34,599 nucleotides of DNA from a virus. Location of the stretch: positions 1-34,599 of the IMG/VR virus record IMGVR_UViG_3300046007_002571; one strand, given 5' to 3'. A program made the translations under genes and the position numbers. This document shows, piece after piece, positions 1 through 34,599 of the stretch (within the stretch, counting starts at the first letter, position 1; each line of letters opens with the position of its first letter). The notes beneath the pieces were generated by a model. The model worked only from the letters and a program-made list of their open reading frames with translations. It did no database searches and was not told the origin of the DNA.

Positions 1-151
1 AAGAGAATACATCTACAATCTCATAAGGAACACCAGCAGGAACATCTTTTGCCGCTAACTCTTCAATCGTATGTGTTTTAAGATATTCTGATGTAGGAAT
101 GACTACAGCAACGCCGCCGTCATCCTTTCTGTAAATAATTCGTTTGTTCAT
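1..151 (-). CDS. Small conserved phage protein, 3' end off window
   Basis: An open frame starts at the ATG at 149-151 (minus strand) and runs off the left edge, giving 50 visible residues beginning MNKRIIYRKDDGG. An AGAGGAAAAA Shine-Dalgarno lies just upstream of the ATG, and the gene follows the fibre gene with only a 13-base gap, so it belongs to the same leftward late operon. The visible part has a short basic N-terminus followed by a segment with alternating hydrophobic residues and contains no motif I can assign. Its position directly after tail-fibre genes suggests a small tail-associated or assembly protein, but that is inference only. Confidence 0.7.
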   Translation of the reverse strand, partial: MNKRIIYRKDDGGVAVVIPTSEYLKTHTIEELAAKDVPAGVPYEIVDVFS

Positions 152-164
152 TTTTTCCTCTTAA

Positions 165-1565
165 TTAGCGAAAAACGGCGATGGACACGACAACCGGATC
201 AGTCACCGAGTTACCGTTGATCCAGGCCGAAAATATCAAACGTGCAGCAGAGCTAGACACAGCAAACGATGACACAAATCGGTCATTAGCAGTTATCGTT
301 CCGTTTTGTGATCCACTAGCTGTGATTGCGTAATTTGTATCCGCCATTACGGCAGTAAAGTTCACAGTGTAGTCGCCAGTGCCATTATCAGTAATACTAG
401 AAACATTACCAGACTCACGAATAGCTACGGTTCCTGTACCATTAAAGTTTACCCACGCCCTTGCTGAATATGACGGAGCAGATCCAGACGCTGTTGACAA
501 TTTTGTTGGAAATCCAGAAGACCAAGCGTTTCCATTGGACAATAAAACATGACCACTAGATCCTGGCGCTACAAAATTAACTGCACTTGTTCCATTACCA
601 ATCAATACGTTATTGGCTGTAAGCGAAGTTCTACCTGTCCCTCCATTAGCGGCATTTAATGTGCCAGCAAGTGTTACTGCACCAGTAGTGGTTGTGTTGG
701 GTGTTAGACCCGTCGTGCCAGCACTAAATGATGTTACTGTTAATGGAGCACTCGACACCCACGTCGTACCATTAGATGTCATTATATTGCCCAAAGCACC
801 AGGCGAAAGCCCCAATATCCCGCTAGTGCCATTTCCTATTAACGCAGCATTCGCTGTAAGAGTGTTGCTTCCCGTCCCCCCGTTTGCTACTGGCAGTATT
901 CCGTCCACGTTCGTAGCGTTTGTGAGATTGCAATACTTAGCAACCGTTTGACCTGTTCCGCCCCTGTTAGTTGGTAGCGTATTAGTTACCTGGGTTGCAA
1001 GGTCCACGTTGGTCAGAGCACCGCCAAGAGTCAGTGAACCGGACGTTGTGACATTGCCCGTCAGTGTGATGCCATTGACTGTACCCGTCCCTGTAACAGA
1101 TGTTACAGATCCACCGCCCGTACCGATTGCTACCCCGCCAACCGTAGCGCCAGCAGGTAAGTTCGTCATGGCGTTTACTACGTCTGTCCCATTGTTATAG
1201 AGGTGCATCGTGGCCCCATTGGGAACCGAGACGCCTGTCTGGCCCGTGACCTTAACTGTGACAGCAAAACCCCCGGTCGTACCATTGCGGACTATGTAGG
1301 CTTTCTGCACTGCCGGGACATTGAGTGTTGCAGCTCCGCCTGGCGTTCCCGTTAAGTTTAAGTAGAGCGCCCTGGCGTCTTGAAGAGCGTTGGTATCAGT
1401 AAGCGTAAGAGTGACAGATGTGCTGGACATCGTCACATCTGCTTTACCCCCTATGGCCTGCTCGATGGCCGTGCCCAGGTTTGTGTTCGTTGTCTGGCCC
1501 CAGGTGGCTACCTGCTCACCCGTTCCAATGAGTTCAATCTTTAGTGGGCTGTATGTACTTGCCAT
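165..1565 (-). CDS. Tail fibre-like structural protein with GGTG repeats
   Basis: A 466-residue protein rich in Thr, Ser, Gly, Val and Asn with essentially no charged clusters, as expected of beta-structured fibre proteins. Three NGGTG/RGGTG-type repeats fall in the middle, two of them followed by a longer unit containing LTAN, LIGNGTS and a Ser-Asn-Gly-Asn/Thr stretch. Such repeats are common in phage fibres and probably form trimeric shafts. The N-terminus (MASTYSPLKIEL) looks like a virion attachment segment. The last 110 residues form a non-repeated domain (ARAWVNFNGTGTVAIRESG region) that recurs at the tips of many phage fibre and adhesin proteins and is the likely receptor- or chaperone-related end. 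It is encoded 29 bases after the giant repeat protein. A perfect TGTAAC palindrome is embedded at 1092-1107. Assignment as a virion tail protein is strong; the receptor is unknown. Confidence 0.8.
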   Translation of the reverse strand: MASTYSPLKIELIGTGEQVATWGQTTNTNLGTAIEQAIGGKADVTMSSTSVTLTLTDTNALQDARALYLNLTGTPGGAATLNVPAVQKAYIVRNGTTGGFAVTVKVTGQTGVSVPNGATMHLYNNGTDVVNAMTNLPAGATVGGVAIGTGGGSVTSVTGTGTVNGITLTGNVTTSGSLTLGGALTNVDLATQVTNTLPTNRGGTGQTVAKYCNLTNATNVDGILPVANGGTGSNTLTANAALIGNGTSGILGLSPGALGNIMTSNGTTWVSSAPLTVTSFSAGTTGLTPNTTTTGAVTLAGTLNAANGGTGRTSLTANNVLIGNGTSAVNFVAPGSSGHVLLSNGNAWSSGFPTKLSTASGSAPSYSARAWVNFNGTGTVAIRESGNVSSITDNGTGDYTVNFTAVMADTNYAITASGSQNGTITANDRFVSSFAVSSSAARLIFSAWINGNSVTDPVVVSIAVFR

Positions 1566-1594
1566 AATTTACTCCGTCGTTAAATTCTTGAGCC

Positions 1595-4500
1595 TTACTG
1601 GAACAGCATGAACATATTACCAGTCGTGGGATTCGTAAAGATCCAGCCTGTGTTGTTGCCACCGTCTGTAGACAATGAGCCCGCAAACCATCTTGCGCCC
1701 CCCTCTGCAGTTGAGTCCGTAATATTTAATCTCTGGCAATTTGCAATCCCTGTTGCCATATTTAATCTATATATAGACCCTGGGCTCGTAGAATTGAGGG
1801 TTACTGTTCCAGCATTACGCCTTAGCGTAAAATTACTAAAATAGTATGTTCTGCCGCTAGTAAAAGTATACGTCGTTGATGATGGTACCGCACCTAAATC
1901 ACCAAAAAGTAAGTTGTTATTTGATGCTAAAAAAGTTAACACTGTATTTGTCGTATTTGTTATTGTTGGAAGTATTGTAGGTGCGGTAGCTATATCTGCA
2001 TCAAGTGACTTATCGCTACTAGCTGTAAAATTAATTGCTCCTGTTCCAGGATTGCACGTAAATGCGGGACTACCACTTTGACCGCTAATTTCCAATACAC
2101 CACTAGGATACGTAGTATCATTCCCACGCAATGCTAGTGTTCCCGAACCAAATGTAAGAGTTCTTGCTGCGGACGGATTTGAAATTGACAAAAATCTATT
2201 TGTAGTTATGGTGTAGCCATTTAAATCTAATGTACCAGCAACGAAGTCAATATATTGTTCTGCGTCATTAGCGACGCTTTGCGTATCATGAGTAAAGTTT
2301 GAGTCAAATCTCCATGACCCACCTGCACCAGTAAATTGCACTATTGAGTCAAACGTCGTTTTGTTTTGCGTGTTGATTGATCTAACTGTTGCCGATGTCG
2401 ATGCAAAATTTAAATACAAGTAATATGTTGTAAAAACTCCTGGAGGGTTTTCAAGAGTATAATTTCCAAAACTACCATTCCATGAGGGGTCTGTATAAAA
2501 ATCTCCGTAAATTAAAATTTCATTGCTAGAAGCGGTAGGAATTAAACTTCCATTAGTAATAAATGAAATGTTTTTTACCTCAAATATGCTAGATACATAC
2601 GTTTGTCCGGCTGCTATTACCCTTAAATCTATGGCTTTTGCTTCCGTGGCTGATATAGACGGTGTACCCCCATTGCACTGTAAAGCAAATTTTGGTGTTC
2701 CAATATAAGTTAAATTAGTAAGAGTTCCAATATTAATTATTTGTGTATTTAAATCTACCCCACCATACGTTATTAAAATCTCACTGGATGATCCAAAATC
2801 AAGAGTTCTAACACTACTTGTACTTGAAGAAAAAATTCCAGTTGATACCGAATAGTCATTTAGGTCAAGTGTTCCAGCAGAAACAGACAAAGTTCCTTCG
2901 TCGTGTATTGTTAAAGCGCTTTGCAACTGCCAAGTTCCACCAACAGCGTTAAAGTTTAAATTGCTTCCTACGGTCGCTCCGTTGGTAGTAATTAATTTTG
3001 TCCCGGACGTTGCTCCAAGTGTCACCGTATAACCGCCTGACGCTGTATCGGCTCTCCAAGTAACATTTGTGCCACCAATAGTAAGGTCTCCATATATCGT
3101 TGCAGAAAAACCACCACCAGCAGTCAGACTTGAAAGAGCGCATGTTACATTTGCAACAGTAAAATTATTTATCCGCCCAGTAATTGGGTTAAATGTTCCA
3201 CCAGAACTTCCGCCCAAAACAATACTTAAATTAAGCGTATTTGCTTCTGTAACCCCTGTACCAAAAGCAAAACCTCTGGTCGCTGTACCGCCGGTCAGCG
3301 CTTCAACCAACCTAGTGCCAGAAGAATTAAAGTTAGTTGAACCGCTCATACTTAAAATTGTTGCTGCACTCGTATTCGATAAAACTATTTTTCCGGTTCC
3401 AAAATTAAGGGTTCTAACGTTTGAGTTAGAAGATTCAAACGACGTAGTGCATGTAAGCGTGTACGACTGAAGCTCTAATGTTCCATTTGTAAATGTAAAC
3501 GTTGTGCTTGTAAGCGCGTCTGCAAGTTGAAATGTACCACCAACGCCATTGATCGTAACCGCGCTTAATGAATTACCATTTGATGTAATTGTTTTAGTTC
3601 CAGATGTTGCAGCAAACGTAAAAGTGTTTCCGGTTAATGTTGGGCTAGTTCCCCCAATTACAAAGTCACCAAAAATAGATGGAGTGCTGCCAGTAATCGT
3701 GTACGTACCGTTAAAGAAAGTGAGATTATTGACGTTACCAGATATTGTTATTGATGACGTTCCACCACCAGTGATAGTTGTAAGGTCTAAAGTATTAGCC
3801 GCGATAATTGAACCAAAATTAAGTGTTTTAGTTCCAGTTGCTGGGGCTGTAAGTTCTACAAGTTTTGATCCGCTACTTGTAAAGTTTGTGCCAGTAGATG
3901 TAGTCCATGACGTTGCCCCAACCGTACCGGCCAGCAATATTTTCCCTGTTCCAAACGCTATAGAGCGCACGTTACTGTTGCTAGAACTAAACAGACCAAG
4001 AGTCAGTGTGTATGACTGAAGATCAACTATTCCTTGTGTGAGAGTAAACGTTCTAGTAAGGCCAACCGACAGCGCATCTTGTAACTGTAATGTGGAGGTT
4101 GTGGCTCCACTCTTGGTAATTGGAAAGTCTAAAGTCTCCCCATTGGTCGTAATTGTTTGAACCGTAGATCCTGTAGCCGCAAATGTCCATGCGTTTGCTC
4201 CGCCAGTAAATGTTGGCGAGGTTCCACTTACAACCAGGTTTCCAAAAATACTAATGGCTGTGTTGGCTACCGTATAGGTGGCGTCGGCAAAAGTTAGGTT
4301 TCTAAAGTTACCGGCTGTGAGCGTAAGCGTAAAGTTTCCTGCTGTTGCCGGGACTACAACGTCAAACGTGTTTGCTTCCGATGGCGAGCCTGGCGTAATT
4401 GTTTGAGCAGCTCCAAGCGCTGGTTCTACGATTCGATCTGTTCCGGTTATTGTTAAGCTGTTTGCCGTACTGGTAGTCCATACCGTACCCGTACCAGTCA

Positions 4501-5593
4501 AGACAATTTTTCCGGTTCCAAAAGCAATCGTCCTGGTATTAGAGTTAGATGACGAAAACAAACCGGTCGTAAACGTATAAGACTGAAGATCTAACGTCCC
4601 ATCAGTAAGCGTAGTCGTCCTGCCGCTGGCTACAGTTAAAGCGTCTTGTAGCTGCCATGTTCCGCTGGCCCCGTTAAACGTAATGGGGAAATCTAATGTC
4701 TCACCGCTTGTTGTGATTGTCTCCGTGGTTGCCGAGGCAGCAAATGTCCAGGCGTTTGTCCCTGCCGTAAATGTTGGAGACGTACCGTTGATTGTCAGGC
4801 TTCCATATACCGTGATTGCTGTGTTGGCAACAGTGTATGTGGCATTGGCAAATGTAAGATCGTTATACCCGCCAGCAGTCAATGTAAGAGTGAAGTTTCC
4901 TGCGGTTGCAGGAACAGAAATATCAAACGAATTTGCTTCTGATAAAGCACCCGGCGTGATTGTCTGAGCTGCACCCAAACTAGGCTCAACAATCTTGGTT
5001 GTTCCTGATGTGGTAAATCCTGTAGTTACCCCGTTAAAAACTACGCCAGACCCAGTAAGAACAAGCTTACCTGTTCCAAAGTTTAATACCCGCGTAGTAG
5101 TGGAAGTGTTGGTAAACGAAGCGGCTGTAAAAGTGTACGAACTTAACGCAAGCGTTCCTGCCGTAAGTGTGGCCACTCCAGTTATCGTTAAATTATCTTG
5201 CAGGGTCCACGTGTCGCCAGCATTGTTGAACGTGATGTTGACCAGTGATTTGCCATTTGACGTGATCGTATAGCTACCTGTGCCCTGCATAGTGACCGTT
5301 GTAAGCGTACCGGCCACAGTCATACCAGAACCTAATGTTAGGTTTCCATGTACTTGAAGGTTAGGTGTAGAAGTTCCAGCAAGCGTGCCAGTAAAACCAG
5401 TGGCATTAAAAGATAAGCAAGGACGACTTCCACTAACAGTTACAGTACCCGCCCCAGAAGCGGCATCAAAAAACACATCATCAGCCGAAGTAGGAACGGC
5501 AGCGCCACCAGTCCCACCAGAAGTGGTAGACCACTTAGTACCGGCAGTACCATCCCAGGTTGCTGTTCCACCTACCCAATACCTATTGGCCAT
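1595..5593 (-). CDS. Giant repetitive beta-rich adhesin/tail protein
   Basis: The largest product in the window, 1332 residues, very rich in Thr, Ser, Gly, Asn and Leu with few charged residues. The N-terminus (MANRYWVGGTATWDG, then VPTSADDVFFDA) is a module seen at the start of many phage and bacterial surface repeat proteins. After about residue 170 the sequence is built from units of about 186 residues, marked by FGTGKIVLTG-like strands that recur about six times, LTLTAG/DLTFANATYTV strands, SPTFTAGTNAWTFAA, ETLDFPI and LQLQDAL/DLQSYTF/SSSNSNTR motifs. The later units are more divergent. The C-terminus carries STDGGNNTGWIF, a Gly/Asn turn motif common at the end of such adhesins. The fold is probably a long beta-solenoid. 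Its place between fibre genes suggests a tail appendage or host-adhesion protein; no enzymatic motif is visible. The ATG lies 11 bases after the preceding small gene. Confidence 0.75.
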   Translation of the reverse strand: MANRYWVGGTATWDGTAGTKWSTTSGGTGGAAVPTSADDVFFDAASGAGTVTVSGSRPCLSFNATGFTGTLAGTSTPNLQVHGNLTLGSGMTVAGTLTTVTMQGTGSYTITSNGKSLVNITFNNAGDTWTLQDNLTITGVATLTAGTLALSSYTFTAASFTNTSTTTRVLNFGTGKLVLTGSGVVFNGVTTGFTTSGTTKIVEPSLGAAQTITPGALSEANSFDISVPATAGNFTLTLTAGGYNDLTFANATYTVANTAITVYGSLTINGTSPTFTAGTNAWTFAASATTETITTSGETLDFPITFNGASGTWQLQDALTVASGRTTTLTDGTLDLQSYTFTTGLFSSSNSNTRTIAFGTGKIVLTGTGTVWTTSTANSLTITGTDRIVEPALGAAQTITPGSPSEANTFDVVVPATAGNFTLTLTAGNFRNLTFADATYTVANTAISIFGNLVVSGTSPTFTGGANAWTFAATGSTVQTITTNGETLDFPITKSGATTSTLQLQDALSVGLTRTFTLTQGIVDLQSYTLTLGLFSSSNSNVRSIAFGTGKILLAGTVGATSWTTSTGTNFTSSGSKLVELTAPATGTKTLNFGSIIAANTLDLTTITGGGTSSITISGNVNNLTFFNGTYTITGSTPSIFGDFVIGGTSPTLTGNTFTFAATSGTKTITSNGNSLSAVTINGVGGTFQLADALTSTTFTFTNGTLELQSYTLTCTTSFESSNSNVRTLNFGTGKIVLSNTSAATILSMSGSTNFNSSGTRLVEALTGGTATRGFAFGTGVTEANTLNLSIVLGGSSGGTFNPITGRINNFTVANVTCALSSLTAGGGFSATIYGDLTIGGTNVTWRADTASGGYTVTLGATSGTKLITTNGATVGSNLNFNAVGGTWQLQSALTIHDEGTLSVSAGTLDLNDYSVSTGIFSSSTSSVRTLDFGSSSEILITYGGVDLNTQIINIGTLTNLTYIGTPKFALQCNGGTPSISATEAKAIDLRVIAAGQTYVSSIFEVKNISFITNGSLIPTASSNEILIYGDFYTDPSWNGSFGNYTLENPPGVFTTYYLYLNFASTSATVRSINTQNKTTFDSIVQFTGAGGSWRFDSNFTHDTQSVANDAEQYIDFVAGTLDLNGYTITTNRFLSISNPSAARTLTFGSGTLALRGNDTTYPSGVLEISGQSGSPAFTCNPGTGAINFTASSDKSLDADIATAPTILPTITNTTNTVLTFLASNNNLLFGDLGAVPSSTTYTFTSGRTYYFSNFTLRRNAGTVTLNSTSPGSIYRLNMATGIANCQRLNITDSTAEGGARWFAGSLSTDGGNNTGWIFTNPTTGNMFMLFQ

Positions 5594-5603
5594 CTAAATC
5601 CCC

Positions 5604-5825
5604 TTATTGCCCAGAGGTGTCTGTTACGTCAATGACATCAACTGGTTCTTGCGGTTCTTGAGGGGGAGCTGTAATTACCGCAATCCAAGCATCGAACCTG
5701 GCCTGCTTCATGGCCTCAATCTCTTGCTCAGTATACGTATGATTGGCAGGTAAATGCAGCGCATCAGAAAAGTTAAACGTACCGTTGTCCATTCTGAAGT
5801 CAATTTTGATCATCTCTTGTGCCAT
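5604..5825 (-). CDS. Small acidic tail-region protein of unknown function
   Basis: A 73-residue protein with a good AAGGAG Shine-Dalgarno seven bases before the ATG. Residues 1-30 are predicted beta (KIDFRMDNGTFNFSDAL), followed by an acidic helix (TEQEIEAMKQARFDAWIAVI) and a Pro/Glu/Asp-rich tail ending TSGQ. It has no cysteine, membrane segment or recognisable domain. It sits between two fibre-type genes in the leftward late operon, with gaps of 10-11 bases on each side, so a small tail-assembly or fibre-associated role is plausible. I do not recognise the family. Confidence 0.7.
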   Translation of the reverse strand: MAQEMIKIDFRMDNGTFNFSDALHLPANHTYTEQEIEAMKQARFDAWIAVITAPPQEPQEPVDVIDVTDTSGQ

Positions 5826-5836
5826 ATATTTCTCCT

Positions 5837-6649
5837 TTACAGTTCTTGAGCGTAAGCAACTACATCCCAGAAAGAATCTGCTGAATTATAAATACACCCA
5901 ACATAAACCGTTTTGTTAGCCGGTATTGTTGCTGGAAGCGTTACGGCAATCGCTCTATACCCTCCTGACGATGTTGTCCAAGTAAGCGTCCTAGTTGATG
6001 TAATGGCTTTTAAACGAATCGTAAGTTTTTGTCCATCCGTTGGTGTTCCAGATGGAGCCGCTATAGTTGGGTTCGTAGCAAGAGCTGTAACGTTGTATTG
6101 ATCGCTATCGTCGGCGGTCGGTGTAATTGTGGCAGCGCTAGTTACCGTACCAATCCGAGGCGTCACACGTTTATTGGTAAGCGTTTGGGTCTGGCTTAAA
6201 CCAACAACCGTCATATCCTCATTTGGAAACGTGTAGGTCTTTGTCGTTGTTGCAGGACCGCTTACCGCAAAAAATCCATTGCCTGTGCCACCGTTAGCTG
6301 CGCCCAAGGTTGCCGATGTTGCTGGAACAATTGATGACCCATCTACATACATAGACCGTTCAGCGGGATAGGTCACAAACACATCTTTGCTGCCAGCGCC
6401 CCAGTTAACCGCGTTACCAGAATTAGATGACTCAAGAATCGTGTCGCGGCTTAGCGTCGTACCAGAGGCTGTGTATGTACCGATTCCCACTTCCCAGTCT
6501 GTTTCGTTAGCCACGGCATAGTAGGTTGTGTTCCCGTCGCCTATAACTGAGAACGACTGATACCCAGCAACCGCACCGTCTAGCGTATACGCCCCGGTGC
6601 TCGTTGTTGTGGTGGTTTCTTTAACCCTGTCTTTTAGTACAAGTGCCAT
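5837..6649 (-). CDS. Virion tail structural protein with fibre-like repeats
   Basis: A 270-residue, low-charge protein. The N-terminal 110 residues (MALVLKDRVKETTTTTSTG, then YYAVANETDWEVGIGTY, SRDTILESSNSG and VFVTYPAERSMY) match a recurrent phage tail module placed just upstream of fibre genes. The middle holds AANGGTGNGFF and TYTFPNEDMTVVGLSQTQTLTNKR, fibre-type segments also seen in the neighbouring 466-residue protein. The C-terminal part (PTIAAPSGTPTDGQKLTIRLKA, SFWDVVAYAQEL) is predicted beta and resembles fibre-tip or collar domains. The start is supported by a GAGG Shine-Dalgarno before the ATG. The call as a virion structural protein rests on family resemblance and position; the precise location in the tail is not known. 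Confidence 0.75.
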   Translation of the reverse strand: MALVLKDRVKETTTTTSTGAYTLDGAVAGYQSFSVIGDGNTTYYAVANETDWEVGIGTYTASGTTLSRDTILESSNSGNAVNWGAGSKDVFVTYPAERSMYVDGSSIVPATSATLGAANGGTGNGFFAVSGPATTTKTYTFPNEDMTVVGLSQTQTLTNKRVTPRIGTVTSAATITPTADDSDQYNVTALATNPTIAAPSGTPTDGQKLTIRLKAITSTRTLTWTTSSGGYRAIAVTLPATIPANKTVYVGCIYNSADSFWDVVAYAQEL

Positions 6650-6659
6650 GATCTATCCT

Positions 6660-7616
6660 CTATGCTGCTATGGGAATCCAGTTTGGATTCTGCGCGTCAT
6701 TTATGACCGTCCAGTTAGGACTATTTCTGCGTGGTGCAAAGGTTACGATGTTTAAGTTCGCCGTGCCAGGTCTTACTTCAAAACTTGGAAGAACCGTTGG
6801 AACAGATGTTGCAGTTACCATCGACCCTGTTTGCGGGAACAATGCTCGACCTGCAATTGCATTTGGTGCTACACCAGCAACCGTTACCGCCCCAGTACCG
6901 ACCTCAATGCGTTTGTCTATGAGCGGGATGTTTCCTTGAACGGACAAAGATCCCGTTACCGTTGTTACAAATACTGCTTGTAATGGCGGAGACCCGGCTA
7001 CTACTACCGTTCCGGTTCCCGGTGTTATTGCATTACCAATAAATATGATGCTTGGGTCTGAGGCTACTGCTATTGCACCGCTTGCTGGCGAGATAAATGT
7101 CGCCGTAATGACTACAGGCTCTTGACCCTCAACGCTGATGTTGCCAGTTTCAGGCTCGTCATTGATACCAAGGGACAGCTCTGGCGCGTACCCTTCAAGC
7201 GCTACCTCACCAACAATTGTGGATATGGTGGCACCAACAAGCGTAACCGGGATCTTCCCATCTATAGAAATTGCCCCCGAACCGGGGAAAACTTCATAGT
7301 CTTGCTTGATGACTATTGGGTAGCCCTGGACTGTGATTGCTCCAGTCGCAGGCGTGATAATCCGGGAAATCTCTAACGTTGGCGCAAAGCCTAACGTCGT
7401 TAATGCGCCAGACCCTGGGGTGATTGCTGCCGAACTAACTACATCAGGAGCAGACCCAGCAACAACAATCTGCCCCGCGCCAGGCGTAACAAATGACGCT
7501 ACTCTAAGAGTAGGCGCAGCTCCAGCAATGACAAGTGCCGCTGTTGCTGGAACAACACCACCCGCTCCTACTTCAGATGCAAAAGGAGCGCCCGAAAACG
7601 GGGCTTGTGCAAACAT
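6660..7616 (-). CDS. Structural protein of thirteen ~22-residue repeats
   Basis: A 318-residue protein made almost entirely of a short repeat of about 22 residues, consensus roughly xPxxGxIxVxGxxPxxxxxx. I count about thirteen copies from residue 20 to the end, for example ITPGSGALTTLGFAPTLEI and ITPGTGTVVVAGSPP. The first residues (MFAQAPFSGAPFAS) and the last 25 (SPNWTVINDAQNPNWIPIAA) are unique. A regular Pro/Gly-turn plus alternating hydrophobic pattern suggests a beta-helix or beta-prism rod, suited to a tail spike shaft or head fibre. It lies in the leftward late operon, preceded by a GGGGG Shine-Dalgarno. There is no enzymatic signature. The repeat is degenerate at DNA level, so recent slippage is unlikely. 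Confidence 0.75.
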   Translation of the reverse strand: MFAQAPFSGAPFASEVGAGGVVPATAALVIAGAAPTLRVASFVTPGAGQIVVAGSAPDVVSSAAITPGSGALTTLGFAPTLEISRIITPATGAITVQGYPIVIKQDYEVFPGSGAISIDGKIPVTLVGATISTIVGEVALEGYAPELSLGINDEPETGNISVEGQEPVVITATFISPASGAIAVASDPSIIFIGNAITPGTGTVVVAGSPPLQAVFVTTVTGSLSVQGNIPLIDKRIEVGTGAVTVAGVAPNAIAGRALFPQTGSMVTATSVPTVLPSFEVRPGTANLNIVTFAPRRNSPNWTVINDAQNPNWIPIAA

Positions 7617-7632
7617 CTTGCCCCCTTACTGT

Positions 7633-8100
7633 TTAGGTAAGGGTGAAGACGCCAGTAGCAGCCGGGAGAACGGTAAGAGTGTTGGGCGACGAAACGGTGA
7701 ACTGTGCGCTCGATAGCTGGCAGAAGCAAACCAACTTACGGGCAGACGCCACACCAGCCGATGCTCCATACGTAATCACAGCGTACTTAATGTTGTTCAA
7801 CGAAGAACCAGAGGCCGTAAAGGTCAGGCCAATAGTCGAGTACGTGAACTTCATTTGCTTGGCTGATGCCCCCGTTGTCCACTGGCCGGTAGCCGGAACA
7901 AGAGCTTTACCACCACTCACGTATCCGCCGGTCGCAGAGATCTGGTTGGTCAACGAACCAAACGTGCTGAGAGTAAACGTTGAAGTGTTACTAGCACTCG
8001 TAAAGAGAGCCATCTTGAAGTTACCAGCGCCGAGTTCAATCGTCCCGTTGCCGATGTAGCGTTTGGCAGTGTTATACAGTTGCCATGCGGTTGCAGCCAT
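7633..8100 (-). CDS. Beta-rich virion structural protein
   Basis: A 155-residue protein with a very good GAGGAG Shine-Dalgarno. It starts with a short helical segment (AATAWQLYNTAKRYIGNG), followed by alternating Thr/Ser/Gly-rich strands and a conserved-looking FKMALFTSASNTSTFTLST segment that is shared in style with the 138-residue protein at 8968-9384 (DTIKIALYTANADL). The two look like distant paralogues: both place a K-x-ALYT/ALFT strand after an N-terminal helix, then a YxxGG turn. This type of protein is frequent beside tail genes and is usually called hypothetical. I infer a tail or neck structural subunit; no catalytic residues are visible. Confidence 0.7.
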   Translation of the reverse strand: MAATAWQLYNTAKRYIGNGTIELGAGNFKMALFTSASNTSTFTLSTFGSLTNQISATGGYVSGGKALVPATGQWTTGASAKQMKFTYSTIGLTFTASGSSLNNIKYAVITYGASAGVASARKLVCFCQLSSAQFTVSSPNTLTVLPAATGVFTLT

Positions 8101-8101
8101 T

Positions 8102-8968
8102 TTAAATCTCCTCTAAGTCTGCGCGAGAAGCGCCAGTTTCCAAAATTTGACGGAGTAATCCGCCGTAGATTTCCAACTCCATCACATCACCCATGCAGGC
8201 GATCAAGTCAATAAACTCTTTGGCCTGCGAAACCATCCACGGATTACAGTGAAAAACTTTGCCGCCGACACGCACAGGAATGACCATCTGGTCATCGTTT
8301 TCTTGCTGCTCGTAAGCATGGTGCGCTCCATCTTCCAAACAGGAATCACATCCAAAGATATGAAACCGCTTGAATCCTAACATTCTAAACAAAGGTAGCG
8401 TCCGTAACAAGACGGTAGAACCGCCAGGAACGGGATACCAATTGGCGTATTCGGTCGCCAGAATGTCACTAATCTCTTCCGCGCTGGTGTGCCAGATATA
8501 AGTCCTGTCCTTGGGCAGCTTGTCAAAGACCGTCGGGTCACACTGCGATGCAATAAAGTATTTGCAGTCCGGGATGATGTTTTCTACAAATCGTGCATTG
8601 AACGGCCTGGCGTCTACCATAACCATTGCAGAAGGCATCACCCCCGCGTCGATACAGTATTGGTAGGCGTTGTTCAAAGTAATGAGCTTCACACCTTGGC
8701 GGCGCAGGCTCTTAATTTCGTGGATGTATTCTTTCAAGGACGGTCCGCCCCCAACAATCATTGCCTCCACCTCATTAGTCGGATGGGGAACGATCTGCTG
8801 AAAGCCCTTCCTGATGTTGGTTTCGACATTCTTCTTTAAGAGATCCAGGTCTATGTTCAGCGACCCACACATCTCAAAGTCTTCCGCTGGCATCCATGTC
8901 TCATGCTCAGTCGGGGGGATCTGAGATACCACTACAGTCGGTGGTTCGGAGAAGAACGAAGCGAACAT
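8102..8968 (-). CDS. DUF115 / MptE-like Rossmann-fold protein
   Basis: A 288-residue protein resembling the DUF115 family (PF01973), which includes archaeal 6-hydroxymethylpterin diphosphokinase MptE and the glycosyltransferase-like core of Maf flagellin-modification proteins. Visible motifs are VGGGPSLKE (residues 72-80), LITLNNAYQYCIDAG (95-109), MVDARPFNARF (117-127), PGGSTVLLRTLPLF (191-204) and the IFGCDSC/HHAYE region (214-230). The GGGPSL turn and the DxRP segment are family hallmarks of nucleotide-substrate binding. The gene is embedded in the tail operon: its ATG overlaps the preceding stop as TAATG, and it ends two bases before the next gene. The context suggests modification of a virion or host surface component rather than pterin metabolism, but the substrate is unknown. 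The family call is fairly secure, the role is not. Confidence 0.7.
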   Translation of the reverse strand: MFASFFSEPPTVVVSQIPPTEHETWMPAEDFEMCGSLNIDLDLLKKNVETNIRKGFQQIVPHPTNEVEAMIVGGGPSLKEYIHEIKSLRRQGVKLITLNNAYQYCIDAGVMPSAMVMVDARPFNARFVENIIPDCKYFIASQCDPTVFDKLPKDRTYIWHTSAEEISDILATEYANWYPVPGGSTVLLRTLPLFRMLGFKRFHIFGCDSCLEDGAHHAYEQQENDDQMVIPVRVGGKVFHCNPWMVSQAKEFIDLIACMGDVMELEIYGGLLRQILETGASRADLEEI

Positions 8969-9384
8969 TATTGAGACCTTATCAGGGCGGTTGTAGCCGT
9001 GTTGGCAGGCATCGTGACCGTAAATGTTCCGTTGGTCACAATCTTGTCGTTGCCGAAGTTGAGGACTGCTACGGATCTATTGGCCTTGCTGGAGTTATAT
9101 ATCAAAGCGCCCCGGCAGGTAAACGACACCCCGGTCCACTGAGGATTGTCAAAGCTCACATACGCGGTTGTTCCAGACGATGCCACTGTAACATTTGTTA
9201 CAGTAAGACCCCCGGCGGTGTAGCCTGTTCCAGTGACTTCTTGGTCCGTGGTATAGACCGTCGTGGATGCCCCTAAATCGGCGTTGGCGGTGTAGAGAGC
9301 GATCTTGATGGTATCGGTCAAAAGATCGTGGATACCCTCGTAGAGTTCCTCTTTGAACGACGTGGTCTGTGTCTGAGTGATCAT
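8968..9384 (-). CDS. Small virion structural protein
   Basis: A 138-residue protein starting at an ATG that overlaps the stop of the upstream gene as ATGA, so translation is probably coupled. An N-terminal amphipathic helix (TSFKEELYEGIHDLLTDT) precedes beta strands (IKIALYTANADL, YTAGGLTVTNVTV, VSFDNPQWTGVSF, RGALIYNSSKANR) and ends in a Thr-rich stretch. The pattern matches small phage tail or neck structural proteins, and it looks like a distant paralogue of the 155-residue protein two genes downstream. A perfect 16-base TGTAAC/GTTACA palindrome is embedded at 9187-9202 within the coding sequence. No enzymatic function is suggested. Confidence 0.7.
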   Translation of the reverse strand: MITQTQTTSFKEELYEGIHDLLTDTIKIALYTANADLGASTTVYTTDQEVTGTGYTAGGLTVTNVTVASSGTTAYVSFDNPQWTGVSFTCRGALIYNSSKANRSVAVLNFGNDKIVTNGTFTVTMPANTATTALIRSQ

Positions 9385-10037
9385 GTAATCGGCACTCTAA
9401 TCTGGCCATTACGGTAGGCGTCTGACCGGTTCTTGCCTTCGCTAAGCTGCTTTAGAACGCTCATGGCTTCATTGTATCGGGCCGTGTAATTGCCAATCGT
9501 ATCTGGCTCGCTCTTCATAAACGCCGCGGCTTCCAGCAAAGCACCATACAAAAGAACAGAGTCAAAGTTATCCCCAAGCCAGGACGTGCCAGCCGTCACA
9601 ATTGACTCGGGATAATAGAAGTAGTGCAGCTCCATCGTGTAATTGGCGTCTGGCGTCGGCCCCAGGATGAACGTGTTCTCATCCCATAAACCATAGTACA
9701 GCGGTTTGCCTGATGTCGTTGGATATGGGTACGCCTGGCGGATGAAGTTCACATCCTTGTCCAGCAGGTACTCGTACTCACCCGTTACAGGGTCAATTAC
9801 TGCTAGAGAGAAGGTGGACAGCCAATCCAAGGGGGCGGACAGATACTGGCTCCCACCAGTAACCGTACCAGTAGAGTTCTTCCGCAGCGCAAGAATCTGC
9901 ACAGAGTTGTAGATCCGCTGCTCCGCCTGCTCAACAAACGTAGCTATCTGGCTGGCAGAGGTAAACGATCCCACTGTTTCTGGGAAATCGTTCTCTGCGT
10001 AGCCCTTAATTGCAGCGGTCAATTCGGAATAATTCAC
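9381..10037 (-). CDS. Head-tail adaptor-like protein
   Basis: A 218-residue protein starting at GTG in a GTGA overlap with the upstream gene. Residues 1-50 (YSELTAAIKGYAEND, SQIATFVEQAEQRIYNSV) form the helical start typical of podovirus adaptor proteins that bind the portal, like those of phage SU10/phiEco32-type particles. Next comes a beta region (GSQYLSAPLDWLSTFSLAV, PLYYGLWDENTFILGPTPD, YTMELHYFYYPESIV), and the C-terminus is helical (LLYGALLEAAAFMKSEPDT). Length and domain order fit that family. It is encoded in the late operon with connector and tail genes. The fit is from recognition of overall pattern, not from alignment, so adaptor versus another neck protein remains open. Confidence 0.65.
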   Translation of the reverse strand: MNYSELTAAIKGYAENDFPETVGSFTSASQIATFVEQAEQRIYNSVQILALRKNSTGTVTGGSQYLSAPLDWLSTFSLAVIDPVTGEYEYLLDKDVNFIRQAYPYPTTSGKPLYYGLWDENTFILGPTPDANYTMELHYFYYPESIVTAGTSWLGDNFDSVLLYGALLEAAAFMKSEPDTIGNYTARYNEAMSVLKQLSEGKNRSDAYRNGQIRVPIT

Positions 10038-10324
10038 GCCATCGGCCCTCTAGCCATTACGCCCTTGGTTGCTGCCCCAGTTCCACGAATCCTGATACCG
10101 TCGGTCTTCACGTTGTCACGGCCAGGATCGCCAAAGCTCACACGGCCAGCCGGGGTGTTACAGGTAAAGTCCTTAGCGGCAAGCGTATTAGGATCGGGAG
10201 GACGACTGACAGACAGCATCGCTGCCTTCTCATCGATCACGGAACCTTGCATGGTATGGGGGGTGGCATACAGCTCGCCGCTGCCTACCTCTTTGCCCAT
10301 CACTTTTTTGCTGAACTTAGCCAT
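10034..10324 (-). CDS. Small basic virion-region protein
   Basis: A 96-residue basic protein beginning MAKFSKKVMGKEVGSGELYA and ending RGTGAATKGVMARGPMA. It is rich in Gly, Lys, Arg and Ala with little predicted secondary structure. Its ATG overlaps the stop of the upstream 60-residue gene as TAATG and has an AAGGGG Shine-Dalgarno; its stop overlaps the adaptor-like gene as GTGA, so three genes are translationally linked. I do not recognise a named family. The composition and the cluster of similar proteins between 10034 and 15031 suggest a small virion or head-interior protein. Confidence 0.65.
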   Translation of the reverse strand: MAKFSKKVMGKEVGSGELYATPHTMQGSVIDEKAAMLSVSRPPDPNTLAAKDFTCNTPAGRVSFGDPGRDNVKTDGIRIRGTGAATKGVMARGPMA

Positions 10325-10506
10325 TATCGTCCCCTTACGGATTGACGCTGGTTCATTACTTTTGCCATGCCACGGCCATACTTCTTCATGTCGAGAGAAG
10401 TCGGGCCACCAGCCTTCATCTTTTTAGCCTTGTGCATAGAAGCCTCATGACCCTTGACGGCCTTCATGGCTTCCTTTTTGGCTACGCTACGCATCTGTTT
10501 AGTCAT
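10324..10506 (-). CDS. 60-residue Lys/Met-rich basic protein
   Basis: A 60-residue strongly basic protein: MTKQMRSVAKKEAMKAVKGH, then HKAKKMKAGGPTSL, and an end in VMNQRQSVRGR. Lys and Arg make up about a third of the sequence. The N-terminal half is predicted to be an amphipathic helix with Lys on one face. A TTAGGAGT Shine-Dalgarno precedes the ATG and the stop overlaps the next ATG. It resembles very small proteins found next to connector genes in many metagenomic phages, with no established role. Nucleic-acid binding or virion packaging is an inference from composition only. Confidence 0.65.
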   Translation of the reverse strand: MTKQMRSVAKKEAMKAVKGHEASMHKAKKMKAGGPTSLDMKKYGRGMAKVMNQRQSVRGR

Positions 10507-10515
10507 TTTGGACTC

Positions 10516-10944
10516 CTAAGATATTGAGATTGTTACCGATCCTACTGCTGTTTTAGCCACTAAATCGTTCGGCGTCAACTCCGCATCAAAGTAGGATGAA
10601 CCACCGACTGGATACCATCCCCACTGAAATACCCGACTCCCCTCTAAAGGGAAACCAAAGCCCAGCGGGGAGGTGCTATTGGTCGTCAGTTCTTGCAATC
10701 CGCTCGTACCAGACTGTTGATAACTCACATCCGGGCGTGGCTCACGGACGGCCTGTGGATCGTTAACCGGGTACATACCAAGCTGGAGCTGTGGCTGATC
10801 AGGGTCGTAGCACGCTCGACACACCTTAATTTTAAAAGGTCTGGTTTTAACGGTTTGTATCCGCAATTCCTTGAGCATAAAGCGCTGATCACATCTATCG
10901 CACTCCGCAATCGCAAACTTTCCAGAAGCAAATTGGTTAGGCAT
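10516..10944 (-). CDS. CxxC zinc-ribbon-like structural-region protein
   Basis: A 142-residue protein with two CxxC pairs, C15/C18 (ECDRCDQRF) and C42/C45 (VCRACYDPDQ), forming a likely zinc ribbon in the first 50 residues. The rest is Pro/Gly/Ser-rich with beta propensity and ends VAKTAVGSVTISIS. The zinc module with FAIAECDRC at the start is a recurrent pattern in phage late operons beside adaptor genes. The start codon overlaps the last eight bases of the HNH gene, and a GAGG sequence lies seven bases upstream. It could be a minor virion protein or a DNA-contacting factor; the family function is unknown to me. Confidence 0.65.
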   Translation of the reverse strand: MPNQFASGKFAIAECDRCDQRFMLKELRIQTVKTRPFKIKVCRACYDPDQPQLQLGMYPVNDPQAVREPRPDVSYQQSGTSGLQELTTNSTSPLGFGFPLEGSRVFQWGWYPVGGSSYFDAELTPNDLVAKTAVGSVTISIS

Positions 10945-11533
10945 AGTTTGCCTCGTACTTGTTCTTTTTGGAAAGGTTTATTGTGCCGGGTATAACTTGC
11001 AAGTTTGTTGGGACATGTAACCCATTTACCGTTTCTCCTTGCAGCGGTATCACATGATCCACATGCCAAGAGAACTCAAACATTTTAGTCCGCAAACTAG
11101 AAAGATCATAGGCTTCTTTGATCATCCACAAGTCGTCTTTGGTTAGCCACTTAGGAGTGCGCTGCTTGATGATTTTTTTCCTAAGTGCAGCCAGAGCAAT
11201 AATCTTCCCTTTGTTTGCTTGCCTGTAAACCTTTTTCTGATCTAAAGCCTTTTGCCTATGTTCAGCGTAATACCTGCGACCTTTTTCTTGATACAACTCT
11301 GGATTTGCTAATCGTTTTTTTGACTTTCTCAAACGATCACACTCCATGCAAATTCTTGTCTGCGTGCTTCTTGGACTTAAATGCCCGTTGACACACGGTT
11401 CGCCTGTTGAGTATTGGATCTCACCAGCATTCATAGCGGCCTGCCTAGCGCTAATAGGACGCTTCGCAGCACGACGTTTCTCGTTGTACTGGCGATAGTA
11501 TTCCAGGGCTCTGGCTGGGTCTTTGTAGGCCAT
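10937..11533 (-). CDS. HNH homing-type endonuclease
   Basis: A 198-residue nuclease. An N-terminal basic helical region carries a zinc module (C47, H51, C62, C65) of the type common in phage HNH enzymes. The C-terminal HNH core reads HVDHVIPLQG (H157, D159, H160), followed by GLHVPTNLQV (H173, N177) and NLSKKNKY (N186, K189-K190), so all metal- and DNA-binding positions are present. It is predicted to make a metal-dependent nick or double-strand break and to be a free-standing mobile gene. It sits between two complete structural genes, two bases after one stop and overlapping the next start by eight bases. No intron boundary is visible because neither neighbour is split. The Shine-Dalgarno (GGAT) is weak compared with its neighbours, in line with low expression. 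Confidence 0.85.
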   Translation of the reverse strand: MAYKDPARALEYYRQYNEKRRAAKRPISARQAAMNAGEIQYSTGEPCVNGHLSPRSTQTRICMECDRLRKSKKRLANPELYQEKGRRYYAEHRQKALDQKKVYRQANKGKIIALAALRKKIIKQRTPKWLTKDDLWMIKEAYDLSSLRTKMFEFSWHVDHVIPLQGETVNGLHVPTNLQVIPGTINLSKKNKYEANYA

Positions 11534-11535
11534 TT

Positions 11536-12468
11536 TTATCCGTAGTAGAACATGTTACGCGGGACGATCCGCAGCGGAGCTGTCTCACGGTCCTCTTGGG
11601 ACGCCAAGGTCCACTGCTCTTCATAGTCCATCTTGAGCATCTGAATCCTGGTGGGGTCTATCCCTGGGAGCTTCATGCCGAGGTAATACGCCAGGCCAGC
11701 CACCATACACGGGATAAGCCTGAACGGGATGTCCTGTACCGTTGTTCCATTCCCGGCGTCCTGCATCCGGCGAAGTCTCCAGTAGACAAATGTGTACTGG
11801 TCTCCAGGCGGATTAGGCGTCGGCCAGAGGTTCACACACGGGAGGTTCTGCACCGTGATCGGGGGTGTACCAATGACCGCATGACCTGTCGCCGTAGTGC
11901 CATTCTGTCCACGGGCGCAGTTTATAAGCGAGCTACCCGAGATGTTGGGGTAGCTGATTGTCTCGTTGTTAATCTTGATAAAGCCTGCCGCAGCCAAGCC
12001 CGTCGTCGTGCTCAGCTCAATCGTCGTATCCGTGGCATTGATGTCTTGGGCCAGGGTAATTGCGGTGGCATTCTCGTTTCCAGACTGCCGGTTAAACCAA
12101 TACTGAATCGGGCGTCCTTGGGTAAGTTTATTGGGGATCGAAGAATAGGTCGGCTCAGCGATGTTGCTGATGTTGATGTCGATCTGGTTCAACGTACCAG
12201 GATTCTGCCGGATGACCGTATCAAGGATCTGGATCGTATCCGAGGGGATGGGATAGATGGCCTGGCCTGTAACCAGCGGGAACGATCCCTGCTCCATCGT
12301 CCAAAGGTTTACGCCCCGGTTGCTCCACTCAATCGTCAACAGGTTCAATGACCGCCTGGCCGTCCGCAGATCGTAACCAGAACGCAGCTCGCCACCGACG
12401 CGCTCAAACGCCTCTTCAATAAGATTGGAGAGGTCTAAGTTAAACGCTACGGTCCCGGAGGTAGGCAT
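11536..12468 (-). CDS. Connector/tail structural protein
   Basis: A 310-residue protein starting MPTSGTVAFNLDLSNLIEEA with an N-terminal helical segment (ERVGGELRSGYDLRTARRSL). A beta domain follows (FPLVTGQAIYPIPSDTIQIL, RPIQYWFNRQ, then an inserted Thr-rich IELSTTTGLAAAGFIKINNE module of the kind found in many phage tail proteins). The C-terminal segment (YTFVYWRLRRMQDAG, IPFRLIPCMVAGLAYYLGMK, YEEQWTLASQEDRE) is helical. This architecture, with YPIPSD and a helical end, is that of podovirus neck or nozzle components next to the portal. It lies upstream of the adaptor-like gene, with the HNH gene inserted between. Assignment as a neck/tail-tube-like virion protein is plausible; the exact ring position is unknown. 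Confidence 0.65.
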   Translation of the reverse strand: MPTSGTVAFNLDLSNLIEEAFERVGGELRSGYDLRTARRSLNLLTIEWSNRGVNLWTMEQGSFPLVTGQAIYPIPSDTIQILDTVIRQNPGTLNQIDINISNIAEPTYSSIPNKLTQGRPIQYWFNRQSGNENATAITLAQDINATDTTIELSTTTGLAAAGFIKINNETISYPNISGSSLINCARGQNGTTATGHAVIGTPPITVQNLPCVNLWPTPNPPGDQYTFVYWRLRRMQDAGNGTTVQDIPFRLIPCMVAGLAYYLGMKLPGIDPTRIQMLKMDYEEQWTLASQEDRETAPLRIVPRNMFYYG

Positions 12469-12469
12469 C

Positions 12470-12742
12470 TTACTTTCCTAACTTCTTCAATGTCTGAGCC
12501 AGGCGAGCACGCTGACCCATCTTGCCAGGCTTCTTGGCAGCAGCAGCGAGCTTACCGGCAGGGATCTTCTCACCTTTCTTGACGCCAAGAGAGGCGCGTA
12601 ACGCACCAGGCTTCTTGATCGCGTCTTTGATCCACCCACCAGACTTTGCAATAACAGTTTTACCCTTGGCCTTCTTGATCTGGTCAATCGGGTCTTTGCT
12701 CATCTGATCTTCTTTAGCCGGGCTAGGTGTAACCGTTTTCAT
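12470..12742 (-). CDS. Small Lys/Ala/Gly-rich basic protein
   Basis: A 90-residue, highly basic protein with segments KKAKGKTVIAKSGGWIKDAI, KKPGALRASLGVKKGEKIP and a C-terminal GQRARLAQTLKKLGK. It looks like a histone-like or head-interior DNA-binding protein by composition. The ATG is in an ATGA overlap with the upstream gene and has GAGG five bases ahead; an internal Met at residue 14 lacks an equally good site, so the longer start is preferred. The segment KGEKIPAGKL is a recognisable pattern in small phage proteins without known function. It stands in a tight run of eight comparable small genes. Confidence 0.7.
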   Translation of the reverse strand: MKTVTPSPAKEDQMSKDPIDQIKKAKGKTVIAKSGGWIKDAIKKPGALRASLGVKKGEKIPAGKLAAAAKKPGKMGQRARLAQTLKKLGK

Positions 12743-12978
12743 CTGAACCTCGCTGTCTTTGCTGCAATTCGTTTTGGCTGTTTAACAAACTGTTTTCCAG
12801 CAGCCTTACCAGCTCTTTTCGCTCTAGTCGTCGCTGCATACTCTGAACTAGAAAGTGCGTTGATCGCCTTCTCTGGGAGGTAGCGCTCGCCGGTAACGGA
12901 CGACGGTTTACCACTTTTGGTCTTCCACTTCTGCTGGCCCCATTCTTTTAAGCTCTGTTGTGGCTTCTTTAGCGGCAT
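12739..12978 (-). CDS. DUF5872-like small basic phage protein
   Basis: A 79-residue basic protein with the segments LKEWGQQKWKTKSGKPSS, GERYLPEKAINALSSSEYAA, TTRAKRAGKAAGKQF and VKQPKRIAAKTARFR. The order (W-x-x-W near the start, RYLP, LS..E.AATT, KGKQFVKQP, KIA.KTA.FR) is that of a small family, listed as DUF5872 in my memory, common in cyanophages and other aquatic phages. It is presumed virion-associated, with no experimental role that I know of. It overlaps the next gene by ATGA. The region around its start is also the 3' end of a possible 57-residue gene in another frame. Confidence 0.75.
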   Translation of the reverse strand: MPLKKPQQSLKEWGQQKWKTKSGKPSSVTGERYLPEKAINALSSSEYAATTRAKRAGKAAGKQFVKQPKRIAAKTARFR

Positions 12979-13081
12979 TGGTCTCTACCTGCTTTCTTTT
13001 CCGATACACCTGCGAAGCTACCAGTAACCATCGAAAGACGTTGCCATCCTTTTGAGGGTTGTACACAGGTGCCTTGATCAC
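12908..13081 (-). CDS. Probable 57-residue overlapping small gene
   Basis: A GTG-initiated frame starts in a GTGA overlap with the stop of the upstream 94-residue gene and reads MIKAPVYNPQKDG, then NVFRWLLVASQVYRKRKQVE, then TNAAKEATTELKRMGPAEVE, ending DQKW. It fills the only gap in this otherwise gap-free gene run and overlaps the first 71 bases of the following gene in a different frame. A Pro-rich start followed by a basic amphipathic helix is plausible for a real peptide. Against it, the overlap is long and no family is recognised. I include it because stop-start coupling is the rule in this operon. Confidence 0.45.
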   Translation of the reverse strand: MIKAPVYNPQKDGNVFRWLLVASQVYRKRKQVETNAAKEATTELKRMGPAEVEDQKW

Positions 13082-13362
13082 TTATAACCACCGCCACGAG
13101 CTTTATATTGTTTTGCTAAGAGTTGGCTTTTTCTTCCGCTCCATTGACCCGCAGCCGTCCCTTGAGTCGCGGAAGCCTTAATCTTTTCAAATAGGCTTTT
13201 ACGCATTCCAGGCTTCGTGTAAACGCCTGCCTCATTGACGCGAGACTTGACTTTGCCACCCTCTTTATACTGAGTAAAAGTGTCTCCATCTTTCCGCCTC
13301 CCGGTTTTTGCAGTTGGCATCTTGGAAGAACGCACAGCGCCCATCCCGCGTGAGGGCATCAT
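13078..13362 (-). CDS. Small basic phage protein (KDGDTFTQYKxGGKVKSR family)
   Basis: A 94-residue basic protein. The core KDGDTFTQYKEGGKVKSRVN, followed by EAGVYTKPGMRKSLFEKIKA, GQWSGRKSQLLAKQYKA and a terminal RGGGYK, is a pattern I recognise from many aquatic phage genomes, where it sits beside capsid and connector genes; no function is established. Aromatic residues in the Tyr-Lys-rich core and a Gly-rich end suggest a small folded domain with a flexible tail. The start follows the preceding stop directly, and GGGAAG lies eight bases upstream. It is part of the run of small basic genes between 12470 and 15031. Confidence 0.7.
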   Translation of the reverse strand: MMPSRGMGAVRSSKMPTAKTGRRKDGDTFTQYKEGGKVKSRVNEAGVYTKPGMRKSLFEKIKASATQGTAAGQWSGRKSQLLAKQYKARGGGYK

Positions 13363-13602
13363 TTAGCACTTCCCGCCGTAACGCATCTTCGTCATGCCAC
13401 CTTTGGCCATCTTGCCCTTGCCATCAGCAGCAAACGCCGGGACTTTCTTTCCGCCCTTCATAACCATCGGCATACCACCAGCAGCCATCTTGACCATCTT
13501 GCCTTTGGTCTTGCCCTTAACGGCCACGCCATCTTTGCTAGGAGCAGCAGTCTTAACAGCACCCATCTTGGTGGGGCCCATACCGGTCATCATCTTTTTC
13601 AT
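13363..13602 (-). CDS. Met/Gly/Lys-rich small protein with the RGKT-type motif
   Basis: A 79-residue low-complexity protein with about thirteen Met residues, many Lys and Gly, and GGM/KGGM repeats (AAGGMPMVMKGGKK, MAKGGMTKMRYGGKC). Residues 22-37 hold the motif SKDGVAVKGKTKGKMV, nearly identical to the C-terminal ends of the next two upstream genes, here placed in the middle. It is encoded in an ATGA overlap with the upstream gene. The composition suggests an unstructured, nucleic-acid-binding or head-interior peptide. No enzymatic role is likely. Confidence 0.65.
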   Translation of the reverse strand: MKKMMTGMGPTKMGAVKTAAPSKDGVAVKGKTKGKMVKMAAGGMPMVMKGGKKVPAFAADGKGKMAKGGMTKMRYGGKC

Positions 13603-13844
13603 ACCATTTTTCCTTTCGTCTTACCACGGACTGCACACCCATCAGCGGACCGAACATAACCGCCTTTGGCCTTTTTAATTGGCTTCTTGTATTCCTCTTC
13701 TTGGGTATAGCCCATACGATCAGCTAGTTCACTAGCTTTTGTCGTCGCATATTTAATACCCTTTTTGATGCCTAAGAAGTCATCTTCGATCTTTGCTTCT
13801 TTGATCATCTTAGTGCGGGTAGAGTCCTTGCGTTCCTGTTCCAT
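13599..13844 (-). CDS. Small charged protein ending in the ADGxAxRGKTKGK motif
   Basis: An 81-residue protein with a helical, highly charged body (ERKDSTRTKMIKEAKIEDDF, KKGIKYATTKASELADRMG, YTQEEEYKKPIKKAKGGYV). It ends in RSADGCAVRGKTKGKMV, a motif shared with the proteins on both sides. The ATG follows the upstream stop directly (TAAATG). The helical body differs from that of the 219-residue neighbour, so the motif is a shared tail on otherwise different proteins. The function is unknown; the motif may be a head-targeting or nucleic-acid-binding tag. Confidence 0.65.
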   Translation of the reverse strand: MEQERKDSTRTKMIKEAKIEDDFLGIKKGIKYATTKASELADRMGYTQEEEYKKPIKKAKGGYVRSADGCAVRGKTKGKMV

Positions 13845-14504
13845 TTAGATAATCCTTCCACGGGTTTTGCCGCGCTGAGCAATACCGTCTGCGCGTTTTG
13901 ATGCGACCATGCCACCCTTCTTCATGCCAGCAGCCTGTTCACGCATTCTGGTTCTAAATGCTTCAGCCTTGCGAGCAAGACGCCCAGATCCTGTCTGAGT
14001 ATCTTCTTTTAAACGATTCTGTTCTTTGAGGTATGCAGCACGCTCTTTCTGCATGTCTGCCGCCTTCTTAGCGGCTGCTGTAGCGTCCTTGCCTTGCTCG
14101 TATGCTCTACGCTCATCACGGATATTGGAGGCCGTCAGAGCGGATTCCATGCGGTCTATGTCCTGTCCGCTTGGACCCATGGATTTTGGTGCTGGAGCTG
14201 CTGCCGAACCACGACGGGTAAGACCACGCTGAGCATTGAGATAGTCGCGCAGGTTATCAAAACCGGCTTTTTTCATCTGTTCTTTTGTTACAACCGCAGA
14301 CTTGGCCGGCTTCGTTTTTGCCATATCTGCCATCGCCATTTCTCGACGATCACGATCATCTATCTGGCCCATCGTGCTTGCAAAGGTAGGACGCTTAGCA
14401 GCTTCCTCTGCCGCAGCTCGACCAAACCCACCAGTCTGCTCAAGACTGATGGCATCATCTTCAATGCCGCCGCCAGGCGAATACCGTTTGACTTTGCGTT
14501 TCAT
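13845..14504 (-). CDS. Charged helical protein with C-terminal ADGxAxRGKTRGR motif
   Basis: A 219-residue protein beginning MKRKVKRYSPGGGIEDD. The body is mostly long charged helix (KKAADMQKERAAYLKEQ, LARKAEAFRTRMREQAAG) interrupted by a Pro/Ala linker (GSAAAPAPKSMGPSGQD). The last 17 residues, KRADGIAQRGKTRGRII, carry the tag shared with the two downstream genes. The ATG overlaps the upstream stop as ATGA and has a strong AGAGGAAA site. The length and helical content would suit a virion internal or scaffold-related protein. I do not recognise a named domain. Confidence 0.65.
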   Translation of the reverse strand: MKRKVKRYSPGGGIEDDAISLEQTGGFGRAAAEEAAKRPTFASTMGQIDDRDRREMAMADMAKTKPAKSAVVTKEQMKKAGFDNLRDYLNAQRGLTRRGSAAAPAPKSMGPSGQDIDRMESALTASNIRDERRAYEQGKDATAAAKKAADMQKERAAYLKEQNRLKEDTQTGSGRLARKAEAFRTRMREQAAGMKKGGMVASKRADGIAQRGKTRGRII

Positions 14505-14749
14505 AATTTCCTCTGCGCCATCGCGTCAAGTTTGGCCTCTAGTCTGCGGAAGCCGTCGTCAAAATGTTCACGGATCTTATCCAGATCCTGCCGTACCTCT
14601 GCACGGGTAATGTGCTCCCGAGCTACCTCTTCCCGAGTCCTGTTAAGCAGGATGCTCAGACGGTTAAGTTCATCGAACTTACTTTTAAGCAGCATACCCA
14701 TAATTGCCACTATCGCACTCAAAGCGATATTCCAAAGCATCATTTCCAT
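14501..14749 (-). CDS. Single-span membrane protein with coiled coil (holin- or spanin-like?)
   Basis: An 82-residue protein with one hydrophobic N-terminal segment (residues 3-21, MMLWNIALSAIVAIMGMLL), then a Lys and a long charged helix (LLNRTREEVAREHITRAEVR, then DKIREHFDDGFRRLEAKLDA) with heptad character. The topology is probably one membrane span with a cytoplasmic or periplasmic coiled coil. Proteins of this build near phage structural genes are often annotated as holin-like or Rz-like, but similar ones also occur as membrane-anchored virion proteins. There is no endolysin next to it, so a lysis role is unproven. It is directly coupled to the neighbouring genes. Confidence 0.55.
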   Translation of the reverse strand: MEMMLWNIALSAIVAIMGMLLKSKFDELNRLSILLNRTREEVAREHITRAEVRQDLDKIREHFDDGFRRLEAKLDAMAQRKL

Positions 14750-15031
14750 TTAACACTTCCACCTTTTTCTCGCTTGCCGAATACGGCTGTTGGGATCTTT
14801 GGCGGCTTCTGGAAACTGCTTCATCTGTCCAGCCGACCGCGCACAAAATGATTTGCGGCGCTTTGCCCGTTCTCCAGTAGGCTTGTCTTCTGTTACGGCA
14901 GTCTTGAGCTTTGACCCTGGATTGGCACGGCGATACGCTGCCACGCCTTTATCTGTCATACCAGCGCCCTGCTTAGTCGGACGGAAGTTGCCCGACTTCA
15001 CAGAGGTTTTGATGCCCATGCCCTTAGCCAT
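14750..15031 (-). CDS. DUF6321-like small basic virion-region protein
   Basis: A 93-residue basic protein. The segments MTDKGVAAYRRANPGSKLKT, AVTEDKPTGERAKRRKSFCA and RSAGQMKQF, plus the C-terminal ARKRWKC, match a family I remember as DUF6321, whose core is KGV.AYR..NPGSKL..AVT and RRKSFCARM.G. It is widespread in aquatic myo- and podoviruses and is presumed virion-linked without known function. The two conserved cysteines (SFCAR and the terminal WKC) may pair. The gene overlaps the end of the paralogue upstream by eight bases. Confidence 0.75.
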   Translation of the reverse strand: MAKGMGIKTSVKSGNFRPTKQGAGMTDKGVAAYRRANPGSKLKTAVTEDKPTGERAKRRKSFCARSAGQMKQFPEAAKDPNSRIRQARKRWKC

Positions 15032-15518
15032 AGAACACCGTCGCAGTTACAGAAGAACCACAACCAACGAAAATACCGTTGGGGCAATATATGCCTTCGC
15101 CTGGAATCAGAACCGGCAACCCAACTGTACTGAACGTGGCAATTTCCAGAGCAATACTGCTATACGCTGTGACGTTCCCGCTCGTCGTAGTGCTTACACC
15201 AGTGTCTACGCAGGTAAACGTATCGTCACCCGTTTTAGTAATAGCGTACACGCCATCTCTTGCAGTACCAGACGTAAAGTCTAAAAACACCCGCTGTCCG
15301 GTCTCAAAACCATGGTTAACAATGGTCACCGTAATCGTGGTGCTTGGGCTTGTACGTGCGTACGTGCCTGACTTTTGAACGGTTGGATCACATACGGCGG
15401 TCTGCCTTCTAGACGAAGTCCCACTTGTCACCGTAATTGACTTCAATCTTACGGGGATCTGCGTTACAAGCAACCCGGTACCTGCGGCCCGAGCGGATTT
15501 AACGTCATATTGCATCAT
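15024..15518 (-). CDS. Structural protein, MQYDVKS paralogue A
   Basis: A 164-residue beta-rich protein starting MMQYDVKSARAAG. It is paralogous to the next upstream gene: both begin QYDVKS, share a TxTVTIxNHGxxxGxxVxLxFTSGTA core followed by a YxVxxxxxDTFT strand, and end in a PVLIPGEGIYC- or TLIPGEGIL-like loop and TxTxFYG. The core resembles the beta-sandwich segments found in phage virion decoration or tail proteins. An AGGA site seven bases before the ATG supports the first Met; the second Met is the one matching the paralogue. It follows the capsid genes, so a head or neck surface protein is the best guess. Confidence 0.7.
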   Translation of the reverse strand: MMQYDVKSARAAGTGLLVTQIPVRLKSITVTSGTSSRRQTAVCDPTVQKSGTYARTSPSTTITVTIVNHGFETGQRVFLDFTSGTARDGVYAITKTGDDTFTCVDTGVSTTTSGNVTAYSSIALEIATFSTVGLPVLIPGEGIYCPNGIFVGCGSSVTATVFYG

Positions 15519-15527
15519 GGCCTATTC

Positions 15528-16016
15528 CTATCCGTAAAAAATAGTCATGGTTACATTGGTTGACGGCAGCAAACAAAACAGTCCGCCCGCTGCAAGGATG
15601 CCTTCGCCCGGAATCAATGTATAAAACGCTGTGCCGGTTGAGCAATCTAATTCAACAAGGACTTTAGGGTACATGGTTACATCGCCGCTGGTAGTCAAAC
15701 TTGCCGTGGTTATAGTAAACGTATCAGTTGTTACATTTGATACTACATAACTGTCGTCTACTGCCGTACCGCTAGTAAAGTTTAGACCAACTATATCCCC
15801 GTTTGACAATCCATGATTAGCAATTGTCACCGTACAAGTAGTTGAACCAGGAATGTCATACGTTCCCGTCAACGCCCCATCAGTATCAACTACACATGAG
15901 TTAAACGTCGTTGACGTAGTGGGAGATATAACTACACCTTTGAGACGTGTACGAGCCGCATACGCAAGTGATGAAACCTCTGCGTGAAACGACTTTACGT
16001 CATACTGCATACCCAT
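15528..16016 (-). CDS. Structural protein, MQYDVKS paralogue B
   Basis: I place the start at the ATG at 16014-16016 (MGMQYDVKSFHAEV), because GGAGAG lies six bases upstream and the product then aligns with its paralogue; a frame extending ten residues further upstream has no such site. The protein of about 162 residues has the shared core (CTVTIANHGLSNGDIVGLNF, then TSGTAVDDSYVV, then TDTFTITTASLTTSGDVTMY), the LIPGEGILAAGG loop and the terminal TIFYG. It overlaps the upstream 57-residue gene by 17 bases. A tandem duplication of one virion gene is the simplest history. The role is probably in the head or neck surface; the family is unnamed to me. Confidence 0.7.
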   Translation of the reverse strand: MGMQYDVKSFHAEVSSLAYAARTRLKGVVISPTTSTTFNSCVVDTDGALTGTYDIPGSTTCTVTIANHGLSNGDIVGLNFTSGTAVDDSYVVSNVTTDTFTITTASLTTSGDVTMYPKVLVELDCSTGTAFYTLIPGEGILAAGGLFCLLPSTNVTMTIFYG

Positions 16017-16173
16017 TTTGGCTCTCCACTGGATCTGGTAGTTCAAGACGGGCCAGCATAGCTTTCATCGTATCTATGGCAGCCTGGGAAGCAACGGCTA
16101 CGTCATGTGCGTGAGCGCGTTGCTGTTCCATTTGCTTGATCTCTTCTAGCAGAAACTCTTTAGTTATCTGCAT
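16000..16173 (-). CDS. 57-residue small helical protein
   Basis: A complete small gene too short for most automatic calling. It begins MQITKEFLLEEIKQMEQQRA, continues HAHDVAVASQAAIDTMKAML and ends ARLELPDPVESQNGYAV. Its ATG overlaps the stop of the upstream structural gene (TAATG) and its end overlaps the paralogue B start by 17 bases. The sequence is a charged helical hairpin pattern that I have seen in many phage late operons right beside capsid genes, always as a hypothetical protein. It may be a short assembly factor or coiled-coil partner. Confidence 0.7.
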   Translation of the reverse strand: MQITKEFLLEEIKQMEQQRAHAHDVAVASQAAIDTMKAMLARLELPDPVESQNGYAV

Positions 16174-16763
16174 TAGGCAATCGTACTTACCATGATGTAG
16201 TACGTAGTCCCGTTATCACTGATCACAGGGATCGTGTGGGTAGCAGCCGGAGTTCCAGCAGCAGCACGGAAAACCGTACCGGACGCCGGGGCAGGAACGC
16301 GCAACAGAGCGCTAACAGTTCCAGTTCCGCTATTCGTACAACGCAGGTAAGTAGCACCAGACCAAGAGCCGCCAGAAGCAAAATCAGAGTCCAGTTGGAT
16401 TGCAGAAATCGTACCGCCAGGAGCAGTAGAAGATCCACCGAGAGTTACGCGCAGAGCATTACCGGCACCAGAGATCGTTCCAGATCCATTAATGGACAGG
16501 GAGATATGAGCACCGTTGACTGTGCCGCCAGTAGCAGCGCCAGCACCAGTTACGCGGGTAAGGAAACGAGCTGTCTCACCAGAACCGGTAGAGGTAAAGG
16601 TCAGACGGGAATAGTTCAGTCGTACATCACCAGTCGTATTTGACGCGGTAACGTAAGAAGAAGAAACGTTGGAAGCAGAGGTGACCGCAATTTCATCAGT
16701 AGCGGTGCCGGAGATAAAACCATTAGCCGATTTTACTGGCCCAGAAAACGAAGTCGTCGCCAT
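16173..16763 (-). CDS. Beta-rich virion surface protein (decoration/fibre-like)
   Basis: I start it at the ATG at 16761-16763 (MATTSFSGPVKSANG), since AAAGGA lies five bases upstream; an in-frame upstream Met eight codons earlier has no such site. The product of about 196 residues is Thr/Ser/Gly/Ala-rich with alternating strands and repeated GSGT or SGSGT turns. The MATTSFSGPVKSANGF start is a recurrent beginning for phage capsid-associated or head-fibre proteins. It is the first gene after the capsid terminator, so it may be transcribed from its own promoter. No catalytic or transmembrane features are visible. Confidence 0.7.
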   Translation of the reverse strand: MATTSFSGPVKSANGFISGTATDEIAVTSASNVSSSYVTASNTTGDVRLNYSRLTFTSTGSGETARFLTRVTGAGAATGGTVNGAHISLSINGSGTISGAGNALRVTLGGSSTAPGGTISAIQLDSDFASGGSWSGATYLRCTNSGTGTVSALLRVPAPASGTVFRAAAGTPAATHTIPVISDNGTTYYIMVSTIA

Positions 16764-16875
16764 GACAGTCCTTTCGTGTAGTAGCACTTCCCCATGCCGT
16801 CTCTACTAAGTCTGCTAGGCCAGTCTGCATGGGTGGTAAATCCTAGACTTAATAATAACTATACACCGTTACAAC
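16764..16875 (-). promoter_or_regulatory. Post-terminator leader, possible internal promoter
   Basis: This AT-richer stretch lies between the major capsid terminator and the next structural gene. On the minus strand it has a TATAGT -10-like box (plus-strand 16858-16863), but no convincing -35 at 16-18 bases. A 7-base inverted repeat, CCCATGC (16791-16797) and GCATGGG (16827-16833), can form a stem around the leader. Because the preceding terminator looks strong, some internal promoter or read-through is needed for the downstream genes. Evidence for the promoter itself is weak. Confidence 0.3.
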
Positions 16876-16908
16876 AAAAAAGGAAGGGGGCCGAAGCCCC
16901 CTATCCTT
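16876..16908 (-). terminator. Strong intrinsic terminator after the major capsid gene
   Basis: On the minus strand the sequence folds as AGGGGGC-UUCG-GCCCCCT with a further AAGGA/TCCTT extension across a one-base bulge, followed directly by TTTTTT. This is a canonical rho-independent terminator with a C(UUCG)G tetraloop. It lies eight bases after the stop of the capsid gene and reads in the same direction. It probably sets a high capsid-to-downstream transcript ratio, a common device for the most abundant virion protein. Confidence 0.92.
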
Positions 16909-16915
16909 ATACTGC

Positions 16916-17821
16916 TTAGCCTGCGGAACCGAACATTCCGAGCGGATCCGAGAATCCGAAGGAATAACGCTCACGACTCTTGTAACGAACGTTACCAGTG
17001 TCGAAGTCACCGTCCATCGAGTTCTGCAACGGTACGCGCACAAAGTGCTTCATACCATTAGGAACGTCAGTGGTCAGGAACCATGCGTTGGTGTCCGTCA
17101 AGAAGTTGTTAACGGTATACCCTTCAGGGATAGAACCGTTATTCTTGATGGCGTTGATGTCGTTGTCCGCCGTACCAACACGCAGCTCAGTCTCAAGGAG
17201 ACGGGTGGCCACGAACTGGAGGGCAGGGGGAACGACGAGCTTCTTGGGCTTGGCTGCAATCAGCAGTCCGCGCTCATCCGTCCATGCAGCAATTTGAATC
17301 ACTGCGTTCTCAAGAGAGGTCTCGTTGAGATCGGTAGGAGTCGTGGGGATGTTGCTGTTTGTGCCACCAGAGACCAAGGGGTGCGCGTTGGAGAACAGGG
17401 GTTGACCGTCGCCACCAGCAAAGGCGGAGTCAAATCCATTGTTCAGAACCGCAGCGGCCTTGATCTGTTTGGTGTAAGCCATAGCACGGGCCAGGGCTTT
17501 GGTGTAACGAGCAGACAGGCTGTCGTACAGGTTGTCCTCGATGGCCTCTTCGGTCAGCGAGAAACCCAAAGCAATGGTTTCGTGGTTATAGCGAGCAGAC
17601 CATGCTTCCTGGGCGTTGTCATAAGCGATGGCAGAACCTTCGTTCTTAACCGGCGCTGCTGAGAAGCCAGAGAGCTTGGTTTCCTCTTCAAACGAACGCT
17701 CGGAAGTCTCAGTTTCGTAGATTTCCTTGTGCTGTTCGCCGTAACGAGCATACTCCAGACCAAACAAAGCGTTCAGGCCAGGGAGAAGCTCTTTCAGTAG
17801 TTGTGCGCGTGAAATAGCCAT
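16916..17821 (-). CDS. Major capsid protein
   Basis: A 301-residue HK97-fold-type major capsid protein, similar in layout to the Mu gpT-like group. Visible features are an N-terminal helix (RAQLLKELLPGLNALFGLEY), an extended loop region (SGFSAAPVKNEGSAIAYDN), a spine-helix segment (LTEEAIEDNLYDSLSARYTK, then ALARAMAYTKQIKAAAVLNN), the GQPLFSNAHPL motif and, near the end, ELRVGTADNDINAIKNNG and RERYSFGFSDPLG. No N-terminal cleavage domain is evident; a separate scaffold gene lies three genes upstream. A very good AAGGAG site precedes the ATG, and a strong terminator follows. The order decoration protein then capsid then terminator fits the most expressed late gene. The assignment is strong; mature processing is unknown. 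Confidence 0.92.
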   Translation of the reverse strand: MAISRAQLLKELLPGLNALFGLEYARYGEQHKEIYETETSERSFEEETKLSGFSAAPVKNEGSAIAYDNAQEAWSARYNHETIALGFSLTEEAIEDNLYDSLSARYTKALARAMAYTKQIKAAAVLNNGFDSAFAGGDGQPLFSNAHPLVSGGTNSNIPTTPTDLNETSLENAVIQIAAWTDERGLLIAAKPKKLVVPPALQFVATRLLETELRVGTADNDINAIKNNGSIPEGYTVNNFLTDTNAWFLTTDVPNGMKHFVRVPLQNSMDGDFDTGNVRYKSRERYSFGFSDPLGMFGSAG

Positions 17822-17832
17822 TTATATTCTCC

Positions 17833-18453
17833 TTAAGCCGTGTACGCAGTGCCGGTCAGCGCCGTGTATTGCGGGTCGTTAATCTTCACAATGACTTCAG
17901 GGTAAATAACAACACCACTGGAGACAAAGGAAGTATCAGGAACGACAGCAATAACTCGGAACGGAAGCGTGGTAGCAGCACCAGCGCCGTTGCCCGGAAG
18001 AACAATAGAAGACCCGGAATCGCCTGTAGCAGTCGAACCGGTACCATAAACAGTAGCTACGTTAGCGCCAACGATAGTCTGGTTTGCACCAGTAACCGTT
18101 CCAGCCGTACCAGAAGTAGTAATAGCCACTTTATACGCAGCCGACGGATCAACCACTACGTAGGCGATAGCGTTAGTAACTGCCGTGCCGGGATAGTATT
18201 GAGCCTGAACAGTCTGCCCAGACGAGTTGGTGTACTGACATCCCATGAAAACACCAACAATGGTGCCTGTCGTGGTTGCGCCAGAAAGCTCGATAGAACC
18301 ACCCGCGACGACTTTTACCGTGTCACCGAAGAAAATGGCCGAGTTGTAGGTGCCAGCAATACGAATCTGCTGCGTTGCACCAGCATACGGTAGACCATCA
18401 ATTCGGTTAACAGGCCTAAAGCCGTAGGGCTTACTAATAGTAGGATAAGCCAT
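17833..18453 (-). CDS. Capsid-associated decoration-type protein
   Basis: A 206-residue Gly/Thr/Val-rich beta protein starting MAYPTISKPYGFRPVNRIDG. The start (PTIS.PYG..PVN..GG, then AG.T.Q..IA) is typical of a phage protein placed immediately before the capsid gene. Strands such as IFFGDTVKVVAGGSIEL, GTIVGVFMGCQYTNSSGQT and IAYVVVDPSAAYKVAI suggest a beta-tulip or beta-barrel domain like those of capsid decoration or stabilising proteins. A TTAGGAGT ribosome site precedes the ATG, and the capsid gene follows after 11 bases. Decoration is inferred from position and fold type; no cement function has been shown. Confidence 0.7.
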   Translation of the reverse strand: MAYPTISKPYGFRPVNRIDGLPYAGATQQIRIAGTYNSAIFFGDTVKVVAGGSIELSGATTTGTIVGVFMGCQYTNSSGQTVQAQYYPGTAVTNAIAYVVVDPSAAYKVAITTSGTAGTVTGANQTIVGANVATVYGTGSTATGDSGSSIVLPGNGAGAATTLPFRVIAVVPDTSFVSSGVVIYPEVIVKINDPQYTALTGTAYTA

Positions 18454-18469
18454 TGTTAACTCCTAAAGA

Positions 18470-18922
18470 TTAAGTTCCTTTACCAAAGCTACTCGTAGAC
18501 TTCCGCTCTTTAAAGAGGGGCATCCTTGGGTCGCTTTGCCGCATTAAATTATTGTCCACGGCTTCCGTCTGAGATGCGGTCTGGTTACGGTACCAATCCG
18601 AACGCTGATCCACAAACTCTTCTGGTGCCTTGCACAACAATAGTCCACCGATCTCAATGTTGTCTTTGAAACGACTTGAAGGATCGATGAGCAGTTTAAA
18701 TTTTGGTTGCTCTTCAACGGATACCGGCTCCCATCCCTCTCTCATTTTGGTAGAAAGGTTACGTGGGTCAGCCTGGTTCAACATTGAGACGCGAATCCAG
18801 CGATACGCATACCCAACCTGTTTGTCTGGTTCGGGGAGAAGCTCAGGGGGCATCCACTGCTTAGGACGCTCTGTGACTGCTCGGGTTGCTACTTCGCGTG
18901 TTGCTCGATTTTGCTCAGCCAT
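18470..18922 (-). CDS. Conserved late protein between scaffold and capsid genes
   Basis: A 150-residue protein beginning MAEQNRATREVATRAVTERP. The segment WMPPELLPEPDKQVGYAYRW, then IRVSMLNQADPRNLSTKMRE, then GWEPVSVEE is a pattern I recognise from many phages, always between scaffold and capsid genes; it has no known activity. The next region (DNIEIGGLLLCKAPEEFVDQ, then RSDWYRNQT) is conserved in style and the end (MPLFKERKSTSSFGKGT) is basic. The start overlaps the scaffold stop by eight bases, suggesting translational coupling. It could be a head assembly factor or a minor head protein. Confidence 0.65.
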   Translation of the reverse strand: MAEQNRATREVATRAVTERPKQWMPPELLPEPDKQVGYAYRWIRVSMLNQADPRNLSTKMREGWEPVSVEEQPKFKLLIDPSSRFKDNIEIGGLLLCKAPEEFVDQRSDWYRNQTASQTEAVDNNLMRQSDPRMPLFKERKSTSSFGKGT

Positions 18923-19877
18923 TTTGGGCCTCCAATTTTTTAAGTTCTAAGGCGTACTGCTCTGGTGTTAATCCCAACTTCTTAGCCAATTGAACCTGGC
19001 TCGCTCTCAACCGTATCTTGTTAGATGCGGTGCTGCGTACTGCTGGGGCTACTACCGTGCTCGATCTTGTACGAGACTCAGCTTTTGCCTTTGGAACCTC
19101 GGCCTCCTCAAAATTCTCTGGAAACCGTTTGCGAATTGTTCTGTCCAAAATCGCGTAATACTCATCAGACCCTATTTGCACCTCGCCGCTCTTCTTGAGT
19201 TTTTCGTGTAAACCCAAGGCCGCAGCGGTCATCTCGTCGTCTTGGCCATACCAGGGATTTCGTTCCTGCCATGACTGTAACTTCGGATTTACCCGAGGTT
19301 GCGGGGTCTCGTATGTATTTTGTACCTCAAAATTTTGTTCTTGTAAAGCAGGCATTTGGAAGTTCTGTGCCTGCATCGCCCGGATTTGGGCTGCTTGAAG
19401 TTCTTTTTGAGCCTCTAATACCTTGTCAGAATCGCCAGAATCATAGGCTTCTTTGTACTGCACCTCAGCCATTTTGAGCTTTAACGCGGCAGCTTCTTGT
19501 AACGTAGTGGCATATTCTTTCCCACCAGTATCGAGAATCTGTTTAATCCGCTTGTTCTCATTCATGAGCTGCTGCGCCAGGCGTACAGCCTCTTGCTGCT
19601 CTCGATATGCGGCCTCTTTCTCGCGGCGCTCGTCGTGCCAAACCTTCCGCATTTGCTTGAGTTTTTGTTTGACCTCGTCGTCATAAGCCTCTAGGTCATC
19701 TTTCTCAAGCTCCTCTTTGAGAGGGGCGGGCAATGGCTGACGGCCACGATCCTCTTCAGGCGTGTCGTCTTCTATCTCGACTTCGACCTTATCGTTTTTG
19801 TCGTTTCCAATAGTGACGCTCAGTTCGTTAGTCTGTTCGTCGGGGAATTTAAATTCATCTTTTTCAAATTCAGGCAT
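18915..19877 (-). CDS. Scaffolding protein
   Basis: A 320-residue, highly charged, mostly helical protein. An acidic N-terminus (EVEIEDDTPEEDRG) is followed by a long coiled-coil region (KLKQMRKVWHDERREKEAAY, then REQQEAVRLAQQLMNENKRI, then QEAAALKLKMAEVQYKEA) and a basic C-terminal helical part (KIRLRASQVQLAKKLGLTPE). This acidic N-terminus, coiled-coil middle and basic C-terminal capsid-binding end is the usual layout of separate podovirus-type scaffolds. It sits between the co-chaperonin and capsid genes, where scaffolds are expected. A strong AGGAGG site lies before the ATG. The identification is by layout and place. Confidence 0.82.
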   Translation of the reverse strand: MPEFEKDEFKFPDEQTNELSVTIGNDKNDKVEVEIEDDTPEEDRGRQPLPAPLKEELEKDDLEAYDDEVKQKLKQMRKVWHDERREKEAAYREQQEAVRLAQQLMNENKRIKQILDTGGKEYATTLQEAAALKLKMAEVQYKEAYDSGDSDKVLEAQKELQAAQIRAMQAQNFQMPALQEQNFEVQNTYETPQPRVNPKLQSWQERNPWYGQDDEMTAAALGLHEKLKKSGEVQIGSDEYYAILDRTIRKRFPENFEEAEVPKAKAESRTRSSTVVAPAVRSTASNKIRLRASQVQLAKKLGLTPEQYALELKKLEAQNG

Positions 19878-19889
19878 CTTGTCCTCCTG

Positions 19890-20306
19890 TTACTTACGTT
19901 TGATTCCGCGAGGGTCCATCACCGTTGCCTCTACTGAGTCATCGTTAATGAGTCGAAACTCGCGTCCGTGGATTAACAGCCGTGTACCGGCGTTTGGCCT
20001 TACCAATACAAAATCACCTTTCTTGCACCACGGTCCCGTGGGGAATCGAGAAGTGTCTTTGTAACAGTCTGGGCCTAGCTCAACGACAAATAGAACCGTC
20101 GTTAAGATCTCTTCGTAGTGAATGGTTGTATCTGCTTTAACCAATCCACTGTCGTACTCTTTTTCTACTTCTGGTATTGCACACAGAATCCTGTAGCCCG
20201 AGGGCTTGGGAAGCTGCCTTGCTTTCTCTTCGTTGGTTGCTTCTAGGTTAATTGCGCCTACTATCTGCGGTTTATCGGGATTTGTGCCGATAAGGATTTC
20301 ACTCAT
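19890..20306 (-). CDS. GroES-like co-chaperonin
   Basis: A 138-residue Cpn10-type protein. Residues 33-42 (PKPSGYRILC) start the beta-barrel. Residues 45-70 (PEVEKEYDSGLVKAD and following) occupy the place of the mobile loop that contacts GroEL. VLFVVELGPDCY (71-82), KKGDFVLVRPNAGTRLLIHG (95-114) and the terminal strand FRLINDDSVEATV follow the GroES strand order. It has about 30 extra residues before the barrel compared with bacterial GroES. Phages of the T4 type encode a GroES substitute (gp31) needed to fold a capsid protein with host GroEL. Its location between portal and scaffold genes supports a similar capsid-folding role. The start ATG overlaps the upstream stop by eight bases. Confidence 0.82.
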   Translation of the reverse strand: MSEILIGTNPDKPQIVGAINLEATNEEKARQLPKPSGYRILCAIPEVEKEYDSGLVKADTTIHYEEILTTVLFVVELGPDCYKDTSRFPTGPWCKKGDFVLVRPNAGTRLLIHGREFRLINDDSVEATVMDPRGIKRK

Positions 20307-20487
20307 CAGTGTTCTCCATCTTTTGTTTAAGGTCTAATGCGTACCCCCTTGCAGTGAGCAGACCCCGGATCTCACCGCAAATTCTTTTGTATTCCTCAAG
20401 ACTTTCGCACTTCCCTTCTGCCAAGAAGTCTTTCAGTTGAGAAACTTTGTCGTCTGTCTGTTCGACGATTACTTCTAGTTCAGTCAT
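20299..20487 (-). CDS. Small acidic helical protein downstream of portal
   Basis: A 62-residue acidic protein: MTELEVIVEQTDDKVSQLKD, then LAEGKCESLEEYKRICGEIR, then a helix RGYALDLKQKMENTDE. It has a helical hairpin pattern with Cys at two positions. It is in ATGA overlap with the portal gene and overlaps the co-chaperonin start by eight bases, so the three are translated together. Similar small proteins occur next to portal genes in related phage groups without known role. It might assist portal assembly or head filling. Confidence 0.7.
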   Translation of the reverse strand: MTELEVIVEQTDDKVSQLKDFLAEGKCESLEEYKRICGEIRGLLTARGYALDLKQKMENTDE

Positions 20488-22991
20488 TTGTTAGCCTTTG
20501 GTTGTTGGGGGCGCTGTACTTCTTTCTGATGTGCCTGGCTAGACAACTGTTTTGCAATGTCTACGCCCATGCGAATGATTTCCTTTTCTCTGCCATCTCG
20601 CATCTCGGCTGCGGTACGAATAGCTTCAAGCTCCGTATCACTCTGTAACTTCTGCTTCTGGAACTCAGCCTGCGAAATAATCCGACCGGCTTCTATTTCC
20701 TGCTGACGCTTACGCAGTTCAATATCAGCCTGATCTTTCTGGGCTTTGCGTTGAATCTCAGCCTGTTTCATTGCAAGCTCTTGCTGCTGCATCTGAATGA
20801 TTGGATCTTGTGCCTGCTGCTGCGCTTGTTGTTGCGCGACTTGAGCCTGGTTCTGAGAAAGAAGCCGTTGTGCAGCTTGAGCCAACATCGGTGCCAGGCG
20901 AGCTTCGACTTCAGGATTCATACCAACCTCTTCGCCCATCTCATCTTCTTTGGGCGGCAGGTTAAAGCCAAGCTGTAACTCGATCTGCTTGCGATACTCC
21001 ATACCCAAGTGCTCGTTGATATGGTTCATCATGGCTGCTTGCATTTGTCCGGCCATTGGGTTGTTCTTCAACAACTCTTGGATCATCGGATCTTGCATAG
21101 CAGACATGTGCACTGTGATGTGCGCTCTGTGATCCTGGTACGCAAATGCTTTAACCGGCTTGTTACGCAACATATTCTGGTTCTCTGTTACAGGATCTGC
21201 CGGCTTCTGATCTTCATCCATTGGCACTAGCTTCTGTGCATCTTTAATTCCAAGCACATCGAGCATTTGTCGGTGAAGTAGTGGCAGGTTATATAGCTGT
21301 GGAGCCGCCTGCGCCAACTGCATGACCGCCTGATACTGAACGATCTTTTGCGCCATCGTCGAGGCATTTGGGTCTGAAACCGGGATAACGTCAACATCGT
21401 CATAGTCTGTTTTCTTCGCCCGGCGGTGTCCATCTACTGGTTCATAGCTGTACTCATCAGGCGTGTATGCCGCGATGATCTGCTTGAGTAACCCTAGCTC
21501 CTGCTTCATAGAGTAATGAACGCGAGCTTGGACCGCCGACATTGTTTTTAGCGTCCGCTCAAGAATGGCCAGCGTAGTTCCCACTGGTGCCTGGGCAGAC
21601 ATATCGGAAATCTGAAGATCTGCTGTGTTAGCGAACCTTCGACCTTCATCAATAATGGTTTGGAACAACTGGAAGAGAGTCTGACTTGGTTCTTTGTACG
21701 GCAGCGGCATCAGGTTGTCTTTAATAGACCCTGATGGAACGTCTACGTCTCTAAACTCTCCAGGTGCTATCGGTGTGTCATCGCCTTTAACGCGCAGACC
21801 CCGCGCTTTAAAGCCTCCCGGCAAATTCGCCAGTGTTCCTGCATCAACCAACTGACGAATGAGAGAAGTACCAGACTTGGCAAAAGCACCAACAAGGTGA
21901 ATAAGGCCGAAATAGTAAAAACCAAAGCCGGGAACATATCCGTAATGAACAAAATGCTGTCGCTTCGCATACGTTTCATCGTCTGGCTCCCAGTTACGCC
22001 GAATGGCTAGGATTTGATTCGATCCCTTCTCAATAGTCACTACATACGGCAGCGCAATACCCGTTAACTCGTCGTCTTCATCCCTGTGCTCATGGCCAGG
22101 AAGGTCCAACTCCACGTGCATCTCAAGAATCTTGTACCGGGAGTCGGTCGAAGCACGGAATCCCAACTTCTCTGCGATCTTTTTCTCTACTTCGTCCAAC
22201 ATATTATTGGGTGGGCCGAGGTCTATGTCTGCATAGAAGCCGGAAACCTGTAGTCGGCGCAGCTCATTCTCTGTTTTACGCATAACATGGGTCACACGCT
22301 CCGCAGATACAAGATCCGATGCGCCATAAGGCACAACAATGTCTTCTGCTGGGACAAATAGAGAGACTTGCCGCTCAATACTGGGGTCAAAATAGACCTT
22401 TTTGAACGCATTACCAGAAAGACCCAAGCCCCAGAGCATCCGCTCATGTTCAGGCCGGTACTCTTTCATGACATCCATCAACTGGTAGTTCATGTCGTCC
22501 TGCACACGCTTGGCGGACTCTTTTTTCTCGGGCGTTTCTTTGCCGATGATCTGTGTTTTCACCGGCCCAGAGGCAGGAAACGTAGACATCATCGTTTCCG
22601 ACTGGAACTTGACCAGGGCTTCGGACAAAAGCGGGTGGTACACACCGCAAGCGCCTTCCCATGGTTCAGCCCGGTCTTCTAATTTCATTCCAAGAAGCTC
22701 TAGGCCGTCTACATAAGTCTGTATCCAATCTTTTCTGGAGGCTACGTCTTCGTCATAGTCACCAATCAACTCACCGGCAAGACTCGCAACGACTTCATCG
22801 TCCATTGACTCAACAAGATTGGCGTTGAAGTCTTCGTCGGTCATCTCTTTTTTCTCAAACTCAATCTCAAGATCACCGATACCAATCGTTACCGACTCGG
22901 GATCTTCGATTTCGATCTCAATATCGGGTGCCGCTGACATCTCGGACATCACACCAATGGGAGCTTGACTCAACGACTTTTCAATAGCCAT
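20484..22991 (-). CDS. Portal protein
   Basis: An 835-residue portal, long like those of P22-type and phiEco32-type podoviruses. An acidic N-terminal region (IEIEIEDPESVTIGIGDLEI) leads into the core (RVQDDMNYQLMDVMKEYRPE, then HERMLWGLGLSGNAFKKVYF), with FVPAEDIVVPYGASDLVSAE as the wing/clip-type segment and VPGFGFYYFGLIHLVGAFAK near the channel. Residues about 560-720 are helical, then there is a very Gln-rich coiled coil (LLSQNQAQVAQQQAQQQAQD, then DIELRKRQQEIEAGRIISQA) that resembles the barrel extensions of long portals. It would form the dodecameric DNA channel at the head vertex. A GAAGGAT site precedes the ATG; the terminase gene lies 11 bases upstream. The assignment is strong. Confidence 0.9.
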   Translation of the reverse strand: MAIEKSLSQAPIGVMSEMSAAPDIEIEIEDPESVTIGIGDLEIEFEKKEMTDEDFNANLVESMDDEVVASLAGELIGDYDEDVASRKDWIQTYVDGLELLGMKLEDRAEPWEGACGVYHPLLSEALVKFQSETMMSTFPASGPVKTQIIGKETPEKKESAKRVQDDMNYQLMDVMKEYRPEHERMLWGLGLSGNAFKKVYFDPSIERQVSLFVPAEDIVVPYGASDLVSAERVTHVMRKTENELRRLQVSGFYADIDLGPPNNMLDEVEKKIAEKLGFRASTDSRYKILEMHVELDLPGHEHRDEDDELTGIALPYVVTIEKGSNQILAIRRNWEPDDETYAKRQHFVHYGYVPGFGFYYFGLIHLVGAFAKSGTSLIRQLVDAGTLANLPGGFKARGLRVKGDDTPIAPGEFRDVDVPSGSIKDNLMPLPYKEPSQTLFQLFQTIIDEGRRFANTADLQISDMSAQAPVGTTLAILERTLKTMSAVQARVHYSMKQELGLLKQIIAAYTPDEYSYEPVDGHRRAKKTDYDDVDVIPVSDPNASTMAQKIVQYQAVMQLAQAAPQLYNLPLLHRQMLDVLGIKDAQKLVPMDEDQKPADPVTENQNMLRNKPVKAFAYQDHRAHITVHMSAMQDPMIQELLKNNPMAGQMQAAMMNHINEHLGMEYRKQIELQLGFNLPPKEDEMGEEVGMNPEVEARLAPMLAQAAQRLLSQNQAQVAQQQAQQQAQDPIIQMQQQELAMKQAEIQRKAQKDQADIELRKRQQEIEAGRIISQAEFQKQKLQSDTELEAIRTAAEMRDGREKEIIRMGVDIAKQLSSQAHQKEVQRPQQPKANK

Positions 22992-23001
22992 GATTTATCC
23001 T

Positions 23002-24501
23002 TCAGTAATAAGGCTCGCGCCTTTTAAATTGTTGCGGTTCATCCTCGATGTCTAACTCGACACGTATAAATCCGCCTTTTCTAAATCTCATCAACGCCAA
23101 AGAGACAGTATCGACGTAGTCATCATGTTCTCCGCCAGGAAAAGACGCAACCTCGTCAACAACTTCTTCGGCCCATCTCTTATTAGGAGCCCAAACGCGC
23201 CCAGAGGCAAATATATCGGAGATTGCATTCAATCTGGTAATTTTGTCGTTGCCCCTAACAGGCGTGAAATCCTGCACAGGAATGCCCATCGCTCGTAATT
23301 CATAGATCAACGGCGCACCAGATGCCTTCTTTTCAATGATTACAGAGTCTGGCTCCCACTCTTTGTACTCTTCTATCGCCCTTCTCTTCAAAGTTGGGAA
23401 CTCCATCCTGTCTCTGAAGGCGTTTAAAAGAATGATGTTCGTCTGTGTGACCCCATTGTCATCAGGATGTTGAAAAATTCCCCATAAGGTACACGCCGAG
23501 TAGTCAGCTCGGTTGTTTGCTTCAAATGCTGTATCCCACGCCATTAAAGTGAACTCACAATACGGAGGGCTTTCCCCTTCCCAGACGTTCCACCACTCTC
23601 TTTTGATGATCGCCGCGGACTCAGATGTCGGGTTTTGTTGGTACTGCGCCATCCATTTACTGTTAGGCAGTTCGTTTCTTAATGCTTGTAGTTCTTCTAT
23701 CGGCCAGAACTCAGGCCACAAAGGCTTACTCGACGGCAAAATGGCAGGAAACTCTATGACTTCCCACTCGTCGCCCTCCCTCTGAGCGCTTGCCTTCAAC
23801 ACTTGCCCCGTAAGATCTCTCTTCGACCATCTGGTCATTACTACGACTATGGCCCCGCCAGGTTGTAACCGCTGTCTTGGGCCGGACGTAAACCACTCAT
23901 ACGTCTTGTCATAGATCTCAGGATTGATCTCAGCCAAGGCGGCCTCTTGTTCCGAGTGAGGATCGTCAATAATTAGTAGATCGGCACCTTTACCTGTAAC
24001 AGCACCCCCAATACCAATAGCAAAATACTCCCCGTTCGCATTCGTGGACCACCGTCCTGCCGCCTTAGAGTCTTGCCGTAGCGCCACATTTGGGAAGATC
24101 TTCGTATACACCTCGCTATCCACTAGGTTCCTGACCTTTCGGCCAAAACCAACAGCAAGTTCTGCCGTGTGGGAGGTCTGAATAATCTTTTTATCTGGGA
24201 ACCTTCCCAGAAACCACGCTGGCAAGAGAAAGGACGCGAACTCCGACTTCGTATGCCGTGGAGGCATATTGATGATCAACCTCTTTAACTTGCCCGAGGC
24301 GATCTCTTCAAACTTCTTCGCCATGACAGCATGGTGCCTCCCAGAGATAAATCCCGGCCACATGGTCTTCACAAAGGCTAAGAACTTCTCTTGTCCTTGC
24401 TCCCTCTTAAGCGCGTCTTGATACTGAAGCGCCATCTCTAAAAGAGACGCTCGATCCCCATCGGGCAGTTGATCTATCAGCTCAAGAATCTTCGGGTTCA
24501 A
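23002..24501 (-). CDS. terL: Terminase large subunit
   Basis: A 499-residue packaging ATPase-nuclease. The ATPase half has a Walker A-type PPRHTKS (residues 80-86), Walker B LLIIDDPHSE (175-184) and the coupling VMTRW (221-225). The nuclease half has AWDTAFE with D323, IIEKKASG with E390, and EHDDYVDTVSLAL with D460-D464, which are the RuvC-like acidic residues. It translocates DNA into the head and cuts it. The reading frame begins with TTG at 24499-24501, overlapping the winged-helix gene by 20 bases. The first ATG is at codon 23, inside a helical region and without a good ribosome site, so TTG is more likely. It lies between the winged-helix and portal genes. Confidence 0.95.
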   Translation of the reverse strand: MNPKILELIDQLPDGDRASLLEMALQYQDALKREQGQEKFLAFVKTMWPGFISGRHHAVMAKKFEEIASGKLKRLIINMPPRHTKSEFASFLLPAWFLGRFPDKKIIQTSHTAELAVGFGRKVRNLVDSEVYTKIFPNVALRQDSKAAGRWSTNANGEYFAIGIGGAVTGKGADLLIIDDPHSEQEAALAEINPEIYDKTYEWFTSGPRQRLQPGGAIVVVMTRWSKRDLTGQVLKASAQREGDEWEVIEFPAILPSSKPLWPEFWPIEELQALRNELPNSKWMAQYQQNPTSESAAIIKREWWNVWEGESPPYCEFTLMAWDTAFEANNRADYSACTLWGIFQHPDDNGVTQTNIILLNAFRDRMEFPTLKRRAIEEYKEWEPDSVIIEKKASGAPLIYELRAMGIPVQDFTPVRGNDKITRLNAISDIFASGRVWAPNKRWAEEVVDEVASFPGGEHDDYVDTVSLALMRFRKGGFIRVELDIEDEPQQFKRREPYY

Positions 24502-24718
24502 TCTTATGCACTCTCAAATAAGCAGGCCGAACTGATCTCGCTCTATTAGGCAAACCCTTCAAATGCCCCGCCCGCAAAAGGGACCGGATCTTCCTATGCA
24601 CATTTCCTCGTCCTTTGTCTCCGGTAATCATCATGATTTCATCTATCGAAGGCCCGAACCCAAACTTGTTCCACCAGCCATCAATGACCTGATAAATCTC
24701 TCTCTGTGCGTCCGTCAT
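24482..24718 (-). CDS. LexA-like winged-helix DNA-binding protein
   Basis: A 78-residue protein that consists of little more than a winged helix like the LexA DNA-binding domain: MTDAQREIYQVIDGWWNKFG, then GFGPSIDEIMMITGDKGRGN, then VHRKIRSLLRAGHLKGLPNR, ending in a basic ARSVRPAYLRV tail. There is no peptidase part, so it cannot self-cleave like LexA. It stands between the terminase subunits, directly next to five copies of a TGTAAC/GTTACA palindrome (24725-24845) in its upstream region, which makes it a candidate autoregulator or late-gene regulator. LexA half-sites begin CTGT, and most half-sites here read CTGTAAC, which is suggestive but not proof. A terminase-related DNA-recognition role is the alternative. 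Confidence 0.72.
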   Translation of the reverse strand: MTDAQREIYQVIDGWWNKFGFGPSIDEIMMITGDKGRGNVHRKIRSLLRAGHLKGLPNRARSVRPAYLRVHKIEPEDS

Positions 24719-24724
24719 ATCTAC

Positions 24725-24845
24725 TGTAACTTTTGTTACAAACTATAACAATGTTACGTACTGTAACAGCCTGTTACAGTTACATCCCCACTGTAACACC
24801 CTGTTACAGTTGAAAATCGTCTTGTCAACTGTAACATTTGTTACA
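24725..24845. promoter_or_regulatory. Cluster of five TGTAAC/GTTACA palindromes
   Basis: Five inverted repeats of TGTAAC and GTTACA lie between the terminase small subunit and the winged-helix gene: 24725-24740 (4-base spacer), 24744-24758 (3, degenerate as TATAAC/GTTACG), 24762-24778 (5), 24792-24808 (5) and 24830-24845 (4, overlapping the upstream stop codon). Centre spacings are about 18, 19, 30 and 37 bases. The two middle copies extend to perfect ACTGTAACA/TGTTACAGT arms. On the minus strand a TATAGT -10-like box (24742-24747) falls on the degenerate copy, and a perfect TTGACA (24823-24828) lies nearby but is not correctly spaced from it. This is most simply an operator array for the downstream late genes. 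Confidence 0.8.
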
Positions 24846-25617
24846 CCCCACCCTTTTCGGGGGACCCATTTTCGATAGGGGGGGTGTTTTCTATAACGTC
24901 CTCTGGGCCAAGGGTGGAGGTTTTGGAGGGGGGAGGGGGGTCAAAACCATCTTGCAAACCAATGTGCGGATTACTATGCGTAGTATTACCCGCCGCATCG
25001 CTGACAATCTGGGGGGTGGGGGTGGCGTCCTCGTCGTCTGCCGCGTTTCGCATGGGGGTGGGTGCCAGCTCTGCCATTAGATCATCCGCCTGTACATCGA
25101 TGGCATTGGATTGCATGGCGAGCCTGAGCGTAGCGAGTAGTTTCTCCTTGGCGTCTGCCGCGTCTGTAACTTTCACAATCTCTCGTCTCTCAGTGAATGC
25201 CGCGACCTCAGTCACTTGCCCCAAAGCCTTTAATGCTTGGACGCGCGTGGCCGGTGGGAAGTCCTCATTGAGCGCCGCCTGGGTCAGCTGGTGGATGACT
25301 AGGGCACGCAAGTGTGCAGGGGTTTGATACTTCTGCGCCTCAATAGCCGCCTTAAACGCTTCCGCCTGCGCCTGCACCGCGTCCCGCTTCATTAGTGCCT
25401 GGCCCCTTCTGCTCTGAGTCTCCGGCTTTGCTTTGCTCCCTGGCCTGCTCTTACGGTATGCCCCGGCCTTACTCTCCCCCATGGCAATAGCCCTGGCGAA
25501 TTCTCTGTCCTTCGCGGATAGCTTGATTTCACCGGTAGCACCAGCCGAACCCAGTAGGACGACATCGATAGGTACATTCTCCAATGCTTCCTTAATAGAC
25601 TTGCGAGAGAGTTTCAT
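24841..25617 (-). CDS. terS: Terminase small subunit
   Basis: A 258-residue protein with a small-terminase layout. The N-terminal half has a helix-turn-helix region (LSAKDREFARAIAMGESKAG, then AYRKSRPGSKAKPETQSRRG, then ALMKRDAVQAQAEAFKAA), a helical oligomerisation part (TPAHLRALVIHQLTQAALNE, then DFPPATRVQALKALGQVTEV) and the AAFTERREIV segment seen in many small terminases. The C-terminal third is Asp/Pro/Thr-rich and disordered (NAADDEDATPTPQ, ending ENGSPEKGGV), where binding to the large subunit is expected. It is the first gene of the leftward late block, with a GGAAGG site before the ATG. It would recognise the packaging start site, which is not identified here. Confidence 0.85.
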   Translation of the reverse strand: MKLSRKSIKEALENVPIDVVLLGSAGATGEIKLSAKDREFARAIAMGESKAGAYRKSRPGSKAKPETQSRRGQALMKRDAVQAQAEAFKAAIEAQKYQTPAHLRALVIHQLTQAALNEDFPPATRVQALKALGQVTEVAAFTERREIVKVTDAADAKEKLLATLRLAMQSNAIDVQADDLMAELAPTPMRNAADDEDATPTPQIVSDAAGNTTHSNPHIGLQDGFDPPPPSKTSTLGPEDVIENTPPIENGSPEKGGV

Positions 25618-25807
25618 TTCAGCCTTCCGCCCTTCGGGCTAAACACCCCGCGCGACCACCGCCGCACCCGGGTACAAATAGGGAATAGCCGAATCCTATC
25701 AATTACCGCAACCGATTGCAAAATATCATGGCACCGACCTGGGAACTAGGGCTTGACTTGCAATATCATAGCAACACCGACACAAAACAACGGAGAGCAT
25801 CACCAAT
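25618..25807. promoter_or_regulatory. Divergent intergenic region with repeated TATCAT element
   Basis: This 190-base gap separates the leftward late block from the rightward small-gene block and should hold promoters for both. A direct repeat is visible: TTGCAAAATATCATGGCAC at 25716-25734 and TTGCAATATCATAGCAA at 25758-25774, each followed within a few bases by CCGAC, 42 bases apart. The second copy is also imperfectly palindromic (TTGC and GCAA ends). TATCAT inside each copy resembles a -10 box, but no good -35 sits 17 bases upstream. On the minus strand near the terminase gene a short GCCCGAAGGGC hairpin precedes the ribosome site. Promoter calls are tentative. Confidence 0.5.
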
Positions 25808-25951
25808 ATGAAAACCGCCTTCTATCTACTGATCGCCTGCATTGCCGCCTTTGCCCTGGCTGGAGACTTTAGCCCGTTTGCCTTGCGTGCAGTCGCAGGA
25901 TTCACCATTGCAACCGTGTTTTTCTTTGCCCTTTTATCCCTTCACAAATAG
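25808..25951 (+). CDS. 47-residue two-span membrane protein
   Basis: A small complete gene: MKTAFYLLIACIAAFALAGD, then FSPFALRAVAGFTIATVFFF, ending ALLSLHK. Two hydrophobic stretches (residues 4-18 and 27-44) suggest a two-span inner-membrane peptide. Its ATG follows the repeat-bearing leader, with a CGGAGAG site about eleven bases upstream. It is the first gene of the rightward block, so it is probably expressed early. Candidate roles include host-membrane modification or superinfection exclusion, but nothing in the sequence specifies one. Confidence 0.65.
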   Translation: MKTAFYLLIACIAAFALAGDFSPFALRAVAGFTIATVFFFALLSLHK

Positions 25952-25963
25952 GAGAGCGCCCTC

Positions 25964-26257
25964 GTGCATATATTCCTTAGCCCTACTTGCCAACTAAGCG
26001 CCGCGGTCAGCGCTTTAGGCTATAAGCCAGACGCGACCGCATGGGAGAGCGTTTGCCATTCCAAAGAATCGTTCGCCTGGATTGCCTACGAAGAAAACCG
26101 ATGGGTCAGCCGATGGACTAGCGAAAAACGCGTTCGCAAGTGGATTTTGCGCGTATATCAGCCTGGGCGCTCTGGTCTTGCGAACACCATCGAAAAAGCT
26201 TACGCGTCACTTGATGCCGCAAAAAAAGCGGCAGAACAATATTTTTTAGGAGAGTAA
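25964..26257 (+). CDS. Small protein of unknown function
   Basis: A 97-residue protein starting at GTG (25964-25966), seven bases after GGAGAG, which decides the start. It has aromatic and charged regions (AWESVCHSKESFAWIAYEEN, then RWVSRWTSEKRVRKWILRVY) and a C-terminal helix (SLDAAKKAAEQYFLGE), a pattern reminiscent of small alpha-beta phage proteins in which a helix packs on a sheet. It lies 12 bases after the membrane peptide gene and 4 before the next. I do not recognise the family. Confidence 0.65.
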   Translation: MHIFLSPTCQLSAAVSALGYKPDATAWESVCHSKESFAWIAYEENRWVSRWTSEKRVRKWILRVYQPGRSGLANTIEKAYASLDAAKKAAEQYFLGE

Positions 26258-26261
26258 ACCA

Positions 26262-26465
26262 ATGAAATACCGCAGACCGCCCTACTTTACCGCCGCCCGC
26301 TTCAATAGCGTTTGCCCCGAGACGGGCAAGGCAATCGGCATTGGCGACCGTATAGCCTACTTCCCGGCCACTAAAAAGGCATACCACGCCGAGAGCGAAC
26401 ACGCCTCAATCGTGCGCGGCCTAGAGTTTAGCGCCGCCTTCAATATGGCCGATGCCAATTATTAA
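26262..26465 (+). CDS. Small CPETGK-motif protein of unknown function
   Basis: A 67-residue protein: MKYRRPPYFTAARFNSVCPE, then TGKAIGIGDRIAYFPATKKA, then YHAESEHASIVRGLEF, ending FNMADANY. The C-x-x-T-G-K-x-I-x-x-G-D-x-I-x-Y-x-P-x-x-K-x-x-Y/F-H pattern is one I have seen in other small phage proteins, where it looks like a minimal beta fold, perhaps once zinc-binding; only one Cys is present here. It has an AGGAGAG ribosome site. The role is unknown; its neighbours are similarly small early-type genes. Confidence 0.65.
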   Translation: MKYRRPPYFTAARFNSVCPETGKAIGIGDRIAYFPATKKAYHAESEHASIVRGLEFSAAFNMADANY

Positions 26466-26482
26466 ACCCCCAGGAGAAAACC

Positions 26483-26842
26483 ATGCGAGATTATTTTGAA
26501 CTTGACTCAACCCCCACCGACGAACCATGCGCCGCCGTGGGCGCCGACGACTACGCAAAACGCGCACGCCTTGAATGCCGCGCGTATATCGATCAACTAG
26601 AGCGAACTTTCCCCCAGGCGATTGACGCGGGAGTCTACTTTACGACCCGCCGCCACGCGCACGATTTCGGCACCTATTACACCGTGGCCATTTGTTACAA
26701 CGACGAAGACGAAACCGAAACACGCGCCGCGTATGAAATCGAAGGGAACATGCCCGCGCATTGGGACGAGGACGCCCGCAACTATTTAGCCGCCAACGGC
26801 TACGACACCGTGCCGCGCGGCTGGGGAACCGTCACCGTATAA
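26483..26842 (+). CDS. Conserved small phage protein (EPCAxVGxDDY family)
   Basis: A 119-residue acidic protein. The segments LDSTPTDEPCAAVGADDYAK, RARLECRAYIDQLERTF, RRHAHDFGTYYTVAICYNDE and MPAHWDEDARNYLAANGYD follow a pattern (EPCAQVG.DDY, AR.ECRAFI.QLRR.FG, PHDFG.Y.EVV.YYD) that I associate with a widely spread hypothetical protein in phages and mobile elements of Burkholderiales-type hosts. It has no known function. An AGGAGAAAA site precedes the ATG. A terminator-like hairpin follows eight bases after the stop. Confidence 0.7.
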   Translation: MRDYFELDSTPTDEPCAAVGADDYAKRARLECRAYIDQLERTFPQAIDAGVYFTTRRHAHDFGTYYTVAICYNDEDETETRAAYEIEGNMPAHWDEDARNYLAANGYDTVPRGWGTVTV

Positions 26843-26849
26843 ACCACAC

Positions 26850-26869
26850 GCCCGGGAAACCGGGCTTTT
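26850..26869 (+). terminator. GAAA-loop terminator-like hairpin inside the rightward block
   Basis: GCCCGG (26850-26855), a GAAA tetraloop and CCGGGC (26860-26865) are followed by TTTT and a C. The GC-rich stem with a GNRA loop and a short U-run is a plausible but weak intrinsic terminator, probably causing partial attenuation, since the next gene follows 13 bases later with its own ribosome site. Confidence 0.55.
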
Positions 26870-26881
26870 CTGGAGAGTCTT

Positions 26882-27574
26882 ATGCTAAAAACCGTCCGCA
26901 TATCCCAAAACTCAAAGACCGGCCCGATTGCCACAACATACCGCGCAGGGCACCGTAGCACATACGGAACATGCCCCAAGACTTGCGGGTTACACCCAGC
27001 ACCCGAGACGGGAACGGAAACCATCGACGCCGAATACTTGGCCGCACTCCTGGACGCCGTGCCCCCACGCGGGCAAGCCTGGACATATTCACACTTTCCC
27101 GCCGACAAATTGCCACGCCCCACGCCTGGCAAAACTGTAGTTAATGTATCGTGCGATACCATGGACGCCGCGGTCGATGCCCTGGAGAGCGGACGCCCTG
27201 CCGTAGTGGCCGCTCCCACGGGTACAGAGTGGAAGGGGGTTTCCTATCGGGGCACGCGCTTTATTCGGTGCCCTGCCGAACTGTCCGACAACTTCACTTG
27301 CATGCAATGCGGGAACGGGCGCCCGCTATGCGCCCGACCCGAGCGGGATTATGTGATTGTTTTTGTAGCGCATGGGCCCGGAGCGAAGAAGGTGGGTTAT
27401 GACACGCCGGGCGGATGCTATGGCGATGGCGGGAAGGTGGCCATTGCCTGGCACGGAACCCGGAAAACCGGGGCACCCAATGACGCGGAGACCGTGCGAA
27501 ACTTTGCCCGCTCGCTCCCCCCGGGCAGTCTACTGCGGCACCATATCGCCGGGGATTTAGGCGCCGAAATTTAA
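26882..27574 (+). CDS. DUF7227 / GP88-like conserved phage protein
   Basis: A 230-residue protein. It begins MLKTVRISQNSKTGPIATTY, then has TYGTCPKTCGLHPAPETGT (paired Cys), TIDAEYLAALLDAVPPRGQA, WTYSHFPADKLPRP, VNVSCDTMDAAVDALESGRP, RFIRCPAELSDNFTCMQCGN, GRPLCARPERDYVIVFVAHG, GGCYGDGGKVAIAW and finally RSLPPGSLLRHHIAGDLG. This order matches a family I recall as DUF7227, related to the gene product 88 group of phages and plasmids. There are about eight Cys, several in CxxC-like pairs, so a metal or Fe-S site is possible. The start has a TGGAGAG site. The function is not known to me, although the RHHIAGDLG end is a strongly conserved-looking feature of the group. Confidence 0.75.
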   Translation: MLKTVRISQNSKTGPIATTYRAGHRSTYGTCPKTCGLHPAPETGTETIDAEYLAALLDAVPPRGQAWTYSHFPADKLPRPTPGKTVVNVSCDTMDAAVDALESGRPAVVAAPTGTEWKGVSYRGTRFIRCPAELSDNFTCMQCGNGRPLCARPERDYVIVFVAHGPGAKKVGYDTPGGCYGDGGKVAIAWHGTRKTGAPNDAETVRNFARSLPPGSLLRHHIAGDLGAEI

Positions 27575-27591
27575 CCAGGAGATCATATAGC

Positions 27592-27927
27592 ATGTACGAA
27601 ACACCCTATATATTAGAAGTGTCCGCCCCCATGGGGAAACTATTGACGCCGATTCGACGCAAGGAAAACGCTTTCACTCGGGGCTCGGAATGGTTCGACG
27701 GCCCGTGTCTATTCCCTGGCCAAAAATGGGCTCTCGATGCCTGGCTGGAATGTAACCACGCAACGCAAACCATCTTTTATCGAATGATCGAGACGCCAAC
27801 GACCGCGGGCACGCTGGATTATACGGACGAGGAACCATGGACAACCGTCGATTGGAGAGTGCTAGGCCAAGACGGGCGCCCGGTGGAGTGGGACGAACTA
27901 GACCGATTTTTTAACCCTGAGGAGTAG
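27592..27927 (+). CDS. Small protein of unknown function
   Basis: A 111-residue acidic protein beginning MYETPYILEVSAPMGKLLTP, with FDGPCLFPGQKWALDAWLEC, then QTIFYRMIETPTTAGTLDYT, and an acidic end (VEWDELDRFFNPEE). Many Trp and Asp/Glu residues suggest a compact alpha-beta protein. An AGGAGA site is seen upstream, and the gene follows the DUF7227-like one by 17 bases. I do not recognise the family. Confidence 0.65.
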   Translation: MYETPYILEVSAPMGKLLTPIRRKENAFTRGSEWFDGPCLFPGQKWALDAWLECNHATQTIFYRMIETPTTAGTLDYTDEEPWTTVDWRVLGQDGRPVEWDELDRFFNPEE

Positions 27928-27930
27928 ACC

Positions 27931-28203
27931 ATGCAGACTTTTACTTTTTATTCTGACCCTGGCCATGGCTGGCTGGCCGTGCCGCGCGAACTACTGCACG
28001 AACTAGGCATCGCCGACGAAATCAGCGGATGCTCGCGCCAACGGCTGGAGACCGTTTTCCTAGAGGAGGACTCCGACCTTTTCAGGTTTACCCGTGCAAT
28101 GGGCGCCGCCGGCCGTGAGTTTAAAACCCTAGAGGTTAACGAGCCCCGCTCTGATTCCTTCGTTCGGTCGCTGCCGTCCTATCGCGCGGAGGTTCGGTCA
28201 TGA
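27931..28203 (+). CDS. Small conserved-looking protein (FYSDPGHGW type)
   Basis: A 90-residue protein: MQTFTFYSDPGHGWLAVPRE, then LLHELGIADEISGCSRQRLE, then TVFLEEDSDLFRFTRAMGAA. I recognise FYSDPGHGWLxVP followed by L..LGI...IS..S and FLEED.D..F as a phage and plasmid small-protein pattern, again without known role. A GAGGAGT site lies upstream. Its stop overlaps the next ATG (ATGA), indicating coupled translation. Confidence 0.68.
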   Translation: MQTFTFYSDPGHGWLAVPRELLHELGIADEISGCSRQRLETVFLEEDSDLFRFTRAMGAAGREFKTLEVNEPRSDSFVRSLPSYRAEVRS

Positions 28204-28607
28204 GCAAAACAAACTACATGTACACCATTGCCGCCGATTTCACCGTGGAAGTACCCGCGGGCAAGTATTGGCTCTGTGATCCCTGCTATGCCGTGGACAG
28301 CGAATTGTGGGACGCGCTTTTGGATTCTTGCGCGGTATTCGATCTGCCGGTCGGGACCGTGAAGAAAAACGGCCAGAAGTACCAAGTATTAGGCTTTAGA
28401 ACGGCTTACGGGGACGGGGTGTACCGTGACCAAGCCGGGAATTCTTTCCCGGTCGACGCGGGATTAATCGGCCTGACGCCTGTGGAACTGACCGATGGCC
28501 ATCCCTTTGGGGCGACCCTGGTGGAGTTTAAGACAGACACCGAGTGTTCTTGCAGCAATGGGGTTTTACGATTCGGCACCCACACCATCAACACAAAGGA
28601 CGATTGA
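28200..28607 (+). CDS. Conserved small protein (PAGKYWLCDPCY type)
   Basis: A 135-residue protein. FTVEVPAGKYWLCDPCYAVD, LWDALLDSCAVF, VLGFRTAYGDGVYRDQAGNS, FPVDAGLIGLTPVEL and a final TDTECSCSNGVLRFGTHTIN form a beta-rich fold. The PAG.Y...DPCY followed by a TAYGDG.Y segment is a repeated theme in phage and plasmid proteins of unknown role. It is translationally coupled to the preceding gene. The Cys pairs may bind metal. I cannot assign a function. Confidence 0.68.
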   Translation: MSKTNYMYTIAADFTVEVPAGKYWLCDPCYAVDSELWDALLDSCAVFDLPVGTVKKNGQKYQVLGFRTAYGDGVYRDQAGNSFPVDAGLIGLTPVELTDGHPFGATLVEFKTDTECSCSNGVLRFGTHTINTKDD

Positions 28608-28609
28608 CA

Positions 28610-28846
28610 ATGAACATAACGCAATGGGCAACGCTGGCATCAGATCGGCTCCTGGGCCGACGCATAACGGGCGTGCGATACATGACCGAACGAGAGAAAA
28701 ACGATCTAGCCTGGGACTGTAGAGCCCTGGTGCTGGAACTCGACGACGGGTCGCAGGTTATCCCGTCCGCTGATTGTGAGGGCAACGCTCCGGGTGCCCT
28801 GTTCCTCGTCTCCCATAAGGGCTATGAGACCCTGCCGCCCTACTAG
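28610..28846 (+). CDS. Small conserved protein (GRRIxxVRYMT type)
   Basis: I place the start at the ATG at 28610 (MNITQWATLASDRLLGRRIT), nine bases after AAAGGA; the frame extends further upstream but that part overlaps the preceding gene without a ribosome site. The product of 78 residues has GVRYMTEREKNDLAWDCRAL, then VLELDDGSQVIPSADCEGNA, then a C-terminal GALFLVSHKGYETLPPY. The LxGRxIxxVRYMTxxExxxLxW, LxLDDGxxxxPSxDxEGN and GALF order is a common small phage protein of unknown role. It follows the previous stop after two bases. Confidence 0.7.
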   Translation: MNITQWATLASDRLLGRRITGVRYMTEREKNDLAWDCRALVLELDDGSQVIPSADCEGNAPGALFLVSHKGYETLPPY

Positions 28847-28855
28847 GAGGAAACC

Positions 28856-28939
28856 ATGGGCCAAATTATTTTTATCTTCTATTTCATCGTCCTGACGATA
28901 TGCGCCGGGTTGATTTATCTAAATATATTAGGGGTCTGA
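28856..28939 (+). CDS. 27-residue membrane peptide
   Basis: A tiny gene with a perfect AGGAGG Shine-Dalgarno (28845-28850) five bases before its ATG. It reads MGQIIFIFYFIVLTICAGLI, ending YLNILGV, a single membrane span with almost no polar ends. The excellent ribosome site and its fit between two genes (nine bases after one, two before the next) argue that it is translated. Its role is unknown; candidates are a membrane-targeted early peptide or merely a coupling peptide. Confidence 0.55.
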   Translation: MGQIIFIFYFIVLTICAGLIYLNILGV

Positions 28940-28941
28940 TC

Positions 28942-29214
28942 ATGAACGAAACGCTTTATATGCTGGACACCATCAAACCGAAATGGAAGGCGCTTGCCTT
29001 TGAGCATTTCGTTAGCCATTGGAACCATGAAGAGTTTACCGCTTCGGCTGCGTTCGATTATTTGCTGAAGTGTACGTGCGATGAATTAGAAGGGGTCGTA
29101 GATGCTCTGGGGGTTGTCTGGTGGAGTCCATTTGACCGAACCAGCGACCGAGATATTACAGACGCGATGCTATGCCTGGCCGAATCGATGCAGACCTGCG
29201 AGGGGAGATCATGA
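28942..29214 (+). CDS. Small protein of unknown function
   Basis: I place the start at 28942 (MNETLYMLDTIKPKWKALAF), after TTAGGGG and right behind the membrane peptide; a longer frame overlaps that peptide and has no ribosome site. The 90-residue product is acidic and largely helical (EHFVSHWNHEEFTASAAFDY, then LLKCTCDELEGVVDALGVVW). The end (AMLCLAESMQTCEGRS) contains two more Cys. Its stop overlaps the next ATG (ATGA). I do not recognise the family. Confidence 0.63.
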   Translation: MNETLYMLDTIKPKWKALAFEHFVSHWNHEEFTASAAFDYLLKCTCDELEGVVDALGVVWWSPFDRTSDRDITDAMLCLAESMQTCEGRS

Positions 29215-29372
29215 AGAAAAGAGTCTATGTTTTGTTGTCCGGCAGCGATGTTTACGGGGTTTACCCATCGGTTGTCGCCGCCGAATCTGCCGCTCGCCAA
29301 TTTGAGCGCGACGGGTCACTCACCAGCGGGTGGGTCGTTGAATCAACTTACTTGTACGGGGAGGCATCATGA
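29211..29372 (+). CDS. 53-residue small protein
   Basis: The start at 29211 (MKKRVYVLLSGSDVYGVYPS) uses AGGGGAG seven bases or less upstream and an ATGA overlap with the previous gene; a longer in-frame extension is inside that gene. The product continues VVAAESAARQFERDGSLTSG and ends WVVESTYLYGEAS. A beta strand, a helix (AAESAARQFE) and a final strand give a small alpha-beta fold. Proteins with a VYVLLS..D..GVY.S...AE.AA pattern are frequent in phage early regions. The function is unknown. Confidence 0.65.
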   Translation: MKKRVYVLLSGSDVYGVYPSVVAAESAARQFERDGSLTSGWVVESTYLYGEAS

Positions 29373-29506
29373 ACTGGTTGAGAGATCTGTTCTTTGCGGA
29401 TTCCTGGGCTGAGTTTTGGGCGAATCTGTTTGTGAGTGCGGGGATGCTGGCCGGGCTCTGGGTTTTTCTGTGGGCCGTGATGATCTTCTTTGAGGTCCCG
29501 CTATGA
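29369..29506 (+). CDS. 45-residue single-span membrane protein
   Basis: ATGA-coupled to the previous gene, it reads MNWLRDLFFADSWAEFWANL, then FVSAGMLAGLWVFLWAVMIF, ending FEVPL. There is a Trp-rich amphipathic start and one membrane span (about residues 20-42). The stop overlaps the following ATG (ATGA again). This chain of overlaps in the last genes of the block supports real translation. Its role is unknown. Confidence 0.6.
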   Translation: MNWLRDLFFADSWAEFWANLFVSAGMLAGLWVFLWAVMIFFEVPL

Positions 29507-29781
29507 ATCTTCGGCAAGGCGGTGGCCGCGTACCTGTTCCAGGCCGGGGGGAAACCCCCTGGCTACTGGTTCCCATGCCTGATCGTGAGGCCTTTGATGC
29601 GCTTTACCCCAGACATACCCCAGACCAGCGGGATAGGTTACATTCGATCATGATCATGAGGCTAGGCGGTGCGATGCTGGAGGAGTGCGGTCGAGCCCAT
29701 GGAATAACACGCGAACGGGTCAGGCAGATCGAGGCAAAGTTTCAGCGTCTTCTCGCCGGGCATCTATCAAAACTCTCTTAA
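29503..29781 (+). CDS. Orphan sigma-70 region 4-like protein
   Basis: A 92-residue protein. The N-terminal part is Gly/Pro/Arg-rich (RQGGGRVPVPGRGETPW), the middle is helical (LYPRHTPDQRDRLHSIMIMR), and residues 55-84 hold LGGAMLEECGRAHGITRERV followed by RQIEAKFQRLL. The LEE-x-G-x-x-x-G-x-T-R-E-R-V-R-Q-I-E-A-K pattern is that of the sigma-70 region 4.2 helix-turn-helix, which contacts the -35 element. No regions 2 or 3 are present, so it cannot work as a complete sigma factor; a co-activator, appropriator or competitor at phage or host promoters is likely. It is the last rightward gene and its 3' end overlaps the end of the primase-like gene by 62 bases. Confidence 0.78.
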   Translation: MNLRQGGGRVPVPGRGETPWLLVPMPDREAFDALYPRHTPDQRDRLHSIMIMRLGGAMLEECGRAHGITRERVRQIEAKFQRLLAGHLSKLS

Positions 29782-30544
29782 GTGATTGTGAGGCATGAAA
29801 AACACCCACGGCCAAGTGCAGATCGTTGAAATCGTGCCCGACTGTGGGTGGCAGAAAGTACGGCTTGCCTATTTCCCTAGCGGTTCTCTCACCCACGCCG
29901 GACGCGTCATTGTCTGCGATGACGATTCCACCATCGAAGGCCCGACATACTTCCTTCATGTTTCCTGCCGAGAACGCCACATGGATTCGGTATCGAATCT
30001 TTATAGCCTGCATAACGGCACGCACCGAAAGAGCAGTAGCGAAACCCTCGCAGAATATGTCAATCCCTTTTGCATCGATTGTGAACGATGCGCCCTTCGT
30101 GATCTGACCGTGCAGGAACTTCTTTTCCCCATCACCGCTTATGAGTTGGCATCCGACCAGTCGGCCCGCCCTTCTCATCGGTATAACTAGCTTTCCCTGC
30201 CAGACATTGCCCCGTTCTTCGGGGAATCCCTTTCGTTCCAGATATGGGTGCGTCTCGGTCGTGCATTGCTTGAGAATCCATGCCGCCTTCTGCGCCGCCT
30301 TCTGGGCTAGTTCTTCCCGGTCATCCTTCTGGACATAAGACTTGATCGTGAGCGGAGCCTGGCCCTTCCACATCTCGGGCTTGTCCATCGTCGCCCAGTT
30401 TTGAACCCAGCCCACATCCCCGATAACTTTGTAACGCCCGTTACGCTTGTGAGGGTGGTCTGTCGTGGGCACGGCCACCCATCGATGCGGGATAGTGTGA
30501 TTGATGATGAGACCATGAGCCCTGGCAAAGTCTTCAAATGTCAC
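29720..30544 (-). CDS. Toprim-domain primase-like protein
   Basis: A 274-residue protein with a Toprim domain: IDIFCEGFATALSV with E166, an AFSAGNM strand (190-195), then GIVIADNDASG with D211 and D213, and GHDFNDLH near the end. Upstream is the region THPYLERKGFPEE and KLVIPMRRAGRLVGCQLIS, typical of phage and mobile-element primases. There is no CHC2-type zinc finger in the first 90 residues and no helicase part, so this is a catalytic-core type of primase or primase-like protein. It starts with GTG in a GTGA overlap with the helicase stop, so both are produced together. It should act in phage DNA replication. Confidence 0.85.
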   Translation of the reverse strand: MTFEDFARAHGLIINHTIPHRWVAVPTTDHPHKRNGRYKVIGDVGWVQNWATMDKPEMWKGQAPLTIKSYVQKDDREELAQKAAQKAAWILKQCTTETHPYLERKGFPEERGNVWQGKLVIPMRRAGRLVGCQLISGDGEKKFLHGQITKGASFTIDAKGIDIFCEGFATALSVRAVMQAIKIRYRIHVAFSAGNMKEVCRAFDGGIVIADNDASGVGERTAREIGKPYFLPPTVGHDFNDLHLAVGVFHASQSLKRVLIDARREDAETLPRSA

Positions 30545-32016
30545 GCCGTCTTCCTCCTCTGACTCTTGGCCCAGGCAATCTGTCGGCTACGAATCCAGTT
30601 CATGATCTTAAGATCGGGAACCAGGGTCTTTTCCTCGAGGCCGCGGGGCCAGACGCCGAAACGCTCTTTGTACTTGTGTGCTGCCCACCCTCTGTTATAT
30701 CCCCGGTCATTGGAAATGTAGAGGAGTTGACTGTAGAACGCCTGCCTGTCGTCTCGGTTGCCCGCCCCCAGCTCTTCCATCTCTCCGGGGACTGACTGAA
30801 TGGCCGAGAGTCTTTGCCGAACATGACCACACGCCGCGCATACATCTGCCTTAGCTGGCCAGAGAAACCCACACGCGGGGCATTTGCTTTCCTTCTTTTC
30901 CTTCTCGGTCGGTTCCTTGCGGGGCTTGTCCACCGTGCTGTCGAGCTCGTCCACGCCTTCCGCGTAAACCTTGTCCCAGTCGTCACGGAATCGAAGGTAA
31001 TTGCCCGAGTGATCGAGCCAGACGCCAAACTCTTTGTCCCGATACGAACGCATGACGCGGCCCATCTGCTGGACATGGGAGGAAAGAGACTTGGAAAAGG
31101 GGCGGGCAGACACGCCGATCATCACATCAGGAACATCAAAACCGCGAGTTAGTATGTCCGTGGCGATGAGCCCGTGAATCTCCGTGTCTGGTTTACTGAA
31201 GTCTGCGATGGCGTCGCGCTTGAACTCGTCGTCATCCTTGTAACTGATGGACACAAAGTTGTATCCATGTCTGGCGAATTGTTCCACCAGGTCAGACCCG
31301 TGGGCTACGCCTGCACAGAAAACGATTGTCTTGCGCGGGCCACCAAAGATCTCATGCGTTTTCTTGATCCAGGTCTCGACAATATCCCCGGTCAGCTTGA
31401 TGCCGCGCTCTGTTACTTCGTCGGTTGACCACTCGCCTGCTACCTTCTTCGCGCCGGTCATGTCGATCTCTTTGGCAATGAATACCCTCAAGGGGGCCAG
31501 CCATTTGTTGGTGACTAGGAACTCAGTCGGACTACCTGTCACGACATGGGTGTACACATCCCCCAGACCTTTTGTGAATGGGGTAGCAGTCAGGCCAATG
31601 ACCTTCATGTTCGGGCGAGACTTTATGAACTCTATGGTCTGCCGCCGGGCGATATGACACTCGTCAACGATGAGCAGATCTGTCTCGGGGAAGTTGTCCC
31701 TGCGCTCAAGGGTCTGAGCTGAACAGACCTGAAGTCTTTCGAGTGGACGGTAGCGCCAGTGATTAGCCTGGTAGACGCCGTGATCTAGCTTGTACTTGTC
31801 TAGCCTCTGGCTTGTCTGATCGACCAGAACGATTCGATCCATCAACATCACGGCCCGCTTGTAGTTCTCTGCCGTGGCTTTCATCAGATAGATCGAGCAC
31901 TCCGTCTTGCCATAGCCTGTAGGGGCGTAGAGTAACTGGCAGCGGTGGCCCTTCTTGAAGCCTTCGCGTAACTGATCGATGGCTTTCATCTGATGCTCTC
32001 GTAACATCAGTTCCAT
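30541..32016 (-). CDS. SF2 DEAD/DEAH-type helicase with C-terminal zinc ribbon
   Basis: A 491-residue helicase of the UvrB/Res-III/SSL2-like group. Motif I is APTGYGKTE (residues 31-39), motif II DECH (118-121), motif III GLTATPF (141-147), and motifs V and VI ATDILTRGFDVP (285-296) and QQMGRVMRS (316-324). Residues 379-396 hold CPAC and CAAC, a zinc ribbon. After that is a short charged region that ends SQRRKTA. It has a good AGGAGAG site. It is encoded together with the primase-like gene, so its job is probably unwinding at the phage origin or in recombination. No DNA polymerase is found beside them. Confidence 0.9.
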   Translation of the reverse strand: MELMLREHQMKAIDQLREGFKKGHRCQLLYAPTGYGKTECSIYLMKATAENYKRAVMLMDRIVLVDQTSQRLDKYKLDHGVYQANHWRYRPLERLQVCSAQTLERRDNFPETDLLIVDECHIARRQTIEFIKSRPNMKVIGLTATPFTKGLGDVYTHVVTGSPTEFLVTNKWLAPLRVFIAKEIDMTGAKKVAGEWSTDEVTERGIKLTGDIVETWIKKTHEIFGGPRKTIVFCAGVAHGSDLVEQFARHGYNFVSISYKDDDEFKRDAIADFSKPDTEIHGLIATDILTRGFDVPDVMIGVSARPFSKSLSSHVQQMGRVMRSYRDKEFGVWLDHSGNYLRFRDDWDKVYAEGVDELDSTVDKPRKEPTEKEKKESKCPACGFLWPAKADVCAACGHVRQRLSAIQSVPGEMEELGAGNRDDRQAFYSQLLYISNDRGYNRGWAAHKYKERFGVWPRGLEEKTLVPDLKIMNWIRSRQIAWAKSQRRKTA

Positions 32017-32064
32017 GGTTTTCTCTCCTGCCAGGATTCCCCCCTGGCGTGGGCTTTGGTAAAA

Positions 32065-32220
32065 CTATTTGGCTATCAATGCCTGTATGAGTTCTGCCGA
32101 TAGGATCTTAATATCAGCGGCGAGCTTCAATGCCTTCTCTTTATCGCCCTCTGTCGCCTCCCGATAGAAGGCAACCATCACTAACTTTATGTCTTGGTAC
32201 ACCTCGGAATAGTCTCTCAT
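32065..32220 (-). CDS. 51-residue small helical protein
   Basis: A complete small gene, in ATGA overlap with the end of the ParB-like gene: MRDYSEVYQDIKLVMVAFYR, then EATEGDKEKALKLAADIKIL, ending SAELIQALIAK. It is predicted as two amphipathic helices, possibly a small partner of the ParB-like or helicase protein. A gap of 48 bases separates it from the helicase gene. The strict overlap and the helical pattern support its being real. I do not know the family. Confidence 0.65.
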   Translation of the reverse strand: MRDYSEVYQDIKLVMVAFYREATEGDKEKALKLAADIKILSAELIQALIAK

Positions 32221-33044
32221 TCGCCACCCATCTTTTTAATCTTGGCCTTCAAGGAGTTTACCGTCTTCAATAACTCCGCCGCCTTTTGTTGGTGAATGTC
32301 CCTAGATTCCCGCAGCGCATCAATCTCGATGTCCTTCAATCGGATCTGTTCCCGCAGGTCTTTGATCGTCTCCTCCACATCGGCCTTCTCTATGTCCGAG
32401 GCATCGAACTGACCCACGGCGATAGCATCTTTCAATCGATCATTCTCTTCCGATAGTTTATTGATTGTGTCTATCAGCTCTGCCGATTGATTGTCTTCTT
32501 CTATCTCTTCCTCGGGATCGGCCTTTTTAGGCGCTCTGGGCGTCTTGCCAATGGCTGTGGTATCCATGGTCGCTTCTACCCCTGCGCGGGTGTAGGAGAC
32601 CTCTTTGGGGGCTTCCTCAAGGGAGGATTTGATACGGCTCACGGTCATGTGTGAGCAGCCGATATGCTCAGCCATCTTCCGGGTAGACCATGATCCCCAG
32701 ACAGAGTGTTTGACCATCCGCGTAATCATCTCTTTGAGATCGTCTTTGGTGTACGACAGGCCGCGTCGTGCGCCCGCCCCCAAAGCAAAGAGGGTGGCAT
32801 CATCTACGGTTCCCTTGTGCGTCTCTACTTCGATCTCTAATCCGCCGTTCTGCCGGGTTGCAAAGTAGCGGTGGAACCCATCGGCCAGCCAGTTATGTTT
32901 GCCGTCATTGAAGACGACGACAGGCGGGAAGACTGACCCGTCCTGCATCTGCTGCGCGTACTCGTTAATGGTCTCTTGATTGTTCTTGGCGCGGGCCTGC
33001 GTGTCGCCATCGATACGAATCTCGGTAAGTTTTAGTTTGGTCAT
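32217..33044 (-). CDS. ParB-like nuclease/CTPase-fold protein with HTH and coiled coil (IbrB-like)
   Basis: I place the start at 33044 (MTKLKLTEIRIDGDTQARAK): GGAG lies six bases ahead, whereas an in-frame extension of 15 residues overlaps the upstream gene. The 275-residue protein has a ParB/Srx-type N-terminal domain (QQMQDGSVFPPVVVFNDGKH, then NWLADGFHRYFATRQNGG, with a GxHR motif), then a helix-turn-helix (WSTRKMAEHIGCSHMTVSRI), a spacer and a long coiled coil (LKDLREQ and IDALRESRDIHQQKAAELLK). It sits directly behind a PAPS-reductase-like gene, an arrangement like the ibrA/ibrB pair of E. coli. It may bind the TGTAAC palindromes nearby. DNA binding is likely, nuclease activity is unproven. 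Confidence 0.8.
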   Translation of the reverse strand: MTKLKLTEIRIDGDTQARAKNNQETINEYAQQMQDGSVFPPVVVFNDGKHNWLADGFHRYFATRQNGGLEIEVETHKGTVDDATLFALGAGARRGLSYTKDDLKEMITRMVKHSVWGSWSTRKMAEHIGCSHMTVSRIKSSLEEAPKEVSYTRAGVEATMDTTAIGKTPRAPKKADPEEEIEEDNQSAELIDTINKLSEENDRLKDAIAVGQFDASDIEKADVEETIKDLREQIRLKDIEIDALRESRDIHQQKAAELLKTVNSLKAKIKKMGGE

Positions 33045-33045
33045 T

Positions 33046-33882
33046 TTAATCTCCGCAGTAACAGGGAATAGCTTCTTGGTTGTTATCAAACATGTCTTGC
33101 TGGTTTAAGGCGTACTGGTGTAACTCTTTATAACTTGGCATGTCCTTTCTAAACCTGGCCCCGTCTCCAAAGGTTTTGTTGCTGGTCTGGGCGTGGTTCT
33201 CCATCTTGATCCACCAGAGCGCTCGGTCTGGCTTCTCTTTGATGAGGCTTAAGATTTGATTTGGGGTCTTAAGAAAACACAGGTCACAGTTCCCATGCAT
33301 GGTGACGCCGTTCATGTTCGGCAGCTCAAGATCGAAAGTCTGAGCCTTCCAGAACTCTGATACGGTCTCTTTGGTTACACCTGCCGTGACCAATGGGGTG
33401 CGGCTGCGGTCTATCTTGGCTGCGCGTCGCTGCTCGTCAGCTCGGATACCGACCCAGTCTTCATTCTCTGTGTGATCCCACCCAAGAGACCGGACATAGT
33501 TGTGAATCGTCCTGATCTTTAACTTTGCCGTGCAGATGCGGGCTACAGGGTTGGGAAGGTACGGGCTACCGTTCTGGTCTATCAGTTCAAAGAAGGGCTC
33601 GCCGTCTCTGCTTGCCGTCTCAAAGGTTACGCGCTTGAATCTTTGGCGCTGCTCTTCATGATATCGATACTCCAGCCAGTGGATCTCGACGCCCCATTCA
33701 CGCCCGCAGCGGTCGATGAACCGCAGGGTTTCTTCCATCTCTTTGCCCGTGTTGGCGAAGCAGACAATGCTCTCAGAAGGAAGCCCGCCATTACTTTGCA
33801 GCACGCGCCAGAGCATGTAGGCCGAGGTACGCCCGCCAGAAAATGAAATGACGGTCGGCTCTGAGATCTTAAACGGATCCAT
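33046..33882 (-). CDS. PAPS reductase-like nucleotide-hydrolase protein (IbrA-like)
   Basis: A 278-residue member of the PAPS reductase/adenine nucleotide alpha-hydrolase superfamily. Residues 14-20 form the PP-loop FSGGRTS; NTGKE lies at 44-48; the basic WVGIRADEQRR is at 143-153. Cysteines at C117 (RICTAKLK), C189 and C192 (CDLCFLK), and C274 and C276 (CYCGD) could hold an Fe-S cluster or carry a persulphide. Phage and island proteins of this type are usually not sulphate-assimilation enzymes but nucleotide- or nucleic-acid-modifying partners. It is the first gene of the left-running block, with an AGGAGAG site and two palindromic operators immediately upstream. Together with the following gene it matches the ibrAB arrangement. 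Confidence 0.82.
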   Translation of the reverse strand: MDPFKISEPTVISFSGGRTSAYMLWRVLQSNGGLPSESIVCFANTGKEMEETLRFIDRCGREWGVEIHWLEYRYHEEQRQRFKRVTFETASRDGEPFFELIDQNGSPYLPNPVARICTAKLKIRTIHNYVRSLGWDHTENEDWVGIRADEQRRAAKIDRSRTPLVTAGVTKETVSEFWKAQTFDLELPNMNGVTMHGNCDLCFLKTPNQILSLIKEKPDRALWWIKMENHAQTSNKTFGDGARFRKDMPSYKELHQYALNQQDMFDNNQEAIPCYCGD

Positions 33883-33895
33883 GTTCTCTCCTGTC

Positions 33896-33928
33896 TGTAA
33901 CTATGTTACACCCTGTAACAATGTTACA
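33896..33928. promoter_or_regulatory. Tandem TGTAAC/GTTACA operators before the IbrA-like gene
   Basis: Two palindromes, TGTAAC-TAT-GTTACA at 33896-33910 and TGTAAC-AAT-GTTACA at 33914-33928, lie 14-46 bases before the start codon, with centres 18 bases apart (nearly two helical turns). They would cover the ribosome site and promoter of the operon, a typical repressor position. They have the same half-sites as the array at 24725-24845. Confidence 0.78.
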
Positions 33929-34033
33929 CCATAATTTTGAGGGAGCTACCCCCCTTTGTTGTTTTTAATCTTTAAGCTATCTCGTAGAACTACTTAACGA
34001 CACCTGTCTGCTGGTGGGCAAGACTCAGCCATC

Positions 34034-34073
34034 CCAGATCGTCTTACTGTAACAGATGTTACAGTTGATCTGG
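34034..34073. promoter_or_regulatory. Hairpin containing a TGTAAC/GTTACA operator
   Basis: An outer inverted repeat CCAGATC (34034-34040) and GATCTGG (34067-34073) flanks the inner ACTGTAAC-AGAT-GTTACAGT (34046-34065). The outer arms are separated from the inner by five bases on one side and one on the other. The inner part has the operator half-sites found elsewhere, with a 4-base spacer. It could serve as an operator or, if transcribed, as a hairpin in the leader of the leftward operon. Confidence 0.65.
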
Positions 34074-34247
34074 TGGCCTTTACAAAGTCTGTCCGCCGGA
34101 GCCGCTTTGACTCGCCAGTCGTTCGCTGCTGGGGCACTAGCTTCGCCACCCCGTTCTGATTCTTCCGCAGCTTTCCCCCAGTTTCAGATCTTTGGTCAGT
34201 GCGCTGGCGTTGAGACCCCGTCCACACAGACCGCAGTCGGAGCGCCC

Positions 34248-34383
34248 AAAAGAAAAACCCCCTAGGGAGGACTTGGGCTTGACAGGCCAGCATCGGGCGA
34301 ACACCAAACGATGACTACAAGCCCTCTCTAGGAGGTTCTGGGTCTTAAAGGTGTTCGCCAAATGCCGGAGCGTCACTTCCGAC
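34248..34383 (-). ncRNA. Candidate structured RNA with pseudoknot and terminator
   Basis: On the minus strand, from a predicted start near 34383, four arms occur in order a, b, a', b': a is GGCGAACACC (34359-34350), b is CCTAGAGA plus GGGCTTG (34332-34318), a' is GGTGTTCGCC (34305-34296), and b' is CAAGCCC, a 6-base bulge and TCCCTAGG (34281-34261). Arms a/a' give ten perfect pairs; b/b' give fifteen pairs with one G-U. The order makes an H-type pseudoknot or two competing hairpins. The b/b' stem is followed by GGG and TTTTTCTTTT (34257-34248), as in an intrinsic terminator. I know no matching RNA family. Confidence 0.55.
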
Positions 34384-34389
34384 AACCGT

Positions 34390-34418
34390 AGGATAGCAAA
34401 GCTGGAGAAAAGTTCCAA
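34390..34418 (-). promoter_or_regulatory. Candidate sigma-70-type promoter (leftward)
   Basis: On the minus strand TTGGAA (34418-34413) and TATCCT (34395-34390) are separated by exactly 17 bases, and TGC stands immediately before the -10 box, giving an extended -10. Each hexamer matches the consensus at four of six positions. It would start the structured RNA described at 34248-34383. A palindrome at 34425-34439 lies just upstream, in a place suitable for an operator or activator. Confidence 0.45.
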
Positions 34419-34424
34419 GCAGAG

Positions 34425-34439
34425 TGGTAAATTTTACCA
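34425..34439. promoter_or_regulatory. 7-1-7 palindrome TGGTAAA-T-TTTACCA
   Basis: A perfect inverted repeat with a one-base centre, just upstream of the candidate leftward promoter. Its symmetry and place suggest a dimeric regulator site; the half-site differs from the TGTAAC operators. Confidence 0.5.
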
Positions 34440-34447
34440 GTGAAGGA

Positions 34448-34521
34448 GGGGCCAGGATTCATTTGCACCTTTTGCCAAAGGATACGGGCTGTTTAACGAC
34501 GCCGAGCCGTCGCCTGGCCCC
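34448..34521. other. Three-way-junction-like structured element
   Basis: GGGGCCAGG (34448-34456) pairs perfectly with CCTGGCCCC (34513-34521) and encloses two further hairpins: CCTTT-TGCC-AAAGG (34468-34481) and CGACG-CCGAGC-CGTCG (34497-34512). The last is directly adjacent to the closing arm, allowing coaxial stacking. If read on the plus strand it would lie in the 5' leader of a gene starting beyond the window, a riboswitch-like position. I cannot match it to a known class. Confidence 0.45.
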
Positions 34522-34522
34522 G

Positions 34523-34537
34523 TACCTATGATAGGTA
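34523..34537. promoter_or_regulatory. 7-1-7 palindrome TACCTAT-G-ATAGGTA
   Basis: A perfect inverted repeat with a single central base, directly between the three-way-junction-like element and the leftward terminator. It contains TATGAT, similar to a -10 box, but no fitting -35 is seen. Probably a regulator site or a short hairpin. Confidence 0.4.
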
Positions 34538-34575
34538 AAAAAAAGATCCAGGGCGAGGGGAATCAACCTGGATCT
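34536..34575 (-). terminator. Leftward intrinsic terminator near the right edge
   Basis: AGATCCAGG (34544-34552) and CCTGGATCT (34567-34575) form a nine-pair stem with a 14-base loop; on the minus strand it is followed by TTTTTTTT (34544-34537, sharing one base with the stem). It would stop transcription entering from the right. On the plus strand the same hairpin lies close to the ribosome site at the window end. Confidence 0.75.
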
Positions 34576-34599
34576 AACCCTGTGAGGGAGGAGAGTAAA

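Follow-up and report, generated by a model that had tools for sequence, protein, structure and literature searches.

What kind of RNA is encoded on the minus strand near the end of this viral sequence, and would it act on its own or as the beginning of something larger? The window, that is, the whole stretch of 34,599 nucleotides analysed here, had been read in an earlier note as carrying a leftward promoter candidate, arms in the order a-b-a'-b' and a U-rich tract, interpreted either as a compact stable RNA of about 135 nt or as an on/off switch. Direct reading confirms the promoter at 34418-34390, with 17 nt between the -35 and a TG-extended -10, as well as the order of the arms and the U-rich tract at 34359-34248. 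The ten perfect pairs of a/a' were recovered, whereas b/b', formerly counted as 15 pairs, has 19 of 20 here, two of the 19 being G-U. The IbrA-like gene, placed some 360 bases away, is 366 bases from its start at 33882. A consensus promoter scan found 0 promoters, the promoter of the window being too weak for it. The parts of the element are as follows.

34413..34418 (-): -35 hexamer TTGGAA, read directly; majority consensus over 51 heads: ttgaaC
34390..34395 (-): extended -10 hexamer TATCCT, with TGC before the hexamer; TA---T at -12 to -7 of P1 in 51/51 distinct class-1 heads
about 34383 (-): predicted transcription start
34378..34383 (-): P1 5' strand GTCGGA; partner 34241-34236
34362..34375 (-): lower extension of the a hairpin, 5' strand; partner 34293-34280
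34350..34359 (-): arm a, GGCGAACACC; 10/10 pairs with 34305-34296
34318..34337 (-): arm b, 5' strand of the putative terminator stem; 19/20 pairs with 34275-34256
34309..34313 (-): arm c, CATCG, alternative partner of c'; pairs with 34295-34291
34296..34305 (-): arm a', GGTGTTCGCC; in the c/c' hairpin loop in the predicted terminator state
34280..34295 (-): c' and 3' strand of the lower a hairpin, CGATGCTGGCCTGTCA; two possible partners, c or the lower a extension
34256..34275 (-): arm b', 3' strand of the putative terminator stem
34248..34257 (-): U-rich run TTTTTCTTTT; terminator-like sites predicted, T conserved after b'
34236..34241 (-): P1 3' strand (P1') TCCGAC, beyond the U-run; head/tail junction directly 3'
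34110..34232 (-): tail A core, Rfam RF02932 Betaproteobacteria-1 RNA; match to the full model (1-120) at 91.3 bits against a gathering score of 49.4
34004..34109 (-): 3' extension of tail A, past the Rfam model
33046..33882 (-): downstream phosphoadenosine phosphosulfate reductase-like (IbrA-like) gene; phrog_424, E 1.1e-47

The head is new to Rfam 15 at gathering score, and the tail of the window is the already known family RF02932. The whole model is matched by this tail, the match being confined to 34232-34110, on the same strand and 15 bases from the U-run. The covariance-model search proposed in the earlier note returned this family at 91.3 bits and nothing on the head: the region 34418-34236 has no Rfam match at E up to 10 and is not part of the RF02932 model. 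In the 720 bases scanned at that limit, the only other matches were two below threshold, both upstream of the promoter. The suggestion that the RNA was undescribed consequently stands for the head and for tails B-E in the loci scanned, which lack a match in Rfam 15, and falls for the tail of the window. Sequence conservation past the Rfam model reaches about 34004, and the 3' extension of tail A consists, in this order, of a hairpin CAAAG..CTTTG with GGCTCC and X1 (34094-34089) in its loop, then a last hairpin, CACCA and X2 (34009-34004). Neither the head with P1 nor the hairpin of GGCUCC/X1, the last hairpin or X2 is part of the 120-nt model of RF02932; the full RNA appears to measure ~380 nt from the predicted start at 34383, with the head as its 5' part. 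The Rfam output gives no function for RF02932, and no paper naming RF02932 or Betaproteobacteria-1 RNA was found among the published open-access papers searched.

Relatives were collected by pattern. The RF02932 core matched 81 virus and 15 bacterial stretches, five of the latter being chance-like (L086, L088, L089, L095, L096). The head start matched 48 virus stretches, which together with the window make 49 loci, 44 of them distinct over the first 260 bases; one, L026, is practically identical to the window. Bacterial copies are uncommon, since 7 of 300 genomes of one order match, 5 of them over the cut-off, in a set that includes one genome (G001) already known to match. Neither the window nor a head with tail B, C or D had a match in 50,697 phage records at the limits used, and the RNA of locus L007 had none among plasmids.

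The first step is whether the head is held together by the two crossed helices. The 148-nt stretch 34395-34248 has a computed energy of -55.2 kcal/mol, against -43.6 +/- 3.7 in shuffles (z -3.15; 0/200 as low). The structure test counted the pairs of P1, the lower extension, a/a' and b/b' over 51 distinct class-1 heads: 96.9% of cells are paired, a proportion that falls to 33.6-52.8% once the partners are slid by 1-3 columns. Compensatory change, the check set beforehand, was found in 198 double-change cells versus 58.1 +/- 9.8 in shuffles (0/500) and in 17 pairs with double changes versus 11.3 (0/500); the weakest measure is that of further pair types, 52 versus 47.4, which 12 of 500 shuffles equal. 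An earlier count on 47 of the 51 heads (without L122, L130, L260 and L262) gave 189 double changes versus 56.5. Taken by helix, a/a' has double changes at 7/7 aligned pairs and 92.0% of cells paired, b/b' at 9/20 pairs and 97.1%, and the 10 pairs counted in the lower a extension, paired in 99.7-100% of cells, are mostly invariant with one double change; head L262 is an exception, in which a/a' is broken (by eye). Partners also fit best within their own locus: over 40 heads, the a/a' helix measures 9.9 bp with its own partner versus 5.8 with that of other loci (34 different pairs), and the b/b' helix 17.2 versus 9.9 bp (22 different pairs). That a/a' and b/b' are crossed helices preserved by compensatory change is well supported by this alignment. 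As regards c/c', taken over 4 columns in 47 heads, three columns are paired in 47/47, one of these with double changes, and the fourth is unpaired in 26/47; short and mostly invariant, it is best regarded as a weakly tested candidate stem. After b', T occupies four invariant positions and one nearly invariant position in the 51 heads, and a U-rich run lies 3' of b' in 51/51.

The arms of a/a' are variable. In 19 tail-B loci, diversity amounts to 0.47 in a, 0.40 in a' and 0.47 in the unpaired linker, and elsewhere to 0.13 in b, 0.11 in b', 0.09 in the tail and 0.30 in the promoter. Since the unpaired linker is equally variable in these loci, diversifying selection on a/a' is not claimed; such variability may fit a neutral stem and would fit a recognition code too. 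Two ORFs that overlap the element, one of 93 aa and one of 99 aa, were set aside as a coding region because the changes follow the pattern of a paired RNA. An energy scan for crossed helices and a U-run passed 50 of 87 RF02932 loci at the cut used, and also 35% of shuffles, so it served only as a guide for reading by eye.

The closing stem P1 extends the element beyond the limit first assigned to it. In the 51-head set, 96.7% of its cells are paired and its changes are one-sided only, because the search pattern had fixed its 5' strand. Before the same tail B, P1 reads GTCGGA/TCCGAC in one head class and GTCAGC/GCTGAC in another (15 and 10 of 25 distinct loci, by eye). Across 28 heads of several classes, the own partner reaches 12.3 against a permuted mean of 10.5, the largest of 300 permutations being 11.7, a modest margin in a test whose 5' windows were picked after the candidate pairings were visible; the best helix was short or unexpected in L032, L078, L108, L213, L216, L219 and L229, and head L065 could not be placed. 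It is well supported by these comparisons that P1 would join the predicted first nucleotides to bases past the U-run and thus enclose the whole head. The earlier note had let the element end at the U-run; P1' lies past it, and the lower a extension and c/c' are also present.

Directly after P1', at least five unrelated tails (A-E) follow the same head in relatives. Loci L102 and L123 are identical at 98/100 upstream bases and 137/138 bases of the head, and part from each other immediately behind TTCCGAC, the former into tail E and the latter into tail C, with no common 9-mer in the next 250; conversely, where heads of class 1 and class 3 both carry tail B, their sequences merge at about GAC|TGCGCG (two locus pairs). 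Judged from these alignments, the point of tail exchange is exactly the end of P1'. Tail C stands behind class-2 (e.g. L213, L216, L219), class-1 (L112, L123, L220) and class-3 (L228) heads, and no head precedes it in L217, all by eye. A tail is carried by 46 of the 49 loci with a head, and the remaining three could not be judged (L125 and L134, rearranged; L128, contig end). By tail, the 49 loci comprise 20 with A (RF02932-like), 10 with B, 10 with C (seven assigned by pattern and three by eye), 3 with D and 3 with E. For tail C, RNAalifold predicts 40 pairs, 25 of them with at least one double change (18 sequences; a prediction without shuffled control), and our guess, based on how well they are conserved, is that tails B, D and E may be structured as well. 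Rfam gave no match at gathering scores in 11 loci with tails B-E, nor in L253 (tail B) and L213 (tail C), and nothing convincing at E up to 5 for one tail C and one tail D region. Of 87 loci with tail A, about 48 have a head of one class or another in front of it (by eye; near-duplicates included). In 7 of 27 tabulated loci RF02932 is headless, and the distance from the end of a 280-308-aa ORF, named primase-like from its size, its place in the gene order and a motif, to the core motif is 91-154 bases; therefore the tail can presumably do without the gate of the head. Acidovorax phage AP1 (OM049504.1), the only named phage matching tail A, has the annotated order helicase, primase, then RF02932, with no head seen by eye.

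The genes that follow are varied. In the window, the order after the RNA is IbrA-like, ParB-like, helicase and primase. When the downstream ORF is taken as the longest one starting 300-800 bases on, 46 of the 51 heads have one, and 14 of these 46 start with the FW..YP motif (by eye) of the L105 protein, which matches replication initiation families. The other downstream proteins examined match a ParB-like protein (L103), an HNH endonuclease (L102), a reductase-like protein (L077), an exonuclease (L132) and a major head protein (L123), and that of L028 has its C-terminal part in common with the HNH endonuclease of L102 (by eye). We therefore read the RNA as an accessory module before various genes, often, and not always, near replication genes. 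A fixed tie to the IbrA-like gene was rejected: among 49 loci of IbrA-like relatives, 46 with at least 300 bases upstream, only 3/46 (L287, L329, L330) have tail A or C upstream, and L287 may be the same virus as the window because it shares a contig with L026 and its protein is identical to that of the window. We also observed that in one phage group (L028, L051, L102, L123) the RNA lies near structural genes; it stands before an HNH endonuclease-like gene in L102 (tail E) and L028 (tail A, by eye), and before the major head protein gene in L123 (tail C).

We consider it rather probable that the head is a transcription attenuator, in which the a/a' hairpin and the b/b' terminator would compete and decide whether the tail and the downstream gene are transcribed. 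RNA polymerase would start at P1 and make a, b, c, a' and c' first. In state I (read-through), the a/a' hairpin with its lower extension would form and leave b in the loop; in state II (termination), once b' has been made, b/b' and c/c' would form just before the U-run. Transcription would then either stop after about 135 nt or continue through P1' into the tail and the downstream gene; P1' would close the head of the read-through RNA, and the structured tail, here RF02932, would follow. We propose an attenuator anatomy because the two states are similar in energy, the a hairpin is transcribed first, linkers are short in some of the heads and c' has two possible partners. Over 40 heads, the computed energies are -38.5 +/- 4.1 for state I and -42.2 +/- 2.4 kcal/mol for state II, and state I minus state II amounts to +3.7 +/- 3.4 kcal/mol (range -3.2 to 9.7), these energies ignoring pseudoknots. 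On the same basis, with pseudoknots outside the energies, state II is favoured in 33/40 heads and state I in 6/40; the head of the window itself is among these 6, with a margin of 3.2 kcal/mol. The a-b linker measures 1-3 nt in 15/40 heads (a value of 0 for L124 is a pattern artefact and is not counted among the 15) and 5-12 nt in many. Linkers of 1-3 nt would by our estimate make the full coexistence of a/a' and b/b' hard, and those of 5-12 nt would by their length fit a coaxial a+b pseudoknot. A conserved intrinsic terminator stem with a U-run, as expected of an attenuator, is found by sequence in the 51 heads, as a predicted terminator. Among the points against this best explanation are the preference of the window's own head for state I, the broken a/a' of L262, the linkers of 5-12 nt, the weakly tested c/c', the occurrence of RF02932 without a head, and downstream genes that go beyond replication (HNH endonuclease, major head protein, exonuclease, reductase-like). 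We infer switching, the exclusion of one state by the other, regulation, termination at the U-run and cotranscription of the downstream gene. Between the two alternatives of the earlier note, the on/off switch is the better supported one, in view of the close state energies (40 heads) and the linkers of 1-3 nt.

A further hypothesis, which we put forward tentatively and regard as rather unlikely, concerns self-recognition, in which the short terminated head RNA would pair in trans with arm a of the nascent head of the same or an identical phage and silence the tail and the downstream genes. In the short head RNA, a' would be exposed in the loop of c/c' and a would be left unpaired; pairing in trans would stop the read-through hairpin, and phages with another a/a' would escape. 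The variable a/a' would then serve as the code for recognition, and the exchangeable tails would supply a set of structured effector RNAs. Action in trans is something we infer solely from the variable and self-complementary arms.

Among the explanations that dispense with attenuation, a constitutive fold survives best, and we hold it to be unlikely: a/a' and b/b' would coexist in one stable pseudoknotted domain, the U-run being structural and not a terminator. Such a domain is consistent with P1 enclosing the whole head, U-run included, and with a tail after all 46 judgeable heads; in class-1 heads, the ~9-12 nt from b to a' and the ~20 nt after a' would by estimate permit a coaxial arrangement by length. 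It is difficult to reconcile with the U-rich run behind b/b' in every one of the 51 heads, which is the mark of an intrinsic terminator, and with the two possible partners of c'. Class-2 heads (L013, L036, L052, L078, L213) argue in the same direction, since a' directly adjoins b' and about 3-7 nt separate a from b, so that by estimate there is no room for both full helices.

The compact small RNA of 135 nt that would end at the U-run and act alone, with RF02932 as a separate transcript, now appears very doubtful. The promoter, the terminator-like site and the strong fold are those that it would need, and RF02932 does occur without a head; yet P1 has its 3' strand past the U-run, with compensatory changes linking that strand to the 5' end when head classes are compared, and no tailless class-1 head exists among the 46 judgeable loci. 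As an account of the whole element it is not supported, because P1 takes in bases past the U-run, 46/46 heads are followed by a tail and the tail is an Rfam family. It is highly improbable that the tails work in the manner of HK022 put, as antitermination elements of the nascent RNA, with the head as the first terminator on an early operon, for although several loci have the RNA in front of or within a replication gene cluster and tail C has a conserved structure, a put-like element should precede its terminator and the tail follows that of the head, the Rfam scans gave no match other than RF02932 at gathering score, and some copies precede a major head protein or HNH gene.

The attenuator reading may be compared with known systems. 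In the RNA immunity of phage P4 (CI) and phage P1 (C4), a replication-operon leader ends early through pairing between transcripts of the same leader, and recognition segments set the specificity. The present head differs in that a single crossed structure combines the putatively competing segments with a predicted intrinsic terminator, and in that its tails are exchangeable; Rfam scans of the window and 18 relatives, two of these scanned only in part, gave no family of the P4 CI / P1 C4 type. GOLLD and ROOL are carried by phages, we know of no terminator switch or tail exchange in either, and neither had a match in the Rfam scans; both belong to the large structured noncoding (ornate) RNAs (PMC12286853). 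According to its abstract, the Gifsy-1 prophage RNA IsrK has a short isoform that ends at a terminator and a long isoform that reads through, the short form activating translation of the long one (PMC4825925). The head would share with IsrK such a pair of short terminated and long read-through RNAs, here predicted, whereas neither a crossed terminator helix nor a closing stem or a structured tail is mentioned in that abstract (PMC4825925). The put RNA of HK022 is a structured nascent phage RNA of early transcription that suppresses pausing and termination, in contrast to the predicted terminator inside the head (PMC9378689). No comparable head-tail RNA was recognised in the literature searched on phage structured RNAs, antitermination, P4 immunity and attenuation. 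It can be surmised that the RF02932 of Rfam is an isolated 120-nt piece of an apparently large modular phage RNA class, with a common switch-like head with its own promoter, a fixed joining point and several unrelated tails. Should the head act as their gate, it would offer a direct handle on tail function; if a/a' acts in trans, it would amount to an RNA-only immunity or copy-control code common to many phages. The head-then-tail arrangement is in addition a defined search pattern for further structured RNAs.

Tail A has a peculiarity of its own. X1, in the hairpin loop after GGCUCC, and X2, after CACCA, differ between phages and agree within a phage (L007, L009, L020, L037, L071 and others), and between L007 and L072 the flank beyond X2 is kept and both repeats differ together. 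Over 60 distinct loci, the mean longest shared word of X1 and X2 within a locus is 6.8 nt versus 4.8 when permuted, the largest of 200 permutations giving 5.2; in the window only GACAG is shared. This comparison left out 13/92 loci, in which the last hairpin was missed by the anchor or the contig ended. Pairing of X1 or X2 within the RNA was rejected, as the own complement fraction of 0.67 equals in practice the 0.66 across loci (32 repeats; complements sought from 330 bases upstream to 60 bases downstream of the core motif). Sequences resembling RF02932 at 33-46 bits, below the cut-off, occur in bacterial genomes (L240, L245, L246, L248), two of them from genomes that also hold strong RF02932 copies; these four are possible further tail variants. 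RF02932 itself occurs outside the phage gene order in Azonexus, Thauera and an Alcaligenaceae bacterium (L087, L092, L099), and in L092 the minus-strand ORF after it begins VAVFALVDCNNFYA, which we take to be UmuC-like.

Several motifs surround the RNA. Just upstream of the promoter, at 34474-34512 (-), lies a Pistol-ribozyme-like motif (UUAAAYAG ... GUGCAA), at 17.9 bits in the window and 21.2 in L081, below the gathering score of 34.5; by pattern it also precedes the head in L074, L077, L081 and L083, besides the window and its copies. The terminator of the preceding operon resembles RF02278, the Betaproteobacteria toxic small RNA (gathering 50), with 33.7 bits (E 2.4e-5) at 2766-2826 of L081 and 21.3 bits (E 0.082) at 34538-34596 (-) of the window. 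Two perfect TGTAACNNNGTTACA palindromes stand in tandem at 33896-33928, before the IbrA-like start, and a similar palindrome with a 4-base spacer lies in the RNA itself, within its last hairpin (34065-34046). When up to 2 mismatches are allowed, TGTAACNNNGTTACA has 7 matches in the window versus 1.06 expected (0/100 shuffles have as many), and these palindromes are possibly operators of a phage regulator.
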